Below are positions 1 to 64,000 of a stretch of DNA of 64,000 nucleotides, piece by piece. The notes below the pieces were generated by a model. It had not been told where the DNA came from, ran no database searches, and saw nothing but the letters and a program-made list of their open reading frames with translations. Position numbers and translations under genes: made by a program. Origin of the DNA: Thioalkalivibrio sp. ALJ24 (GTDB lineage: Bacteria > Pseudomonadota > Gammaproteobacteria > Ectothiorhodospirales > Ectothiorhodospiraceae); NCBI RefSeq assembly GCF_000377785.1, contig NZ_KB898727.1:186001-250000 (forward strand). The letters run 5' to 3'. How positions within the stretch are numbered: position 1 is the stretch's first letter; every line of letters begins with the position of its first letter.

Positions 1-461
1 TGGAGGACGACGACGAGGCCGTCGAACGGTTCAGTGCGTGGCTGGGCGCCAGTCGCGAGACCCGCGAACTGCGCGCCGAAGACCGTCACCTCGGGCAGGC
101 GCTGGCGCGTCTGCTATCCGAGCTCGATCTGAACGAAGCCGACCGTTGGCAGGGTCATCCCGACGCCACCTGGGCCACGCTGTTCGCACTGGCGCTGGCG
201 CGCTGGTCCATCCCGGTCGAGGAAGGGGCCGAGGCGATCCTCTGGTCCTGGTGCGAGAACCAGGTGGCGGCCGCGATCAAGCTGGTCCCGCTGGGACAGA
301 CCGCCGGCCAGCGCCTGCTCCACCGCCTGGCTTCGACCATCGGCGAGGCGGCACGGGAGGGGCTTGCGCGGGACGACTCGGCGATCGGCGGCACGGCCCC
401 CGGTGTCGCCATCGCCAGCACCCTGCACGAAACCCAGTATTCACGCCTGTTCCGCAGTTAG
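1..461 (+). CDS. ureF: Urease accessory protein UreF, C-terminal part
   Basis: The open frame enters the window at base 3 and gives the last 152 residues before a TAG stop. UreF forms a complex with UreD/UreH and UreG that delivers nickel to apo-urease in the cytoplasm. The all-helical sequence, the segment ending in SWCENQVAAAIKLVPLGQ and the C-terminal HETQYSRLFRS match the usual UreF end, where the last helices contact UreH. ureG follows 21 bp downstream, the standard order in urease operons, so the structural genes and ureE probably lie upstream outside the window. The start is not visible. Identity rests on motif recall plus the adjacent ureG. Confidence 0.92.
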   Translation, partial: EDDDEAVERFSAWLGASRETRELRAEDRHLGQALARLLSELDLNEADRWQGHPDATWATLFALALARWSIPVEEGAEAILWSWCENQVAAAIKLVPLGQTAGQRLLHRLASTIGEAAREGLARDDSAIGGTAPGVAIASTLHETQYSRLFRS

Positions 462-482
462 CGAAATTCCCAGGAGGCACCC

Positions 483-1112
<630 letters not shown>

Positions 1113-1133
1113 TCGGCGACCGCCCACGGACGA

Positions 1134-1191
1134 TGCACAAAGGTACGGCAACCTCCGCCCCATCGCGAGACAGATGCACCATTTGCATGCA
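1134..1191 (+). promoter_or_regulatory. Two NtrC-like boxes upstream of urtA
   Basis: Two 17-bp elements resemble the enteric NtrC box TGCACYAAAATGGTGCA: TGCACAAAGGTACGGCA at 1134-1150 (11/17 by eye) and TGCACCATTTGCATGCA at 1175-1191 (11/17). In each, both TGCA/GGCA-type ends are kept. Their starts are 41 bp apart, close to four helical turns, and the nearer one ends 65 bp upstream of the sigma-54 promoter. This is the usual enhancer geometry. Binding by NtrC is inferred. Confidence 0.5.
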
Positions 1192-1256
1192 GACCGCCCT
1201 CCCCTCCGGGCCGGAGATGACTGCGAACACCGGGCGCAACGCGCCTTTTCCGCTCA

Positions 1257-1272
1257 TGGCACATGGCTTGCT
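1257..1272 (+). promoter_or_regulatory. Sigma-54 (-24/-12) promoter of urtA
   Basis: TGGCACATGGCTTGCT matches the RpoN consensus TGGCACG-N4-TTGCA at 10 of 12 fixed positions, with the essential GG and GC dinucleotides at the correct spacing. Transcription would start near 1283, leaving a leader of about 73 nt before the urtA ATG at 1356. Two NtrC-like boxes lie upstream. Control by nitrogen limitation is expected for urea import but is inferred here. Confidence 0.75.
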
Positions 1273-1355
1273 GCCCCGGGATTGTCCGGCGCCGATGTTA
1301 CGGAGTGCCGGCCTTTCATCTGGAAACGATCCCTAGCGGAGAACGGAGACTGTCG

Positions 1356-2705
1356 ATGCATCCCAACAAGATTCCCCCACCTGAGACTTCGCTTGCGGGC
1401 CGGGCGGCCCGCACCGCCACCGGCGTCGCACTGGCTTTAGGTCTGGCGACCGCCGGAGCCGCCACCGCACAGGCCGACGAAGACCCGATCAAGGTGGGTA
1501 TCCTCCACTCGCTGTCGGGCACAATGGCCATCAGCGAGACGTCCCTGCGGGACGTGGCCCTGATGACCATCGAGGACATCAACGAAAACGGCGGCCTGCT
1601 GGGCCGCGAACTCGAACCGGTGGTAATGGACCCGGGCTCGGACTGGCCCACCTACGCGGAACACGCCCGCGAGATGATCGAGCGCGAGAACGTGGACGTC
1701 ATCTTCGGCTCCTGGACCTCGGTTTCCCGTGAAGCGGTCCTGCCGGTGCTCGAGGAACTCAACGGGCTGATGTTCTATCCGGTCCAGTACGAGGGCGAGG
1801 AATCCTCGCGCAACATCTTCTACACCGGCGCCGCGCCGAACCAGCAGACCCTGCCCGGCGTGGAATACCTGATGAGCGAAGAAGGCGGTGGCGCCGAGCG
1901 CTTCTTCCTGGTCGGCACCGACTACGTCTTCCCGCGGACCACCAACCGCATCGTGCGGGCCTATCTGAATGCCCACGGCATTTCCGATGACGCCATCGAG
2001 GAGGTCTACTTCCCGTTCGAGCACGAGGACTTCCAGACGCTGGTCAGCGACATCGACAGCTTCTCCCAGGATGGCCCCACCGCGGTGATCAACACCATCA
2101 ATGGCGATTCCAACGTGGCGTTCTACCAGGAGCTGGCCAACCAGGGCATTGATCCCATCGACATTCCGGTGCTGGCGACCTCGGTGGGCGAAGAAGAACT
2201 TCGCGGCATGGACACCGACCCCCTGGCGGGCCATCTGGCCGCCTGGAACTACTTCATGTCCATCGAGACCCCGGAAAACGAACGCTTCACCGAGCGCTGG
2301 ATGGAGTACGTGGAACAGGAGGGCCTGTCCGGGGGCTCCGATCGGGTGACCAACGATCCGATGGAGGCCACGCACATCGGCATGCGCATGTGGGCCCAGG
2401 CGGTCCTGCAGGCGGGCACGACGGACGTCGACGCCGTCCGCCAGGCGGTGTACGGGCAGTGCGTCGATGCGCCGTCGGGCTTCGAGGTGTGCATGGACGA
2501 CGAGAACCACCATCTGCACAAGCCCGTGATCATTGGCGAGATCCAGCCGGATGGTCAGTTCTTCCCGGTCTGGGAAACCGATGACGTGGTCCGCGCCGAA
2601 CCCTGGAGCGACTACGTCGAAGGTAACGAAGACCGTGTGGCGAACTGGCGCTATCCCTGGGTCTGCGGCGACTGCGAAGAACCCACCTACGGCCTGAGCT
2701 TCTGA
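1356..2705 (+). CDS. urtA: Urea ABC transporter substrate-binding protein UrtA
   Basis: A 449-residue periplasmic binding protein of the branched-chain amino acid/amide family, which captures urea for the UrtBCDE importer. The ATG at 1356 is chosen because it has GGAG seven bases upstream and begins a signal peptide (hydrophobic run at about 22-36, cleavage near ATAQA-DED). The mature part starts with IKVGILHSLSGTMAISE, the classic UrtA opening. It contains FGSWTSVSREAVLPV and ends in the C-terminal segment with CGDCEEPTYGLSF; family length is about 420-450. An in-frame upstream ATG at 1263 overlaps the sigma-54 promoter and is unlikely. A strong hairpin separates it from urtB. Confidence 0.96.
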   Translation: MHPNKIPPPETSLAGRAARTATGVALALGLATAGAATAQADEDPIKVGILHSLSGTMAISETSLRDVALMTIEDINENGGLLGRELEPVVMDPGSDWPTYAEHAREMIERENVDVIFGSWTSVSREAVLPVLEELNGLMFYPVQYEGEESSRNIFYTGAAPNQQTLPGVEYLMSEEGGGAERFFLVGTDYVFPRTTNRIVRAYLNAHGISDDAIEEVYFPFEHEDFQTLVSDIDSFSQDGPTAVINTINGDSNVAFYQELANQGIDPIDIPVLATSVGEEELRGMDTDPLAGHLAAWNYFMSIETPENERFTERWMEYVEQEGLSGGSDRVTNDPMEATHIGMRMWAQAVLQAGTTDVDAVRQAVYGQCVDAPSGFEVCMDDENHHLHKPVIIGEIQPDGQFFPVWETDDVVRAEPWSDYVEGNEDRVANWRYPWVCGDCEEPTYGLSF

Positions 2706-2719
2706 GTCCGGGTATGTCC

Positions 2720-2744
2720 GGCCGGCACCCGCCCGGTGCCGGCC
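2720..2744 (+). other. Intercistronic hairpin between urtA and urtB
   Basis: Arms GGCCGGCACC (2720-2729) and GGTGCCGGCC (2735-2744) form a perfect 10-bp stem with a 5-nt loop. No T-tract follows, so it is not a classical terminator. Such hairpins after binding-protein genes commonly protect the 3' end of the first cistron or cause partial termination, giving more binding protein than permease. That role is inferred. Confidence 0.6.
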
Positions 2745-2793
2745 TTCCCGATTGCCCCCCCTTCGTGGCGGGGCGCCCTGAGGAGAAAGAATC

Positions 2794-4527
2794 ATGCGAC
2801 TCACCGCACGTGTCGCCACCGGCCTGCTGTGCGCACTGCTCCTGACACCCCTGCTGTCACCGGGCGCATCGGCGGCCATGGAAGATGCCCAGGAACAGGC
2901 CGAGCAGCTCGGAGAAGAGCAGGAAGAACAACTGGAAGCCGAGCTGGCCGAAGTCACCGACGAAGAACTGGCCGAAGATACGGCAGAACTCCTGCGGGCC
3001 ATGGCCACCCAGGATATCCGGGCGCTACAGGCCGCCATCGAGGACATCGCGGCCAGTCAGGATGCGGACACCCTGCCCGCCCTGCTCGCACTGCGCGACC
3101 GTCGGCTGTTTTTTACCGATGACGAGACCCTGATCATCGAGGATGCCCGCGACGGGACATTCCGGGAGGCCATTACCGGCGAACCCCGGGAGGACCTGGA
3201 CGCAGGCGATCTGAACGAACCACGCGCGACCAACCCCATCCGCCGGATCCTGCGCCCGACCATCGGCGCGCTGCAGATCTTCGCGGACGACCCGGCCGCC
3301 CGCCTCGCCGCGGCCGAAGAACTGGCGGAACGCCCCCGTCCGGAGATGCGCGACGCCATCGTCGCCGCCCTCGACGAGGAAACGGCCGCCGAAACGGAAC
3401 GCCTCCTGAACATTGCCCTGGCCCAGCTGGACCTCGACAGCGAGGACGATGCCCGTCGGCTGGAAGCCGTCGAGATCGTGGCCGAGGTGCGGGCCAGCCG
3501 CCTGCGCAGCGACCTGCAGGCCCTGCTGGAGGTCGACGACGACGGCAATCACCTCGAGTCGAGCGAGGAGGTCCGCGAAGCCGCCGCGGCCGGGATCCGC
3601 GCCATCGAGGATCGCGAACGCACCGCCCGCTTCGTATCCGATCTGGTCTTCGGCCTTTCGATGGGCAGCGTGCTGCTGCTGGCGGCCATGGGCCTGGCGA
3701 TCATCTTCGGCCTGATGGGCGTGATCAACATGGCCCACGGCGAACTGCTGATGGTCGGGGCCTACACGACCTTCATGACCCAGGCACTGTTCGCCCTTCT
3801 GATCCCGCAGTACTTCCATTACTACCTGATCGCGGCCGTCCCCCTGGCCTTTCTGGGGGCCGGTGCCGTGGGCATTGCCATGGAACGCGGCGTGATCCGC
3901 TTCCTGTACACCCGCCCCCTGGAGACGCTGCTGGCGACCTGGGGCATCAGTCTGATCCTGATGCAGTCGGCGCGCATGATCTTCGGCGCCCAGAACGTCA
4001 GCGTCGCCAGCCCGCCGTGGTTCTCCGGCAGCGTGCAGATCATGCAGGGGGTCAGCCTGTCGACCTCGCGCGTCGGGGTCATCGTGTTCGCGATCTTCGT
4101 CGTCGGGCTGGTCTGGGTGCTGATGAACCGGACGCGTCTGGGCCTCGAGGTCCGCGCGGTCATGCAGAACCGGGACATGGCCGCCTGTCTGGGCGTGCCC
4201 GCGCGCCGGGTCGACATGTGGACCTTCGGCATGGGCGCCGGCGTGGCCGGCCTGGGCGGGGTCGCGCTGTCCCAGATCGTGAACGTGGGCCCGGAGATGG
4301 GCCAGAACTACATCGTGGAGTCGTTCATGGTTGTCGTGCTGGGCGGCGTGGGCAGTCTGTTCGGTCCCGTGCTGAGCGCGCTGGGGATCGGCGTGACCAC
4401 CAAATTCCTGGAACCGGCGGTGGGCGCCGTACTCGGCACCATCATCGTGTTCGCCGCCATCATCCTGTTCATTCAGTGGCGTCCTCAGGGGATCTTCGCC
4501 CTGAAGGGCCGCTCGGCCGACGATTAG
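2794..4527 (+). CDS. urtB: Urea ABC transporter permease UrtB, long form
   Basis: A 577-residue inner-membrane permease of the LivH type. Residues 1-28 look like a signal peptide (hydrophobic run, then GASAAMEDA). Residues about 29-280 form an acidic, helix-rich non-membrane region with repeated helical units that resemble HEAT-like repeats (for example RLAAAEELAERPRPEMRDAI). The transmembrane permease follows from about 283 (FVSDLVFGLSMGSVLLLAAMG), with the family signature GLMGVINMAHGELLMVGAY. Its C-terminal half matches ordinary LivH/UrtB proteins of about 300 residues. Long UrtB proteins with such a front half are known in Proteobacteria, but the function of that half is unclear. urtC starts 12 bp downstream. 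Confidence 0.94.
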   Translation: MRLTARVATGLLCALLLTPLLSPGASAAMEDAQEQAEQLGEEQEEQLEAELAEVTDEELAEDTAELLRAMATQDIRALQAAIEDIAASQDADTLPALLALRDRRLFFTDDETLIIEDARDGTFREAITGEPREDLDAGDLNEPRATNPIRRILRPTIGALQIFADDPAARLAAAEELAERPRPEMRDAIVAALDEETAAETERLLNIALAQLDLDSEDDARRLEAVEIVAEVRASRLRSDLQALLEVDDDGNHLESSEEVREAAAAGIRAIEDRERTARFVSDLVFGLSMGSVLLLAAMGLAIIFGLMGVINMAHGELLMVGAYTTFMTQALFALLIPQYFHYYLIAAVPLAFLGAGAVGIAMERGVIRFLYTRPLETLLATWGISLILMQSARMIFGAQNVSVASPPWFSGSVQIMQGVSLSTSRVGVIVFAIFVVGLVWVLMNRTRLGLEVRAVMQNRDMAACLGVPARRVDMWTFGMGAGVAGLGGVALSQIVNVGPEMGQNYIVESFMVVVLGGVGSLFGPVLSALGIGVTTKFLEPAVGAVLGTIIVFAAIILFIQWRPQGIFALKGRSADD

Positions 4528-4539
4528 GAGACCGTCTTC

Positions 4540-5631
4540 ATGCATTCGTCCAGCACAATCTCCCATCTCGGCCGGCTGCACAGCGGGACCGCCTGGGTCA
4601 TCCTCGCGATCCTTGCGTTCCTGGCGCTGGTGGTGGTGCCGGTGCTGTACTGGTTCGTGCCACCGGATTCGCCGTTCCACATGCCCGGCTGGATGGTCAC
4701 CCTCGCCGGTCGTTTCCTCGCCCTGGCGATGGTCGCCCTGGCCCTGGATCTGATCTGGGGCTACACCGGGATCCTGTCCCTGGGCCACGGGGTCTTCTTC
4801 GCCATGGGCGGCTACGTGATGGGGGCCCACCTCACGCGGGTCAGTTACGAGGACCGCCTGCCCAACTTCCTGCAGTGGCTGGATTACAGCGACTGGCCCT
4901 GGTACTGGGCCGGCTTCGATTCGTTCCTCTTTACCCTGCTGATGATCGCCCTGGTCCCCGGGGTGCTGGCGTTCGTGTTCGGCGTGCTGGCGTTTCGTTC
5001 CCGGGTCCGGGGGGTGTATTTCGCCATCATCACGCAGGCGCTCACCTTCGGCGGGATGCACCTGTTCTTCCGCACCGAAACGGGGTTCGGCGGCGACACC
5101 GGACTGACGAACTTCACCTATCTGCTTGGGCTCGATCTCGGCACCCCGCAGGCCCGGCTGGTCCTGTTCTGGGTATCGGCGCTGGCACTGATCCTGGCCT
5201 ACCTGCTGTGCCGCTGGATCGTGACCTCCAAGCTCGGGCGGGTCCTCACGGCCGTGCGGGATGCCGAGAACCGCGTGCGCTTCACCGGTTACGACCCGCT
5301 GCGCTACAAGCTGTTCGTCTGGGTGGTCTCCGCGGTCCTGTGCGGGGTCGCCGGCGCGCTCTACGTCCCGCAGACCGGCGTCATCAACCCCTCGGAAATG
5401 GTGCCCTCCGCATCCATCGAGATGGCGATCTGGGTCGCACTGGGGGGCCGCGGAACGCTGGTCGGGGCCATCCTCGGCGCCGGCGTGGTGAACGTGGTCA
5501 AGACCTGGGCCACCAGCGCCCACCCCGATCTCTGGCTGTTCATCCTCGGCGGCATCTTCATCTTCGTCACGCTGCTGATGCCACGCGGGGTCATCGGCCT
5601 GTTTTCGCGCCGCAAGGAGGGCAAGGCATGA
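4540..5631 (+). CDS. urtC: Urea ABC transporter permease UrtC
   Basis: A 363-residue LivM-type inner-membrane permease, the partner of UrtB in the urea import channel. It has about nine or ten hydrophobic segments and the family motif DLIWGYTGILSLGHGVFFAMGGY near residues 70-92. The late EMVPSASIEMAIWVALGGRGTLVGA is the cytoplasmic coupling region that meets the ATPases. Its stop overlaps the urtD start in an ATGA (5628-5631), indicating translational coupling. Length and order (B-C-D-E) are standard for urea transporters, and the urease genes beside it support urea rather than branched-chain amino acids as substrate. Confidence 0.95.
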   Translation: MHSSSTISHLGRLHSGTAWVILAILAFLALVVVPVLYWFVPPDSPFHMPGWMVTLAGRFLALAMVALALDLIWGYTGILSLGHGVFFAMGGYVMGAHLTRVSYEDRLPNFLQWLDYSDWPWYWAGFDSFLFTLLMIALVPGVLAFVFGVLAFRSRVRGVYFAIITQALTFGGMHLFFRTETGFGGDTGLTNFTYLLGLDLGTPQARLVLFWVSALALILAYLLCRWIVTSKLGRVLTAVRDAENRVRFTGYDPLRYKLFVWVVSAVLCGVAGALYVPQTGVINPSEMVPSASIEMAIWVALGGRGTLVGAILGAGVVNVVKTWATSAHPDLWLFILGGIFIFVTLLMPRGVIGLFSRRKEGKA

Positions 5632-6479
5632 ACGGCGTGTCGCAAGGTCTCGAACGGTTCCGCGAGACGATGCGCCGGGACCGGGTTTTCGACCTCGTCA
5701 ACAACCCCGCGGAGAACCCGGCGCTCGACGTCTCGCATGGCATGGCGCTGTACCTGGAGGGCATCACCAAGTCGTTCGACGGCTTCCGCGCGCTGGATGA
5801 CCTCACCCTGTACATCGGCGACGGCGAACTGCGCTGCATCATCGGCCCCAACGGGGCCGGCAAGACCACCCTGATGGACGTGATCACCGGCAAGACCCGT
5901 CCGGATGCGGGCACCGCGTGGTTCGGCAACCGGATCAATCTGCTCCGTCTGAAGGAGCACGAGATCGCCGGCAAGGGGATCGGCCGCAAGTTCCAGAAGC
6001 CGACCGTCTTCGAAAACCATTCGGTGCACGAAAACCTGGAGCTGGCCCTGCACGCCGACCGCGGCCTGCTGACCAGCCTGACGTGGAAACTGAATGGCGA
6101 ACAGCGGGATCAGCTGGACGAGACGCTGGAACTGATCGGCCTGAAGGAGCGTCGCGATGCGCCGGCCGGCTCGCTGTCGCACGGGCAGAAACAGTGGCTG
6201 GAAATCGGGTCGCTGCTGATGCAGAAGCCCCGGCTGCTGCTGGTGGACGAACCGGTGGCCGGGATGTCCGGCCAGGAGACCGAGGCGACCGCCGAACTGC
6301 TGACCAGCCTCGCCGGCCGCCATTCCGTGGTGGTGGTGGAACACGACATGGACTTCGTGCGGTCCATCGCCCGCCAGGTCACGGTCCTGCATCAGGGCAG
6401 CGTGCTCGCCGAGGGCCGCATGGACGAAGTTCAGGCCGATCCGCGCGTGCGCGAGGTCTATCTGGGCGAGGAGAACTGA
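5628..6479 (+). CDS. urtD: Urea ABC transporter ATP-binding protein UrtD
   Basis: A 283-residue ABC ATPase. Walker A GPNGAGKTT is at residues 73-81, the signature is LSHGQ (in GSLSHGQKQWLEIG), and Walker B RLLLVDEPVAGM follows with the switch histidine in VVVEHDMDFV. LSHGQ instead of LSGGQ is common in UrtD and LivG-like subunits. About 40 extra N-terminal residues precede the ABC domain, as is usual for UrtD. The ATG at 5628 overlaps the urtC stop. It pairs with UrtE to energise UrtBC at the inner membrane. Confidence 0.95.
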   Translation: MNGVSQGLERFRETMRRDRVFDLVNNPAENPALDVSHGMALYLEGITKSFDGFRALDDLTLYIGDGELRCIIGPNGAGKTTLMDVITGKTRPDAGTAWFGNRINLLRLKEHEIAGKGIGRKFQKPTVFENHSVHENLELALHADRGLLTSLTWKLNGEQRDQLDETLELIGLKERRDAPAGSLSHGQKQWLEIGSLLMQKPRLLLVDEPVAGMSGQETEATAELLTSLAGRHSVVVVEHDMDFVRSIARQVTVLHQGSVLAEGRMDEVQADPRVREVYLGEEN

Positions 6480-6550
6480 GCCGTGGCACCGATCCATGCC
6501 GGGATCATCCGCACGCCCGCGTCTCGAACATTCCACGGGAGGACCTGAAC

Positions 6551-7240
6551 GTGCTTCGGATCGAAGGCCTCAACCAGTATTACGGCGGCAGCCACATCCT
6601 GCGCGACATCGACCTGGACATCTTTGAAGGCAGGACCAACTGCCTGATGGGCCGCAACGGGATGGGCAAGAGCACGCTCCTGAAATGCGTGATGGGCCTG
6701 CTGCCGATCGCGAGCGGGAAGATCCTGTTTCAGGGCGAGGACATCAGCCGCCGCAAGCCGCACGAACGCGGGCGGCTGGGTCTGGGCTACGTGCCCCAGG
6801 GCCGGGAGATCTTCCCGCGCCTGACGGTGGAGGAAAACCTGCAGGTCGCCCTCGCCAGCAAACGCTCCCGCGACATCCCGGAACGGGTGTATGAACTCTT
6901 CCCGGTGCTCAAGGACATGGCACGCCGCCGCGGTGGCGACCTGTCGGGCGGGCAGCAACAGCAGCTGGCGATCGGCCGCGCCCTGGTGCTGAATCCCTCC
7001 ATCCTGCTGCTGGACGAACCGATCGAGGGCATCCAGCCGAACATCGTGCGCGAGATCAGCGACGTCATCCGGCTGCTCAACACCGAGATGGGCCTGACGA
7101 TCCTCCTGGTCGAACAGAAGCTGCCGTTTGCCAGGGCCACCGCCGACCGCTTCGACATCATCAACAACGGCCAGATCGTGGCCGGCGGCGAAATGGGCGA
7201 ACTGAGCGATGACCTGGTCCAGGAGCACCTGACCGTCTGA
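6551..7240 (+). CDS. urtE: Urea ABC transporter ATP-binding protein UrtE
   Basis: A 229-residue LivF-type ABC ATPase with Walker A GRNGMGKST at 34-42, signature LSGGQQQQLAIGRAL and Walker B SILLLDEPIEGIQPN. The IEGIQP wording is typical of UrtE. The GTG at 6551 is chosen because GGGAGG stands 8 bases upstream and the protein then begins directly with the ABC fold (MLRIEGLNQYYGGS); no in-frame ATG fits. It closes the urt operon, 71 bp after urtD, and ends 18 bp from the convergent fetB. Confidence 0.95.
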   Translation: MLRIEGLNQYYGGSHILRDIDLDIFEGRTNCLMGRNGMGKSTLLKCVMGLLPIASGKILFQGEDISRRKPHERGRLGLGYVPQGREIFPRLTVEENLQVALASKRSRDIPERVYELFPVLKDMARRRGGDLSGGQQQQLAIGRALVLNPSILLLDEPIEGIQPNIVREISDVIRLLNTEMGLTILLVEQKLPFARATADRFDIINNGQIVAGGEMGELSDDLVQEHLTV

Positions 7241-7258
7241 CGCGCTCCGGCCCCGTCG

Positions 7259-8065
7259 TCAGGTGTGCCGTCCGGGCTTCAGGCGGTCGAGGCGCAGACG
7301 CTGGCGGTGATCGAACAGGCGGCTGGACGCGAACCACACCGCGCCGATGGCGCCGAAGCCGGTCCCGGCGGCGATCAGGAACATGATCAGGATCTGGTAC
7401 TTGACCGCCTCCACCGGCGGCGCGCCGGCGAGGATCTGTCCGGTCATCATCCCGGGCAGGCTGACGATGCCGGCGGCGGCCATCGCGTTGATGGTGGGCA
7501 TCAGTCCGGAGCGCGCCGCCTCGCGGCGCATGGTGGTGACGGCCTCGCTCCACGAGGCCCCCAGCGCCAGCCGGCCCTCGATGGTACGCCGCTCGCGCCA
7601 GACGTTCTGCGTGAGCCGGTCCAGGCCCAGGGCGATGCCGGTCATGGTGTTGCCCAGCAGCATCCCCAGCAGCGGGATCGCGTACTGCGGTTCCCACCAC
7701 GGGCTGGGGCCGACCATGGTGGTCAGCGCCAGCACCGTAATCGCGAACGACGACACGAACATGGTGACCGCGCCGATCCCGTAGCCCCACATTCCGGCAA
7801 AACGTCGCTGCTGGCGGGCCATCACCTCGTAACCGGCCACCGCCAGCATCACCACGGCCATCAGCGTGACCCAGCCCAGGTGGGCATGATCGAACAGGGT
7901 CTGCAGCACCAGGCCCACCAGCAGAAGCTGGATCACGGTGCGCGCGGCGGCGATCAGCAGGGTACGGCCCACGCCCATGCGGGCCCACATCGTCACGCCC
8001 GCGAGCAGCACCACCAGCACCGCCGCCAGCGCGAGGTCGAACGGGCTGAGCCGGATCAGGTCCAT
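7259..8065 (-). CDS. fetB: FetB-type metal/iron export permease
   Basis: A 268-residue integral membrane protein of the UPF0014/YbbM (FetB) family with about seven transmembrane segments. Family hallmarks are RTVIQLLLVGLVLQ near residues 42-55, PLLGMLLGNTMTGIALGLDRL, LGASWSEAV and GIVSLPGMMTGQILAG. In E. coli FetAB exports iron and helps peroxide resistance. The gene overlaps the fetA stop region by 10 bp, so the ATPase is translated first and the permease second. Substrate in this organism is inferred from family membership; other cations are possible. Confidence 0.9.
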   Translation of the reverse strand: MDLIRLSPFDLALAAVLVVLLAGVTMWARMGVGRTLLIAAARTVIQLLLVGLVLQTLFDHAHLGWVTLMAVVMLAVAGYEVMARQQRRFAGMWGYGIGAVTMFVSSFAITVLALTTMVGPSPWWEPQYAIPLLGMLLGNTMTGIALGLDRLTQNVWRERRTIEGRLALGASWSEAVTTMRREAARSGLMPTINAMAAAGIVSLPGMMTGQILAGAPPVEAVKYQILIMFLIAAGTGFGAIGAVWFASSRLFDHRQRLRLDRLKPGRHT

Positions 8066-8676
8066 GATGTGCCCTCCGGCCGGCCATCACTCAGGGTCAG
8101 GATGCGCCCGCCCAGACGGTCGCGCTGCTGGGTGTCGTGGGTGACCCACAGGGCCGCGGCTTCGCGTTCGGCCATCCAGGCCCGTACCAGCCGCTCGAAG
8201 CGACGGGTGTTCTCTTCATCCAGGTTCGCTGTGGGTTCGTCCAGCAGCAGTACGCGCGGCCCGGTGGCCAGGGCCCGCAACAGACCCAGTCGCTGTTTCT
8301 CGCCACTGGACAGCCGCTCCACCTCCCAGTCCAGCGCTCCGTGCTCCAGCCCCAGACGCTCCAGAAAGGCCTCGGCGTCATCACGGGCCCAGTCCGCAGG
8401 CAGATGCTCGTCCACCCGGTCGCCCCACCAGGCGGTCTCCGCCGGGACGTAGGCCACCTGCCGGCGCCACTGCGGCGGCGTCAGCGCATCGCGCGCCTGC
8501 CCGTCCAGCCGCACCTCGCCGGTGTTCGGATCCAGATCGGCGATCGCGCGCAGCAGCAGCGACTTCCCCGCGCCGGAAGCGCCGGTGATCTGCACCAGCT
8601 CGCCGGGCTGCAAGCGCAGGTCCACCGGGCCGAGGCGGTCGGTTCGCAATTGACGGATTTCCAGCAGGGGCTGCAT
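8056..8676 (-). CDS. fetA: FetA-type ABC ATPase of the iron exporter
   Basis: A 206-residue ABC ATPase with Walker A GASGAGKS at 32-39, signature LSSGEKQRLGLLRAL and Walker B VLLLDEPTANLDEENT. It partners the adjacent FetB permease. The start is placed at the internal ATG at 8676 (MQPLLEIRQL), where homologues begin; an in-frame ATG at 8733 would add 19 unlikely residues and reach close to the amtB terminator. No strong ribosome site is evident for either choice. Confidence 0.87.
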   Translation of the reverse strand: MQPLLEIRQLRTDRLGPVDLRLQPGELVQITGASGAGKSLLLRAIADLDPNTGEVRLDGQARDALTPPQWRRQVAYVPAETAWWGDRVDEHLPADWARDDAEAFLERLGLEHGALDWEVERLSSGEKQRLGLLRALATGPRVLLLDEPTANLDEENTRRFERLVRAWMAEREAAALWVTHDTQQRDRLGGRILTLSDGRPEGTSWT

Positions 8677-8736
8677 GTCATTACTCGTGGGGACGGGCGC
8701 ATGATGGTAACCGTCGGGAACCGCACGGGCCATCGC

Positions 8737-8763
8737 AAAAAAGAGGGCGCCGCGAGGGCGCCC
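8737..8763 (-). terminator. Rho-independent terminator of the torF-glnK-amtB operon
   Basis: Read on the minus strand, GGGCGCC (8763-8757), a 5-nt loop and GGCGCCC (8751-8745) form a 7-bp GC stem followed by TCTTTTTTG. It lies 116 bp downstream of amtB and insulates the nitrogen operon from fetAB. This is the clearest intrinsic terminator in the window. Confidence 0.85.
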
Positions 8764-8825
8764 TGAAGGCCAACGTCCGGGTCCTGGGAGAGACCATGCT
8801 GTCGGCGTCGGAGGAGACAGGTTGT

Positions 8826-8846
8826 GGGGCCGGCCTCGCCGGCCCC
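8826..8846. repeat. GC-rich palindrome downstream of amtB
   Basis: GGGGCCGGC (8826-8834), CTC, GCCGGCCCC (8838-8846) is a perfect 9-bp inverted repeat in the amtB 3' untranslated region, upstream of the intrinsic terminator. No T-tract follows. It may stabilise the 3' end of the mRNA. Confidence 0.5.
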
Positions 8847-8878
8847 GTCCAGCCTGCGTACAGGCTATGGATTGCGGG

Positions 8879-10129
8879 TTACTTGTTCGTGAACTCCGGG
8901 TAGGCCTCGAGGCCGCACTCGGTCACGTCAGCACCGATCTCTTCTTCCTCTTCACCCAGGCGGATGCCCATGGCCATCTTGAGGATGAACCACACCAGCA
9001 GGCTGGCGAGGAAGACGAAGACGAAGATTGCCGCCAGACCCGCGATCTGCGCCACGAAGGTCGCATCCGGGTTGGACAGCAGGACCGCGAGCACGCCCCA
9101 GATGCCGGCCGTGCCGTGGGCCGAGATCGCACCCACCGGATCGTCGATCTTGACCTTGTCGAGCGCGACGATGGAGAACACCACGATCACGCCACCCACG
9201 GCGCCGATGAAGGTCGCCAGCAGCGGGCTGGGCATCAGCGGTTCGGCGGTGATGGACACCAGGCCGGCGACCGCGCCGTTCAGGGCCATGGTCAGGTCAG
9301 CCTTGCCGAACATGAGGCGGGTGGTGATCAGCGCGGCAATCACGCCCCCGGCCGCAGCCAGGTTGGTGTTGGTGAACACGGCCGCCACGGCATTCGCGGA
9401 TTCAACGTCGGACACCTTCAGCTCGGAACCGCCGTTGAAGCCGAACCAGCCCAGCCAGAGGATCAGCACGCCCAGGGTCGCCAGCGGCATGCTGGAGCCC
9501 GGGATCGCGTTGATCTGGCCATCCTTGCCGTACTTGCCCTTGCGCGCCCCCAGCAGCAGGACGCCGGCCAGCGCAGCCACGGCACCGGTGAAGTGGACGA
9601 TGCCCGAGCCGGCGTAGTCGAGATAGCCGATCTGATCCAGGATGCCGCCACCCCAGCTCCAGAAGCCCTGGATCGGGTAGATCACGCCGGTCAGGACCAC
9701 GGCGAAGGCGAGGAAGGCCCACAGCTTCATGCGTTCGGCCACCGCACCGGAGACGATGGACATCGCCGTCGCCACGAACACGACCTGGAAGAAGAAGTCC
9801 GCGCGATCGGAGTAGTAGATGTCGCCCCCGCTGCCCAGTACCTCGGACACGGCGTTGTCACCGGTAATGAAGAAGCCCAGGCCCGGGATCAGCGAAGTGA
9901 GCCCGTCGCTGTACATGATGTTGTAGCCAATCAGCATGTACATCACCGAGGCGATGGAATAAAGGGAGATGTTCTTGGTGAGGATTTCGGCCACGCTCTT
10001 GGTCCGCACCATGCCGGCCTCGAGCATGGTAAAGCCCGCGGCCATCCACATGACCAGCGCGCCGGCCATCAGGAAGTAAAAGGTGTCGAGCGCGTAGGCC
10101 ACCTCGACGACTTGCTGTTCGATATCCAT
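8879..10129 (-). CDS. amtB: Ammonium channel AmtB
   Basis: A 416-residue Amt/MEP/Rh family ammonium channel with eleven predicted membrane segments and the outer end starting MDIEQQVVEV, so no cleaved signal is evident. The pore twin histidines can be placed at H179 (GSGIVHFTG) and H338 (ISAHGTAGIWG). The phenylalanine-gate region FWSWGGG and the conserved D in LDYAGSG are present. It follows glnK by 39 bp, the near-universal pairing in which GlnK plugs AmtB when nitrogen is sufficient. The acidic C-terminal tail (EEEEEIGADVTECG) differs from the E. coli tail. Confidence 0.96.
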   Translation of the reverse strand: MDIEQQVVEVAYALDTFYFLMAGALVMWMAAGFTMLEAGMVRTKSVAEILTKNISLYSIASVMYMLIGYNIMYSDGLTSLIPGLGFFITGDNAVSEVLGSGGDIYYSDRADFFFQVVFVATAMSIVSGAVAERMKLWAFLAFAVVLTGVIYPIQGFWSWGGGILDQIGYLDYAGSGIVHFTGAVAALAGVLLLGARKGKYGKDGQINAIPGSSMPLATLGVLILWLGWFGFNGGSELKVSDVESANAVAAVFTNTNLAAAGGVIAALITTRLMFGKADLTMALNGAVAGLVSITAEPLMPSPLLATFIGAVGGVIVVFSIVALDKVKIDDPVGAISAHGTAGIWGVLAVLLSNPDATFVAQIAGLAAIFVFVFLASLLVWFILKMAMGIRLGEEEEEIGADVTECGLEAYPEFTNK

Positions 10130-10168
10130 TTTCGGATTACCTCATCTAATAATGACCGAGATGGGCGC

Positions 10169-10519
<351 letters not shown>

Positions 10520-10578
10520 TCAAGTGGGCCGCCACCGGGGGCAACGACCCGCAACGAAGTTTGCTTCCGGTTCAAGGT

Positions 10579-11358
10579 TCAGAAGGATTTCGACCAGCCC
10601 ACCCAGGTGCGCAGGTCTTCGTCATCTTCATCTTTATAAGCGAGATTCAGGCTGAATTCGCCGAACTCGCCGGCATCGCGGGCGAGGCTGGCGGAGTAAT
10701 GGGTGTAATCGTCGGTGTCGCCGTCGTAGGTCTGACGGCCGACCATGAACCCGGCGCTGTAGACCTCGGCGAACGGCACATCCAGACCGCCGTAGAAGTA
10801 GATATCGTCCGTTTCGAGCGCCGAATCGGAGCTGTCCGTCACCACATAGTTGAGGCCGCCGTAGAAAGCGATCACGTCCAGGTCGAAACTCATGGAACCG
10901 TAAATCTCACCGAAGTCGGCACTCAGCGAAGACGAAGTCGACTCGCCATCTTCATCGGTAACCGTTACGGACGCGTCAGGGTAGGCGTAGTAGACGTAAC
11001 CCACGTCATAACCAAGGCCGTTATCGAAGGAATCCGCGAACCCCAGATAAAGATCCAGCTCATACGTGGTATCGTCGGTGACTGTGAAAACTTCCCCCTC
11101 TTCACGCACAGTCTCACTTCCGAAATCAACGTTGGACGCCCAGGTGCCCAGGTAAAACCCGGAGGCATGCTCCCAGTCAAACCCGCCCTGGATGGCGGCT
11201 CCGCCGTCGGTTTCAGAACCGCCCCGCAGTTCATAGTCGGAAACGATCGAGATATTGGCCGAGAATTCGGCGGCCGCGGTGGAAGTAAAGACCACCCCCC
11301 CGGTAGAACCGACAGCCAGGACGGCGGAGGCAACGGCGGAATAGGCAAACTTCTTCAT
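10579..11358 (-). CDS. TorF-family putative porin
   Basis: A 259-residue outer-membrane beta-barrel protein with a 30-residue signal peptide (MKKFAYSAVASAVLAVG...TAAAEF). The segment SDYELRGGSETDGGAAIQGG and FYLGTWASNVDFGSE match the family described as TorF or gcw_chp (TIGR02001). Alternating aromatic/acidic strands run to a C-terminal aromatic residue (WVGWSKSF), as in barrel proteins. The ATG at 11358 follows GGGAG. Family members are often encoded beside glnK-amtB in Proteobacteria, which suggests a nitrogen-regulated outer-membrane pore, perhaps for ammonium, amines or urea. The substrate is not established. Confidence 0.88.
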   Translation of the reverse strand: MKKFAYSAVASAVLAVGSTGGVVFTSTAAAEFSANISIVSDYELRGGSETDGGAAIQGGFDWEHASGFYLGTWASNVDFGSETVREEGEVFTVTDDTTYELDLYLGFADSFDNGLGYDVGYVYYAYPDASVTVTDEDGESTSSSLSADFGEIYGSMSFDLDVIAFYGGLNYVVTDSSDSALETDDIYFYGGLDVPFAEVYSAGFMVGRQTYDGDTDDYTHYSASLARDAGEFGEFSLNLAYKDEDDEDLRTWVGWSKSF

Positions 11359-11414
11359 GGATGGACTCCCTCTGTCTTTGTTCGGATGTCGCGAAATGTC
11401 GACACCCGGCTCCT

Positions 11415-11430
11415 TGCAGGGGGCGTGCCA
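11415..11430 (-). promoter_or_regulatory. Sigma-54 promoter of torF-glnK-amtB
   Basis: The minus strand reads TGGCACGCCCCCTGCA, matching TGGCACG-N4-TTGCA at 11 of 12 fixed positions with exact GG/GC spacing. Transcription should begin near 11404, giving a leader of about 46 nt that contains the GGGAG ribosome site. Together with the upstream boxes this predicts RpoN- and NtrC-dependent induction under nitrogen limitation. Confidence 0.82.
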
Positions 11431-11507
11431 GTTATGAGGAAAGGCGAAAAACAGCGGATTCACGCAACGGTGTTGCAGCCGAACCACGGGCAATTGCTAC
11501 AAGCGGG

Positions 11508-11543
11508 TGCAACCACAAGGTGCATGCGCACCAAAAGAGGGCA
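11508..11543 (-). promoter_or_regulatory. Two NtrC-like boxes upstream of torF-glnK-amtB
   Basis: TGCAACCACAAGGTGCA (11508-11524) and CGCACCAAAAGAGGGCA (11527-11543), both written on the plus strand, each match TGCACYAAAATGGTGCA at 13 of 17 positions by eye. They are 19 bp start to start, and the nearer one lies 77 bp upstream of the sigma-54 element. They fit tandem enhancer half-sites for NtrC. No binding data are available. Confidence 0.6.
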
Positions 11544-11670
11544 AAAGCGGTCGGGGATGTCACCAGAACGGGCACCAGCCCGGAAAGGTCGTTATGCAGG
11601 GGAGAGGCGGGAATAAAGACGGGAGGTGCGGATGCGGCCCGCCGATCGGTCAGAGCCTGCGCACCGGGGG

Positions 11671-12033
11671 TCAGTCGGCTGCCAGCGAGCCGCGCTCGAT
11701 GGTGATGCCGACCTCACGCACGCCGGCCACCGCGCCCGGTTTGCCCAGGGTAATGCGCAGCCAGGGCGAACCGAACTGCGCCATCAGGGTTTCGGCGATC
11801 TCCTCGGCGAGGGATTCGAGAAGGACATGCGGCTCGCGCGTGACGATGGCACGCACCGCATTGGCGACGGCCTCGTAGTCCACGGTATCGCCGATCTCGC
11901 CGGACCGGGCGGCCACGCGAGTGTCTGCCGCCAGCTCGATGTCGAAACGCAGCGGGCGCCGGATACGCTGTTCCCAGCCGTATACACCGACCACGGCGGG
12001 GATCTCCAGATCACGCAGATAGATACGGTCCAT
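11671..12033 (-). CDS. folB: Dihydroneopterin aldolase FolB
   Basis: A 120-residue enzyme that splits dihydroneopterin to hydroxymethyl-dihydropterin and glycolaldehyde in folate synthesis. It aligns with E. coli FolB along its whole length: MDRIYLRDLEIPAVVGVYGWEQ, the catalytic-site segment LLESLAEEIAETLMAQF, and LGKPGAVAGVREVGITIERG. The start is set at the ATG at 12033 (MDRIYLR), where homologues begin; an ATG three codons upstream is also possible. It is a single gene, divergent from the amidoligase gene 111 bp away. Confidence 0.93.
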   Translation of the reverse strand: MDRIYLRDLEIPAVVGVYGWEQRIRRPLRFDIELAADTRVAARSGEIGDTVDYEAVANAVRAIVTREPHVLLESLAEEIAETLMAQFGSPWLRITLGKPGAVAGVREVGITIERGSLAAD

Positions 12034-12144
12034 GCGGGGCACCGGGACATCAGGGTTGCGGGGCCGCTTATCCTACTGCCTGCCCCGACCCGCGTACACC
12101 GGGCCGCGTTATGATGGGGCCCGTACCGCGACCGGAAGCCCTTC

Positions 12145-13140
12145 ATGCCCGCCCATCCGTTTCCCGCACTGCCCTGGCCCCGCACCCCCGAGGGCACCCT
12201 GCGCCGGGTGGGAGTGGAGATCGAGATGGCCGGGGTGTCGCTGGACGCCATGGCCCGGGCGATCCTTGATGAATTCGGTGGGCGCATCGAGGCGGAACAC
12301 GCCTTCGTGCTGCACGTGCGCGACAGCGAGGTCGGAGACTTTCAGCTGGAACTCGATGCCCGGGTACTGAAGGACCGTGCCTACCGCGAACACCTCGCGC
12401 GCCTGGGCATCGACCTCGACGATCGCGACCAGCAGGCGCTGGAGGCCTGGCTGGCCGATGCCGCCGGCCGGCTGGTGCCCCACGAGATCGTCGCGCCCCC
12501 CCTGGAACCGGAGATGCTCCCGCGCCTGGACCGGGTACGCGCGGCCCTGCAGCGCGAGGGTGCTCTGGGCACCGAGCGCTCGCTGCTCTACGCCTTCGGG
12601 CTGCAACTGAACATCGAGATCCACAGCCGCGAGCCCGAGTGGCTGCTGGCGATCCTGCGCGCGTTCGTGCTGATGTACGAGATCCTTACCCAGGCCGGGG
12701 CGATCGATCTCGCACGCCGCCTGTCGCCCTACATCCGGCCGTTCCCGGGCGCCTTCGTGCGCTACATCCTCGACCCGGATTTCACCCCCGACCGCGCCTC
12801 TCTGATCGACACCTACCTGGCCCACAACCCCACGCGCAACCGCCCGCTCGACCTGCTGCCAGTCCTGGCGGAGCTGGATCCGGAACGCGTTGCGGCCGCG
12901 CCGGTGGAGCACGAACTGATCAAGCCGCGCCCCGCACTGCACTACCGGTTGCCGGACTGCCGCATCGACGACCCCCGGTGGAGCCTGGCGCATCCGCTGA
13001 ATGGCTGGGTGGAAGTGGAGCAGCTGGCCGCCCACCCCGAACGCCTGGAGCGGCTCGCGCAGGAGTATCTGGAACGTCCCGGCCAGGCCGTGGGCCGCCG
13101 GGCCGACGAGTGGATGCAACGCCTGCGTGAATGGTTCTGA
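12145..13140 (+). CDS. Amidoligase-family enzyme (carboxylate-amine ligase fold)
   Basis: A 331-residue protein of the amidoligase family (PF12224), related in fold to glutamine synthetase and glutamate-cysteine ligase. The N-terminal RRVGVEIEMAGVSL carries the paired glutamates expected to bind metal/ATP. Later blocks are FGLQLNIEIHS near residues 152-162, the helical LMYEILTQAGAIDLARRLSPYIRPFP, and RLPDCRIDDPRWSLAHPLNGWVEVE towards the end. Such enzymes are predicted to join a carboxylate to an amine with ATP. A class I glutamine amidotransferase overlaps its end, an association described for this family. The substrates are unknown. GGAAG lies eight bases before the ATG. Confidence 0.85.
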   Translation: MPAHPFPALPWPRTPEGTLRRVGVEIEMAGVSLDAMARAILDEFGGRIEAEHAFVLHVRDSEVGDFQLELDARVLKDRAYREHLARLGIDLDDRDQQALEAWLADAAGRLVPHEIVAPPLEPEMLPRLDRVRAALQREGALGTERSLLYAFGLQLNIEIHSREPEWLLAILRAFVLMYEILTQAGAIDLARRLSPYIRPFPGAFVRYILDPDFTPDRASLIDTYLAHNPTRNRPLDLLPVLAELDPERVAAAPVEHELIKPRPALHYRLPDCRIDDPRWSLAHPLNGWVEVEQLAAHPERLERLAQEYLERPGQAVGRRADEWMQRLREWF

Positions 13141-13945
13141 TCGCCAGCAGCGCCCGGTGATCGCCATCACCGGGCCGGACCGTGGCGGCACGCCCGCGTG
13201 GCTGTTCACCGCCCTTGCGGTATGGCGCGCCGGCGGCCGCCCGCTGCGCCTCCGCCCCGGCGCCCCGCGACGCAACCGACCGATCGACGGCCTGATCGTC
13301 GGGGGCGGCGCGGACGTCGACCCCGCGCTGTATGACGGGGCCACGCCCGAAGGCCCCGGCACCGCGGCGATACGCCGGGCCGAAGGCCGCCTGTCGCAGC
13401 GTCTGATCGGCTACGCCTTCTACCCCGCTCTGTGGCTGCTGCGCCGGCTGTTTCAGTCCAAAGACGCCTCCTCGCTGGATCCCGAACGCGACCGCATGGA
13501 AAAGGCCCTGATCCACCACGCGCTGGACGAACACCTGCCGATCCTCGGGATCTGCCGCGGGATGCAGCTCATCAACGTGGTGCGCGGTGGCAGCCTGCAT
13601 CGCGATCTGGCCGCGTTCTACGCCGAAACCCCCAATGCCCGCAGCCTGCTGCCGGTCAAGCGCGTACGGCTGGATCCGCATTCACGCCTGGCCGCCATCC
13701 TGGGCGATCCGCCGCTGCACGTGAATGCCCTGCACGACCAGGCCGTCGACCGGCTCGGCCAGGGCCTGAACGTGGCCGGACGCGAGCCCTCGCGGGTGGT
13801 CCAGGCCATCGAGACCGAACAGGACTTCTGTATCGGCGTGCAATGGCACCCCGAATACCTGCCGCAGAAGACCCGCCACCAGCGCCTGTTCCGCGCGCTG
13901 GTCACAGCGGCACGCCGCCCCCGGCCTCAGGCCGACGACGGATAA
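13127..13945 (+). CDS. Class I glutamine amidotransferase-like / gamma-glutamyl hydrolase (PuuD-like)
   Basis: A protein of about 272 residues with the class I GATase triad visible: Cys143 in [11 protein letters not shown], and His241 and Glu243 in [10 protein letters not shown]. The N-terminal [13 protein letters not shown] and the middle [16 protein letters not shown] are typical of the PuuD/gamma-glutamyl-GABA hydrolase branch. The start is uncertain: GTG at 13127 overlaps the amidoligase by 14 bp, and GTG at 13157 is the alternative. An insertion near residues 90-120 ([16 protein letters not shown]) is longer than in PuuD. Coupling to the amidoligase suggests it makes ammonia for it or trims a gamma-glutamyl product. 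It overlaps the convergent msrA end by 19 bp. Confidence 0.86.
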
Positions 13946-14571
13946 GCGACGCGCAGCCCGCCCAGGCCGCAGTAGCCATCCGGAACCTTCGCCAGATACT
14001 GCTGGTGGTAGTCCTCGGCGAAGTAATACGCCTCCAGCTCGCGGATCTCGGTGGTGACCGGCCCCAGCCCCGCCTGCTGCAGCGCGGCATTAAAGCGCTC
14101 GCGGCTGGCGAGCGCAGCCTCGTAATGGACCGGGCCCACGGTGTAGATACCGGAACGGTACTGGGTCCCGACGTCATTGCCCTGACGCATCCCCTGGGTC
14201 GGATCGTGCCCCTCCCAGAACGTACGGAACAGGGTCTCCAGTGACACCGCGCCCGGATCGAACACCACCCGCACCAGTTCGGCGTGGCCGGTCTGGCCGC
14301 TGCAGACCTCGCGGTAGGTCGGGTTGGGGGTGTAACCGCCGCCATAACCCACGCTGGTGGAATACACCCCGTCGAGCTGCCAGAACAGTCGCTCGGCGCC
14401 CCAGAAGCAGCCCATGCCGAAGTGGATGATCTCCATGCCATCGGGGTACGGCGGCGCCAGCGGGGTCCCCAGCACCGCATGGCGTTCCGGCACCGGCATC
14501 GCCTCTGCCCGGCCGGGCAGAGCGCGCTCCGGGTCCACCATCTGCGGCTGCATCCAGTCACCGAACATCAT
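13927..14571 (-). CDS. msrA: Peptide-methionine (S)-S-oxide reductase MsrA
   Basis: A 214-residue reductase that repairs methionine S-sulfoxide in proteins with thioredoxin. The catalytic Cys55 is in [10 protein letters not shown]. The conserved [25 protein letters not shown] and [23 protein letters not shown] follow, and a resolving cysteine lies near the C terminus (DGYCGLGG). The 45-residue N-terminal extension is the same type as in E. coli MsrA (212 residues). Its ATG overlaps the stop of the sugar dehydrogenase gene by 4 bp (ATGA). It has its counterpart MsrB at 52484. Confidence 0.96.
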
Positions 14572-15764
14572 TCGCTCCCGTTGTCGCCGGCCGGGCGCAG
14601 CCGCAGCAGCTCGCCCGGGTTGTGGTCGGTCAATACCCAGATCGCGCCGTCATGCACGCGCACGTCACGTACCCGCCGGTCCAGGCCCGGCAGCACTTCG
14701 TCCTCGTTGACCAGCTCGCGGTCCTCGAAGGAGAGCCGTAGCAGGGTCCGTCCGGCCAGACCACCGGTCAGCAGGTCACCATCCCATTCGGCAAACGCCG
14801 GATCCCGGATCACCGCCAGCCCCGAAGGCGCGATCGCCGGCGTCCAGTGGTGCAGCGGCGAGACCATCCCTTCCTTCTCGGTCAGGCCCTCGCCGACCGG
14901 ACCGCCGCTGTATTCCTCGCCCTGGCTGATCACCGGCCAGCCGTAGTTGTTGCCCGCTTCGATGATGTTGATCTCGTCACCGCCCCGCGGTCCGTGCTGG
15001 TTCTCCCACAGGATGCCGGTCTCGGAGTCCATCACCATGCCCTGGGAGTTGCGCACCCCGTACGCCCAGATCTCGTCGCGCCGGGCATCGTCGCCGACGA
15101 ACGGATTGTCGTCCGGAACCGAACCATCGTCGTGCACGCGCACGATCGTGCCGATGTGATTGGACGGATCCTGGGCCTGGTCACGATCCCCGCGGTCGCC
15201 CACGCTGACGAACACACGCCCCGTGTCGTCGAACACAATGCGGCTGCCAAAATGGCGCCCGCCGCGCACGCCCGGCTCGGCGGTGAACAGGGTCTCGACG
15301 TCGCTCAGGGCCCCGTCCTCGAAGCGCCCGCGCGCCAGACGCGTGGTCAGCCCGCCGTCCACGCTGGCCGCATAGGTGAAGTACAGCCAGCGGTTGTCGG
15401 CGAAATCCGGATGCAGGGCCAGATCCAGCAACCCGCCCTGATTGCGCGCGCGCAGGTCATCGGGCAGACCCGACACCAGTTCCCCGCGACCCGAGAAGTC
15501 CGGCCCGTCGTCGCCGGCCGGGAAATGCCGCAGGGTGCCCGAGCGTTCGCTGATCAGGGCCCCGCCCTTCGGCAGGAAGGCGATGGCCCAGGGATGATCG
15601 AGAGCGTCGTGCAGAACCTCCACCGACAGCCCGTCGGCCGAGGCCTCCAGGGCATCGGGGGAAGGGGCGGAGGCGCCGGAGCAGCCGGCCAGGAGAAAAC
15701 TCCCGGCCAGCAATCCGGCCAGGCCGCGACGCAGAACAGGAGCCGAGTTAGCCGAGTTCGTCAT
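14568..15764 (-). CDS. PQQ-dependent sugar dehydrogenase, lipoprotein
   Basis: A 398-residue six-bladed beta-propeller of the soluble aldose dehydrogenase/YliI family (GSDH, PF07995). A lipobox LLAG-C at residues 25-28 predicts a lipid-anchored envelope protein. Family blocks include [71 protein letters not shown], and YGVRNSQGM with [17 protein letters not shown], which contribute the PQQ and calcium site. It would oxidise periplasmic aldoses with PQQ. No PQQ synthesis genes are in the window. It sits between nei and msrA, overlapping each neighbour by 4 bp, so the three genes look like one transcript. Confidence 0.9.
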
Positions 15765-16609
15765 GAGACTTCTCCCTTCGGATCAGGGCGTGGCTGACAG
15801 GCCGGACACCACCAGGTCGGACGCGCATGTTCTCCCAGCAGGGCCCGCTGCAGCGGCGCGGCGCATTGCCGGCAGGCTTCACCCTCACGTCCGTAGACGT
15901 ACAGGAAGGCGTCCGGTTCCGCCTGCGCCCGCGTGATCCGCGGGCCCGGTCGCAGATTGCGCCGCAACAGCCGCACCGCATCCGCGTAAATCGCCCGCAG
16001 TCGGTCGTCGCTCACCGCACCTGCCGGGGTCAGCGGATGGCAGCCATGCAGAAACAGCAATTCCGATTTGTAGACGTTGCCGATCCCCGCCGCCAGGCTT
16101 TGATCCAGAAGGATGTCCGTCAGCGGGCGCTCCGGTACCGGGCGCTGGCGCACCCGCGCCACCACCGCATCGATATCCACGCCCGGATCCAGCAGGTCCG
16201 GCCCCACCCGGGCATCCAGACGTTCGATATCCGCCGCTTCCGCTCCCACTGCGGGCATCCGGCGCCAGACCAGTTCGCGCGGCTGGAAACACACCAGCAT
16301 CCGGTCCTCGAGGGTCAGCACCGCATGGGCCTGGTGTGCCGGCTTCGACCATTCCGCGCCACGCGCGTATTCATGCCAGGTGCCCCACATCCCGAGGTGG
16401 GTGCGCAGCAGCCACGGCGTATCGTCGGCCGCGATCAGTTCCATCAGCAGGTGCTTGCCGCGGGCCCGCAGCGCACCGGCCCGCATCGGGCCGTGCTCGC
16501 GCAGCGGCTCGCCGCGCCCGGCGCGGGTCGCCACCGCCTCCAGCGCCGCCCCTTCCAGACGCGGGCGCAGCATGGCCGCGAGCCGGTGGATGGTGTCGCC
16601 CTCGGGCAT
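15761..16609 (-). CDS. Fpg/Nei-family DNA glycosylase (endonuclease VIII-like)
   Basis: A 282-residue bifunctional DNA glycosylase/AP lyase. Mature Pro2 and Glu3 (MPEGDTIHR) are the catalytic residues, Lys52 (RARGKHLL) is conserved, and the helix-two-turn-helix shows GIGNVYKSE at 175-183. A zinc finger has Cys246, Cys249, Cys268 and Cys271. The PEGDTI start places it nearer Nei/Nei2 than Fpg (which begins PELPEV), so oxidised pyrimidines are the expected substrates. It overlaps the downstream sugar dehydrogenase by 4 bp and starts 3 bp after the acyltransferase stop. Confidence 0.92.
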   Translation of the reverse strand: MPEGDTIHRLAAMLRPRLEGAALEAVATRAGRGEPLREHGPMRAGALRARGKHLLMELIAADDTPWLLRTHLGMWGTWHEYARGAEWSKPAHQAHAVLTLEDRMLVCFQPRELVWRRMPAVGAEAADIERLDARVGPDLLDPGVDIDAVVARVRQRPVPERPLTDILLDQSLAAGIGNVYKSELLFLHGCHPLTPAGAVSDDRLRAIYADAVRLLRRNLRPGPRITRAQAEPDAFLYVYGREGEACRQCAAPLQRALLGEHARPTWWCPACQPRPDPKGEVS

Positions 16610-16612
16610 CGG

Positions 16613-17572
16613 TCAGTAGAGTGGAGGCTCGCCCTCGGGCCGGGTGCGGAACAGGCGCAGGGTCCACAGATACTGTGCCGGGGCCTGTTCCACGCCCCGT
16701 TCGATGGCGGCGTTCATGGCCCGGGCATCGGCGGCGTCGTCGCCCGAGGGGAAGTCCTCCATTGGAGGCCACAGACGCATCGCGTATTCGTCGCGGGCGA
16801 GGTCGTACCAGGCGAAACTCGGCAGCACCACCGCCCGCGACATGCGCGCCAGCCGCCCCAGCGCGGTCAGCGTGGCCTTGGGCACGCCGAAGAAATCCAC
16901 GAACACCGCCCCGTCGGCACCCAGGTCCTCGTCCGGCAGGTAATAAAAGAACCGCCCGCGGCGCAGCTGGCGGATCGCCGGGCGCAGCCCCTGCTCGCGG
17001 GCGAAGATATCGCCGGAGTAACGGGTGCGGCTGCGGTGATTGATCCACTCCAGCACCGGGTTCTTCATCGGCTTGGCGAAGGAGACCCCGTCGTACATCT
17101 GACTCATGCGCACCCCGCCATAATCGAGCCCCAACGAGTGCGGGGCGAGGATGATCACCGGAGTCCCGTCGGAGCGCGCGCGTTCGTAGTGCTCCAGCCC
17201 GTCCACCCGGATGCGCGAGGCGTGCTCGCCGGGCTTGCCAAACCACAGCAGGCCATAGTCCAGTACGGTCTGCGCCTGGTAGCGGTAGAAGGCGGCCAGC
17301 CTTGCCTCGCGTTCGGCCGCATCCAGCTGCGGGAAGCACAGCTCGAGGTTGCGTTCGGCGATCCGGCGGCTGCGCCCCGAGCGGCGGTACAGCAGGCGGC
17401 CGATGCCACGGGCCAGCGCCTGCACCGCCGGACGCGGCATCTGCTGCAGCACCCAGGCCAGCGCCACGCCGACCCAGGTGAGCCAGTAGCGGGGTGCGAA
17501 ATGCCGAGCGGTCAGCGGCGCCCGGTAGGCACCGACGTGCGCCTCCTCCCCGGGGGCATCGTCACGGCTCAT
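16613..17572 (-). CDS. Lipid A biosynthesis lauroyl/myristoyl acyltransferase (LpxL/HtrB family)
   Basis: A 319-residue inner-membrane acyltransferase. The catalytic HX4D motif is H145-SLGL-D150, preceded by a hydrophobic anchor at about 31-44. Other family blocks are RIAERNLELCFP, FAKPMKNPVLEWINHRSRTRYSG and FFYYLPDEDLGADGAVFVDFFGV. LpxL and LpxM add secondary acyl chains to Kdo-lipid A. Which chain is added cannot be told from sequence; the PDEDLG wording is nearer LpxL/LpxP than LpxM. Its start overlaps the TPR gene stop by 4 bp (ATGA). Confidence 0.9.
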   Translation of the reverse strand: MSRDDAPGEEAHVGAYRAPLTARHFAPRYWLTWVGVALAWVLQQMPRPAVQALARGIGRLLYRRSGRSRRIAERNLELCFPQLDAAEREARLAAFYRYQAQTVLDYGLLWFGKPGEHASRIRVDGLEHYERARSDGTPVIILAPHSLGLDYGGVRMSQMYDGVSFAKPMKNPVLEWINHRSRTRYSGDIFAREQGLRPAIRQLRRGRFFYYLPDEDLGADGAVFVDFFGVPKATLTALGRLARMSRAVVLPSFAWYDLARDEYAMRLWPPMEDFPSGDDAADARAMNAAIERGVEQAPAQYLWTLRLFRTRPEGEPPLY

Positions 17573-17913
17573 GTGTCCGCTTCACCCCCGGCCTCCAGCA
17601 GGCGGCGGGCGCGCTTGGCGGAGACCTCCATTTCCTTGACCGCCTGCAGGTCGCCCTTCTCCTCGGCGATGGCCATGCCCCGCTCGCAGACTTCCAGCGC
17701 GCGTTGCGGGCGCTCCAGCGCGACCAGGGTCTTCGCCAGCAGTTTCCACGCGGCGGAGTAGCCCTCGTCCAGCTCCAGCGCGCGCTCGAGATGCTCCACC
17801 GCCGCCGCCTGCTGGCCATCGGTCACCAGGGCATTGCCCAGCGAGAAGCGCAGCATCGCGGAGTCCTCGCCTCCGTCCAGCATGTTCTGGAACCGTTCGA
17901 CCATCTGCGACAT
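17569..17913 (-). CDS. Small tetratricopeptide-repeat protein
   Basis: A 114-residue, leaderless and therefore probably cytoplasmic protein. It contains about two and a half TPR-like helical pairs: SAMLRFSLGNALVTDGQQAAAVEHLERALELDEG, SAAWKLLAKTLVALERPQRALEVCERGM, and a third partial unit. The last 25 residues are basic (KRARRLLEAGGEADT). It starts an operon that continues into the lipid A acyltransferase, with an ATGA overlap. Function is unknown beyond a likely protein-binding scaffold. Confidence 0.78.
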   Translation of the reverse strand: MSQMVERFQNMLDGGEDSAMLRFSLGNALVTDGQQAAAVEHLERALELDEGYSAAWKLLAKTLVALERPQRALEVCERGMAIAEEKGDLQAVKEMEVSAKRARRLLEAGGEADT

Positions 17914-17946
17914 GGACGACCTCCTGTCCTTGAATTCGCTCCTACC

Positions 17947-19401
17947 CTAGCGCTGCCAGAACGCCGGGGACAGAAGCACCAGCACGGTGAAGATTTCCAG
18001 CCGCCCCATCAGCATGGCGAGGATCAGCACCCACTTGCTGAAGTCGTTGATGGACTGGAAGTTCGGCCCCACCTCGCCCAGGCCGGGGCCGAGGTTGTTG
18101 AGGGTGGCCGCCACCGCGGAGAAGGCCGTGACCTGATCCAGGCCCGAGGCCATCACCGCCAGCATCATCACCACGAACACCACCAGGTAAGCGGCGAGGA
18201 ACCCCCACACCGCCTGCACCACGCGGTCCGGGGCCTCCTTGCCGTTGACCTTGACCGCGATGCGCGCATGCGGATGGATCAGGCGCTTCACCTCGCGCAT
18301 ACCCTGCTTCATCAGCAGCAGCACGCGCACCACCTTGATGCCGCCACCGGTGGACCCGGTACACCCGCCGACGAACGACAGAAAGATCAGCAGCACCGGC
18401 AGAAAGCCCGGCCAGAGGTAGAAGTCGTCGGTGGCGTAGCCGGTGGTGGTGCCGATCGACACCACGTGGAACGCGGCCCGGCGGAAGGCATCCGCGCCGT
18501 CCGTTGCGAACCCGGTTACCAGCATGTAGAGCACCACGACGGCCAGGGCCGCAGCCATCAGGATCAGGTAGGTGCGCAGCTCTTCGTCGCGCCGGTAGGG
18601 CACGGTCGACGCTCGATGCAGGGCGAGGAAATGCACCGCGAAGTTCATCCCGGCGATCAGCATGAAGACGATGGCCACGCCCTCGATGGCGGCCGAGTCG
18701 AAGTGGCCGAGGCTGGCGTCGTAGGTGGAGAACCCGCCGATCGCGACGGTGGTGAAGGAGTGCGCGATCGCGTCGAAGACCTCCATCCCGGCAACCCAGT
18801 AGGCCACCGCACAGGCCACCGTCAGGCCGAGGTAGATGTACCACAGGTTGCGCGCGGTCTCGGCGATGCGCGGGGTCAGCTTGTTGTCGCGGATCGGGCC
18901 CGGGGTCTCGGCCTTGAACAGCTGCATGCCGCCCACGCCCAGCAGCGGCAGGATGGCCACCGCCAGCACGATGATGCCCATGCCGCCCATCCACTGCAGC
19001 TGCTGGCGATACCACAGCAGGGCCTTGGGCATGTGGTCGAGCCCGGTCAGCACGGTGGCCCCGGTGGTGGTCAGGCCCGACATGGATTCGAACGCGGCGT
19101 CGGTGAAGCTGACGTCCAGATGCGGGTCGAGCACCAGCGGCGTGGCGCCCGCCAGCCCCAGCCCCAGCCAGAACAGCACCACCAGGATGAAACCGTCACG
19201 CGGCTGCAGCTCGCGATGCGCGCGGTACAGCACCCCCCACAGCAGCCCGCCTGTCAGCGCCAGCAGGACAAACGCCTGCATGAACACGAAGGCGGTGGAC
19301 TCGTCGTAGATATACCCCACCAGCGCGGGCGGCAGCATGCTCAGGCTGAACAGCGTGAGCAGCATCCCCAGCAGGCGCGCGGTGGAGGCAAGATGCAGCA
19401 T
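17947..19401 (-). CDS. trkH: Trk potassium uptake membrane subunit TrkH
   Basis: A 484-residue TrkH/KtrB/HKT potassium channel-transporter with four pore-loop repeats. Pore segments include FESMSGLTTTGATVL (first selectivity loop), HSFTTVAIGGFSTYD, VVSIGTTTGYATDDF, and SAVAATLNNLGPGLG at the fourth. FVGGCTGSTGGGIKVVR is the TrkH signature near residue 320. It takes up K+ with the TrkA NAD/ATP-binding subunit, whose gene lies 10 bp upstream. This system is central to turgor control, in line with the sucrose genes elsewhere in the window. Confidence 0.96.
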   Translation of the reverse strand: MLHLASTARLLGMLLTLFSLSMLPPALVGYIYDESTAFVFMQAFVLLALTGGLLWGVLYRAHRELQPRDGFILVVLFWLGLGLAGATPLVLDPHLDVSFTDAAFESMSGLTTTGATVLTGLDHMPKALLWYRQQLQWMGGMGIIVLAVAILPLLGVGGMQLFKAETPGPIRDNKLTPRIAETARNLWYIYLGLTVACAVAYWVAGMEVFDAIAHSFTTVAIGGFSTYDASLGHFDSAAIEGVAIVFMLIAGMNFAVHFLALHRASTVPYRRDEELRTYLILMAAALAVVVLYMLVTGFATDGADAFRRAAFHVVSIGTTTGYATDDFYLWPGFLPVLLIFLSFVGGCTGSTGGGIKVVRVLLLMKQGMREVKRLIHPHARIAVKVNGKEAPDRVVQAVWGFLAAYLVVFVVMMLAVMASGLDQVTAFSAVAATLNNLGPGLGEVGPNFQSINDFSKWVLILAMLMGRLEIFTVLVLLSPAFWQR

Positions 19402-19411
19402 GGCGGGCGAC

Positions 19412-20791
19412 TCAGAAGAACAGCGGGCTGGGCTGGAACAGGCGCTGGACCTGCTTCACCTTGCCGCGGTCGGTCAGGAACAGGATCACGTGGTCGCCGC
19501 TGTGCACCAGGGTATCGTGGTGCGGGATGATCACCTCGTCCCCGCGCACGATGGCGCCCACGCTTGCGCCCTCCGGCAGGTTGATCTCATCGATGCGACG
19601 GTCCACCACCTGCGAGGTGCGCGAGTCGCCGTTGACCACCGTCTCGATCGCCTCGGCCGCGCCGCGACGCAGGGTGTGCACGGTGGCGGTCCCGCCCTCG
19701 CGCACCCGTGCCAACAGGGCGCTCACCGTGGCCTGCTGCGGCGACAGCGCCACGTCGATGGTGCCGCTCTGCAGCAGGTCCACGTAGCCCGGCCGGTTGA
19801 TCAGCGACATTACCTTGCGCACGCCGTAGCGCTTGGCCAGCATCCCGGCAAAGATGTTGGCCTGGTCGTCGTTGGTCACCGCACAGAAGACGTCGCTGTG
19901 CTCCACGTTGATCGCCTCGAGGAAGCGGTCATCCGAGCTGTCCCCGTGCAATACCAGCACGTTGCCCGGCAGCTCCCGGGCCAGCTGGTCCGCGCGTTCC
20001 GCATCGCGTTCGATCATCTTGACCCGGTAGCGCTTGCTCAGGGCCTCCGCCAGCCGCCGGCCGATGTTGCCACCACCGGCGATCATGATGCGCTTGTACG
20101 GGCGCTCGAGCTTGCGCAGCTCGGAGGTCACCGCGCGGATATTCTTCTTCGCCGCGACGAAGAACACCTCGTCGTCGGCCTCGATCACCGTGTCGCCGTC
20201 GGGCTGGATGGACCGCTCGTGGCGGAAGATCGCCGCGACCCGGGTCTGGATGCCCGGCATGTCGCGCTGGAGGTTCTTCAGTTCGTGGCCCACCAGCGGG
20301 CCGCCGTAGTAGGCCCGCACCCCCACCAGCGACACCCGGCCGTCCGCGAACTCCAGCACCTGCAGCGACCCGGGGTGCTCGATCAGCCGCTGGATGTGGC
20401 TGGTGACGATGCCCTCCGGCGAGATCAGCATGTCCACCGGCATCGCATCCTGGGCGAACAGCTCCGGGGTCTCGTGGTAGTCACGCGCCCGCACCCGGGC
20501 GATCTTGGTCTCGATGTTGAACAGCGTGGAGCCGACCTGACAGGCCAGCATGTTGACCTCGTCGGAGTCGGTCACCGCCACCAGCATGGACGCATCGCGT
20601 GCGCCGGCGGCATCCAGCACCGACGGGTGGGCAGCGAAGCCGTGGACCGTCTTGATATCGAACTGGTCCTCCAGCGCGGCCAGGGTCTCGGCGCGATTGT
20701 CGACGACGGTGATGTCGATGCCATCGGCACTCAGGGCCTCGGCCAGGGAATGGCCGACCTGACCGGCCCCCAGGATAATGATCTGCTTCAT
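19412..20791 (-). CDS. trkA: Trk potassium transporter peripheral subunit TrkA
   Basis: A 459-residue cytoplasmic regulator made of two RCK (TrkA-N plus TrkA-C) units. Rossmann motifs are GAGQVGHSLAE at about 8-18 in the first half and GGGNIGRRLAE at about 240 in the second. The NAD-binding DNRAETLAALE and the HGDSSDDRFLE segment are present. It gates TrkH, encoded directly downstream. It lies 3 bp after the ntrX-like gene, so a common transcript running from ntrY through trkH is plausible. Confidence 0.96.
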   Translation of the reverse strand: MKQIIILGAGQVGHSLAEALSADGIDITVVDNRAETLAALEDQFDIKTVHGFAAHPSVLDAAGARDASMLVAVTDSDEVNMLACQVGSTLFNIETKIARVRARDYHETPELFAQDAMPVDMLISPEGIVTSHIQRLIEHPGSLQVLEFADGRVSLVGVRAYYGGPLVGHELKNLQRDMPGIQTRVAAIFRHERSIQPDGDTVIEADDEVFFVAAKKNIRAVTSELRKLERPYKRIMIAGGGNIGRRLAEALSKRYRVKMIERDAERADQLARELPGNVLVLHGDSSDDRFLEAINVEHSDVFCAVTNDDQANIFAGMLAKRYGVRKVMSLINRPGYVDLLQSGTIDVALSPQQATVSALLARVREGGTATVHTLRRGAAEAIETVVNGDSRTSQVVDRRIDEINLPEGASVGAIVRGDEVIIPHHDTLVHSGDHVILFLTDRGKVKQVQRLFQPSPLFF

Positions 20792-20794
20792 GCG

Positions 20795-22173
<1,379 letters not shown>

Positions 22174-22177
<4 letters not shown>

Positions 22178-24411
22178 CGCGGCTGTTCCTCCTCGGCAGC
22201 GGGCGCCCCGGACGGGCTGCCCTCGTCCACCGGGATGCGGATCACGAAGACCGCGCCGCCCGCCCCGGAGTCGTCATTATGGCACTCGATGATGCCGCCG
22301 TGTTCTTCCACGATCTTCTGCGCCACCGCGAGACCCAGTCCGGTGCCGCGCGGCTTGTCCGTCGTGTACGGTTCGAAGATGCGTTCCAGCAGATCCGGCC
22401 GGATGCCCGGACCGTTGTCGCGTACGCGCAGCTCGATCCAGGACCCGGAGCTGCTTTCGACGAACGCGGTGGCGACGTCCACCCGCAGTTCGTCCCCTCG
22501 CTCCTGCTCCTCCGCAGCCTCCATCGCATTGCGGATCAGGTTGTGCAGCAGCTGACGCAGGCGACCGGCATCGGCGCGGATCGCCGGCAACCCCTCGCCC
22601 AGATCCAGGCGCACGCGCGAGCTGCCATCCGCGCCCAGATACAGCTCGGAGACATCGCGCACCAGCTGGTTCACATCGGTGCGACCAAGTTCCAGCTTGG
22701 GCGCCTGGGCATAGTCGCGGAAGGCGTTGACCAGGGTCTTCATCGCCTCCACCTGCTGGATGATGGTGCCGCTGGCGCGCTCCAGCACTTCGCGATCGGC
22801 CCCTTCCAGCACCCGGCCCAGGCGTCTGGAAAGGCGTTCGGCGGACAGCTGGATGGGCGTCAGCGGGTTCTTGATTTCGTGCGCGAGGCGCCGCGCTACC
22901 TCGCCCCAGGCCGCATCGCGCTGGGCCTTGAGGAATTCCGTCATGTCGTCGAACACGATCGCGTGCAGGCCGCGGCCGGAACCCGGGGTCGGCAACCAGA
23001 CCGCGCGCGTCATCAGCACCTTGCGCCCGCTGCGGGTGAACACCACCACCTGGCGCGACCACTCCGCCTCGTGGCCGGCCAGCGGATCGCGGATCGCCTC
23101 GAAGAACTGATGCACCAGCGGGCACTCGCGGCCGACCTCGCTGATATCACGGGTGCGCGCGCCCTGCAGGTCGCATTCCAGGATCTGCCCGGCCGCGTCG
23201 TTGGCGGTGCGCAGGCGCAGGCTGCCGTCCAGTGCCAGCACGCCCGAGCGCAGGTGCTTGAGCACGCTCTCCAGATAGGCCCGCTCGGCGTCCAGCAGCC
23301 GGCGGTTGCGCTCGGCCTCGTTGCGCGCCTCGTTGAGGGTCCGGGTCATCGCGTTGAACGACTGCACCAGGAAGCCCAGCTCGTCGGCCCGGCGCACCTG
23401 CAGGCGGGTGCCATAGTCCCCGGCCGCCACCAGACGGGTACCCTGCACCAGGTCGGACACCGGCTGCACCAGGCGCCGCGCGACCACCAGACCGGCCCAC
23501 AGCGCGGCCATCAGGGAGATCGCCAGCGCCAGTGACATGGTGAAGATGAATCCCTGGGTGATCGGCCCGCGCAGGTAGGCGAATTCGCGATAGTCGGCAA
23601 AGGCATCCTGCACCCGCAGGGACAGCGCACTCATGCGTGGATCCACCGGGTACACCGCCTGCAGGATGCGGTTGTCGGTGCCCGGCCGCCGAGAAGCCGT
23701 GGTCGCCACCACACGGATCACCAGCTGGTCGTCGGGTTCGGGCTCCAGACGCGAATACGGCTGCCCGGGGCGCACCCGCATCAGGATGTCGGAACTCGGC
23801 GGTGACGGCAGCTGGCGGATGGGGCTGTCGGTACTGGAGGCGATGATGCGGTTGTTGGCCCCGACCAGGGTCAGCTCCTGCGCGCCCAGGTCCCGGCGGT
23901 AGTCGTTCAGGGTCAGCCCCATCAGCCCCTCGGAGACCCCTTCCAGGTTCTCCATGATCTCCTGGGTCTCCTCGGCCAGCTGCCGCACGCGCAGATCCAG
24001 CGAGGAGCGCGAGAGCTCCAGGGCATCCTCCAGCGCCGAGTCCACCCGCACGTCGAACCAGGAGTCCACCCCCTCGCTCAGGAATTCGTAGGAAAAGTAG
24101 TACACCACCGAGACCGGCAGCACCGCGACCAGCATGAAACCACTCACCAGCCGCAGCGTCAGGCGGCTGCCCGGCACCCCCTGGCGGTACTGCCAGAACA
24201 TGCGAACGACCTGGTAGATGATCAGGCCGGCCAGCACGATGAGTACCACCGCGTGGAACACCAGCAGCCAGATGAACAGCCGCTCGAAACGCGCCTGGTG
24301 CTGGGCCGCGTCGCCCATCACCAGCAGCGAGGCGAGCAGGAGGATGAACAGCAGGCTCATCCCCAGCAACCCCCAGGGCAGCCCCTTCAGTCGAGCGACC
24401 ATCCGTACCAC
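22174..24411 (-). CDS. NtrY-like membrane sensor histidine kinase
   Basis: A 745-residue sensor kinase. Three hydrophobic segments lie at about 14-32, 45-68 and 87-107, then an extracytoplasmic region to about 290, a fourth membrane segment, a HAMP domain (VARRLVQPVSDL onward), a PAS domain (about 380-490), a HisKA domain with the phospho-histidine in RRLAHEIKNPLTP, and an HATPase with RDNGPGI and GTGLGLAVAQKIVEEHGG. This is the NtrY layout. In alphaproteobacteria and Neisseria, NtrY has been tied to nitrogen, redox or envelope signals. It is translationally coupled to the NtrX-like regulator. Its start overlaps the DUF4390 gene by 25 bp; an internal ATG at 24402 is an alternative. Confidence 0.93.
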
Positions 24412-24932
24412 TCCTGTCGGGCGGTGAGCTCGCCGCGCAGCCCGGCATCCAGCTGCAGCGGCAATGGCAGGGCGGTGTAATCCAGCGAAAGCCGCGCATT
24501 CAGCCGGAACCCCTCCGGCGCCTCGCGCAGCTCCTCGGGCAGACCCTCCAGGTGGACCCGGCCCAGCCGCCGCGCGCTCTGCTCCAGGGCATCGCCGAGG
24601 GTAGGCCGCAGCTCCCGCCGTTCACCGTCGCGCGAGGTCACCAGATAATGTCGGTTGAGCGGGAAATAGCTCAGCTGCACGCGCTGCTCGGCACGGGCCA
24701 GCGGGCGCCCCGGGAGCCACCGATCCGGCTCCGCCTGCGCCTCCAGACGAAACCCGAGGGTCACACCGTTCTCCAGCGCATCCACCAGCACCTCGGGCAG
24801 GGCCATGTCCAGATCCAGCCGCGCCAGCAACGTGGTGTCGTCCATCCACAGATGACCGGCGTCGCGGATCTCCAGCGCCGGGGCAACCCCGGGCACCAGC
24901 CACAGCGCCAGCAACCAGGCCATCCGCCGCAT
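24387..24932 (-). CDS. DUF4390 periplasmic protein
   Basis: A 181-residue exported protein with signal peptide MRRMAWLLALWLVPGVAPALE. The rest looks beta-rich, with EIRDAGHLWMDDTTLLARLDLDMALPEVLVDALENGVTLGF and a WYGWSLD end. This fits DUF4390 proteins, which are regularly encoded between rsmB and ntrY in Gammaproteobacteria. Function is unknown. Position before the kinase makes a periplasmic partner of NtrY conceivable, but nothing in the sequence proves it. The start overlaps the rsmB stop by one base. Confidence 0.82.
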   Translation of the reverse strand: MRRMAWLLALWLVPGVAPALEIRDAGHLWMDDTTLLARLDLDMALPEVLVDALENGVTLGFRLEAQAEPDRWLPGRPLARAEQRVQLSYFPLNRHYLVTSRDGERRELRPTLGDALEQSARRLGRVHLEGLPEELREAPEGFRLNARLSLDYTALPLPLQLDAGLRGELTARQEWYGWSLD

Positions 24933-26263
24933 CAGCCGTCCACCTTCTCCAGCAGGGCGTAATAGAAGCCGTCTCCGCCGGCCAGACCCGGCGGGATCGC
25001 TATCCCGGTGGAGCGGGACGCCGCCCCGGGGATCATGACCGGCCCGTCCGGTCCCGCGTCCACGGCGCGCGCGTCGCCGGTCGCGTCGACGAACGGTGTG
25101 ACGACCTCGTGATTTTCCGCATCCAGCAGGGAGCAGGTGGCATACAGCAGGCGCCCGCCCGGACGCAGCAGCCCCCAGGCCGCGCGCAGCAGACGGGCCT
25201 GTTCGGCGGCCAGTCGCGGGATGTCATCGGCCCGGCGCAGGGTCTTGATGTCCGGGTGCCGGCGGATCACGCCGGTGGCCGAACAGGGCACGTCCAGCAG
25301 GATCGCATCGAACGGCCGCCCGTCCCACCAGGCGTCGGTATCGCCCAGGTCTGCCGCGGTCAGCGTGGCGTCCAGCTGCAGCCGGTCCAGGTTCTCGCGC
25401 ACCTGTTCCAGGCGCGTGGCGTCGTTGTCCAGGGCCACCAGGTCCAGCTCGCCGCCGGCGCCCTCCAGCAGATGCCCGGTCTTGCCGCCCGGAGCGGAGC
25501 AGGCGTCCAGCACCCGCTCGCCCGGGCGCGGCGCCAGCAAATGCGCGGCCCATTGCGCGGAGACATCCTGAACCGAGAGCCGCCCGTCGGCGAAGCCCGG
25601 CAGCGCGGTCACGTCGGTGGCCGCCGCGAGCGTCAGCGCACCCTCGGGGGCGTCATGCAGGCTCGCCTCGAAGCCCGCCTCGCGCAGCGCCGCCAGCGCA
25701 TCGTCCGGGCTCCAGCGACGGGTATTGACCCGCAGGGTCAGCGGGGCCTCGCGCAGCAGCTCGCCCAGCACGGCCTCCGCGCGCTCGGGCCACGCGGCCT
25801 CGATCGCCTCGATCAGCCACGCCGGGCAGGCATGCCGCAACACCGGGTCCTCGGCGATGCGGACCTCCAGTGCGTCGGTCTCGCGCAGCGCCCGACGCAG
25901 GATCGCGTTGATCAGCCCCACGGCCCCGGGCCGATGGATGCGACGCGCGGTCTCGGCGGTCTCGCGCACCGCCGCGTGATCGCGGGTGGAGAAATGCAGG
26001 ATCTCCGCCAGCCCCTGGGCCAGCAGCACGCCGATAACGCCGTCCTTGCGCCGCAGCGGCCGGTCCAGGCTTTCGCGCACCAGCACCTCCAGCTGCGGAT
26101 ACCAGCGCAGGGTGGTGTACACCAGGGCCCGGGTCCAGGCCGCCTCCCGCACCGGGAGATCCGCCACCGCGGGTTCCAGCACGCTGTTGAGCGAAGCCCC
26201 GTGCAGGACCACCTGTTCGGTGGCCTCCACGGCGCACTGACGAGGAGCGGGCTGACGCGCCAT
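24932..26263 (-). CDS. rsmB: 16S rRNA m5C967 methyltransferase RsmB
   Basis: A 443-residue enzyme that methylates C967 of 16S rRNA. The N-terminal NusB-like domain (about 1-140; ARTALVYTTLRWYPQLEVLV-like region) precedes a Rossmann methyltransferase. SAM motif I is VLDACSAPGGKTGHLLE, and the catalytic cysteine motif is DVPCSATGVIRRHPDI; a second cysteine is in YATCSLLDAEN. The order def-fmt-rsmB is standard. It starts exactly at the fmt stop, with one shared base, indicating coupling. Confidence 0.95.
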   Translation of the reverse strand: MARQPAPRQCAVEATEQVVLHGASLNSVLEPAVADLPVREAAWTRALVYTTLRWYPQLEVLVRESLDRPLRRKDGVIGVLLAQGLAEILHFSTRDHAAVRETAETARRIHRPGAVGLINAILRRALRETDALEVRIAEDPVLRHACPAWLIEAIEAAWPERAEAVLGELLREAPLTLRVNTRRWSPDDALAALREAGFEASLHDAPEGALTLAAATDVTALPGFADGRLSVQDVSAQWAAHLLAPRPGERVLDACSAPGGKTGHLLEGAGGELDLVALDNDATRLEQVRENLDRLQLDATLTAADLGDTDAWWDGRPFDAILLDVPCSATGVIRRHPDIKTLRRADDIPRLAAEQARLLRAAWGLLRPGGRLLYATCSLLDAENHEVVTPFVDATGDARAVDAGPDGPVMIPGAASRSTGIAIPPGLAGGDGFYYALLEKVDG

Positions 26264-27243
26264 CAGGTCTCCCCTCCCAGACGCAGGCCGACGAGATCGC
26301 CGGTATTGGCCCAGTCGGCGGCACTCACCGGTCGCCGCCCGGGCAACTGCACGCGTTCCAGGCGCAGCAGACCATCGCCGGTGGCCACGTCCACGCCGTC
26401 ACTCCCCGCGGCCACGATGGTGCCCGGAACCGCTTCACTCGCGGGTGCCGCGGCACTGTCCAGCGGCCGAGCGGCATGAATGCGAAGGACCTCGCCGTCC
26501 GGCAGCCGGGTCCAGGCGACCGGCCACGGATCAAAGGCCCGCACCCGGCGATCCAGTTCCACCGTTGGGGCCTGCCAGTCCAGTCGTGCTTCGTCCTTTT
26601 CCAGTTTGGCGGCGTAGGTCGCCCGCGCCTCGTCCTGCGGCTGCGGCACCGACTCGCCGCTCATGATCGCCGGGAGGTGTTCCACCAGCAACTCCGCACC
26701 CATGCGGGCCAGCGCATCGTGGACCTCGCCGGTGGTCACCCGCGGCCCCAGCGGCAGACGCCGGCAGGCGTGCACCGGCCCGGTATCCAGCCCCGGGGCC
26801 ATCTGCATCAGGCACACGCCGGTCTCGTCGTCGCCGGCGAGGATCGCACGATGGATGGGCGCCGCCCCGCGCCAGCGCGGCAGCAGCGACGCGTGGATAT
26901 TCAGTCCGCCTTGATGCGGGATCTCCAGCACGGCACGCGGCAGGATCAGCCCGTAGGCCGCGACCACCAGCAGGTCCGGCTGCCACTCGGCCAGTCGCGC
27001 CCGTGTCTGCGGATCGCGCAGCGACTCGGGCTGCTCGACCGGGATCCCGGCGTCCGTCGAGGCCTGCTTCACCGGTCCCGGGCGCAGTTTGCGGCCCCGG
27101 CCCGCGGGACGGTCCGGCTGGGTGTAGACCGCCACCGGGGGATAGCCGGCGTCAATCAGGGCCCGGAGTGCGGGAACCGCGAAGTCGGGGGTTCCCGCGT
27201 AGACGATGCGCGGCGCCGTGGCGTCCCTGTCGGCGGCCGCCAT
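26263..27243 (-). CDS. fmt: Methionyl-tRNA formyltransferase
   Basis: A 326-residue enzyme that formylates initiator Met-tRNA using 10-formyl-tetrahydrofolate. It begins [20 protein letters not shown] after a short lead. The catalytic region is [22 protein letters not shown], with the essential Asp in [10 protein letters not shown]. The C-terminal OB-like tRNA-binding domain starts near 205. The ATG at 27243 shares one base with the def stop (TGATG), so it is chosen over longer frames. It pairs functionally with the deformylase encoded directly upstream. Confidence 0.96.
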
Positions 27244-27776
27244 CAGACCGCGGGCACCGCGGCCTTGCCGGACCCGCCGTTGCGCGCCCCCTGCTTCTCC
27301 AGCTTCTTGCGGATGCGACCGCGCTTGAGACTCGACAGGTAGTCCACGAACAGCTTGCCGTCGAGATGATCGATCTCGTGCTGGATACACACCGCCAGCA
27401 GACCGTCGGCCTCGGCCTCGAACGGCTGGCCGTCACGACCCAGTGCACGGAAGCGGATCCAGTCCGCACGGCGCACCTTCTCGTAGTACCCCGGCACCGA
27501 CAGGCAGCCCTCATCCATTTCTTCCTCGCCCCGGGTCTCGAGGATCTCAGGATTGATCAGCGCCCAGGGCTGACTCTGATCCTCGGAGACGTCGGCCACC
27601 AGGACCCGCTTGTGAACATTGACCTGAACCGCCGCAAGACCGATGCCCGGAGCCGCGTACATGGTCTCGAACATGTCGTCGACCAGTGTGCGGATGGAAT
27701 CGTCCACCTCGGCCACCGGTTCGGCCTTTTGCCGCAGCCGCGGGTCAGGAAAGTGGAGAATTTCTCGCTTCGCCAT
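27243..27776 (-). CDS. def: Peptide deformylase
   Basis: A 177-residue metalloenzyme that removes the N-formyl group from new proteins. All three motifs are visible: GIGLAAVQV at 44-52, EGCLSVPG with metal ligand Cys91, and QHEIDHLDG with His133 and His137. The ATG at 27776 (MAKREILHF) is preferred over one four codons upstream by homology. The C terminus carries a basic tail ([15 protein letters not shown]). It is the first gene of the def-fmt-rsmB unit and is divergent from the LysM gene. Confidence 0.96.
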
Positions 27777-27914
27777 GAAAAACCTCAATCTTTGTGCTGT
27801 ACAGCCCTGCCAATTCTGCTAACGTTGGACCGCACCAGCCGCCGACATGTCGACGATCATGGGCCGGGCCACAGGATGGCCCCGGGGAGTGCGGACCTGA
27901 CAGGGGAAACTTAG

Positions 27915-29081
27915 ATGTTGAAAACCAGAGCGACCACGACCTCATTCGTTCTGCCGGGTGTGCTGTTCAGTGTAACGCTGTTGCTGGGGGGCTGCGCAGC
28001 CACCGGCGACAAGGACACCGCCGAAGATCCGGAAGAACAGGAAGCCCGGACCACCGAAGCCGCGGACACTTCGGCCGACGACCGCGACACCTCCTCGGAA
28101 GAGACCACGGAACACACCCCGGAGATCCGTGACTCCGCCCCCGAACGCTACGTCGTCCAGAAAGGGGACACCCTCTGGGACATCTCCGCGATGTATCTGG
28201 AAGAACCCTGGTACTGGCCGGAGATCTGGGCCGTGAACCCGGACATCGAAAATCCGCACCTGATCTATCCGGGCGACGTGCTGAGCATCTATTACGTGGA
28301 CGGCGAACCGCGCATCACGGTCGATGCCGGCCCGCGCGTGCGCCCGACCAAGCGGCTGTCGCCCGAGGTCCGGATCGAGGAACTGGAAGACGACACCCCG
28401 CCGATCTCCACCCTGCAGTCGTTCATGTTCCAGCCGCGGGTGCTGGACGAGGAAACCCTCGACAAGGCCCCGTACATCCTGGCCGCCGATGACGACCGCG
28501 TGATCTTCGGCCCCGGCGACCGCGTGTATGCCCGCAACGCCGAGGACACCGAGGAATACGAGATCTACCATATCGTCCGTCGCGACGAGATGCTGATCGA
28601 CCCGGACACCGGCGAGGAACTGGGCGTGGCCACCATCCCGGTGGGCGAGGCCGAGATCGTCGAACCCGGGCACGTCGCCCGGGTGAACATTCGCCGGGGC
28701 GAACGTGAGGCCGTACGCGGCGACCGGCTGGTCCCGTTCACCGACGAGCAGGACATGCTGTTCGATATCGGCCGCCCGCCGGAAGACATCGACGGCAAGG
28801 TGATCAAGCTGTTCGACGCGATCACGCAGATCGGCCGCCACCAGGCCGCAGTGATCAACCGCGGCGAGCGCGACGGGGTCGAGAACGGTCACGTGTTCGC
28901 TGCGTTTACTCACGGACGCACCGTCCGCGACCCGGTGGCCGGCACCAACGAGGAGGTTGATCTGCCCGAGGAGCGGGCCGGAGAGGTCATGGTGTTCAAG
29001 ACCTTCGAGAAGGTCTCCTACGTGCTGATGACCGAATCCGAGCGCACCCTGCGCGAGGGCTACACGGTTCGTCACCCGTAG
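27915..29081 (+). CDS. LysM-domain lipoprotein
   Basis: A 388-residue protein with a lipobox LLGG-C at residues 23-27, then an acidic, Thr/Glu-rich linker to about 75. A LysM peptidoglycan-binding domain follows at about 78-125 (YVVQKGDTLWDISAMYLEEPWYWPEIWAVNP...IYPGDVLSIYY). The 260-residue C-terminal region is beta-rich and shared with the gammaproteobacterial family found between def and dprA. It is probably anchored to the outer membrane and binds murein. Its precise job is not known. It is divergent from def (138 bp) and 44 bp upstream of dprA. Confidence 0.9.
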   Translation: MLKTRATTTSFVLPGVLFSVTLLLGGCAATGDKDTAEDPEEQEARTTEAADTSADDRDTSSEETTEHTPEIRDSAPERYVVQKGDTLWDISAMYLEEPWYWPEIWAVNPDIENPHLIYPGDVLSIYYVDGEPRITVDAGPRVRPTKRLSPEVRIEELEDDTPPISTLQSFMFQPRVLDEETLDKAPYILAADDDRVIFGPGDRVYARNAEDTEEYEIYHIVRRDEMLIDPDTGEELGVATIPVGEAEIVEPGHVARVNIRRGEREAVRGDRLVPFTDEQDMLFDIGRPPEDIDGKVIKLFDAITQIGRHQAAVINRGERDGVENGHVFAAFTHGRTVRDPVAGTNEEVDLPEERAGEVMVFKTFEKVSYVLMTESERTLREGYTVRHP

Positions 29082-29125
29082 TCCGGCGGGCCCGGCGGCG
29101 TGCGCCCGGGCCACCCCCTGCCGCG

Positions 29126-30274
29126 ATGGACCGCGAACCCCGCAGTGATGCAGCCACGGCCCGGCCCGACCCCGAGCCGTGGCTGCGTCTTTTGCATACC
29201 CCCGGTCTGGGCCCGCGGCGCATCCAGCGCCTGCTGGAAGCCTTCGGCTCCCCGCAGGCCGCGCTGGGCGCACCCGCCCATCGGTGGCGCGCCGCCGATG
29301 TCGGCGTGGAACCGCCGCAGCACGTCGAAGGCCATCACCCCGGCGTGGAAGCCGATCTGGCCTGGGAGCGTGCGGACGAACGCCACCGCATCCTGTGCCG
29401 CGAGGATCCCGACTACCCGCCGCTGCTGGCGGAACTCCCCGATCCGCCGCCAGTGCTGTTCCTCAACGGTAACCCGGCGCTGCTGACCGCCCCGCAGCTG
29501 GCGATCATCGGCAGTCGCGAGGCCACCCCGCAGGGACTCAAGCTCGCGCGGGAATTCGCCCGCGAGCTGGCCGGCGCCGGGGTCACCATCACCTCGGGCC
29601 TGGCCCGCGGGATCGACGGGGCGGCCCACGAGGGCGCGCTGGACGCGCCCCGGGGCCGCACGGTGGCGGTAGTGGCCACCGGTCCCGACCGCATCTACCC
29701 CGCCGCGCACCGCCGGCTCGGCCACCGCATCGCCGATCATGGCCTGATCGTGTCGCTGTGGCCGACCGGCACCCAGGCGCAGGCCGGTCACTTCCCGCAG
29801 CGCAACCGCGTGATCAGTGGCCTGGCACTGGCCACCCTGGTGGTGGAGGCGGCCGACAACAGCGGCTCGCTGATCACCGCAAGGCTCGCGGGCGAGCAGG
29901 GGCGGCAGGTCTACGCGGTCCCGGGATCGGTGTTCAGCCCGGTCAGCCGGGGCTGCCACCGCCTGATCCGCGAGGGCGCCCAGCTGGTCGAAACCGCCGG
30001 CGAGATCCTCGACGACCTGGCCGACTGGCTGGGGGTTCCGCCCGCCCCGCAACCACCGGCACCGGCGCCCGTCGAGCCGGTGGACCCGGAGCACGAAAAG
30101 GTTCTGCAGGCGATGGGTTTTGACCCGGTGGACATGGAAACCCTGCGCAGCCGGACTCAATTGACCATCGACACGCTTTCATCCATTCTCGTTTTACTGG
30201 AACTCAATGGCCGCGTGGCCGCCCTCGATCACGGGCGCTATCAGCGCCTCGACGCAGGATCCCCCGAATCATGA
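29126..30274 (+). CDS. dprA: DNA-processing protein DprA
   Basis: A 382-residue protein that loads RecA on incoming single-stranded DNA during natural transformation. An N-terminal SAM-like helical region (LLHTPGLGPRRIQRLLEAFGS) precedes the Rossmann domain at about 110-310, with IIGSREATPQGLKLAREF, SGLARGIDGAAHEGAL and FPQRNRVISGLALATLVVEA. A winged-helix DML1-like tail ends the protein. With comF at 37839 it hints at competence potential, although both genes are widely kept. It overlaps smg by 4 bp. Confidence 0.95.
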   Translation: MDREPRSDAATARPDPEPWLRLLHTPGLGPRRIQRLLEAFGSPQAALGAPAHRWRAADVGVEPPQHVEGHHPGVEADLAWERADERHRILCREDPDYPPLLAELPDPPPVLFLNGNPALLTAPQLAIIGSREATPQGLKLAREFARELAGAGVTITSGLARGIDGAAHEGALDAPRGRTVAVVATGPDRIYPAAHRRLGHRIADHGLIVSLWPTGTQAQAGHFPQRNRVISGLALATLVVEAADNSGSLITARLAGEQGRQVYAVPGSVFSPVSRGCHRLIREGAQLVETAGEILDDLADWLGVPPAPQPPAPAPVEPVDPEHEKVLQAMGFDPVDMETLRSRTQLTIDTLSSILVLLELNGRVAALDHGRYQRLDAGSPES

Positions 30275-30756
30275 ACGAAAGCGTGCTGGACGTGCTCATG
30301 TATCTGTTCGAGCACACCCTCGACGAAGAATCCGAGGTCGACCCCGACCGCGGCGAGCTGCAGCGCCAGCTGCTGGAGGCCGGTTTCGGGTCCGGCGAGA
30401 TCGAGCGCGCGCTGGGCTGGCTGGACCGCCTGATGAGCGAGGCCCCGCTGGCCAGCCGTGGCGGTGACAGCGCCGCCACCCGGGTGTTCGCCCCCGAGGA
30501 ACGCCAGCGCCTGAACATGGAAGGCCGCGGTTTCCTGCTCAACCTGGAGCAGAACGGCCTGCTGACGGCCGGCACCCGTGAACTGGTGATGGACCGGGTG
30601 ATGGAACTGGATCCCGAGGAGATCGATCTCGATCAGCTTCGCTGGGTGGTGCTGATGGTGCTGTTCAACCAGCCGGACGACGCCGTCGCCTACTCGCGGC
30701 TCGACGAGGTGATGCGTGATCACCCGGGCCCGAGCGAACTGGATTATCTGCACTGA
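30271..30756 (+). CDS. smg: Smg family protein (DUF494)
   Basis: A 161-residue acidic helical protein matching Smg over its whole length: MNESVLDVLMYLFEHTLDEE, then LNLEQNGLLTAGTRELVMDRVMELDPEEIDLDQLRWVVLMVLFNQPD. Family members sit between dprA and topA in most Gammaproteobacteria, as here. The molecular role is not settled. The start overlaps the dprA stop by four bases. Confidence 0.93.
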   Translation: MNESVLDVLMYLFEHTLDEESEVDPDRGELQRQLLEAGFGSGEIERALGWLDRLMSEAPLASRGGDSAATRVFAPEERQRLNMEGRGFLLNLEQNGLLTAGTRELVMDRVMELDPEEIDLDQLRWVVLMVLFNQPDDAVAYSRLDEVMRDHPGPSELDYLH

Positions 30757-30813
30757 CGCCAGCGTCAACGTCCGACCACGGAACCCGCCGCCAGCAGGAC
30801 GGTCCCGAGCCCC

Positions 30814-33498
30814 ATGAGCAAACACCTCGTCATCGTTGAGTCCCCGGCCAAGGGGAAGACCATCGAGAAATACCTCGGCCCCGAGTATCAGGTCATGGCC
30901 TCCTACGGCCATGTGCGCGATCTGGTGCCCAAGGAAGGAGCGGTGGACCCGGAGGACGGGTTCCGCATGCGCTACGACGTGATCGAGCGCAGCGAAAAGC
31001 AGATCGACGCGATCGCGAAGGCCCTGAAGAAATCCGACGACCTGATCCTCGCGACTGACCCCGACCGCGAAGGCGAGGCGATCTCCTGGCATCTCTACGA
31101 GGTTCTGCGTGAACGCGGCCTGCTGGAGGGCCGCAACGTCTATCGCGTGGTGTTCCACGAGATCACGAAGAAAGCCATTCAGGAGGCGATCGAACAGCCG
31201 CGCGAACTCGCCCAGCCGCTGATCGACGCGCAGCAGGCGCGCCGCGCGCTGGACTACCTGGTCGGCTTCAACCTCTCGCCGCTGCTGTGGCGCAAGATCA
31301 AGCGCGGCCTGTCCGCCGGCCGCGTGCAGAGCCCGGCGCTGCGCATGATCTGCGAGCGCGAGGACGAGATCGAGGCCTTCGTCCCGCAGGAATACTGGAC
31401 CCTGGACGCGAAGGCCGAACGCGAAGGTCAGCCGTTCACCGCGCGCCTGACCCACCTGGACGGCAACAAGCTCAACCAGTTCGACCTCAACAGCGCCGAG
31501 CTCGCCCACGATGCACAACGCCGCCTGAACGAGGCCGCAGACGGCGAACTGCGCGTGGCCAAGGTCGAAAAGAAACAGCGCCGCCGCAACCCGGCCGCGC
31601 CGTTCACCACCTCGACCCTGCAGCAGGAGGCCTCGCGCAAGCTGGGCTTCAATGCCAGCCGCACCATGCGCACGGCCCAGCAGCTGTACGAGGGCATCGA
31701 CCTGGGCTCCGGCGCGGAAGGCCTGATCACCTACATGCGAACCGACTCGGTCGCACTGGCCGGCGAGGCGATCGGCGAGGCCCGCGGCCTGATCGAACAG
31801 CGTTACGGGGCGGAAAACCTCCCGGACAGCCCGCGCCAGTACAAGACCAAGTCGAAGAACGCCCAGGAGGCCCACGAGGCGATCCGGCCGACCTCGGTGC
31901 GGCGCATCCCCGACGAGATCCGCAACCGCCTGACCAGTGACCAGGCGCGGCTGTACGACCTGATCTGGAAGCGCACCGTCGCCTGCCAGATGATCCACGC
32001 GACCTTCGATACCGTGGCCGCCGACCTGGTCCCGGGAGACAGCGAACACCGTTTCCGCGCCACCGGTTCCACCCTGCGCCACGCCGGGTTCATCGCGGTC
32101 TATCAGGAGGGCCGCGACGACAGCGCGGACGACGACGAGGACAAGCGCCTGCCGGAGATGGCCGAGGGCGACACCGTCGCGCTGCACGAGGTCACCGCCG
32201 ACCAGCACTTCACCGAGCCGCCGCCGCGCTACACCGAGGCCAGCCTGGTGAAGACCCTCGAGGAATACGGCATCGGCCGCCCGTCGACCTACGCCAGCAT
32301 CATCTCGACCCTGCAGTCGCGCGAATACGTGGAGATGGACGGCAAGCGCTTCATCCCGACCGACACCGGGCGGATCGTGAACAGCTTCCTGACCCGGCAT
32401 TTCGACCGCTACGTCGACTACGACTTCACCGCGAACCTCGAAGACGAGCTGGATGCGATCTCGCGCGGGGAAAAGGACTGGGTCCCGGTGCTGGAGGACT
32501 TCTGGTACGACTTCCGCGACCGGGTCAAGGAAAAGGAAGAGAAGGTCACCCGCGCCGAGGCGGTACAGTCGCGCGAACTGGGCACCGACCCCAAGAGCGG
32601 GCGGCCGGTCAGCGTGCGCCTGGGCCGGTTCGGGCCGATCGTGCAGATCGGTACCAAGGACGACGAGGAGAAGCCGCGCTTCGCCGGACTGCTGCCCGGG
32701 CAGAAGATGGACAAGATCACCCTCGAGGAGGCGCTGGAGCTGTTCAAGCTGCCGCGCGAGCTGGGCGAGACCCCCGAGGGCGAACCGGTGATGGTGAACA
32801 TCGGGCGCTTCGGTCCGTATGTGAAATACGGCTCCAAGTACGTCTCCCTGGGCCCGGACGACGACGTCTGGACCATCGAGCTTCCGCGCGCCCTGGAGCT
32901 GGTGGCGGAGAAGAAGAAAAAGGACGCCGAACGCTTCATCAAGAGCTTCGACGACGAAGGCATCCAGGTGCTGAACGGTCGCTACGGCCCCTACGTCACC
33001 GACGGCAACAAGAACGCCAAGGTGCCCAAGGAGACCGATCCCAAATCCCTGACCCTGGAGCAGTGCCAGGAACTGATCGCCAACGCCCCCGAACGCAAGG
33101 GGCGCGGGCGCAAGGGCGGCAAGGCCGCGGCCGGCAAGTCGGGCGGCACGAAGAAGACCGCCTCGAGCGCGTCGAAGTCGACCGGGTCGAAGGAAAAGGC
33201 CTCGGGCTCGAAATCCACGAGTTCGAAATCGTCCAGTTCCAAATCCGCGGGCTCGAAGGCATCGACGGCCGGGGGTTCGGGCAAAAAGACCACGGGCACG
33301 AAGTCCGCGAGTACGAAATCGAGCAAGTCGAAAACGACCGCGACAGGCAGCAAATCCTCCGGCAAGGCCGCCACGAAAAAATCCGGTGGCAAAGCGTCCG
33401 ATAGCAAATCGGGAGGCAAATCCGGGGGCGACACCGGATCCGGGGAGACCCCGGCGACCAGCGAGACCGTGACCGCCAGCGGCCGTGACTCCGGCTGA
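30814..33498 (+). CDS. topA: DNA topoisomerase I with long basic low-complexity tail
   Basis: An 894-residue type IA topoisomerase that relaxes negative supercoils. The TOPRIM domain opens MSKHLVIVESPAKGKTIEKYLG with acidic DPDREGE at 82-88. The catalytic tyrosine is Tyr307 in GLITYMRTDS. Three C-terminal Topo_C-type repeats follow (VSVRLGRFGPIVQIG, VMVNIGRFGPYVKYG, QVLNGRYGPYVTDG). The four-Cys zinc fingers of the E. coli enzyme are not seen. From residue 759 on, 136 residues are almost entirely Lys, Ser, Gly, Thr and Ala. The gene overlaps the tsaC start by 14 bp. Confidence 0.96.
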   Translation: MSKHLVIVESPAKGKTIEKYLGPEYQVMASYGHVRDLVPKEGAVDPEDGFRMRYDVIERSEKQIDAIAKALKKSDDLILATDPDREGEAISWHLYEVLRERGLLEGRNVYRVVFHEITKKAIQEAIEQPRELAQPLIDAQQARRALDYLVGFNLSPLLWRKIKRGLSAGRVQSPALRMICEREDEIEAFVPQEYWTLDAKAEREGQPFTARLTHLDGNKLNQFDLNSAELAHDAQRRLNEAADGELRVAKVEKKQRRRNPAAPFTTSTLQQEASRKLGFNASRTMRTAQQLYEGIDLGSGAEGLITYMRTDSVALAGEAIGEARGLIEQRYGAENLPDSPRQYKTKSKNAQEAHEAIRPTSVRRIPDEIRNRLTSDQARLYDLIWKRTVACQMIHATFDTVAADLVPGDSEHRFRATGSTLRHAGFIAVYQEGRDDSADDDEDKRLPEMAEGDTVALHEVTADQHFTEPPPRYTEASLVKTLEEYGIGRPSTYASIISTLQSREYVEMDGKRFIPTDTGRIVNSFLTRHFDRYVDYDFTANLEDELDAISRGEKDWVPVLEDFWYDFRDRVKEKEEKVTRAEAVQSRELGTDPKSGRPVSVRLGRFGPIVQIGTKDDEEKPRFAGLLPGQKMDKITLEEALELFKLPRELGETPEGEPVMVNIGRFGPYVKYGSKYVSLGPDDDVWTIELPRALELVAEKKKKDAERFIKSFDDEGIQVLNGRYGPYVTDGNKNAKVPKETDPKSLTLEQCQELIANAPERKGRGRKGGKAAAGKSGGTKKTASSASKSTGSKEKASGSKSTSSKSSSSKSAGSKASTAGGSGKKTTGTKSASTKSSKSKTTATGSKSSGKAATKKSGGKASDSKSGGKSGGDTGSGETPATSETVTASGRDSG

Positions 33499-34099
33499 CA
33501 CCCCGGCCCCCGGGACCCGCACGAACTCCGTGGAAGCCGTAGCGCGCATCCTGCGTGCCGGTGGCGTGGTGGCCTACCCCACCGAAGGGGTCTTCGGTCT
33601 GGGCTGTCGCCCGGACGACCCGGCCGCGGTGCGACGCATCCTGACCCTGAAAGGCCGTCCCGACGCCAAGGGCCTGATCCTGATCAGCGACCGCCTGGAG
33701 CGTCTTGCCGGATGGCTGGCCCCTCTGGAAGCCGACGCGCGTACCCGGGTGGAGACCAGCTGGCCGGGGCCGGTCACCTGGCTGTGGCCGGCCGCGCCCG
33801 AGTGCCCGTCCCTGCTGCGCGGCGAGCACGACACCCTGGCGGTACGCGTGACCGCGCACCCCCCGGCCCGGGAGCTGTGCGCGGCCGTGGAGAGCGCCCT
33901 GGTCTCCACCAGCGCCAATCCCGCCGGCGAGCCGCCGTGCACCGATGCGGCCTGCGTGGAACGCCGCTTCGGCGCCGGGGTGGATGCCATCCTGCAGGCC
34001 GAATGTGGCGACCTGGCCGGCCCCACCGCGATCCGCGATGCCCGCACCGGCGCTTGGCTGCGCGGCGGCGGTGACACCGAACCCGAAACGGATCATTGA
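33485..34099 (+). CDS. tsaC: Threonylcarbamoyl-AMP synthase (TsaC/YrdC/Sua5 family)
   Basis: A 204-residue YrdC-fold enzyme that makes threonylcarbamoyl-adenylate for the t6A modification of ANN-decoding tRNAs. Recognisable parts are [50 protein letters not shown] and [16 protein letters not shown] start at 33485, inside the topA end, is used because the family core begins about 15 residues later; no in-frame ATG is available. It continues the conserved topA-tsaC-hemF-aroE order. Confidence 0.93.
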
Positions 34100-34110
34100 G
34101 AGGAGCCGAC

Positions 34111-36922
<2,812 letters not shown>

Positions 36923-36934
36923 CCCGCCCCGGCC

Positions 36935-37810
36935 ATGACCCCGCGCGAGCGCCTGTACGAGTACGCCCGCCTGACCCGGCTGGACCGGCCGGTGGGCATC
37001 TACCTGCTGCTGTGGCCGACCCTGTGGGCGTTGTGGATCGCCGCCGACGGCCTGCCGCCCTGGCATCTGCTGTTCATCTTCGTCGCCGGGGTCACCCTGA
37101 TGCGCTCGGCCGGCTGCGCGATCAACGACTACGCCGACCGCCATTTCGACGCCCATGTCACGCGCACCCGCGACCGCCCGCTGGCGATCGGCAGCATCAC
37201 CCCGCGCGAGGCCCTGATGGTCTTCGCGGCGCTGTGCCTGGTGGCCTTCGTGCTGGTGCTGTTCACCAACCCGCTGACCATCGCGTTCTCGGTGGTGGCG
37301 GTGCTGCTGGCGGGCACCTATCCGTTCTCCAAGCGTTTCCACCATTTCCCGCAGGTGCACCTGGGCGCGGCGTTCGCCTGGGCGGTGCCCATGGCCTTTA
37401 CCGCGGTCAACAACGAGCTGCCGCCGCCGGAGGCCTGGCTGCTGTTCGTGATCACGCTGGCCTGGACCACGGTCTACGACACCTTCTACGGCATGGTCGA
37501 CCGCGAGGACGACCTGAAGATCGGGGTAAAATCCACCGCCATCGCCTTCGGCGAGCTGGACCGCGCCATTACCGGGGCACTCCAGGTAATGGTCTGGATC
37601 GGGCTGTTTCTGCTGGGACGCAACCTCGAGTTCGGCGGGGTCTACATGGCCGGGCTGGCGGTGGTCGCCGCGCTGATGTTCTACCAGCAGTTCCTGATCG
37701 CCGATCGCCAGCCGGCCGACTGCCTGAGGGCGTTCAAGAACAACCACTATCTCGGCGCCGTGGTGATGCTGGCGATGGTCGGCGACCATCTGTGGCGCGC
37801 GGCCGCCTGA
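36935..37810 (+). CDS. ubiA: 4-hydroxybenzoate polyprenyltransferase UbiA
   Basis: A 291-residue inner-membrane prenyltransferase that attaches the polyprenyl chain to 4-hydroxybenzoate in ubiquinone synthesis. Both aspartate motifs are present: NDYADRHFDAHVTRTRDRPL (first) and DTFYGMVDREDDLKIGVKST (second). Seven to nine hydrophobic segments are predicted. It begins RLYEYARLTRLDRPVGIYLLLWPTLWALW, typical of the family. It ends the plus-strand cluster that began at the LysM gene and converges on comF. Confidence 0.95.
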   Translation: MTPRERLYEYARLTRLDRPVGIYLLLWPTLWALWIAADGLPPWHLLFIFVAGVTLMRSAGCAINDYADRHFDAHVTRTRDRPLAIGSITPREALMVFAALCLVAFVLVLFTNPLTIAFSVVAVLLAGTYPFSKRFHHFPQVHLGAAFAWAVPMAFTAVNNELPPPEAWLLFVITLAWTTVYDTFYGMVDREDDLKIGVKSTAIAFGELDRAITGALQVMVWIGLFLLGRNLEFGGVYMAGLAVVAALMFYQQFLIADRQPADCLRAFKNNHYLGAVVMLAMVGDHLWRAAA

Positions 37811-37838
37811 GCTGCAGGCCACGCCCAACGAACCGGCC

Positions 37839-38591
37839 TCACGCCCGCGCGAGCGTCAGCGCATCCACTCGCGCCGCCCCCGCCGCATACAGGACCTCCG
37901 CCAGCGCATCCAGCGTGGCCCCGGTGGTCGCCACGTCATCCACCAGCAGCACATATGCAGCCTCTGGCAGCTCCGCACCGGACCTCAGGGCAAAGGCACG
38001 CGCGACGTTGCGACGGCGTTCGCGCCGCCCCAGCCCCTGCTGCGACTCGGTGGCGCGTACCCGGACCACCAGTCGCGACGCCAGCGGCACCTCCAGCCGG
38101 CGCGCCACCTCCTGCGCCAGCTCCAGCGCCTGATTGAAACCGCGCTCGCGGTAACGCTCGGGATGCAGCGGCACCGGGACCACACAATCCGGGCCCTGCG
38201 GCACGTCAGGATGTATATCGGCCATCGCGTCGGTCACCTCTCCGGCCGCGCGCCGGGCCAGCTCCCGAAGCACGCGCGCCGCGGTCGCGTCATCGGCGTG
38301 CTTGCGCGCGAGGATCAGGCGATCCAGCGGCCAGGCATAAAGCCACGGGGCGTGCAGCCGGTCCAGGCGCGGCGCGTGGCGCTGACACCGGGCACAGAGA
38401 TCGGCCGCGGTTTCCGGCTCGCCACAGCGCGGACAGGGCGCTGCCACCCGCGGCAGATCCGCCAGACAGCCCGCACAGACGGCCCCGCCTGCCCCGACGG
38501 GTGCGCCGCACACCCCGCAAGTCGACGGGAACAGGCCCTCCAGCAGACGTTCCCGCCACCACCCCGTCGTCCATGAAGGGCTGCGTGTCAT
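37839..38591 (-). CDS. comF: ComF family phosphoribosyltransferase-like protein
   Basis: A 250-residue protein with an N-terminal zinc ribbon ([18 protein letters not shown] and [17 protein letters not shown]) and a C-terminal phosphoribosyltransferase fold with [17 protein letters not shown] and [14 protein letters not shown]. ComF is needed for natural transformation in several bacteria and is related to GntX. The ATG at 38591 is chosen because the zinc ribbon begins about 20 residues later; longer frames read through the divergent promoter region. It is divergent from the bio gene cluster by 37 bp. Confidence 0.9.
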
Positions 38592-38628
38592 GATGCTAAA
38601 CTCCCGACTTTTACCGGCAGGATAGCTC

Positions 38629-39087
38629 ATGGAAACCAGGACCATCTCGGGAAGCCGATCGCGGCGGGCGGCATCGCTGTTCGACATCGGCAACGTGATC
38701 GTGATCAGCGTCGCCGGCATCCCCCTGTTCCTGGTCGGCGGCGACGGGGTCGGCGTGGGGTTCATCATCGCAGCGATCGTCGGGATCGTCCCGCTGATCC
38801 TCTGGTTCGGGGGGTCCATGGTGCTCTATGCGCTGAACAAGCATCACCCCGACCCGCGCGTGGGACACCACACTCAGTGGGCGGCCTATCGGCTGTACGG
38901 ACTGATGGGCGCGCTGATCGTGGTGGCCACGTTCTTCCCGCCCGACATCAACTACTTTCGTGCCTACTGGGGCGTGTCCGCAGTGATCCTGCTGCCATGG
39001 TCGCTGTATGCCCTTTACACCATCTTCAGCGAGCCCTGGTCGGACATCGATGTCCCGGCCGAGGCCGATCGGGAGCGTCACCTATGA
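38629..39087 (+). CDS. Unknown four-helix membrane protein in the bio cluster
   Basis: A 152-residue protein that I do not recognise. It has four hydrophobic segments, at about 19-37, 42-67, 89-104 and 113-132. A histidine-containing loop [14 protein letters not shown] lies between the second and third, and the tail is acidic and cytoplasmic-looking. The short basic N terminus ([14 protein letters not shown]) suggests an inside start. Its stop overlaps the bioB start as ATGA, so the two are translated together. A biotin-related role is possible but not shown by sequence. Confidence 0.75.
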
Positions 39088-40079
39088 GCGAACTGCGCCA
39101 CGACTGGACCGCCGGGGAAGTGGAAGCCCTGCTGGATCTTCCCCTGAACGACCTGATGTTCCGCGCGCAGAGCGTGCACCGCGAACACTTCGACCCGAAT
39201 GCGGTGCAGGTCAGCACGCTGCTGTCGATCAAGACCGGAGCCTGCCCCGAGGACTGCGCCTACTGCCCGCAGAGCGCCCACCACGACGTGGAGCTGGAAC
39301 GCGAACGCCTGCTGCCGGTGGACGAGGTCGTCGAGGCGGCGCGCAACGCCCGCGCCCAGGGCGCGACCCGCTTCTGCATGGGGGCGGCCTGGCGCAACCC
39401 CACCGACAAGAACCTCGAACGCGTGATCGAGATGGTGCGCGCGGTCAAGGACGAAGGGCTGGAAACTTGCATGACCCTCGGCATGCTGAAGGCCGAACAG
39501 GCCCGGCGCCTGTCCGAAGCGGGGCTGGACTACTACAACCACAACCTCGACACCTCGCCGGAGTTCTACGGCCACATCATCTCCACCCGCACCTATCAGG
39601 ACCGACTGGAGACCCTGGAGCACGTGCGCGAGGCCGGCATGAACGTGTGCTGCGGCGGCATCCTCGGCATGGGCGAGACGCGCCATGACCGCGCGCGCAT
39701 GCTGCAGCAGATGGCCAACCTGCCGAAGCATCCGGAGTCGGTACCGATCAACCAGCTGATCCAGGTCGAGGGGACCCCGCTGCAGGACGTGGAGAACATC
39801 GATCCGCTGGAGTTCGTGCGCACCATCGCGGTCGCGCGCATCGTGATGCCCGCCTCCTACGTGCGCCTGTCCGCCGGGCGCACCGAGATGTCCGACGAGA
39901 TGCAGGCGCTGTGCTTCCTCGCCGGCGCCAACTCGCTGTTCTACGGAGACACCCTGCTGACCACGCCGAACCCCGGCGAGAACCACGACCTCGCGCTGTT
40001 CGAGCGTCTGGGCCTGCAGCCGGAGACCGGCCCGGAACCCTCTGCGGAAACGGACCGCCCCGCCTCGGCATCGGCCTGA
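39084..40079 (+). CDS. bioB: Biotin synthase BioB
   Basis: A 331-residue radical SAM enzyme that inserts sulfur into dethiobiotin. The 4Fe-4S cluster cysteines are Cys54, Cys58 and Cys61 ([14 protein letters not shown]). Further markers are [23 protein letters not shown], and the 2Fe-2S region with [16 protein letters not shown]. It is complete, with a slightly long Glu/Ala-rich tail. The start overlaps the unknown membrane protein gene (ATGA). bioF follows after one intervening gene. Confidence 0.97.
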
Positions 40080-40092
40080 GCCAACCGGGCCG

Positions 40093-40845
40093 GTGGCGGG
40101 CGACTTTCCCGATCATTTCTCGGCGGTGGCGGCGGATTATGCCCGCCACCGCCCGGATTACCCCGCCGAACTGTTTGACTGGCTGGCCGCACACGCCCCG
40201 CAACGCGAACGCGCCTGGGACTGCGCCAGCGGCAATGGCCAGGCCGCGCTGGATCTGAAGCCTCACTTCTCGCAGGTTGTGGCGACGGATGCCGCCCCGG
40301 CCCTGCTCGCCGCCCTGCCGGCGACCACCGGCATCGACCGCATCGCCTGCGCCGCCGAGGCCTCCGCGCTGGCCGACGCCTCGATGGATCTGGCCTGTGT
40401 CGCTCAGGCCGCGCACTGGTTCCGCCACGCCGAGTTCCATGACGAGGTCGCGCGCGTCCTGCGCCCGGGTGGCCTGCTGGCGATCTGGGGCTACGGCATC
40501 CCGCGCGCCGAGGACCCGGCGCTGCACCGCCTGCTGACCGACTTCCACGACACCGCCCTGGCGCCCTGGTGGCCGGAAGAGCGCAACCATATCCGCAGCC
40601 ATTACCGCGACCTGCCCTTCCCCTGGCCGGAGATCGACACGCCCGAGTTTCGGGTCGACCGCGATTGGGGCCGCGACACCCTGCTCGGCTATCTCGGCAC
40701 CTGGTCGGCCATCGGCCGCGCGCACGCCGCCGGCCAGGATCCGCTGGCCGCACTGGAACCGGCCCTGAACGCGCTGTGGCCGAACCCGTACGTCACCGCC
40801 CGCGTGCACTGGCCGATCTTCCTGCGGGCCGGGCTGCGGCCGTGA
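40093..40845 (+). CDS. Class I SAM-dependent methyltransferase
   Basis: A 250-residue Rossmann methyltransferase. It starts DHFSAVAADYARHRPDYPAEL, motif I is AWDCASGNGQAAL, then VVATDAAPALLAALP, and motif IV/V includes SMDLACVAQAAHWFRHAEFHDEVARVLRPGGLLAIWGYG. This fits the common DUF-type methyltransferases acting on small molecules. Between bioB and bioF one would expect BioC (malonyl-ACP methyltransferase). The CASGNGQ motif and HWF region are unlike BioC, so that role is only possible. A GTG at 40093 is used as start; no ATG is available nearby. Confidence 0.82.
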   Translation: MAGDFPDHFSAVAADYARHRPDYPAELFDWLAAHAPQRERAWDCASGNGQAALDLKPHFSQVVATDAAPALLAALPATTGIDRIACAAEASALADASMDLACVAQAAHWFRHAEFHDEVARVLRPGGLLAIWGYGIPRAEDPALHRLLTDFHDTALAPWWPEERNHIRSHYRDLPFPWPEIDTPEFRVDRDWGRDTLLGYLGTWSAIGRAHAAGQDPLAALEPALNALWPNPYVTARVHWPIFLRAGLRP

Positions 40846-40869
40846 GCCATTCATCATGAGCCATTCACC

Positions 40870-42054
40870 ATGAACAAGTCGCTGGAGACCTTCCTGCAGG
40901 CCCGCCTCGACCGTGTACACACGCACGGGCGCTGGCGCCGCCTGCGCACGCTGGACGGGCCGCAGCAGCCGGAGCAGGTCATCGACGGGAAGCCGGTCGT
41001 CGCCTTCTGCTCCAACGACTACCTCGGCCTGGCCGCCGATCCGGCGGTCAGCGCGGCCGCCCGCGAGGCCCTGGACGCATACGGTACTGGCGCCGGGGCC
41101 GCCCACCTGATCAACGGCCACACCCGTGCCCACGCCGAGCTGGAACAGGCGCTGGCGCGTTTCACCGGACGCGAGCGGGCACTGGTCTTCTCCACCGGCT
41201 ACATGGCCAACCTCGCGCTGGTACAGACCCTGGTCGGGCGCCACGACACGGTGTTCGAAGACCGCTGGAACCACGCTTCGCTGATCGACGCCGTGCGCCT
41301 GTCCGGCGCGCACAGCCAGCGCTACCGCCACGGCGACCCCGAACACCTGCGCCAGCGCCTCGAACGCACACCCACCAGCGGCCACCGCCTGATCGTCACC
41401 GACGGGGTCTTCTCCATGGACGGCGACCTCGCCCCGCTGCCGCAGCTGGCCGCGCTGGCCCGCGAGTTCGACGCCTGGCTGATGGTGGACGACGCCCACG
41501 GCTTGACCGTGCTCGGCGAGACCGGCGGCGGCTGCTGCCAGCATTACGGCCTGGATGCCGGCGACGTGCCGATCCTGATGGGCACCCTGGGCAAGGGGTT
41601 CGGCACCGCCGGGGCCTTCGTTGCCGGCAGTGAGGCGCTGATCGAGGCCCTGATCCAGACCGCACGCCCGTATATCTACACCACGGCGATGCCCGCCGCG
41701 CTGGCCGCCGCCACCCTGGCGTCCGTGCGCATCGCCGAGGCGGCCGGCGACCGCCGCGAACACCTGCACGCCCTGATCCGGCGCCTGGGCACCGGGCTGG
41801 ATGCCCTGGGCCTGCCTCACCCGCCGCCGGACACGCCCATCCAGCCGGTGATCCTGGGCGATGCGGCGCACGCCACGGCCATCGCCGAGCGCCTGCAGCA
41901 GGCCGGCTTCCTGGTTCCCGCCATCCGCCCGCCCACGGTCCCCGAGGGCCAGGCCCGTCTGCGCATCACCCTGTCCGCCGCCCACAGCGAAGCCCAGGTC
42001 GACGCCCTGCTGAACGCACTCGAGCGCGCCCTGCGGGCCGAATCCGCAAACTGA
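40870..42054 (+). CDS. bioF: 8-amino-7-oxononanoate synthase
   Basis: A 394-residue PLP enzyme of the alpha-oxoamine synthase family, joining L-alanine and pimeloyl-ACP in biotin synthesis. The PLP lysine is Lys242 in GTLGKGFGTAG. The conserved FCSNDYLGLAADP and GTGAGAAHLINGHTRAHAELE regions are intact, as is VDDAHGLTVLGETGGG. It lies 24 bp after the methyltransferase gene. A duplicated ATGA/GCCATTCA stretch stands just before its start. Confidence 0.95.
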   Translation: MNKSLETFLQARLDRVHTHGRWRRLRTLDGPQQPEQVIDGKPVVAFCSNDYLGLAADPAVSAAAREALDAYGTGAGAAHLINGHTRAHAELEQALARFTGRERALVFSTGYMANLALVQTLVGRHDTVFEDRWNHASLIDAVRLSGAHSQRYRHGDPEHLRQRLERTPTSGHRLIVTDGVFSMDGDLAPLPQLAALAREFDAWLMVDDAHGLTVLGETGGGCCQHYGLDAGDVPILMGTLGKGFGTAGAFVAGSEALIEALIQTARPYIYTTAMPAALAAATLASVRIAEAAGDRREHLHALIRRLGTGLDALGLPHPPPDTPIQPVILGDAAHATAIAERLQQAGFLVPAIRPPTVPEGQARLRITLSAAHSEAQVDALLNALERALRAESAN

Positions 42055-42067
42055 GACCTCGCAGACA

Positions 42068-42097
42068 GCAGGAACGTGAACGATTTCCCGTTCCTGC
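42068..42097. terminator. Hairpin after bioF
   Basis: GCAGGAACG (42068-42076) and CGTTCCTGC (42089-42097) form a perfect 9-bp stem with a 12-nt loop, 13 bp after the bioF stop. The 3' flank ATTGCGATTC has no T-run. It could be a weak terminator or an operator separating the bio cluster from the next gene. Confidence 0.5.
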
Positions 42098-42167
42098 ATT
42101 GCGATTCACCGTCGGTTCAGCGCCCCGTGGCACGTTTTCTCCAAACGCACGCACGGAGGGCCGGAAC

Positions 42168-42722
42168 ATGCGACGTAACCGACTCATACCAAAAATCCTC
42201 GCGACGGCAATGCTGGCCGGCTTCGCGGCCGATGCGGTGGCACAGCCGCCACCGCATGCGCCCGCGCACGGCTGGCGCGCCCAGAATGATCCCGGCTATG
42301 CCGGCTACCATGGCCACACCCGCGACCGCTGGGATGAACACTGGGGCATCCTTGAAGGCCGCTGCAACCGGGACCGCATCGGGGCGGCCATCGGCGGCGG
42401 CGCGGGCGCCATCATCGGCCACCGCGTGGGTGACGGCGATACCGTAGCGGTACTCATCGGGGCGGCCGGCGGGGCCCTGCTGGGCGGGCTGATCGGCCGC
42501 GAACTGGACGGCCGCGACCAGGCCTGCATGGGACATGCCCTCGAACTGGCCGACAGCGGGCAGGACGTCCGCTGGGAAACCGATCAGGGCGAGAAGGTCC
42601 ATTTCACGCCCGGCGAGAGCCGGTCGCAAGGGTGCCGCCCGTTCGAAATGACGATCGACGGGGAACGGCACACCGGCACTGCCTGTCCCGACGAGGAAGG
42701 CAGCTGGGCGCTGAAGGACTGA
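42168..42722 (+). CDS. Glycine-zipper envelope protein
   Basis: A 184-residue exported protein: signal peptide of about 25 residues (RRNRLIPKILATAMLAGFAADAVAQ). A glycine-zipper segment follows at about 68-115, AAIGGGAGAIIGHRVGDGD then IGAAGGALLGGLIGREL, of the 2TM type found in outer-membrane lipoprotein SlyB-like proteins. The C-terminal part is soluble with DQACMGHALELADSGQDVRWET, typical of the surface-antigen domain RcnB/17-kDa type. No lipobox is visible. The ATG at 42168 follows GGAGGG. Function unknown; a structural envelope role is likely. It converges on radC. Confidence 0.82.
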   Translation: MRRNRLIPKILATAMLAGFAADAVAQPPPHAPAHGWRAQNDPGYAGYHGHTRDRWDEHWGILEGRCNRDRIGAAIGGGAGAIIGHRVGDGDTVAVLIGAAGGALLGGLIGRELDGRDQACMGHALELADSGQDVRWETDQGEKVHFTPGESRSQGCRPFEMTIDGERHTGTACPDEEGSWALKD

Positions 42723-42740
42723 TGCCGGTCGTGCGCGCGC

Positions 42741-43412
42741 TCACAGCTCGCCGCGCTCGGCCAGCGACACGGAGGTGTCGCCGATGATCAGGTGGTCCAC
42801 CAGACGCACGTCGACCAGCGCCAGCGCCTCGCTCAGGCGCCGGGTGATCAGCGCATCCGAGCGCGAGGGCTCGGCCACGCCGGAGGGATGGTTGTGCGCG
42901 AGGATGACCGCGGCGGCGTTGTGGTGCAATACCCGCCGCACCACCTCGCGCGGATGCACGCTGGCGCCGTCGATGGTGCCGCGGAACAGTTCCTCGAACG
43001 CCAGCACCCGGTGCCGGTTGTCGAGGAACAGCACCGCGAACACCTCGAAGGGGTAGTCGCGCAGGCGGGCGCGCAGGAACCGGCGGGTCGCAGTTGGCGA
43101 GGTCAGCGCCTCGCCGCGCTCCAGATCCGCTTCCAGATGCCGACGGCCCATTTCCAGCACGGCCTGCAGCTGGGCGTACTTGGCCTGCCCCAGCCCCGGC
43201 GCCGCGCAGAACCCGGCCTCGTCGGCCTGCAGCAGCGGGCGCAGCCCGCCGAAGCGCGACAGCAGCTCGCGCGCGACATCCACCGCGCTCTTGCCGGTCA
43301 CGCCGGTGCGCAGGAAGATCGCCAGCAGTTCGGCATCCGACAGCGCGGAGGCACCGCGCTCCAGCAGTTTCTCGCGCGGGCGCTCGCCCGCCGGCCAGTC
43401 GTTGATGGCCAT
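42741..43412 (-). CDS. radC: RadC family JAB-domain protein
   Basis: A 223-residue protein with an N-terminal helix-hairpin-helix region ([33 protein letters not shown]) and a JAMM/MPN metalloprotease-like domain containing [15 protein letters not shown]. It begins [32 protein letters not shown], the usual RadC opening. The name came from a repair phenotype later questioned; the function is unclear. The ATG at 43412 follows GGGAGG. It is divergent from coaBC by 136 bp. Confidence 0.94.
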
Positions 43413-43548
43413 GTCCACCTCCCTGTGGTCGGGTTCCGTTGCCCGGATACTGGCGCGGCGCAGCGGTCCGCGCAAGGCGTGCCCGCGCGATGCTCGCATC
43501 CGCGGCCGAATCCGGCACCCGGCCCGGCTCACGGGTTAGAATCCGCAC

Positions 43549-44832
43549 ATGAGTGATCCCGAGGACATCTTCGCGACCCCGGCGGACACCGGCGAGATGA
43601 CCGATGCCCCGCGCATCCTGGTGGGCGTCAGCGGCGGCATCGCGGCGTACAAGGCCTGCGAGCTGGTGCGCGAACTGCGCCGGCGCGGCTGTGCGGTGCG
43701 CGTGGTGATGACCGCGGGCGCGCAGGCCTTCGTCACGCCGCTGACCTTCCAGGCGCTGTCCGGCGAGCCGGTGCGCACCCATCTGCTGGATGCCGAGGCC
43801 GAGTCCGGGATGGACCACATCGCGCTGGCCCGCTGGGCCGATCAGGTGGTGATCGCGCCAGCCACCGCGGACCTGATGGCACGCATGGCCCACGGCCTGG
43901 CCGACGACCTGCTGACCACCCTGCTGCTGGCCACCACCGCCCCGGTGACCCTGGCCCCGGCGATGAACCACCGCATGTGGGAACACCCGGCGACCCGCGC
44001 CAGCCACGCCACCCTGTGCGAGCGCGGCGTGCGGTTCGTCGGGCCGGACAGCGGCGAGCAGGCCTGCGGCGAGCAGGGCGCCGGACGCATGGCGGAACCC
44101 GCGGCCATCGCCGCGGCCCTGCTGGATACGCATCCGGGTGCGCTGCAGGACCGCCGGGTGCTGATCACCGCCGGCCCGACCCGCGAACCGGTGGACCCGG
44201 TGCGCTATCTGGGCAACCGCAGCTCGGGACGCATGGGCCTGGCGCTGGCCGCCGCCGCGCGCGATGCCGGCGCCCGGGTCACGCTGGTCCACGGCCCCTG
44301 CGAACACCCGCCCCCGCCGGGCGTCGCCACCCGCGCGGTGGAGACCGCGGCCGAGATGCATGCAGCCGTACTGGAGGCGCTGGAAGGGACCGAGGTGTTC
44401 ATCGCCAGCGCGGCGGTGGCCGACTACCGTCCCGCCGCACCGGCGGACCACAAGCTCAAGAAATCGCGCGATTCCCTGAACCTGGAACTCGAACGCACCC
44501 CCGACATCCTGGCCGATGTTGCCCGCCGCGCCGAGCAGCTCGCCCCGCGCCCGCTGCTGGTCGGCTTCGCCGCCGAGACCGACCGCCTGCGGGAACACGC
44601 GGGCGACAAGCTCACCAGCAAGGGGCTGGATCTGATCGCCGCCAATCGCGTCGACGCCGGACGCGGGTTCGGGGATGTCGACAACGCGCTGCTGTGTCTG
44701 TGGCCCGGCGGCGAACGCGAACTCCCGCGTCAGCCCAAGGAGCAGCTGGCCGGCGAACTGATCCGCCTGATCGCCGACCGACTTGCCCCGGACACGAACC
44801 CCGACCACCCCTCCTCACCCCAGGAAGCCTGA
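43549..44832 (+). CDS. coaBC: Bifunctional phosphopantothenoylcysteine decarboxylase/synthetase CoaBC
   Basis: A 427-residue fusion making 4-phosphopantetheine for coenzyme A. The flavin-binding decarboxylase half (about 22-205) shows GVSGGIAAYKACELVRELRRRG, the PAMNHRMWEHP substrate motif and the cysteine flap ACGEQGAGRMAEP. The synthetase half (about 210-420) carries VLITAGPTREPVDPVRYLGNRSSGRMG, FIASAAVADYRP and LVGFAAETD. A 20-residue N-terminal lead (DPEDIFATPADTGEMTD) precedes the core. dut follows 3 bp later. Confidence 0.96.
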   Translation: MSDPEDIFATPADTGEMTDAPRILVGVSGGIAAYKACELVRELRRRGCAVRVVMTAGAQAFVTPLTFQALSGEPVRTHLLDAEAESGMDHIALARWADQVVIAPATADLMARMAHGLADDLLTTLLLATTAPVTLAPAMNHRMWEHPATRASHATLCERGVRFVGPDSGEQACGEQGAGRMAEPAAIAAALLDTHPGALQDRRVLITAGPTREPVDPVRYLGNRSSGRMGLALAAAARDAGARVTLVHGPCEHPPPPGVATRAVETAAEMHAAVLEALEGTEVFIASAAVADYRPAAPADHKLKKSRDSLNLELERTPDILADVARRAEQLAPRPLLVGFAAETDRLREHAGDKLTSKGLDLIAANRVDAGRGFGDVDNALLCLWPGGERELPRQPKEQLAGELIRLIADRLAPDTNPDHPSSPQEA

Positions 44833-44835
44833 CGG

Positions 44836-45297
44836 ATGCCCAGCCCCGAAATCGACCTGAAGATCCTCGACCCGCGCATGGGAACCGACTTCCCGCTGCC
44901 CACCCCCGCCACCGATGGCTCCGCGGGCGTCGACCTGCGCGCCATGCTGGAAGAGCCCATGAGCCTCGCGCCCGGCGAGGCCGAGCTGATCTCCACCGGA
45001 CTGGCGGTGCACATCGCCGACCCGGGCTACGCCGGCATGATCCTCCCGCGCTCCGGGCTGGGTCACAAGAAGGGCCTGGTACTCGGCAACCTGGTCGGGC
45101 TGATCGATGCCGACTACCAGGGCCCGTTGATGGTCTCCGCCTGGAACCGCAGCGATGCGCCGATCTCCATCGACGTGGGCGACCGCATCGCGCAGCTGGT
45201 GATCGTGCCGGTGCTGCAGCCGCGGTTCCGCGTGGTCGAGGACTTCGAGGACTCCGCGCGCGGCAGCGGCGGCTTCGGCTCCTCCGGCCAGCGCTGA
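44836..45297 (+). CDS. dut: dUTP pyrophosphatase
   Basis: A 153-residue trimeric dUTPase that hydrolyses dUTP to dUMP and keeps uracil out of DNA. All five motifs are recognisable: [45 protein letters not shown] and the C-terminal [11 protein letters not shown]. In several Gammaproteobacteria algC follows dut; here a 63-bp gap leads straight to argB. Confidence 0.97.
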
Positions 45298-45327
45298 TCG
45301 ACACCAGCCCGCCACGCCGGGTGATAA

Positions 45328-46224
<897 letters not shown>

Positions 46225-46239
46225 GCGACGCCAACCGCC

Positions 46240-46896
46240 TCAGTCCTCCTCGTTCATGACCAGCTCGCGGTAGTCCTCGGCGTCGGCGTCGAACTGCACG
46301 TTCATGTCGTCGATGCGTGTCTGCTGGCGTTCCATGTAGGATCGCTCCCGCTCCAGACGCCCGCGCACGTCCTCCAGCTGGCTGGCGTAGCGTCGCTGCA
46401 GACCCGGGTCATCCCGGTTGCGGCTCTTCTGGTCCTCGATACGGTCACGCTCGCGCTCCAGCCGCTCGGCCTGACGTTCGCTCAGACGGACGTTGTTCTC
46501 GAGTGCCTCCAGGCGCTGTTTGCGCTGGCGCTCAATCTCGCCAAGCGAATCGTAGGCGCGCTCCAGCTGGCGCCGGCGGGCATCACGCTCGGCGGAATCA
46601 TTGTCTCCGGCCTCGGCCCGGCGTTCCTCCTCGGCCCGTGCCTCGCGCTCCTCAACGGTGGGCGGCGGCGGAACCACCTCGCGCAGAAAGCCGTGTCGGT
46701 CGTACACTTGCCGCTCTCGGTCGCTGGCCTCCGGGCGCGGGGTATGCGAGTAATGCACCGTGCCGTCATCGTCCACCCAGCGATGGACGTCTCCGGCCAC
46801 CGCCGGTGCCACCGGCATGGCCAGCAACAGGGTCAGGGCACCCATCACAATCCCGGCGCGCACTGCGTTCCCGTTTATTGGTCCGTTTACTCTCAT
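46240..46896 (-). CDS. DUF4124 domain exported coiled-coil protein
   Basis: A 218-residue exported protein. A signal peptide (VRAGIVMGALTLLLAMPVAPAVAG) leads to a DUF4124 domain (DVHRWVDDDGTVHYSHTPRPE). A long, highly charged helix with strong coiled-coil character follows at about 80-205 (ERQAERLERERDRIEDQ and similar). The ATG at 46896 has GAGGA five to six bases upstream; GTG at 46863 with GGGAA is an alternative. Its start codon overlaps the divergent TSUP gene start in CATG. Function unknown; an envelope scaffold is a reasonable guess. Confidence 0.82.
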   Translation of the reverse strand: MRVNGPINGNAVRAGIVMGALTLLLAMPVAPAVAGDVHRWVDDDGTVHYSHTPRPEASDRERQVYDRHGFLREVVPPPPTVEEREARAEEERRAEAGDNDSAERDARRRQLERAYDSLGEIERQRKQRLEALENNVRLSERQAERLERERDRIEDQKSRNRDDPGLQRRYASQLEDVRGRLERERSYMERQQTRIDDMNVQFDADAEDYRELVMNEED

Positions 46897-47656
46897 GTCC
46901 ATCCTCGAGCATCTCGGGCTCACGCTCGTCGCCCTCATCGCCAACGGATTCTCCGCGCTGGCGGGCGGCGGGGCCGGGCTGCTGCAACTGCCCGCCCTGA
47001 TCTTCCTCGGCCTCCCCTATCCGGTGGCCCTGGCGACCCACAAGATCGCCACGGTGGCCCTGGGCGCGGGGGCCGGCCTGCGTCATGTGAAGGAAAGCAC
47101 ATTTGCCCCGGCGCGACTAGGGGTCATCCTGGGCGCCGGCGTCCCTGGCGTACTGCTGGGGGCCTGGCTGGTACTGGAGATCCCGCCGCGCGCCGGCGAG
47201 ATCGCCCTGGGCCTGCTCACCATCGCCCTGGGCTGGTATTCCTGGCGGCGCCCGCAGCTGGGACAGACGCGCCGGATCACCTCCGACAGCCTCAACCACG
47301 CGCTGATCGGTGCCGCCGGGCTGTTCGTGATCGGCGTGCTCAACGGCTCGCTGGCCTCCGGCACCGGGCTGATGGTGACCCTGTGGCTGGTGCGCTGGTA
47401 CGGCATGAGCTACACCGAGGCGGTGGGCTACACCATGGTGCTGGTGGGGCTGGTGTGGAACGGCGCCGGTGCCCTGATGCTGGGCACCTTCGGCACGGTG
47501 CAGTGGGACTGGCTGCCGGCGCTTCTGGTGGGCAGCTTTATCGGCGGTTATCTGGGCGCCACGCTGGCGATCCGCTACGGCAACCGCCTGGTGAAGCGGG
47601 CGTTCGAGGTCGTCACGGTCCTCACCGGCATCGCGCTGCTGCTGCCGGTGCCCTGA
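46895..47656 (+). CDS. TSUP-family (TauE/SafE) permease
   Basis: A 253-residue integral membrane protein of the sulfite exporter TauE/SafE family. It has about eight hydrophobic segments in two related halves, with GFSALAGGGAGLLQLPALIFLGLPYPVALATHK in the first and GVLNGSLASGTGLMVTLWL in the second. TSUP proteins move sulfur-containing anions or other small organic anions; the substrate here is undetermined. The ATG at 46895 is the only good start although no ribosome site is seen, and it is shared head to head with the DUF4124 gene. Confidence 0.87.
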   Translation: MSILEHLGLTLVALIANGFSALAGGGAGLLQLPALIFLGLPYPVALATHKIATVALGAGAGLRHVKESTFAPARLGVILGAGVPGVLLGAWLVLEIPPRAGEIALGLLTIALGWYSWRRPQLGQTRRITSDSLNHALIGAAGLFVIGVLNGSLASGTGLMVTLWLVRWYGMSYTEAVGYTMVLVGLVWNGAGALMLGTFGTVQWDWLPALLVGSFIGGYLGATLAIRYGNRLVKRAFEVVTVLTGIALLLPVP

Positions 47657-47701
47657 ACCTTTTCCGTCCTGCGGCTCCGCCGCGCGGGAGGCTCCGCAAC
47701 C

Positions 47702-49882
47702 TCAGCAGGTATGGCCATTGCCGGGCACGTCGCAGCGGTTGAGCAGATCGAAGTGTTCGATCCCCTCGAGGATGCCGCGTGCATGCGTGGCCCGGGCGAA
47801 ATGGATGCGCTTGAAACCACGCAGGGATTGCAGCTCGGGCTGATGATTGCCCACCACCACGCCCAGCAGGCGGCCGCGAAGCATGTCCTCGTCGTTGCCG
47901 GAATCGCCGGCGACCAGTACATGCTCCAGCGGGATGCCCCATTTGTCGGCGAAGTAGCGCACCGCCAGCCCCTTGGACGCCCGCACCGGGAGCAGGTCCA
48001 GGAAGCGTTCATGGGAATAGATCACGTGGGCGTGCAGGTCGGCCCGATACAGCCGGGTCTCGATCGTCTCCACGTCGATGCTGCCCGGCGGTTCGACAAA
48101 ATAGCTGACCTTGTGCTCGCGCTGGTCGATGTCCGGCTGGGGCACAAGCCCGGACTCACCATCCAGTTCCTCGCGCAGTCGATCCGGTTCCCAGCGATGG
48201 CTGATATGCCGGGCCCAGCCGCGATCCGGGGTCTGTTCGGCCCCGTAATGGATCTCGCTGCCCACCGAGGTGATCCAGACGTCGGGCATCGGTACGCCGT
48301 GTTCCTGCAGCACCGCGGCGGCGGAATCGATGCGGCGCCCGGTAGCCACGCCGAAGGCCACCCGCTTGCGGTTGCGCCGCAGCCAGGCAACGAAGGCCCG
48401 GGTCGCCTTCGTGTCACCCAGCAGGGTGTTGTCGATGTCGGTGATCACCGCGCGGTCCACGTTCGCCAGTCGACCGGAGACCTGGCGCTGTTCGTGCCGC
48501 ACCTGACGCACCTCGCGCGACAGCGAGCGCAGCAGGCGCACGTATTTCTCCGCGTGCCCGTCCCAGGAATAGTGCTTGCGCACGCCCTTGAGCCCGTCGC
48601 GCGAATAACGCTGCCAGCGCGGGCGATCGGCGAGGATCGCCTGGATGGAATCGGCGATCCCCTCGGGATCCAGCGGGTCGATCAGCAGGCCGTTGTGGCA
48701 GCGCGAGACGATCTCGTCGGGGCCGCCGTCATTGGTGGCGACGATGGGGGCGCCGCTGGCGGCCGCCTCGATCAGGGTCAGGCCGAACGGCTCGGTCAGG
48801 GCGGGATTCACGAACACCCCGCGGGTGGCCGCCACCAGGCGGTAGAGATCGGGCACGTCGTCCGAGCCGTGGTGCTTGGGATAGGCCACCTTGCCATACA
48901 GGTCGTGGCGGTCGATGCGCAGCAGCAGATCCGTGAGGACCTCGCGCGCGCCCTTTTCCAGATCGCGGATGTCGTCCCGGTTGCCGGCGACGATCAGCAG
49001 GTTGGCGTTCTCGCGCAGCCATTCGTTGCCGGCATAGGCATCCACCAGGCTGCGGATGTTCTTGCGCTCGTCGGCGCGCGACAGGGCCATGATCAGCGGC
49101 CGGTCGGGCTTTTGCAGGAAACGCCGGATCTCGGCCCAGATCGGCGGCTTGCGTTCGCCGCGTTTCGGCGGGTGAAAACGCTCGAGGTCGGTCCCCGGCG
49201 GGATCACCTCCATGCGCTCGGGCTGGTAGTTGTCGTAGGTGGCGTACTGCTCGTCCACCTCCTGACGGGTGCTGGCGATCACCCGGTGGGCGTGCGCCAG
49301 GGCCTCTTCCTCGGCATGGATGCGGGTGGAGATGTTGTAGCGCGACTCGATGTCGGCATCCGACAAACCGCCCTCGCGCAGGCGCTCGCGCTTGACCCGC
49401 CCGAGCGAGTGCCCGGTCTGCAGCATGGGCACGCCCAGCAGATTGGACAGCCGCACCGCGACCTGGCCGGCATCGGCGTAGTGACCATGGATCACGTCCG
49501 GGCGCAGGCCCACCCGGCGGATATGCGCCAGGGCGTTGTCGGCGAAGCAGTCGAGATACGGCCAGAGCTTTTCCTTGCGCAGGTAGCGCTTCGGACCGCA
49601 GTCCAGGCGTACGACATGCGCCCCGTCGCCCAGATCCTCCACCGGTTCGGCATAATCATCATCGACCCGGCTGTCGACCACCCGCCGGGTCAGCAGGTCC
49701 ACCCGTCCGACCTGCGGATGCCGCGCCAGGGCCCGTGCCAGCTCGACCACGTAGAGGGTCTGCCCGCCGGTGTCGGCATCCCGGCCGAGTTCCAGATTTT
49801 CGCCTCGAATGAGGCCATGCACGCTGATCAGAACAAGATAAAGGCCTTCGCCCTGGCGGGACTTGCTCTGAGTCTTCTTCAT
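47702..49882 (-). CDS. Sucrose-phosphate synthase with fused phosphatase domain
   Basis: A 726-residue two-domain enzyme making sucrose from UDP-glucose and fructose 6-phosphate. Residues 12-460 form a GT4 glycosyltransferase: VHGLIRGENLELGRDADTGGQT, HGHYADAGQVA, TGHSLGRVK, and the EX7E motif at E364-E372 (EPFGLTLIE). Residues about 475-720 form an HAD phosphatase with nucleophile Asp482 and Asp484 (DIDNTLLG) and GDSGNDEDML, so sucrose-6-phosphate can be dephosphorylated in the same chain. The ATG at 49882 overlaps the invertase stop (ATGA). Sucrose is a compatible solute in salt-stressed bacteria. Confidence 0.94.
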   Translation of the reverse strand: MKKTQSKSRQGEGLYLVLISVHGLIRGENLELGRDADTGGQTLYVVELARALARHPQVGRVDLLTRRVVDSRVDDDYAEPVEDLGDGAHVVRLDCGPKRYLRKEKLWPYLDCFADNALAHIRRVGLRPDVIHGHYADAGQVAVRLSNLLGVPMLQTGHSLGRVKRERLREGGLSDADIESRYNISTRIHAEEEALAHAHRVIASTRQEVDEQYATYDNYQPERMEVIPPGTDLERFHPPKRGERKPPIWAEIRRFLQKPDRPLIMALSRADERKNIRSLVDAYAGNEWLRENANLLIVAGNRDDIRDLEKGAREVLTDLLLRIDRHDLYGKVAYPKHHGSDDVPDLYRLVAATRGVFVNPALTEPFGLTLIEAAASGAPIVATNDGGPDEIVSRCHNGLLIDPLDPEGIADSIQAILADRPRWQRYSRDGLKGVRKHYSWDGHAEKYVRLLRSLSREVRQVRHEQRQVSGRLANVDRAVITDIDNTLLGDTKATRAFVAWLRRNRKRVAFGVATGRRIDSAAAVLQEHGVPMPDVWITSVGSEIHYGAEQTPDRGWARHISHRWEPDRLREELDGESGLVPQPDIDQREHKVSYFVEPPGSIDVETIETRLYRADLHAHVIYSHERFLDLLPVRASKGLAVRYFADKWGIPLEHVLVAGDSGNDEDMLRGRLLGVVVGNHQPELQSLRGFKRIHFARATHARGILEGIEHFDLLNRCDVPGNGHTC

Positions 49883-51276
49883 GGCGTCTCCGGTTCCGGA
49901 CTGTCGAACAGCGACAGGGTTTCGGGATTGTCGATCATGGCCTGGGACAGCAATACCGCGGTGGCCGACCAGGTCTGGCGGTAGTTGGCGCGTCGACCGA
50001 TCAGGCGGCCGTGGCGGCCGTCGTAGTATTCGGGCCAGTCGTCGCGATGCAGCCGTTCGGCCGCCACCGCGTGCACGCTGCGGGCAAGATCCGGGCGGCC
50101 CACGCGCAGCGCCGCCCCGGTAAAGGCCCACAGCAGCGCCGGCCAGTTCCCGCCGTTGTGGTAGGACCAGGGCGTGTTCTTGGGGTCCGAACCGGTCAGG
50201 AGGCGCCATTCCTCGCCCATCATCGCGGGGTAGCAGATCTTCACCGGCATGGTGCCGATCAGGTCCTCGAAGCGCTGCTCGAAGGTCTGCATGATCAGCC
50301 GCGACTCGTGTTCGTCGGCCAGCCCGAACAGCACCGCCAGCAGGTTGCCGAAGCTGAAGAAGCGGAAATCCATGCGGCCCGGCCCCAGGTTGCCGACCAG
50401 GTAGCCGCTCTCCGACGGGATCCAGTCCACCAGCCAGTCGGGGATGCTCTCGGGGTAGATGTTCAGCGCGTTCTCCGACTCGTGGCCGAAGTGCTCGGTG
50501 CGGTAGCGATGGATCGCGTTCAGGCGTTCCAGGTCCAGCCAGTAGTAATGGCGGATGTAGTCCGCCAGCTGCCGGGTACGGATGGCCGACTGCTCGCACA
50601 GCTGCTCGGAGTCCGTATCGCAGGGCTCGAGCATCGCCAGCGCGGCCTTGAGCATGCCGTAGAACAGGGCCTGGATTTCCAGCGGATGCCCGTACACCCC
50701 CATGCGACGGTCGATCATGAAGCTGCCGTCGGGCACCAGCAGGGTCGGGAAGACCTCGAAGCGGTCCTGCAGACAGATGCTGAGGATCAGGCGGATGCCG
50801 CGCTGCACGTCGGGCGACTTGATGAACTCGTGGTCACCGGTGCGGTTCTGGTAGGCACGCGCCAGCAGCACCCACCACATCATGGAGTCCACCGGGGCCA
50901 CCCGCCCGATCGCGCGGTCGCCAAAATCCGCAGCCAGGGTCTCGTTCCCCCGAGGGTCGGTCACCACGCGGAAGCTGGCCGGCATCACCCGCGGCAGGCG
51001 ACGGTGGCCCTCGATCTCTTCCTGAGTGTCGCGGATCTGCAGGATCAGCCCGAGGAAGTCGCGCACCACCTCGGGCTCGTCGTGCAGCAGGTAGACCAGC
51101 CCGGAGGGCACGAAGTCGCGGATGAAGCAGTCGGCGTAATTGTCGGCCGGGGCCCGGGTGTCGAGGCTGGCCACGGTGCCGACGGTACGGCCCCGATAGC
51201 GCACTTCGGAGTCACGCAGGAGCTGGACGGCCGATTCCAGCGTGGGGTTGCGGGCATCATGCGGCAGGGTCGTCAT
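49879..51276 (-). CDS. GH100 neutral/alkaline invertase
   Basis: A 465-residue cytoplasmic glycoside hydrolase of family GH100, which splits sucrose to glucose and fructose. It lacks a signal peptide. Family blocks include DNYADCFIRDFVPSGLVYLL, GRVAPVDSMMWWVLLARAYQNRTGD, MGVYGHPLEIQALFYG and TWSATAVLLSQAMIDNPET. Homologues are known from plants, cyanobacteria and a few Proteobacteria. It is the first gene of a two-gene operon with the sucrose-phosphate synthase, coupled by an ATGA overlap, so synthesis and breakdown share one message. Confidence 0.93.
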   Translation of the reverse strand: MTTLPHDARNPTLESAVQLLRDSEVRYRGRTVGTVASLDTRAPADNYADCFIRDFVPSGLVYLLHDEPEVVRDFLGLILQIRDTQEEIEGHRRLPRVMPASFRVVTDPRGNETLAADFGDRAIGRVAPVDSMMWWVLLARAYQNRTGDHEFIKSPDVQRGIRLILSICLQDRFEVFPTLLVPDGSFMIDRRMGVYGHPLEIQALFYGMLKAALAMLEPCDTDSEQLCEQSAIRTRQLADYIRHYYWLDLERLNAIHRYRTEHFGHESENALNIYPESIPDWLVDWIPSESGYLVGNLGPGRMDFRFFSFGNLLAVLFGLADEHESRLIMQTFEQRFEDLIGTMPVKICYPAMMGEEWRLLTGSDPKNTPWSYHNGGNWPALLWAFTGAALRVGRPDLARSVHAVAAERLHRDDWPEYYDGRHGRLIGRRANYRQTWSATAVLLSQAMIDNPETLSLFDSPEPETP

Positions 51277-51326
51277 GGCCCCAGTTTAGTGAAGCCCGGT
51301 TCGATGTGCACATGGGCCCCCTGCGG

Positions 51327-52409
51327 CTATCCGGCGTCGGGATGCACCGGCGCCGGCGGCTCGGCCGCCGGACGGGCGAACAGATAACCCTGACAGTAGT
51401 CCACGCGGTCGCGCAGCCAGCGCCATTCGCCGGCGGTCTCCACGCCCTCGGCCACGATGCGGATGTCCAGTTCGCGAGCCAGTTCGATGATCTTGCCGAG
51501 GATCTTCTGCTGGTATTCGTCGCCGTCGATGCCGCTGACCAGCTCGCGATCGATCTTCACGAAGTCGGGACGCAGCTGCGACAGCAGATTGAGCGAGGCA
51601 TACCCCGCTCCCAGGTCGTCCAGCGCCACGTTGAAACCGGCATTGCGGTAGCGATCGATGATGCGGCGCAGATGTTCGGTGTCGGTTATCTGATCGCTCT
51701 CGATCACCTCGAACACGAACCCGGCCGGCCGCGTCACCTGCGGGTCGATCCCGTGGATCTCGCGCACCGTGGTCTCCAGGCAGAATGCCGGATCATAGAT
51801 CGCCGTGGGATTGAAGTTGATGAACAGGTGGTCGTGGATCCCGCGCTCGGTCGCGCGGCGAATGGCGTTGATGCGCGCTGCGCGATCCAGATGGAACATC
51901 ATCTCCGCCGCGCGGGCCTGGTCGAACAGGATGTTCGGCGGGATGAATTCGCCCGCCGGCGAGCTGGCCCGCACCAGCGCCTCCCAGGCGAACACCTCGT
52001 CCGGCCGCGCGGCATGCACGATCGGCTGGAAATGGAAATCGAGGGTGTCGGCGGCGAGGATGGCGGCCAGATCACGGGCCTTGTGCCGCGCGATCAGCGT
52101 GGACAGCAGATGGGTGTCCTGCAGGTGTTCCACCCCGAACGCCTGCCCCTCGGGGACGAAGGTCGCGCGGCAGCCACTTTGTTCCGAGTGACTGAGCACC
52201 TCGGCCAGGCGCGAAAGGGTAGTCCCCAGGTCGTGCTCGCCGTCGACGCTCAGCGCGAGGATACCGGAGACCGGCTCGCTGCAGGCGAAGTCCTCCTCGA
52301 GCAGCCGCCGCCGCAGGGTCGCCCGCGTGTGGGCGAGTACGGGTGCCAGGTAGAGGGTTCCCGTGCCATCGGGAAGGACGTTGATGCGTTCACAGTCCGG
52401 ACAGCTCAA
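51327..52409 (-). CDS. EAL-domain c-di-GMP phosphodiesterase
   Basis: A 360-residue protein. Residues about 115-350 are an EAL domain: FHFQPIV, E143-A-L (AWEALVR), FINFNP, FEVIESD, ALDDLGAGYASL, VKIDRELV and AEGVETAGEW. All metal and catalytic residues I can check are kept, so it should hydrolyse c-di-GMP. The 110-residue N-terminal part has a CPDC start and a mixed alpha/beta region that I do not recognise; it may sense a ligand. There is no membrane segment. It is divergent from msrB by 74 bp. Confidence 0.9.
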   Translation of the reverse strand: MSCPDCERINVLPDGTGTLYLAPVLAHTRATLRRRLLEEDFACSEPVSGILALSVDGEHDLGTTLSRLAEVLSHSEQSGCRATFVPEGQAFGVEHLQDTHLLSTLIARHKARDLAAILAADTLDFHFQPIVHAARPDEVFAWEALVRASSPAGEFIPPNILFDQARAAEMMFHLDRAARINAIRRATERGIHDHLFINFNPTAIYDPAFCLETTVREIHGIDPQVTRPAGFVFEVIESDQITDTEHLRRIIDRYRNAGFNVALDDLGAGYASLNLLSQLRPDFVKIDRELVSGIDGDEYQQKILGKIIELARELDIRIVAEGVETAGEWRWLRDRVDYCQGYLFARPAAEPPAPVHPDAG

Positions 52410-52483
52410 AATGGTTACCTCGACCGCCGCGTTGTTGATTCCGATCCGGCTGGAAAGATAGCACTAATCGGGAGAATGCCGAC

Positions 52484-52900
52484 ATGACCGAACGCCCTCA
52501 GCCGCAACCGGATGAAGAAGAACTGCGCCAGCGCCTGACCCCGGAGCAGTATCGCATTGCCCGCCAGGCGGGTACGGAGCCCCCGTTCTCCGGCGCCTGG
52601 CACGCACACAAGGCCGACGGACGCTACGGCTGTGCGGTCTGTGGCGCGGATCTGTTCGACAGTACCACCAAGTTCGACTCCGGCACCGGCTGGCCCAGCT
52701 ACACCGCACCCGTGACCGCCACCGCGGTCACCGAACACCGCGACGACTCTCTCGGAATGACGCGCACCGAGGTCCGTTGCGCGCGTTGCGATTCCCACCT
52801 GGGGCACGTCTTTCCGGACGGGCCGGCGCCCACCGGGCTGCGCTACTGCATCAACTCGGCGGTCCTGACGTTCCGGCCGCGCGAGGAAACCGCTCCGTAG
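52484..52900 (+). CDS. msrB: Peptide-methionine (R)-S-oxide reductase MsrB
   Basis: A 138-residue zinc protein reducing methionine R-sulfoxide. Zinc ligands are Cys50, Cys53, Cys99 and Cys102 (CAVC and CARC). The catalytic residue is Cys122 in [19 protein letters not shown] at 64-73 and [10 protein letters not shown] are family hallmarks. It complements MsrA at 13927, which repairs the S epimer. It precedes the rhodanese gene by 62 bp. Confidence 0.97.
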
Positions 52901-52962
52901 TAGAAACGCCGGGCGCAAGCGTCTAGAGTGAAAGCCAGATCATTGCCATGGAGCAGTTCGCC

Positions 52963-53832
52963 ATGTTTTTCAAGCCCGCCCGTCTCCCCCTTGCTCTCGT
53001 CTCCGCCGGCCTTCTGGCTTTCTCCGCCCATGCCGCCGCCAGTGCCGGCGAAGCGGTAGAGATCGACGAGTCCGAACTGGACCCGGATGCCGAAGGCTAT
53101 GAACCGCCGGGACGCTCGATCTACTTCTACGTCGATACCTACGACCTGGAAGAGCTCGCGGATAAGTACGCCCGCGACGAGGTGCACGTGATCGACGTAC
53201 GCACCCGCTACGAATACGACACCCTGCGGATCGACGGGGCCCACCACGTCAGCCTCGACGACGAGGACTTCGTCGACAAGGTGCTCGAGATCCATCAGGA
53301 GGACCCCGACAAGCCGGTAGCCTTCTACTGCCGGGGTCACACCTGCTTCATGGGCTACCAGGCCGTGGAGCGCATGAAGGCGGCCGGATTCGACGATGCC
53401 CGGACCATGGACTACGGCGTGTTTGACTGGGCCGAGAACTACCCGGAGGACACCGCCCTGTTCGGCGAAGCGCCCATCGAGCAGGCCGACCTGATCGACT
53501 TCAACGAATTCCGTGATCGGCTGCTGCCCCCGATGGAGTTCTCCGAACGCGCACAGCAGGACAACGCCCGCGTGCTGGATATCCGGCGCCCGTTCGAACA
53601 GGACCAGGTCGGCCTGTTCCTCAATTCTGAAACCAATATCCCGGCCTCGGAAAGCGATGCGCTGTCGGAATACCTCGAACAGGTGCGCGACTCCGACGCC
53701 CCGCTGCTGGTCTATGACATCACCGGTCACGAGATCAAGGCGTTCCAGTACACCCTCGAGGAATACGGCATCGACAACTACTACTTCATGGAAGGCGGCT
53801 TCAAGGGCTTCCAGGAAGAGGTGCTGCAATAG
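52963..53832 (+). CDS. Exported tandem rhodanese-like protein
   Basis: A 289-residue exported protein with a signal peptide ending near SAHAAASAGEA. It carries two rhodanese domains. The first (about 62-160) has the active loop CRGHTC (Cys123 and Cys128). The second (about 175-285) has YDITGHEI where the catalytic cysteine should be, so it looks inactive. The ATG at 52963 is favoured because it directly begins a normal signal peptide and has GGAG nine bases upstream; an in-frame ATG at 52948 is also possible. Periplasmic sulfane transfer is a likely role. Confidence 0.87.
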   Translation: MFFKPARLPLALVSAGLLAFSAHAAASAGEAVEIDESELDPDAEGYEPPGRSIYFYVDTYDLEELADKYARDEVHVIDVRTRYEYDTLRIDGAHHVSLDDEDFVDKVLEIHQEDPDKPVAFYCRGHTCFMGYQAVERMKAAGFDDARTMDYGVFDWAENYPEDTALFGEAPIEQADLIDFNEFRDRLLPPMEFSERAQQDNARVLDIRRPFEQDQVGLFLNSETNIPASESDALSEYLEQVRDSDAPLLVYDITGHEIKAFQYTLEEYGIDNYYFMEGGFKGFQEEVLQ

Positions 53833-53840
53833 ACACCGCT

Positions 53841-53868
53841 TCCCGGGGCGCACCGGATCGCCCCGGGA
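53841..53868. terminator. Hairpin between convergent rhodanese and RND genes
   Basis: TCCCGGGGCG (53841-53850) and CGCCCCGGGA (53859-53868) form a perfect 10-bp stem with an 8-nt loop, 8 bp after the rhodanese stop. No T-tract is present on either strand. It lies between two converging genes, so it may act as a bidirectional 3' structure. Confidence 0.5.
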
Positions 53869-53967
53869 TCCCGCTGCGCCAGGCAGGCAACGGCTCCTGC
53901 GGAAGGGGGCATCGTCTCGCCAATGAAACCGACATCAAGCGGTCGGCCGGCGTCTGTTCCGGACCTG

Positions 53968-56900
53968 TTACCGACGGGTCTCGCCATCCACATCCCTGAC
54001 CTCCTCATCCAGTGACTCCAGCCGCCGCGTAGTGGCCAGCGGGGAGGTCGTGCCGCGGGCGATCAGGTAGTAGGTGGCCGGGATCACGAACAGCGTGAAC
54101 ACGGTGGCGAACAGCACGCCCGAAAACACCGCCACCCCGATCACGAAGCGCGTCTCCTCGCCCGGGCCGGAGGCCAGGATCAGCGGGATGGAGCCGGCCA
54201 CGGTGGTCAGCGCGGTCATCAGCACCGGACGCAGGCGCATGCGCCCCGCCTCGATCACGGCATCGCGGAACTCGCGGCCACGGTCGCGCAGCTGATTGGC
54301 GAACTCCACGATCAGGATGCCGTTCTTCGCCGCCAGTCCGATCAGCATCACGATCCCGATCTGGCTGTAGATGTTCAGCGTCTGCCCGGTGAGTGTGAGC
54401 CCGAGCAACGCACCCACCACCGCCAGCGGCACCGTCAGCATGATCACCAGCGGATGCACGAAGCTCTCGAACTGCGCCGCCAGCACCAGGAACACCACCA
54501 GCAGCGCCAGCGCGAACACGAACAGGATCGCCTCCGCCCCCTCACGCAGGTCCAGCGACTCGCCCTTGTAGTCGATCTGCGCCTCGTCCGGCAGCACGTC
54601 GCGGGCCGCCGCGTCCAGCGTATCCAGCGCCTGTCCGAGCGTGAGGTCACCGCCCACCCCGGCCTGCACGGTCACCGCGCGCGCACGGTTATAGCGCGAC
54701 AGCGACGCGGGGCCGGCCTGTTCCTCGTACTGCACCACGCTGGACAGGGGCACCAGCTCGCCGGAGTCGGCGCGCAGATGGATATTGTCGATGGCCTCGG
54801 TATTGCGGCGCTGATCGGTGAGCCCCTCCAGCACCACATCGTATTCCTCGCCGCGATCCTGCCAGCGGGTCACGGCCCGGCCACCCAGCAGGATATCCAG
54901 GGTGCGTCCGATGTCGCGCATGGAGATCCCCAGATCCCCGGCACGTTCGCGGTCCACCGTCACGTTCAGCTGTGGCTGGGTGGGTTCGTAGTCGAGCCGC
55001 GGGTTACGCAGCCCGTCCAGGTCGCGCACCTCGTCCAGCACCGCGTTGCCCCATTCCTCCAGGGTCTCGAAATCCGGCCCGGAGATCACGAACTGCACCG
55101 GTGGCCCCGGCGCCCCGGTGCTGAGTCCCTGGCGCATGACCGCACGGGCCTCGATACCGGGCATCTCGCCCAGCGAGCCCTCGATCCAGTCCATCACCTC
55201 GCGCCCGGAGGGCTCGCGGTCATCCCAGTGTTCAAGGATCGCGATCACGAATCCGTCGTTGACCGTCTCCACCCCGCCGAAGCCGCGCGGGGTGCGCACC
55301 AGGGCGCGCCGTATCGGTCCGCCCTCCTCGCTCATCAGCGGCTGCAGACGGTCTTCGACCTCGGCCATCTGGCGGCTCATGTAGTCGAAGCTGGCGCCCT
55401 CCGGTCCCTCCACCATCACGAAGAACGCGCCGCGATCCTCCTCGGGCGCGAACTCCTCGGGCAGGGAATCGAACAGGTACCACGCCGCGATGAGCATCCC
55501 GCCCAGCAGCGGCACCACCAGCCAGGACACGCGCAGACCACCGGAAAGCAGCTTGCCGTAACCGTTCTCGATGGCGCCGAACGCCCGTCCCACCAGTCGC
55601 GCCGCACCGGTCTCGTCGTCGCCCTTCTTCATCAGGCGCCCGGCGAGCACGGGCGCCAGGGTCAGGGCCACGATGCTGGAAAACACCACGGCGATCGCCA
55701 TGGCGATGGCGAACTCGGCGAACAGCCGCCCCACCATGCCGTCGAGGAAGGCCAGCGGCACGAACACTGCCACCAGCACCGAGGTGGTGGCGACGATCGC
55801 GAAGCCGACCTGGCGTGCCCCGCGCCAGGCCGCCAGCAGGCCCGGCTCGCCGCGTTCGATCCGCCGATGGACGTTCTCCAGCATCACGATGGCGTCGTCC
55901 ACCACCAGCCCGACCGCCAGCACCAGCGCCAGCAGGGTCAGCAGGTTCACCGAGAAACCGAACAGGTTGATGCCGATGAAGGCCGCCGTCAGGGCCACCG
56001 GCACGGTCACCGCCGGGATCAGCGTGGCGCGCCAGCTGCCCAGGAACACGTAGATCACCAGGACCACGGCCATGGTCGCCACGCCCAGGGTGATATATAC
56101 CTCCTCCAGCGCCCCCTCGATGAACACCGATTCGTCGTAGGTCGGGGTGAGCGAGGCCCCCTCCGGCAGATCGGCCTCCAGGTCGGCGACCAGCTGCTTG
56201 ACGCCGTTGGCCACCTCGAGGACGTTGGCGTTGGACTGGCGGATGATGCCGAGCCCGATCATGTCCTCGCGGTTGCCGCGGAACTCGGTGCGCTCGGTGT
56301 CCGCGCCGACGTTCACCGATGCCACATCCCCAAGCTGCACCAGCTGCCCGTCATCGCCGCGCCGCAGCACCAGGTTCTCGAAATCGCCGGGGGTGCGGTA
56401 ACTGCGGTCGACGCGCACGCGGAATTCGCGATCGTCGGAATCCAGACGCCCTGCCGGGAGCTCCACGTTCTCGCGTTCCAGGGCCTCCTGGATCTCCAGC
56501 ACCGTCACGTCGCGCGCGGCCAGGGCCTCGCGGTCGATCCAGATGCGCATCGCATAGCTGCGCGCGCCCCCCATGCGCACCATGGCCACGCCATCCACCA
56601 CCGACAGGCGGTCGACCAGGTTGCGGTCGGCATAGTCGGCCAGCTCCAGCCCGCTCATCTCGGTGCTGGAGAGGTTGAGCCACAGGATCGGGGAGGAATC
56701 GGAGTCGGCCTTGGTCACCTCCGGGGCCTCGGCATCGTCCGGCAGGTCACCGAGTACCCGGCTGACCGCCTCGCGCACGTCGTTGGCGGCCACGTCCAGA
56801 TCGCGGTCCAGGCCGAACTCCACCGTGATCCGCGAGCGCCCGTCGTCACTGGAGGACTCCATGTAGCGGATCCCCTCGACCCCGGCGATGCGGTCCTCCA

Positions 56901-57099
56901 GCCGCTGCGTGACCTCGCGCTCGATGATCTGCGCACTGCCGCCCGGGTAGGCGGTGTCCACCGTGACCACCGGCGGGTCCACGTCCGGGTATTCGCGCAG
57001 CGGCAGCTGCTCCCAGGCGATCAGGCCGAACGTCACCAGCAGCAGGTTGAAGACAATCGCCAGCACCGGCCGGCGATTGGCCACATCCGAGACGATCAT
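53968..57099 (-). CDS. RND efflux inner-membrane pump subunit
   Basis: A 1043-residue RND permease of the AcrB/MexF class, exporting hydrophobic compounds by proton antiport. It has twelve expected membrane segments and large periplasmic loops between TM1-TM2 and TM7-TM8. The proton-relay region VGLVVDDAIVMLENVHR (TM4) keeps both aspartates. RPVLAIVFNLLLVTFGLIAWEQLPLREYPDVDPPVV is the usual start. Its adaptor lies upstream with a 4-bp overlap. No outer-membrane factor is encoded nearby, so a TolC encoded elsewhere is presumably used. Substrates cannot be predicted. Confidence 0.95.
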   Translation of the reverse strand: MIVSDVANRRPVLAIVFNLLLVTFGLIAWEQLPLREYPDVDPPVVTVDTAYPGGSAQIIEREVTQRLEDRIAGVEGIRYMESSSDDGRSRITVEFGLDRDLDVAANDVREAVSRVLGDLPDDAEAPEVTKADSDSSPILWLNLSSTEMSGLELADYADRNLVDRLSVVDGVAMVRMGGARSYAMRIWIDREALAARDVTVLEIQEALERENVELPAGRLDSDDREFRVRVDRSYRTPGDFENLVLRRGDDGQLVQLGDVASVNVGADTERTEFRGNREDMIGLGIIRQSNANVLEVANGVKQLVADLEADLPEGASLTPTYDESVFIEGALEEVYITLGVATMAVVLVIYVFLGSWRATLIPAVTVPVALTAAFIGINLFGFSVNLLTLLALVLAVGLVVDDAIVMLENVHRRIERGEPGLLAAWRGARQVGFAIVATTSVLVAVFVPLAFLDGMVGRLFAEFAIAMAIAVVFSSIVALTLAPVLAGRLMKKGDDETGAARLVGRAFGAIENGYGKLLSGGLRVSWLVVPLLGGMLIAAWYLFDSLPEEFAPEEDRGAFFVMVEGPEGASFDYMSRQMAEVEDRLQPLMSEEGGPIRRALVRTPRGFGGVETVNDGFVIAILEHWDDREPSGREVMDWIEGSLGEMPGIEARAVMRQGLSTGAPGPPVQFVISGPDFETLEEWGNAVLDEVRDLDGLRNPRLDYEPTQPQLNVTVDRERAGDLGISMRDIGRTLDILLGGRAVTRWQDRGEEYDVVLEGLTDQRRNTEAIDNIHLRADSGELVPLSSVVQYEEQAGPASLSRYNRARAVTVQAGVGGDLTLGQALDTLDAAARDVLPDEAQIDYKGESLDLREGAEAILFVFALALLVVFLVLAAQFESFVHPLVIMLTVPLAVVGALLGLTLTGQTLNIYSQIGIVMLIGLAAKNGILIVEFANQLRDRGREFRDAVIEAGRMRLRPVLMTALTTVAGSIPLILASGPGEETRFVIGVAVFSGVLFATVFTLFVIPATYYLIARGTTSPLATTRRLESLDEEVRDVDGETRR

Positions 57100-58166
57100 C
57101 CGTCCTCTCCGGCGTCGCGCAGGCGCACCTCCGAGCCGTCACGAACGCGCGAGACGCCCTCGGACACCACCGGCTCGCCTTCTTCCAGTCCGTCGGTCAC
57201 CTCGACCCAGCCGTCCGCACGCCGCCCGACCCGGATACGCTCGCGGCTGACCGTATCGTCGTCGTGCAGGCGGAACACGAAGTGTTCGTCCGCGCGCTGG
57301 ATCACCGCACCCTCGGGCACGGCCGGCGCGCGTTCCGGATCCAGCGCCAGGCGGACCGTGGCCAGCATGCCGGGACGCAGGTGGCGGTCGGGGTTGTCGG
57401 CCACCGCGCGCACGCTCAGGGTGCGCGTGGAGACGTCGATACGGTTGCTCAGCGCGGTGACGTCGGCGTCGAATTCGCCCGCGGCACTGCGGCCGGTGAC
57501 CTTCATCCCCAGCTCGATCGCGGTGGCGAAGCGCTCCGGCACCGGGAAATCCAGGCGCACGGTACGGATGTCGTCCAGCTCGACGATGTCGGTATCCGGA
57601 GACACCATGGCGCCCGGGCTGATCTGGCGCAGTCCCAGGGTGCCGGTAAACGGCGCGCGGATGGTGCGATCCTCCACCTGTGCGCTGGCGGCCGCGAGCG
57701 CGGCCCCGGCCTCTTCCAGACGGGAGGACTGCTGATCCACCTCCTGGCCGGTCACGATGCCGTCCTGCACCCGGTCACGCACCCGCTCCAGCTCGCGCCG
57801 GGCCTCGTCGAAGCGTACCTGCGCCTCGTCGCGGCGGGCCTGTTCCTCGTCCGCGCTCAGACGCACGAGGACCTCCCCCTGCTCGACCCGGTCGCCCTCC
57901 TCGAACAGGATCTCCTCGACCCGCTCGGTGACCGTCGGTCGCAGCATCACCGACTCCCGGGCTCGGACCGACCCCAGGGCCTCGATGACGGTCTCGAAGT
58001 CGCGCATCTCCACGTCGGTCACCCGCACCGGGGTGCGGTCATCCCGCTCCCCGGCATCCGGCAGCGTCGCCTGGGGCGCCCCGTCCGGATGATCCTGCAG
58101 CCACCAGAACGCCCCGGCCGCCAGCACCAGTACAAGCACACCGACTGCAATCCCGCCTGCCTTCAC
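57096..58166 (-). CDS. RND efflux periplasmic adaptor subunit
   Basis: A 356-residue membrane-fusion protein. An N-terminal anchor (GGIAVGVLVLVLAAGAFWWLQ) is followed by a beta-strand/lipoyl half (MLRPTVTERVEEILFEEGDRVEQGEVLVRL), a coiled-coil hairpin around 110-160, the second lipoyl half (TIRAPFTGTLGLRQISPGAMVSPDTDIVELDD) and C-terminal beta barrels. It links the RND pump to an outer-membrane channel. No lipobox is seen. It is the first gene of the two-gene operon. Confidence 0.94.
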   Translation of the reverse strand: MKAGGIAVGVLVLVLAAGAFWWLQDHPDGAPQATLPDAGERDDRTPVRVTDVEMRDFETVIEALGSVRARESVMLRPTVTERVEEILFEEGDRVEQGEVLVRLSADEEQARRDEAQVRFDEARRELERVRDRVQDGIVTGQEVDQQSSRLEEAGAALAAASAQVEDRTIRAPFTGTLGLRQISPGAMVSPDTDIVELDDIRTVRLDFPVPERFATAIELGMKVTGRSAAGEFDADVTALSNRIDVSTRTLSVRAVADNPDRHLRPGMLATVRLALDPERAPAVPEGAVIQRADEHFVFRLHDDDTVSRERIRVGRRADGWVEVTDGLEEGEPVVSEGVSRVRDGSEVRLRDAGEDG

Positions 58167-58214
58167 GCGCGTACTCCCGGTTTGTTCAGTTCGGTTCGGT
58201 TGGTCCGTACCCGG

Positions 58215-59234
58215 CTAGCCCTCTTCCCCGGGGTTCCGCAGGGCGTCCGGAAGCGCCCCCAGCGGGCGCCCGTGCGCGGCCTCCAGATCCAGCCGCGGCC
58301 CCTTCGGCACGATGCCCGAGGGATTCAGCATCGGATGCGAACCGTAATAGTGCGCCTTGATGTGGTCCATGCGCACGGTCTCCGCCACGCCCGGACGCTG
58401 ATAGAGCATGCGCAGATAGGCGGACAGGTTCGGGAAGTCCGACAGCCGCTGCCGATTGCACTTGAAGTGGCTGTAATACACCGGGTCGAAGCGCACCAGC
58501 GTGGTAAACAGCCGCCAGTCGGCCTCGGTCAGGCGCTCGCCGACCAGGAAGGGCTCACGCGCCAGGCGTTCCTCCAGCCAGTCCAGGGTCTCGAACAGGC
58601 GGTCGAAGGCGGCATCATAGGCCTGCTGGGTGGTCGCGAAGCCGCAGCGATAGACCCCGTTGTTCACGTTCTCGTAGACCCGGTCGTTGACCGCGTGGAT
58701 CTCCTCGCGCAGGTCTTCCGGGTAGAAATCCAGGGTGTTGCCGGTGATGTGATCGAAGGCGCTGTTGAACATGCGCACCAGATCCAGCGACTCGTTGTTC
58801 GCGATGCGGTCGCGCTCGGTGTCGAACAGCACCGGCACGGTCACGATGCCGGTGTAGTTCGGATCGGTGCGGGTGTAGAGCTCGTGCATGTAACGCGAGC
58901 CATGCACCCGGTCCCCGGTGCAGCCGTCGCAGTCATCGAACGACCAGCCGGCATCGCCCATGTAGTGGTGCACCACCGACAGCCCGATATGCGGCTCCAG
59001 ACCCTTGAGCCGGCGCAGGATCAGCGCGCGATGGGCCCACGGGCAGGCATACGACACGTACAGGTGATAGCGGCCGGATTCGGCCGGGTAGCCGCCCTCG
59101 CCCAGCGGGCCGGGACTGCCATCTGCGGTCACGTAGTTGCGGTACTGCTGGTCCTGACGCACGAACTCGCCGTTCGCGTCGGACTCCTCCTCCAGCCAGC
59201 CATCGCGCAGTTCGCCGTTGATCAGCAGACTCAT
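58215..59234 (-). CDS. Glutathionyl-hydroquinone reductase (Xi-class GST)
   Basis: A 339-residue enzyme matching YqjG/EcmB-type reductases, which remove glutathione from glutathionyl-hydroquinones. The catalytic cysteine is Cys64 in YACPWAHRALILRRLKGL. Characteristic regions are GWSFDD, RADPNYTG-like TRTDPNYTGIVTVPVLFD, NNESLDLVRMFN, GVYRCGFATTQQAYD, and the C-terminal RFDPVYYSHFKCN and NPSGIVPKGP. It would depend on glutathione, whose first synthetic enzyme gshA is at 60824. It follows the GDT1 exporter gene in the same direction. Confidence 0.93.
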   Translation of the reverse strand: MSLLINGELRDGWLEEESDANGEFVRQDQQYRNYVTADGSPGPLGEGGYPAESGRYHLYVSYACPWAHRALILRRLKGLEPHIGLSVVHHYMGDAGWSFDDCDGCTGDRVHGSRYMHELYTRTDPNYTGIVTVPVLFDTERDRIANNESLDLVRMFNSAFDHITGNTLDFYPEDLREEIHAVNDRVYENVNNGVYRCGFATTQQAYDAAFDRLFETLDWLEERLAREPFLVGERLTEADWRLFTTLVRFDPVYYSHFKCNRQRLSDFPNLSAYLRMLYQRPGVAETVRMDHIKAHYYGSHPMLNPSGIVPKGPRLDLEAAHGRPLGALPDALRNPGEEG

Positions 59235-59299
59235 GGGGCATTCTCCGGGGCGTTTTCAGGGCATGATGCCACCCCATAATCCCATCGAAGGAATCGAAT

Positions 59300-59316
59300 G
59301 AAAATCCGGGATTTTC
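59300..59316. other. Palindrome downstream of the GDT1-type gene
   Basis: GAAAATCC-G-GGATTTTC at 59300-59316 is a perfect 8+8 inverted repeat with a single central base. It lies 39 bp after the stop of the minus-strand exporter gene. The A/T arms give a short T-run on either strand, so it may be a weak bidirectional terminator; an operator for the GST gene 66 bp further on is another reading. Confidence 0.45.
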
Positions 59317-59354
59317 GCGGAGAACCATCGAGAAACTCGAACGGATGCCGACAA

Positions 59355-59993
59355 TCAGTCACCGCTGCGGCCTGCCGCCTCCAGCAGCGCCCCGGAGAAG
59401 TCCGGCAGACCCAGCTCCGGCATCCACCCGAGTGCCTCCAGCAGGCTCCACAGGCCGATCAGCAGGAACAGCGCCGCGGCGAACCAGCGCAGCGTGCGCA
59501 CGGGCATGCGCTCGGCAAAGCGCCGCCCCAGCAGCAGCCCGGGTACGGTGATCAGCAGGATCCCCAGGGTCGCGCCCAGCACCACCGGCACCAGGTTGCC
59601 CGAGGCCCCGGCCAGCGCGACCACGGCCAGCTGGGTCTTGTCCGCCATCTCGAACAGGAAGAAGGTGGTCGCGGCGGTGAAGAACAGGCTGCGGGCGCAG
59701 GGATTCTCCGGCACCCCGTCTTCGTCGTCCTCCGGGATCAGCACCCAGACCGCCATGGCCAGGAACGCGATCGCGACCAGCCACAGGTGCCAGTCGGTGT
59801 CGATCACCGAGAACAGCCACACCCCGGCCACGGCCGACAGCAGCTGATTGGCGAACAGCCCGGCGACCATGCCCCAGAACACCGGCCACAGGCGGTGACA
59901 GCGCAGGCCGAACAGCGCGGCGAGGAACATCGACCGGTCGCCGATCTCGGCCACGGCCACGGCAAAGACGGAAAGAAGAAAGAGTTCCATCAC
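59355..59993 (-). CDS. GDT1/TMEM165-family (UPF0016) manganese exporter, MneA-like
   Basis: A 212-residue inner-membrane transporter. It has six or seven hydrophobic segments in two inverted halves, each with the family acidic motif: VAEIGDRSMFLAAL at 14-27 and LFEMADKTQLAVVAL near residue 112. Bacterial relatives such as MneA export Mn2+, and plant/human relatives handle Mn2+, Ca2+ and H+. A yybP-ykoY manganese riboswitch stands upstream, which supports manganese as the substrate. An ATG one codon further on (59990) is also possible. Confidence 0.93.
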   Translation of the reverse strand: MMELFLLSVFAVAVAEIGDRSMFLAALFGLRCHRLWPVFWGMVAGLFANQLLSAVAGVWLFSVIDTDWHLWLVAIAFLAMAVWVLIPEDDEDGVPENPCARSLFFTAATTFFLFEMADKTQLAVVALAGASGNLVPVVLGATLGILLITVPGLLLGRRFAERMPVRTLRWFAAALFLLIGLWSLLEALGWMPELGLPDFSGALLEAAGRSGD

Positions 59994-60057
59994 GGATGAT
60001 CCGGGCCGGGCGGGCGATGACCGGTGGCATCGACCCCCGCCGCCCGGCCACGAGCGC

Positions 60058-60079
60058 GCCCGCCGCCATCACGGCGGGC
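60058..60079. other. Hairpin in the leader between riboswitch and exporter gene
   Basis: GCCCGCCG (60058-60065) and CGGCGGGC (60072-60079) form a perfect 8-bp stem with a 6-nt loop. It lies just 3' of the aptamer on the minus strand, where an expression platform is expected. No U-tract follows, so it might control Rho access or translation rather than form an intrinsic terminator. Confidence 0.5.
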
Positions 60080-60094
60080 CGGAGATCCATGCCA

Positions 60095-60205
60095 CAGGTC
60101 TCGTCGGGCCGGGATGCGGCTGCCAGCGCCATGGTCCGTGCGGACCAAAGATGTTGACGCAGGCCCCCGTCACGCGTGGACGGGGTGACTACTCCCCTGA
60201 GCAGA
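60095..60205 (-). promoter_or_regulatory. yybP-ykoY manganese riboswitch
   Basis: On the minus strand the three conserved blocks of this riboswitch appear in order: GGGGAGTAG (60197-60189), GTCAACATCTTTGG (60158-60145) and GACGAGACC (60105-60097). Family knowledge: the aptamer binds Mn2+ and turns on exporters such as MntP, Alx and GDT1/MneA proteins. It lies about 100 nt upstream of the GDT1-type gene at 59993, the right direction and partner. Block matching is by eye; the P1 stem was not resolved. Confidence 0.85.
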
Positions 60206-60256
60206 TTCAGATTCTATCCACGACCTTGCGCCCTGTCCAGATATCGCGCCGCCGCT

Positions 60257-60664
60257 TCAGCGGTACAGGCGGACCGCCTGACGCCGGCCTTCCACACCGC
60301 GGTTGGCGCAGAACGACTGCTCCTCGCCGTCGGCGTAGCGTACCTCCATGTTGAACCCGGCCGCCGGGGGATGGTTGAGAGCCACGTCGCGGCGCTCGCC
60401 CGGGCGTATTCGGCCTTCGCGCATCTCCGTCAGGCTTTCACCGTGGCTGAAGTTGAAATGGATCGCCTCGATCATCTCCTCGGTGTCGTTGTGAACCGTG
60501 ACCAGCAGCATGCCCTCCGGGACCTCCGGCTCGGCCGACAGGTGCATCGCCAGACCGCCGACGAGAAGACCAAGCAGGAACAGCAGGGTGGCCGGGGCGC
60601 GCAGGAAATCGATCACGCGGTCACTCAGGTCGCGCGGATCATCCTGCCTCGGAATATTGCTCAT
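60257..60664 (-). CDS. Small membrane-anchored protein of unknown function
   Basis: A 135-residue protein I do not recognise. A cytoplasmic N terminus (DDPRDLSDRVIDFLRA) precedes one transmembrane helix at about 23-43 (ATLLFLLGLLVGGLAMHLSA). The remaining 90 residues are a periplasmic, beta-rich domain with VPEGMLLVTVHNDTEEMIEAIHF, one cysteine (SFCANRG) and a basic end. The gene is in the same direction as the riboswitch and exporter, 50-60 bp upstream of the aptamer, and divergent from gshA. It may share that transcript, but a role in metal handling is not supported by any motif. Confidence 0.75.
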   Translation of the reverse strand: MSNIPRQDDPRDLSDRVIDFLRAPATLLFLLGLLVGGLAMHLSAEPEVPEGMLLVTVHNDTEEMIEAIHFNFSHGESLTEMREGRIRPGERRDVALNHPPAAGFNMEVRYADGEEQSFCANRGVEGRRQAVRLYR

Positions 60665-60823
60665 GCCGGCCTCCCCCTCTACTATCAGCTGTTCCTAATG
60701 TACCGGCGCAGGCGCGGAAAGAGAACCGAGAACCGCGACCCGCCGTCCGGTGACCGGAGAGGAACATTCCGGTATTTTCCGCCCTCCCATCCAGCAAGCT
60801 CGAGCCATCAAGGCGGTCCGCAC

Positions 60824-62410
60824 GTGGGAAAAGAAGAACGCAATCTGCAGGCCCTGGTCACGCAGCTGGCGGAGTTCCTGCCCAGCGGCAGCCTGCACGG
60901 CCGGGTCGGGCTGGAGAAGGAGACCCTGCGCGTCGGCCCGGACGGCTCGCCGGCGCGTACGCCGCACCCGCCGGCACTGGGCTCGGCCCTGACCCACCCC
61001 CATATCACCACCGATTACTCGGAGGCCCTGCTGGAGTTCGTCACCCCGCCGTTCGACGACGTGCGCGAGACCCTCGGGTTCCTCCACGACCTGCAGGCGT
61101 TCGCCGCGGCCAGCGTGGGCGACGAGATCCTGTGGTCCACCTCCATGCCCTGCGTGACCGCCGACGACTCGGCGATCCCGGTGGCCGACTACGGGCCCTC
61201 CAACGCCGGGCGCATGAAGACCGTCTATCGCCTGGGACTGGGCCACCGCTACGGGCGCAAGATGCAGGTGATCGCCGGAGTGCATTTCAACTACTCGCCG
61301 CGCGAGGAGTTCTGGCCGGCACTGGCCCGGGTGCTCGGCGAGGCCGATAACCGCGAGTTCCGCGACACGCGGATGATGGGGATGATCCGCAACCTGTTGC
61401 GCTTCGGGTGGCTGGTGCCGTATCTGTTCGGCGCCTCGCCGGCGGTCTGCAACTCGTTTCTCGAGGGTCACGGCACCACGCTGGAGGACTTCGACGACGA
61501 CACCAGCTATCTGCCGCATGCTACCAGCCTGCGCATGGGGGACATCGGCTACACCAATCGCAAGGAGGCGGACACCGGGATCAAGGCCGACTACAACAGC
61601 CTCGCCGGCTATGTCGATTCTCTGCGCTGCGCAATCAATACCCCCTGCCCGGAATGGGAGGCGCTGGGGGTCAAGGTCGACGGTGAATACCGCCAGCTCA
61701 ACGCCAACATCCTGCAGATCGAGAACGAATACTACTCCACCGTGCGTCCGAAGCAGCCGCTGGAGCGCTTCGAAAAGCCCACCGACGCGCTGGAGGCCCG
61801 CGGCATCGAGTACGTGGAACTGCGGTCGGTCGACATCAACGCGCAACACCCCCTCGGCGTGGACGAGACCCAGCTGCGCTTTCTCGAGACCTTCGCACTG
61901 GCCTGTCTGCTGCAGCCCAGCCCCGCCTTCGGCCCGGGCGAGCTGGAGGCAATCGACGCCAATCTGCTGCAGGTGGCGCACTACGGCCGGCGCCCGGGCC
62001 TGATGCTGCAGCGGCCGCAGGGTGATGTCTCCCTGCAGGAATGGGCGCGCGAACTGCTGGCGCTGATGCGCCCGGTGGCCGCCATGCTCGACCAGGACCG
62101 CCCGGGCGATCCGTATCGCCGGGCCCTCAGCGAGCAGTGGGGCAAGGTGGAACAGGCCGACCTGACGCCCTCGGCGCGCATGCTGGAAGACATGATGGCG
62201 CGCGAGGAGGGCTTTCACGTGCATGCCCGGCGCCTGTCGGCCCAGCACCGCGAGGCGTTCCGCTCCAACGGGCCGCTGCCGCGCGCCGACATGCTGGAGA
62301 CTCTGGCGCGCCAGAGCCTGGCCGAGCAGGCGGAGATCGAGGCGGCCGATACCCTGGACTTCGACACCTTCCTGCAGCGCTACTTCGACGGCACCCTGCG
62401 CCACGCCTGA
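60824..62410 (+). CDS. gshA: Glutamate-cysteine ligase GshA
   Basis: A 528-residue proteobacterial-type ligase (E. coli enzyme 518) making gamma-glutamylcysteine, the first step to glutathione. Recognisable parts are GRVGLEKETLRVG near the start (metal/ATP glutamates), DYSEALLEFVTPP, YRLGLGHRYGRKMQVIAGVHFNYS, and LQIENEYYSTVRPKQP with VELRSVDINAQHPLGV. A GTG at 60824 is taken as start because homologues begin there and no in-frame ATG lies nearby. It is followed 27 bp later by a transsulfuration enzyme gene that could supply cysteine. Confidence 0.96.
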   Translation: MGKEERNLQALVTQLAEFLPSGSLHGRVGLEKETLRVGPDGSPARTPHPPALGSALTHPHITTDYSEALLEFVTPPFDDVRETLGFLHDLQAFAAASVGDEILWSTSMPCVTADDSAIPVADYGPSNAGRMKTVYRLGLGHRYGRKMQVIAGVHFNYSPREEFWPALARVLGEADNREFRDTRMMGMIRNLLRFGWLVPYLFGASPAVCNSFLEGHGTTLEDFDDDTSYLPHATSLRMGDIGYTNRKEADTGIKADYNSLAGYVDSLRCAINTPCPEWEALGVKVDGEYRQLNANILQIENEYYSTVRPKQPLERFEKPTDALEARGIEYVELRSVDINAQHPLGVDETQLRFLETFALACLLQPSPAFGPGELEAIDANLLQVAHYGRRPGLMLQRPQGDVSLQEWARELLALMRPVAAMLDQDRPGDPYRRALSEQWGKVEQADLTPSARMLEDMMAREEGFHVHARRLSAQHREAFRSNGPLPRADMLETLARQSLAEQAEIEAADTLDFDTFLQRYFDGTLRHA

Positions 62411-62437
62411 TCCCCTAATCGCGACCGGAGCCCGCCG

Positions 62438-63610
62438 ATGGCCGAATCCGACGACCGCCGCCTGTCCACCCGCTGCATCCATGCCGGCGAGATCGGCGAT
62501 GTCCACGGCAGCGCGCTGACGCCGATCTACCCCACGACCACCTTCAAGTACCGCTCCACCGCCGCGATCCTCGACGTGGTGGAGGGACGTACCGGCGGGA
62601 GTCTGTACACCCGCTACGGCATGAACCCGACCATCCGCAGTGTGGAATCCAAGCTCGCCAGCCTTGAAGGGGCCGAGGCCGCACTGGTGTTCAGCTCGGG
62701 CATGGCGGCGGAGACCGCCTTGTTCCTCGCGCTGGGTCGCGCGGGCATCGTCTGCATCGGCGATGCCTACGGCGGGACCATGGAGCTGCTGGCGGAGCAG
62801 CTGCCGCAACTGGGGATCCGCACGCAGTTCCTGCTGGGCGACGAGCTTGACCGCCTGGACGCCTGCCTGGAACAGGGTGCCGGACTGGTGTTTCTGGAGA
62901 CCCCGACCAATCCGGCGCTGGAGGTCTTTCCGATCAGCGAGATCGCCGCGCGGGCGCACGCTCGTGGCGCGCTGCTGGCGGTCGACAACACCTTCGCCTC
63001 GCCGGTCAACCAGAACCCGCTGGCGCTGGGCGCCGACCTGGTCAGCCACAGCGCCACCAAGTACCTGGGCGGCCATTCCGACCTGACCGCCGGGGCCCTG
63101 ATGGGCTCGGCGGAGCACATCGCGACCGTGGCCGGGTGGCGCAAGAACCTGGGTTCCACACCCGCACCGGAGACCTGCGCGCAGCTGGCCCGCAGTCTGC
63201 ACACCCTGGTCGTGCGGGTCCGCCATCAGAACGCCGCGGCCCGGTCCATCGCCGAGGCGATGCAGAGCCACCCCGGGGTCACCCGCGTGCGCTACCCCGG
63301 CCTGCCGGAGGATCCCGGCCACACGCTCGCGCGCGAACAGATGTACGGCTTCGGCGGCATGCTCACCCTCGAACTGGATGCCGACACCGAGGGCACCAGC
63401 GCAGTGGTCGACCGCCTGCGCCTGTTCGCCATCGCCCCCAGCCTGGGCGGCACCGAGAGCCTGGTGACCCAGCCGGTCACCACCACCCATCACGGCGTAT
63501 CGCCGGAGGAACGCGTACGCCGCGGGATCACCGGTGCGATGGTGCGGCTTTCGGTCGGCCTGGAAGACCCGCAGGACCTGATCGACGACCTCCGCCAGGC
63601 CCTGGGGTAA
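62438..63610 (+). CDS. Cys/Met-metabolism PLP enzyme (transsulfuration family)
   Basis: A 390-residue PLP enzyme of the cystathionine gamma-synthase/gamma-lyase group. The Schiff-base lysine is Lys208 in SHSATKYLGGHSD. The substrate-binding YTRYGMNPT, VFSSGMAA and VDNTFASPV regions are intact. Close paralogues (CGS, CGL, methionine gamma-lyase, O-succinylhomoserine sulfhydrylase) share all of these, so the exact reaction is not assignable. The position after gshA suggests cysteine supply or homocysteine recycling. Confidence 0.9.
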   Translation: MAESDDRRLSTRCIHAGEIGDVHGSALTPIYPTTTFKYRSTAAILDVVEGRTGGSLYTRYGMNPTIRSVESKLASLEGAEAALVFSSGMAAETALFLALGRAGIVCIGDAYGGTMELLAEQLPQLGIRTQFLLGDELDRLDACLEQGAGLVFLETPTNPALEVFPISEIAARAHARGALLAVDNTFASPVNQNPLALGADLVSHSATKYLGGHSDLTAGALMGSAEHIATVAGWRKNLGSTPAPETCAQLARSLHTLVVRVRHQNAAARSIAEAMQSHPGVTRVRYPGLPEDPGHTLAREQMYGFGGMLTLELDADTEGTSAVVDRLRLFAIAPSLGGTESLVTQPVTTTHHGVSPEERVRRGITGAMVRLSVGLEDPQDLIDDLRQALG

Positions 63611-63716
63611 CACCGGCCAGACACCCGCGCTTTCCCGTGCTCTCCCCGGGGTGCGCTTTGCAGCGCGCCCGGCTTCTGGCAGTTTGGTCATTCATTCTTT
63701 CGGATCCGCACCCATC

Positions 63717-64000
63717 GTGAACCTGCCCCTGCCCCGCCGCCTCGGAGACTGGCTGCGCAGCCTGGGCCGCCCGCCCCGGTCGGGCGACGGGCGGCGCGTA
63801 ACCCTGGCGGACACCGAATGGACCGACCTGCGCCGGCGGGTCCCGTTCATCCGCACCCTGAGCGCCACGGAGGCCGAACGCCTGCGCGAGCGCATCGAGG
63901 GCCTGCTGGGCAGCAAGGAATTCGTCGGCATCGACCACGAACCGGAACCCTGGCAGTGCCACGTAATCGCCGCCTACGCCGCCCTGCCAGTGCTGGAACT
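63717..64000 (+). CDS. mtfA: MtfA-like M90 zinc peptidase, N-terminal part
   Basis: A partial gene running off the window, 94 residues visible. After a basic start (LPRRLGDWLRSLGRPPR), the region LRRRVPFIRTLSATEAERLRERIEGLLGSKEFVGIDHEPEP and VIAAYAALPVLEL fits the N terminus of the M90/MtfA family (DUF980), in which the E. coli member acts on Mlc and is a zinc aminopeptidase. The HEXXH motif would lie beyond the window. A GTG at 63717 is the chosen start; a TTG at 63684 is possible. Confidence 0.8.
   Translation, partial: MNLPLPRRLGDWLRSLGRPPRSGDGRRVTLADTEWTDLRRRVPFIRTLSATEAERLRERIEGLLGSKEFVGIDHEPEPWQCHVIAAYAALPVLE

Follow-up and report, generated by a model that had tools for sequence, protein, structure and literature searches.

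The ligase-amidotransferase locus

The stretch of DNA analysed here, called the window below, is 64,000 nucleotides long and comes from a Thioalkalivibrio genome of 2.81 Mb. It carries two overlapping genes on the plus strand, a ligase gene followed by a gene for a glutamine amidotransferase (GATase)-type protein, with a gene on the minus strand at either side:

11671-12042, minus strand: FolB, divergent from the ligase gene
12145-13140, plus strand: Amidoligase_2 (PF12224) protein, 331 amino acids, open reading frame from ATG 12145 to TGA 13140, 187.3 bits
13127-13140, plus strand: 14-bp overlap of the ligase and GATase frames, GTG 13127 against TGA 13140
13127-13945, plus strand: C26 / class I GATase-fold protein, 272 amino acids, GTG start in frame, PF07722 at 140.5 bits
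13391-13453, plus strand: hydrophobic helix of the AlphaFold model, GATase residues 89-109, within a lineage-specific insert of about 36 amino acids
13553-13555, plus strand: codon of the catalytic Cys143, GICRG nucleophile motif
13847-13849, plus strand: codon of the catalytic His241, QWHPE motif
13853-13855, plus strand: codon of the catalytic Glu243, QWHPE motif
13927-14571, minus strand: MsrA, convergent, overlapping the end of the GATase gene by 19 bp

The longest open reading frame of the GATase opens at ATG 13001, but the plausible start is an in-frame GTG at 13127. The GTG was preferred since it lies just before the conserved domain and gives an overlap of exactly 14 bp, the length that the preliminary description had reported; counted from this codon, the first strand of the GATase model starts at residue 11. 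The overlap of the frames probably reflects translational coupling. No promoter or terminator was found by a consensus scan. In a Pfam scan of four window neighbours, FolB and MsrA are followed further out by a GSDH-domain protein and a Gcw_chp protein, so that the earlier remark that no other clear pathway gene stands beside the pair was a fair one.

The ligase

In the Pfam scan the product of 12145-13140 matches PF12224 with an E-value of 5.5e-55, far above the cut-off of 22 bits and over positions 3 to 244 of the 245 in the profile. It is a predicted ATP-dependent carboxylate-amine ligase with the catalytic fold of glutamine synthetase (GS). Its AlphaFold model (pLDDT 92.3) aligns with glutamine synthetases at a VIA Z of 12.6 and 3.8 A over 213 residues, and the best 50 structure entries listed for it are all GS or GS-like. 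Given that the alignment begins at residues 89 to 139 in most of the GS chains listed, the N-terminal domain of GS appears to be missing from the ligase. Foldseek alone gave no match to the model in the PDB at E ≤ 0.001, comparison of the ligase profile with six close GlnA sequences was not significant, and no solved structure was found by sequence among the ligase relatives. Among viral proteins, 12 Foldseek matches were obtained at E ≤ 0.001, of which 8 are named amidoligase.

Alignments were made of 79 of the 81 listed ligases and of 60 of the 78 listed GATases, over-long GATase N-termini being trimmed. The ligase alignment contains 14 invariant columns in its 79 rows, and the invariant residues include R20, G23, E25, E27, D71, E114, N156, R231, D236, R262, H266 and R268. 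We infer that the polar ones serve in the active site. As judged from these residues and from those of the GATase, both active sites look intact.

The GATase is a C26 protein close to PuuD and SpuA

The second protein matches PF07722 (E 9e-41, cut-off 20.5 bits) and PF00117 (E 3.3e-15). As both members of the pair lie far over curated cut-offs, their matches are not due to chance. Cys143, His241 and Glu243 are invariant in the 60 rows of the GATase alignment, which bears out the preliminary description of a ligase next to a class I GATase with an intact Cys-His-Glu triad. The class I assignment stands as to fold and family but not in the sense of a generic GATase, since the protein belongs to C26, with PuuD, SpuA and Lin1909 as the nearest proteins. 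Indeed, the closest folds to its AlphaFold model (pLDDT 87.0) are those of the uncharacterised protein Lin1909 (Z 27.7), PuuD (27.5) and SpuA (25.6-26.1), the latter two being the nearest characterised ones, whereas the next other protein stands at 21.0 and the ammonia-donating GATases at 21.0 or less. Two other enzymes that cleave gamma-glutamyl bonds, Arabidopsis gamma-glutamyl peptidase 1 and the gamma-glutamyl hydrolase 1l9x, reach 19.3 and 19.0; hence its closeness in fold is to PuuD and SpuA and not to gamma-glutamyl hydrolases at large. A profile search gave the same order, with 3fij at 1e-47, SpuA at 4e-35, PuuD at 3e-33 and GMP synthetase subunits at 3e-12 or weaker. PuuD is described, in the part of the source available, as a hydrolase of a gamma-glutamyl amide, and the SpuA structure entries contain a glutamyl thioester. 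The protein is best described as a PuuD/SpuA-like C26 protein for which hydrolysis of gamma-glutamyl bonds or of glutamine is predicted. It is distinct from PuuD itself, given that it scores 76.9 bits against the NCBIfam PuuD equivalog NF008471, below the cut-off of 266.

The length of the GATase is bimodal among 141 measured relatives, in which some genomes are counted twice: the insert is present in 102 and absent from 39. In its helix (residues 89-109) hydrophobic residues are abundant and are accompanied by one arginine pair. On the model, this helix is a possible membrane element or ligase-docking element.

The two genes are inherited together

The GATase comes after the ligase in 75 of the 79 named loci L052-L130, and one of the four exceptions (L082) ends at a contig edge. 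The raw count for the whole list is 136 of 151; seven of its 15 misses are over-long open reading frames that do pair, as judged by eye. The same order is seen in another class, in 20 of the 21 genomes that have the ligase. The preliminary description had made its pairing depend on the genes co-occurring elsewhere, which they do. Furthermore, in 79 of 107 loci the two frames overlap, mostly by 4 or 14 bp, and in another 24 they lie within 30 bp of each other. This count (110 loci, three without a start) includes some genomes twice and takes, for each GATase, whichever in-frame start is closest to the stop of the ligase, a choice biased towards short distances. Across 1770 pairs from 60 loci, ligase identity and GATase identity correlate at 0.80, a value calculated with no control gene and of a kind that shared ancestry alone would also give. 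The presence of the GATase insert requires three changes on the ligase tree and three on the GATase tree, both of the quick kind. The ligase and GATase are co-inherited.

A ligase or a fragment of one is found in all 30 genomes of the genus (window genome included), in 13 of 17 other genomes of the family and in 6 of 145 more distant genomes. In a phylum-wide sample of 398 genomes it occurs in 24, two of these being weak matches, and in the other class mentioned above it occurs in 21 of 337 genomes. Another search gave at least 572 relatives. Records of the pair span nine phylum labels, several being MAGs. Ligases lacking an intact GATase partner include those of L042, L045, L077, L125, L130, L150, L151 and L184. 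At L042 the GATase is cut to a C-terminal remnant (near 5742-6098, minus strand) and the adjoining ligase is intact. Among the seven plasmid loci examined of 11 records matched, three have the pair and four a ligase without partner; plasmids of the soil genera Azospirillum and Microvirga carry ligases, the partner being absent from those of their loci that were examined.

On the ligase tree the window ligase belongs to a starred set of five rows, of which the other four are Thioalkalivibrio. The ligases of Desulfurivibrio sp. AMeS2 and of a Desulfobulbaceae MAG (L060 and L063) nest among those of Thioalkalivibrio though they are of another phylum, in a starred set of eight (96) within a starred set of thirteen (99). 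Their GATases fall in a matching starred set of fourteen (99), inside or beside Thioalkalivibrio. FolB was not found beside these two pairs, and the flanking genes scanned there, which encode an HD-domain protein, a radical SAM protein and one protein without a family, differ from the window flanks. The ligase-GATase pair has probably moved between phyla as a two-gene unit. No viral relatives of the window ligase clade were found in viral_contigs, nor in phage records at E 0.01, and the PADLOC anti-phage defence models gave 0 families for either protein.

Neighbouring genes

No third gene following the pair across lineages is broadly conserved, which gives no support to the earlier suggestion that the pair is part of an undescribed pathway, in the sense of one encoded nearby; apparently the pair can do without further dedicated genes. 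For 86 same-strand neighbours, retained from 105 candidates after genes of more than 1000 amino acids and near-duplicates had been removed by hand, no family exceeded five members among the best 25 of 115 families. Likewise, 52 neighbours (of 81 candidates) of 12 partnerless ligases displayed no shared theme and no gamma-glutamyl-cleaving family among the best 25 of 64 families.

Within single lineages some neighbours are retained. In the Wenzhouxiangella clade (L069-L079) a same-strand downstream gene of one cluster is present in 9 of 9 loci, in 8 of which it is the next gene, and in L074 (8900-9800) ATGA overlaps are seen at both junctions of ligase, GATase and downstream gene. The one member of that cluster scanned, from L070, is the glutamine synthetase adenylyltransferase GlnE, a link that could possibly tie the pair to the control of glutamine synthetase. 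A gamma-glutamyltranspeptidase gene lies directly upstream of the pair in three related Pseudomonas loci. In 10 Thioalkalivibrio loci, a count with some genomes included twice, a gene of 417 amino acids is kept about 3 kb from the pair, and its size and place match an AmtB-like frame of the window. The latter (8879-10129, minus strand) and a GlnK-like frame (10169-10507, minus strand) were named by eye and lie about 2-3 kb from the pair. Our impression is that the neighbours lean to nitrogen and glutamine metabolism.

Function of the pair

We tentatively favour, at somewhat below an even chance, a gamma-glutamyl ligase working with a hydrolase that matches it, in other words a writer and an eraser of the same kind of bond. 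At the expense of ATP, the Amidoligase_2 protein would activate a side-chain (gamma) carboxylate, in the simplest case that of glutamate, and join it to an amine, a reaction of the kind carried out by GS-fold enzymes such as PuuA and the aniline enzyme. For its part, the C26 protein would form a glutamyl thioester on Cys143 and hydrolyse a bond of the same type, either preventing the build-up of the glutamyl-amine or freeing it after use. Both proteins, made from overlapping frames, would act together on an amine from general metabolism, and with such a source the lack of an accompanying pathway gene would be understandable. We infer in this way the use of ATP, the gamma-glutamyl chemistry and the direction of each step. 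The earlier guess of gamma-glutamyl-like or amide metabolites is still of the right class.

The gamma-glutamyl ligase and hydrolase are favoured because the GATase is nearest, among characterised proteins, to PuuD and SpuA both by sequence and by fold, and because a GS-like synthetase of aerobic aniline degraders is paired with a GATase-like enzyme acting in reverse, the two making and undoing the same bond according to the available part of the source (PMC7500099). Other enzymes of gamma-glutamyl bonds are also found near Amidoligase_2 genes, namely the cyclotransferase or UPF0131 proteins of phages and the gamma-glutamyltranspeptidase of Pseudomonas. The GS catalytic fold of the ligase, the tight coupling of the two genes and their co-inheritance speak for it as well. 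Against it, making and cutting one bond from a single operon would be wasteful unless one of the steps is under regulation or the two act on different substrates, there is no conserved intervening enzyme, and some ligases have no partner, nor a gamma-glutamyl-cleaving family beside them among the best 25 of 64 families. The two other gamma-glutamyl-cleaving enzymes, which score no better in fold than the ammonia-donating GATases, also count against it. Furthermore, the class II GATase beside some phage amidoligases fits a supply of ammonia better. This last observation belongs to a reading that we regard as a serious candidate although clearly short of even, in which the two proteins are subunits of one glutamine-dependent amide synthetase: the C26 protein would hydrolyse glutamine and pass the ammonia to the ligase, which would convert an ATP-activated carboxylate into an amide. 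As subunits of one enzyme their genes would stay together, and the near-constant 1:1 pairing, the overlapping frames and the lack of a broadly conserved third gene are consistent with this, while the insert helix could serve as a docking surface. In phages LUZ24 and phiEco32 the amidoligase lies beside an unrelated class II GATase, and what the latter would share with the C26 protein is the hydrolysis of glutamine; PF12224 is also found with PF13522 in OM43 phages, as the available part of the source has it (PMC10580990). An annotated glutamine-using gene adjoins the amidoligase in two more of six phage stretches, but four of the six carry an annotated cyclotransferase or UPF0131 gene, so that the phage stretches do not decide between an amide synthetase and a ligase with its hydrolase. 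What tells against the amide synthetase is that none of the ammonia-donating GATases listed comes as near to the GATase, by sequence or by fold, as PuuD and SpuA do, and that ligases without a GATase partner exist.

The remaining explanations are less probable. A membrane-associated form of the glutamine-dependent amide synthetase, serving adaptation to salt or alkali and with the insert helix holding the GATase at the membrane, is unlikely; its product would be, for example, an uncharged carboxamide solute or an amidated envelope carboxylate. Many named loci carry haloalkaliphilic or marine genus names, as read from record titles, and the closely similar pairs shared by relatives in two phyla give a hint in this direction. 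Ectoine synthase was found in 14 of 24 ligase-bearing against 45 of 374 other Pseudomonadota genomes (398 genomes, p 4e-7) and, in genus counts made by hand, in 10 of 19 against 24 of 194 (p 1e-4), p-values that are too small given that the genomes are related. This association is a habitat correlate, not a function. Indeed, the window genome gave no match to ectoine synthase, and soil plasmids of Azospirillum and Microvirga carry ligases, both of which argue against a salt or alkali role. An N-carbamoyl-glutamine amide osmolyte was rejected except as one form of this membrane-associated reading: of three papers that mention carbamoyl-L-glutamine together with Ectothiorhodospira, the one examined, in its available part, names the compound as a solute but no gene; of two carbamoyltransferase neighbours seen, the one identified is at L071, a Wenzhouxiangella. 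A side branch of folate or pterin metabolism, in which the ligase would add and the C26 protein remove glutamyl or amide groups, in the manner of folate gamma-glutamyl hydrolase, is more doubtful still. In the window, and in those other Thioalkalivibrio loci that cover the upstream region, a divergent FolB gene adjoins the ligase; on plasmid pDSHI02 of Dinoroseobacter shibae it is co-directional and just upstream, and in five loci a member of one gene cluster is found close to the pair, the one member scanned (L040) being MetH. However, FolB and MetH neighbours occur in few lineages, FolB is beside the pair in no other locus examined, and it is missing from the two Desulfobulbaceae loci of the Thioalkalivibrio set; being the sole FolB match in the window genome, the window FolB is probably a housekeeping gene. 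On pDSHI02 (L157, 2207-4351) the FolB-type gene is a divergent one that reads in the same direction as the pair, and a gene of the homocysteine S-methyltransferase family lies beyond it. That the two genes are chance neighbours of unrelated function is hardly credible: a 14-bp overlap alone could arise in a compact genome, but adjacency is conserved across records with nine phylum labels and the insert trait tracks both trees. A replacement for glutathione was rejected in view of an ordinary glutamate-cysteine ligase, GshA, in the window (PF04262, 504 bits, 60899-61975, plus strand); the GCS2 profile gave no match, and a PF08886 profile search carries no weight, having given none in any control genome.

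Comparison with known systems

Iyer et al. 2009 reportedly predicted the Amidoligase_2 family and its pairing with GATase-like proteins in silico, and the Pfam text for PF12224 presumably describes the partner as a GATase-like thiol peptidase. The window ligase matches the family profile over nearly its full length and is paired with a GATase-like protein, so that nothing essential differs from the family; the hydrophobic insert of the window GATase is a difference from the 39 of 141 relatives that lack it.

The gamma-glutamyl-polyamine systems PuuA/PuuD and SpuI/SpuA likewise combine a GS-fold ligase with a C26 hydrolase, but the window ligase belongs to Amidoligase_2 and not to PF00120. A PuuA/PuuD route is unlikely in the window genome, which has one PF00120 match and four other, weak C26-profile matches (20-35 bits, at or over the cut-off), and no Puu-type oxidase or aldehyde dehydrogenase (PuuB/PuuC) is present among the four window neighbours scanned. 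The aniline pair, a gamma-glutamylanilide synthetase and a GATase-like enzyme, resembles the window pair in having a GS-like and a GATase-like member of which the second reverses the first, a likeness of description, but it works with a dioxygenase, of which there is none among the window neighbours scanned (PMC7500099, available part).

In the cassettes of phages phiEco32, LUZ24 and Aeromonas phage LAh_9, Amidoligase_2 adjoins a glutamine amidotransferase-type gene as well, but in LUZ24 and phiEco32 the latter is a class II GATase (GATase_6) and in the window a class I one. The phage cassettes also have a PF14395 ligase, an ATP-grasp and a cyclotransferase gene, none of which occurs among the four window neighbours scanned. 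Their ligases are distant, scoring 24-34 bits against PF12224 and showing no significant profile match to the window ligase clade. In six phage loci (L186, L187, L214, L215, L216 and L217) Amidoligase_2 was seen with an ATP-grasp gene, most with a second COOH-NH2 ligase, and in some of these groups a class II GATase, a cyclotransferase or an 'aminotransferase' is also present. Among the papers searched, the accession PF12224 occurs in two, both on phages, and a later paper, in its available part, cites the 2009 work for an alteration of the cell wall in which the amidoligase and GATase of phages would take part (PMC10580990). The available parts of PMC10945688, PMC10580990, PMC8976061, PMC3517423, PMC5498523, PMC11318856, PMC7500099, PMC9397018 and PMC7824335 report no assay of a PF12224 protein.

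Since the two-gene unit is kept in records with nine phylum labels and all 30 genomes of the genus have the ligase or a fragment of it, the pair probably does something useful. The window pair is a well-supported member of a family pairing that had already been predicted.
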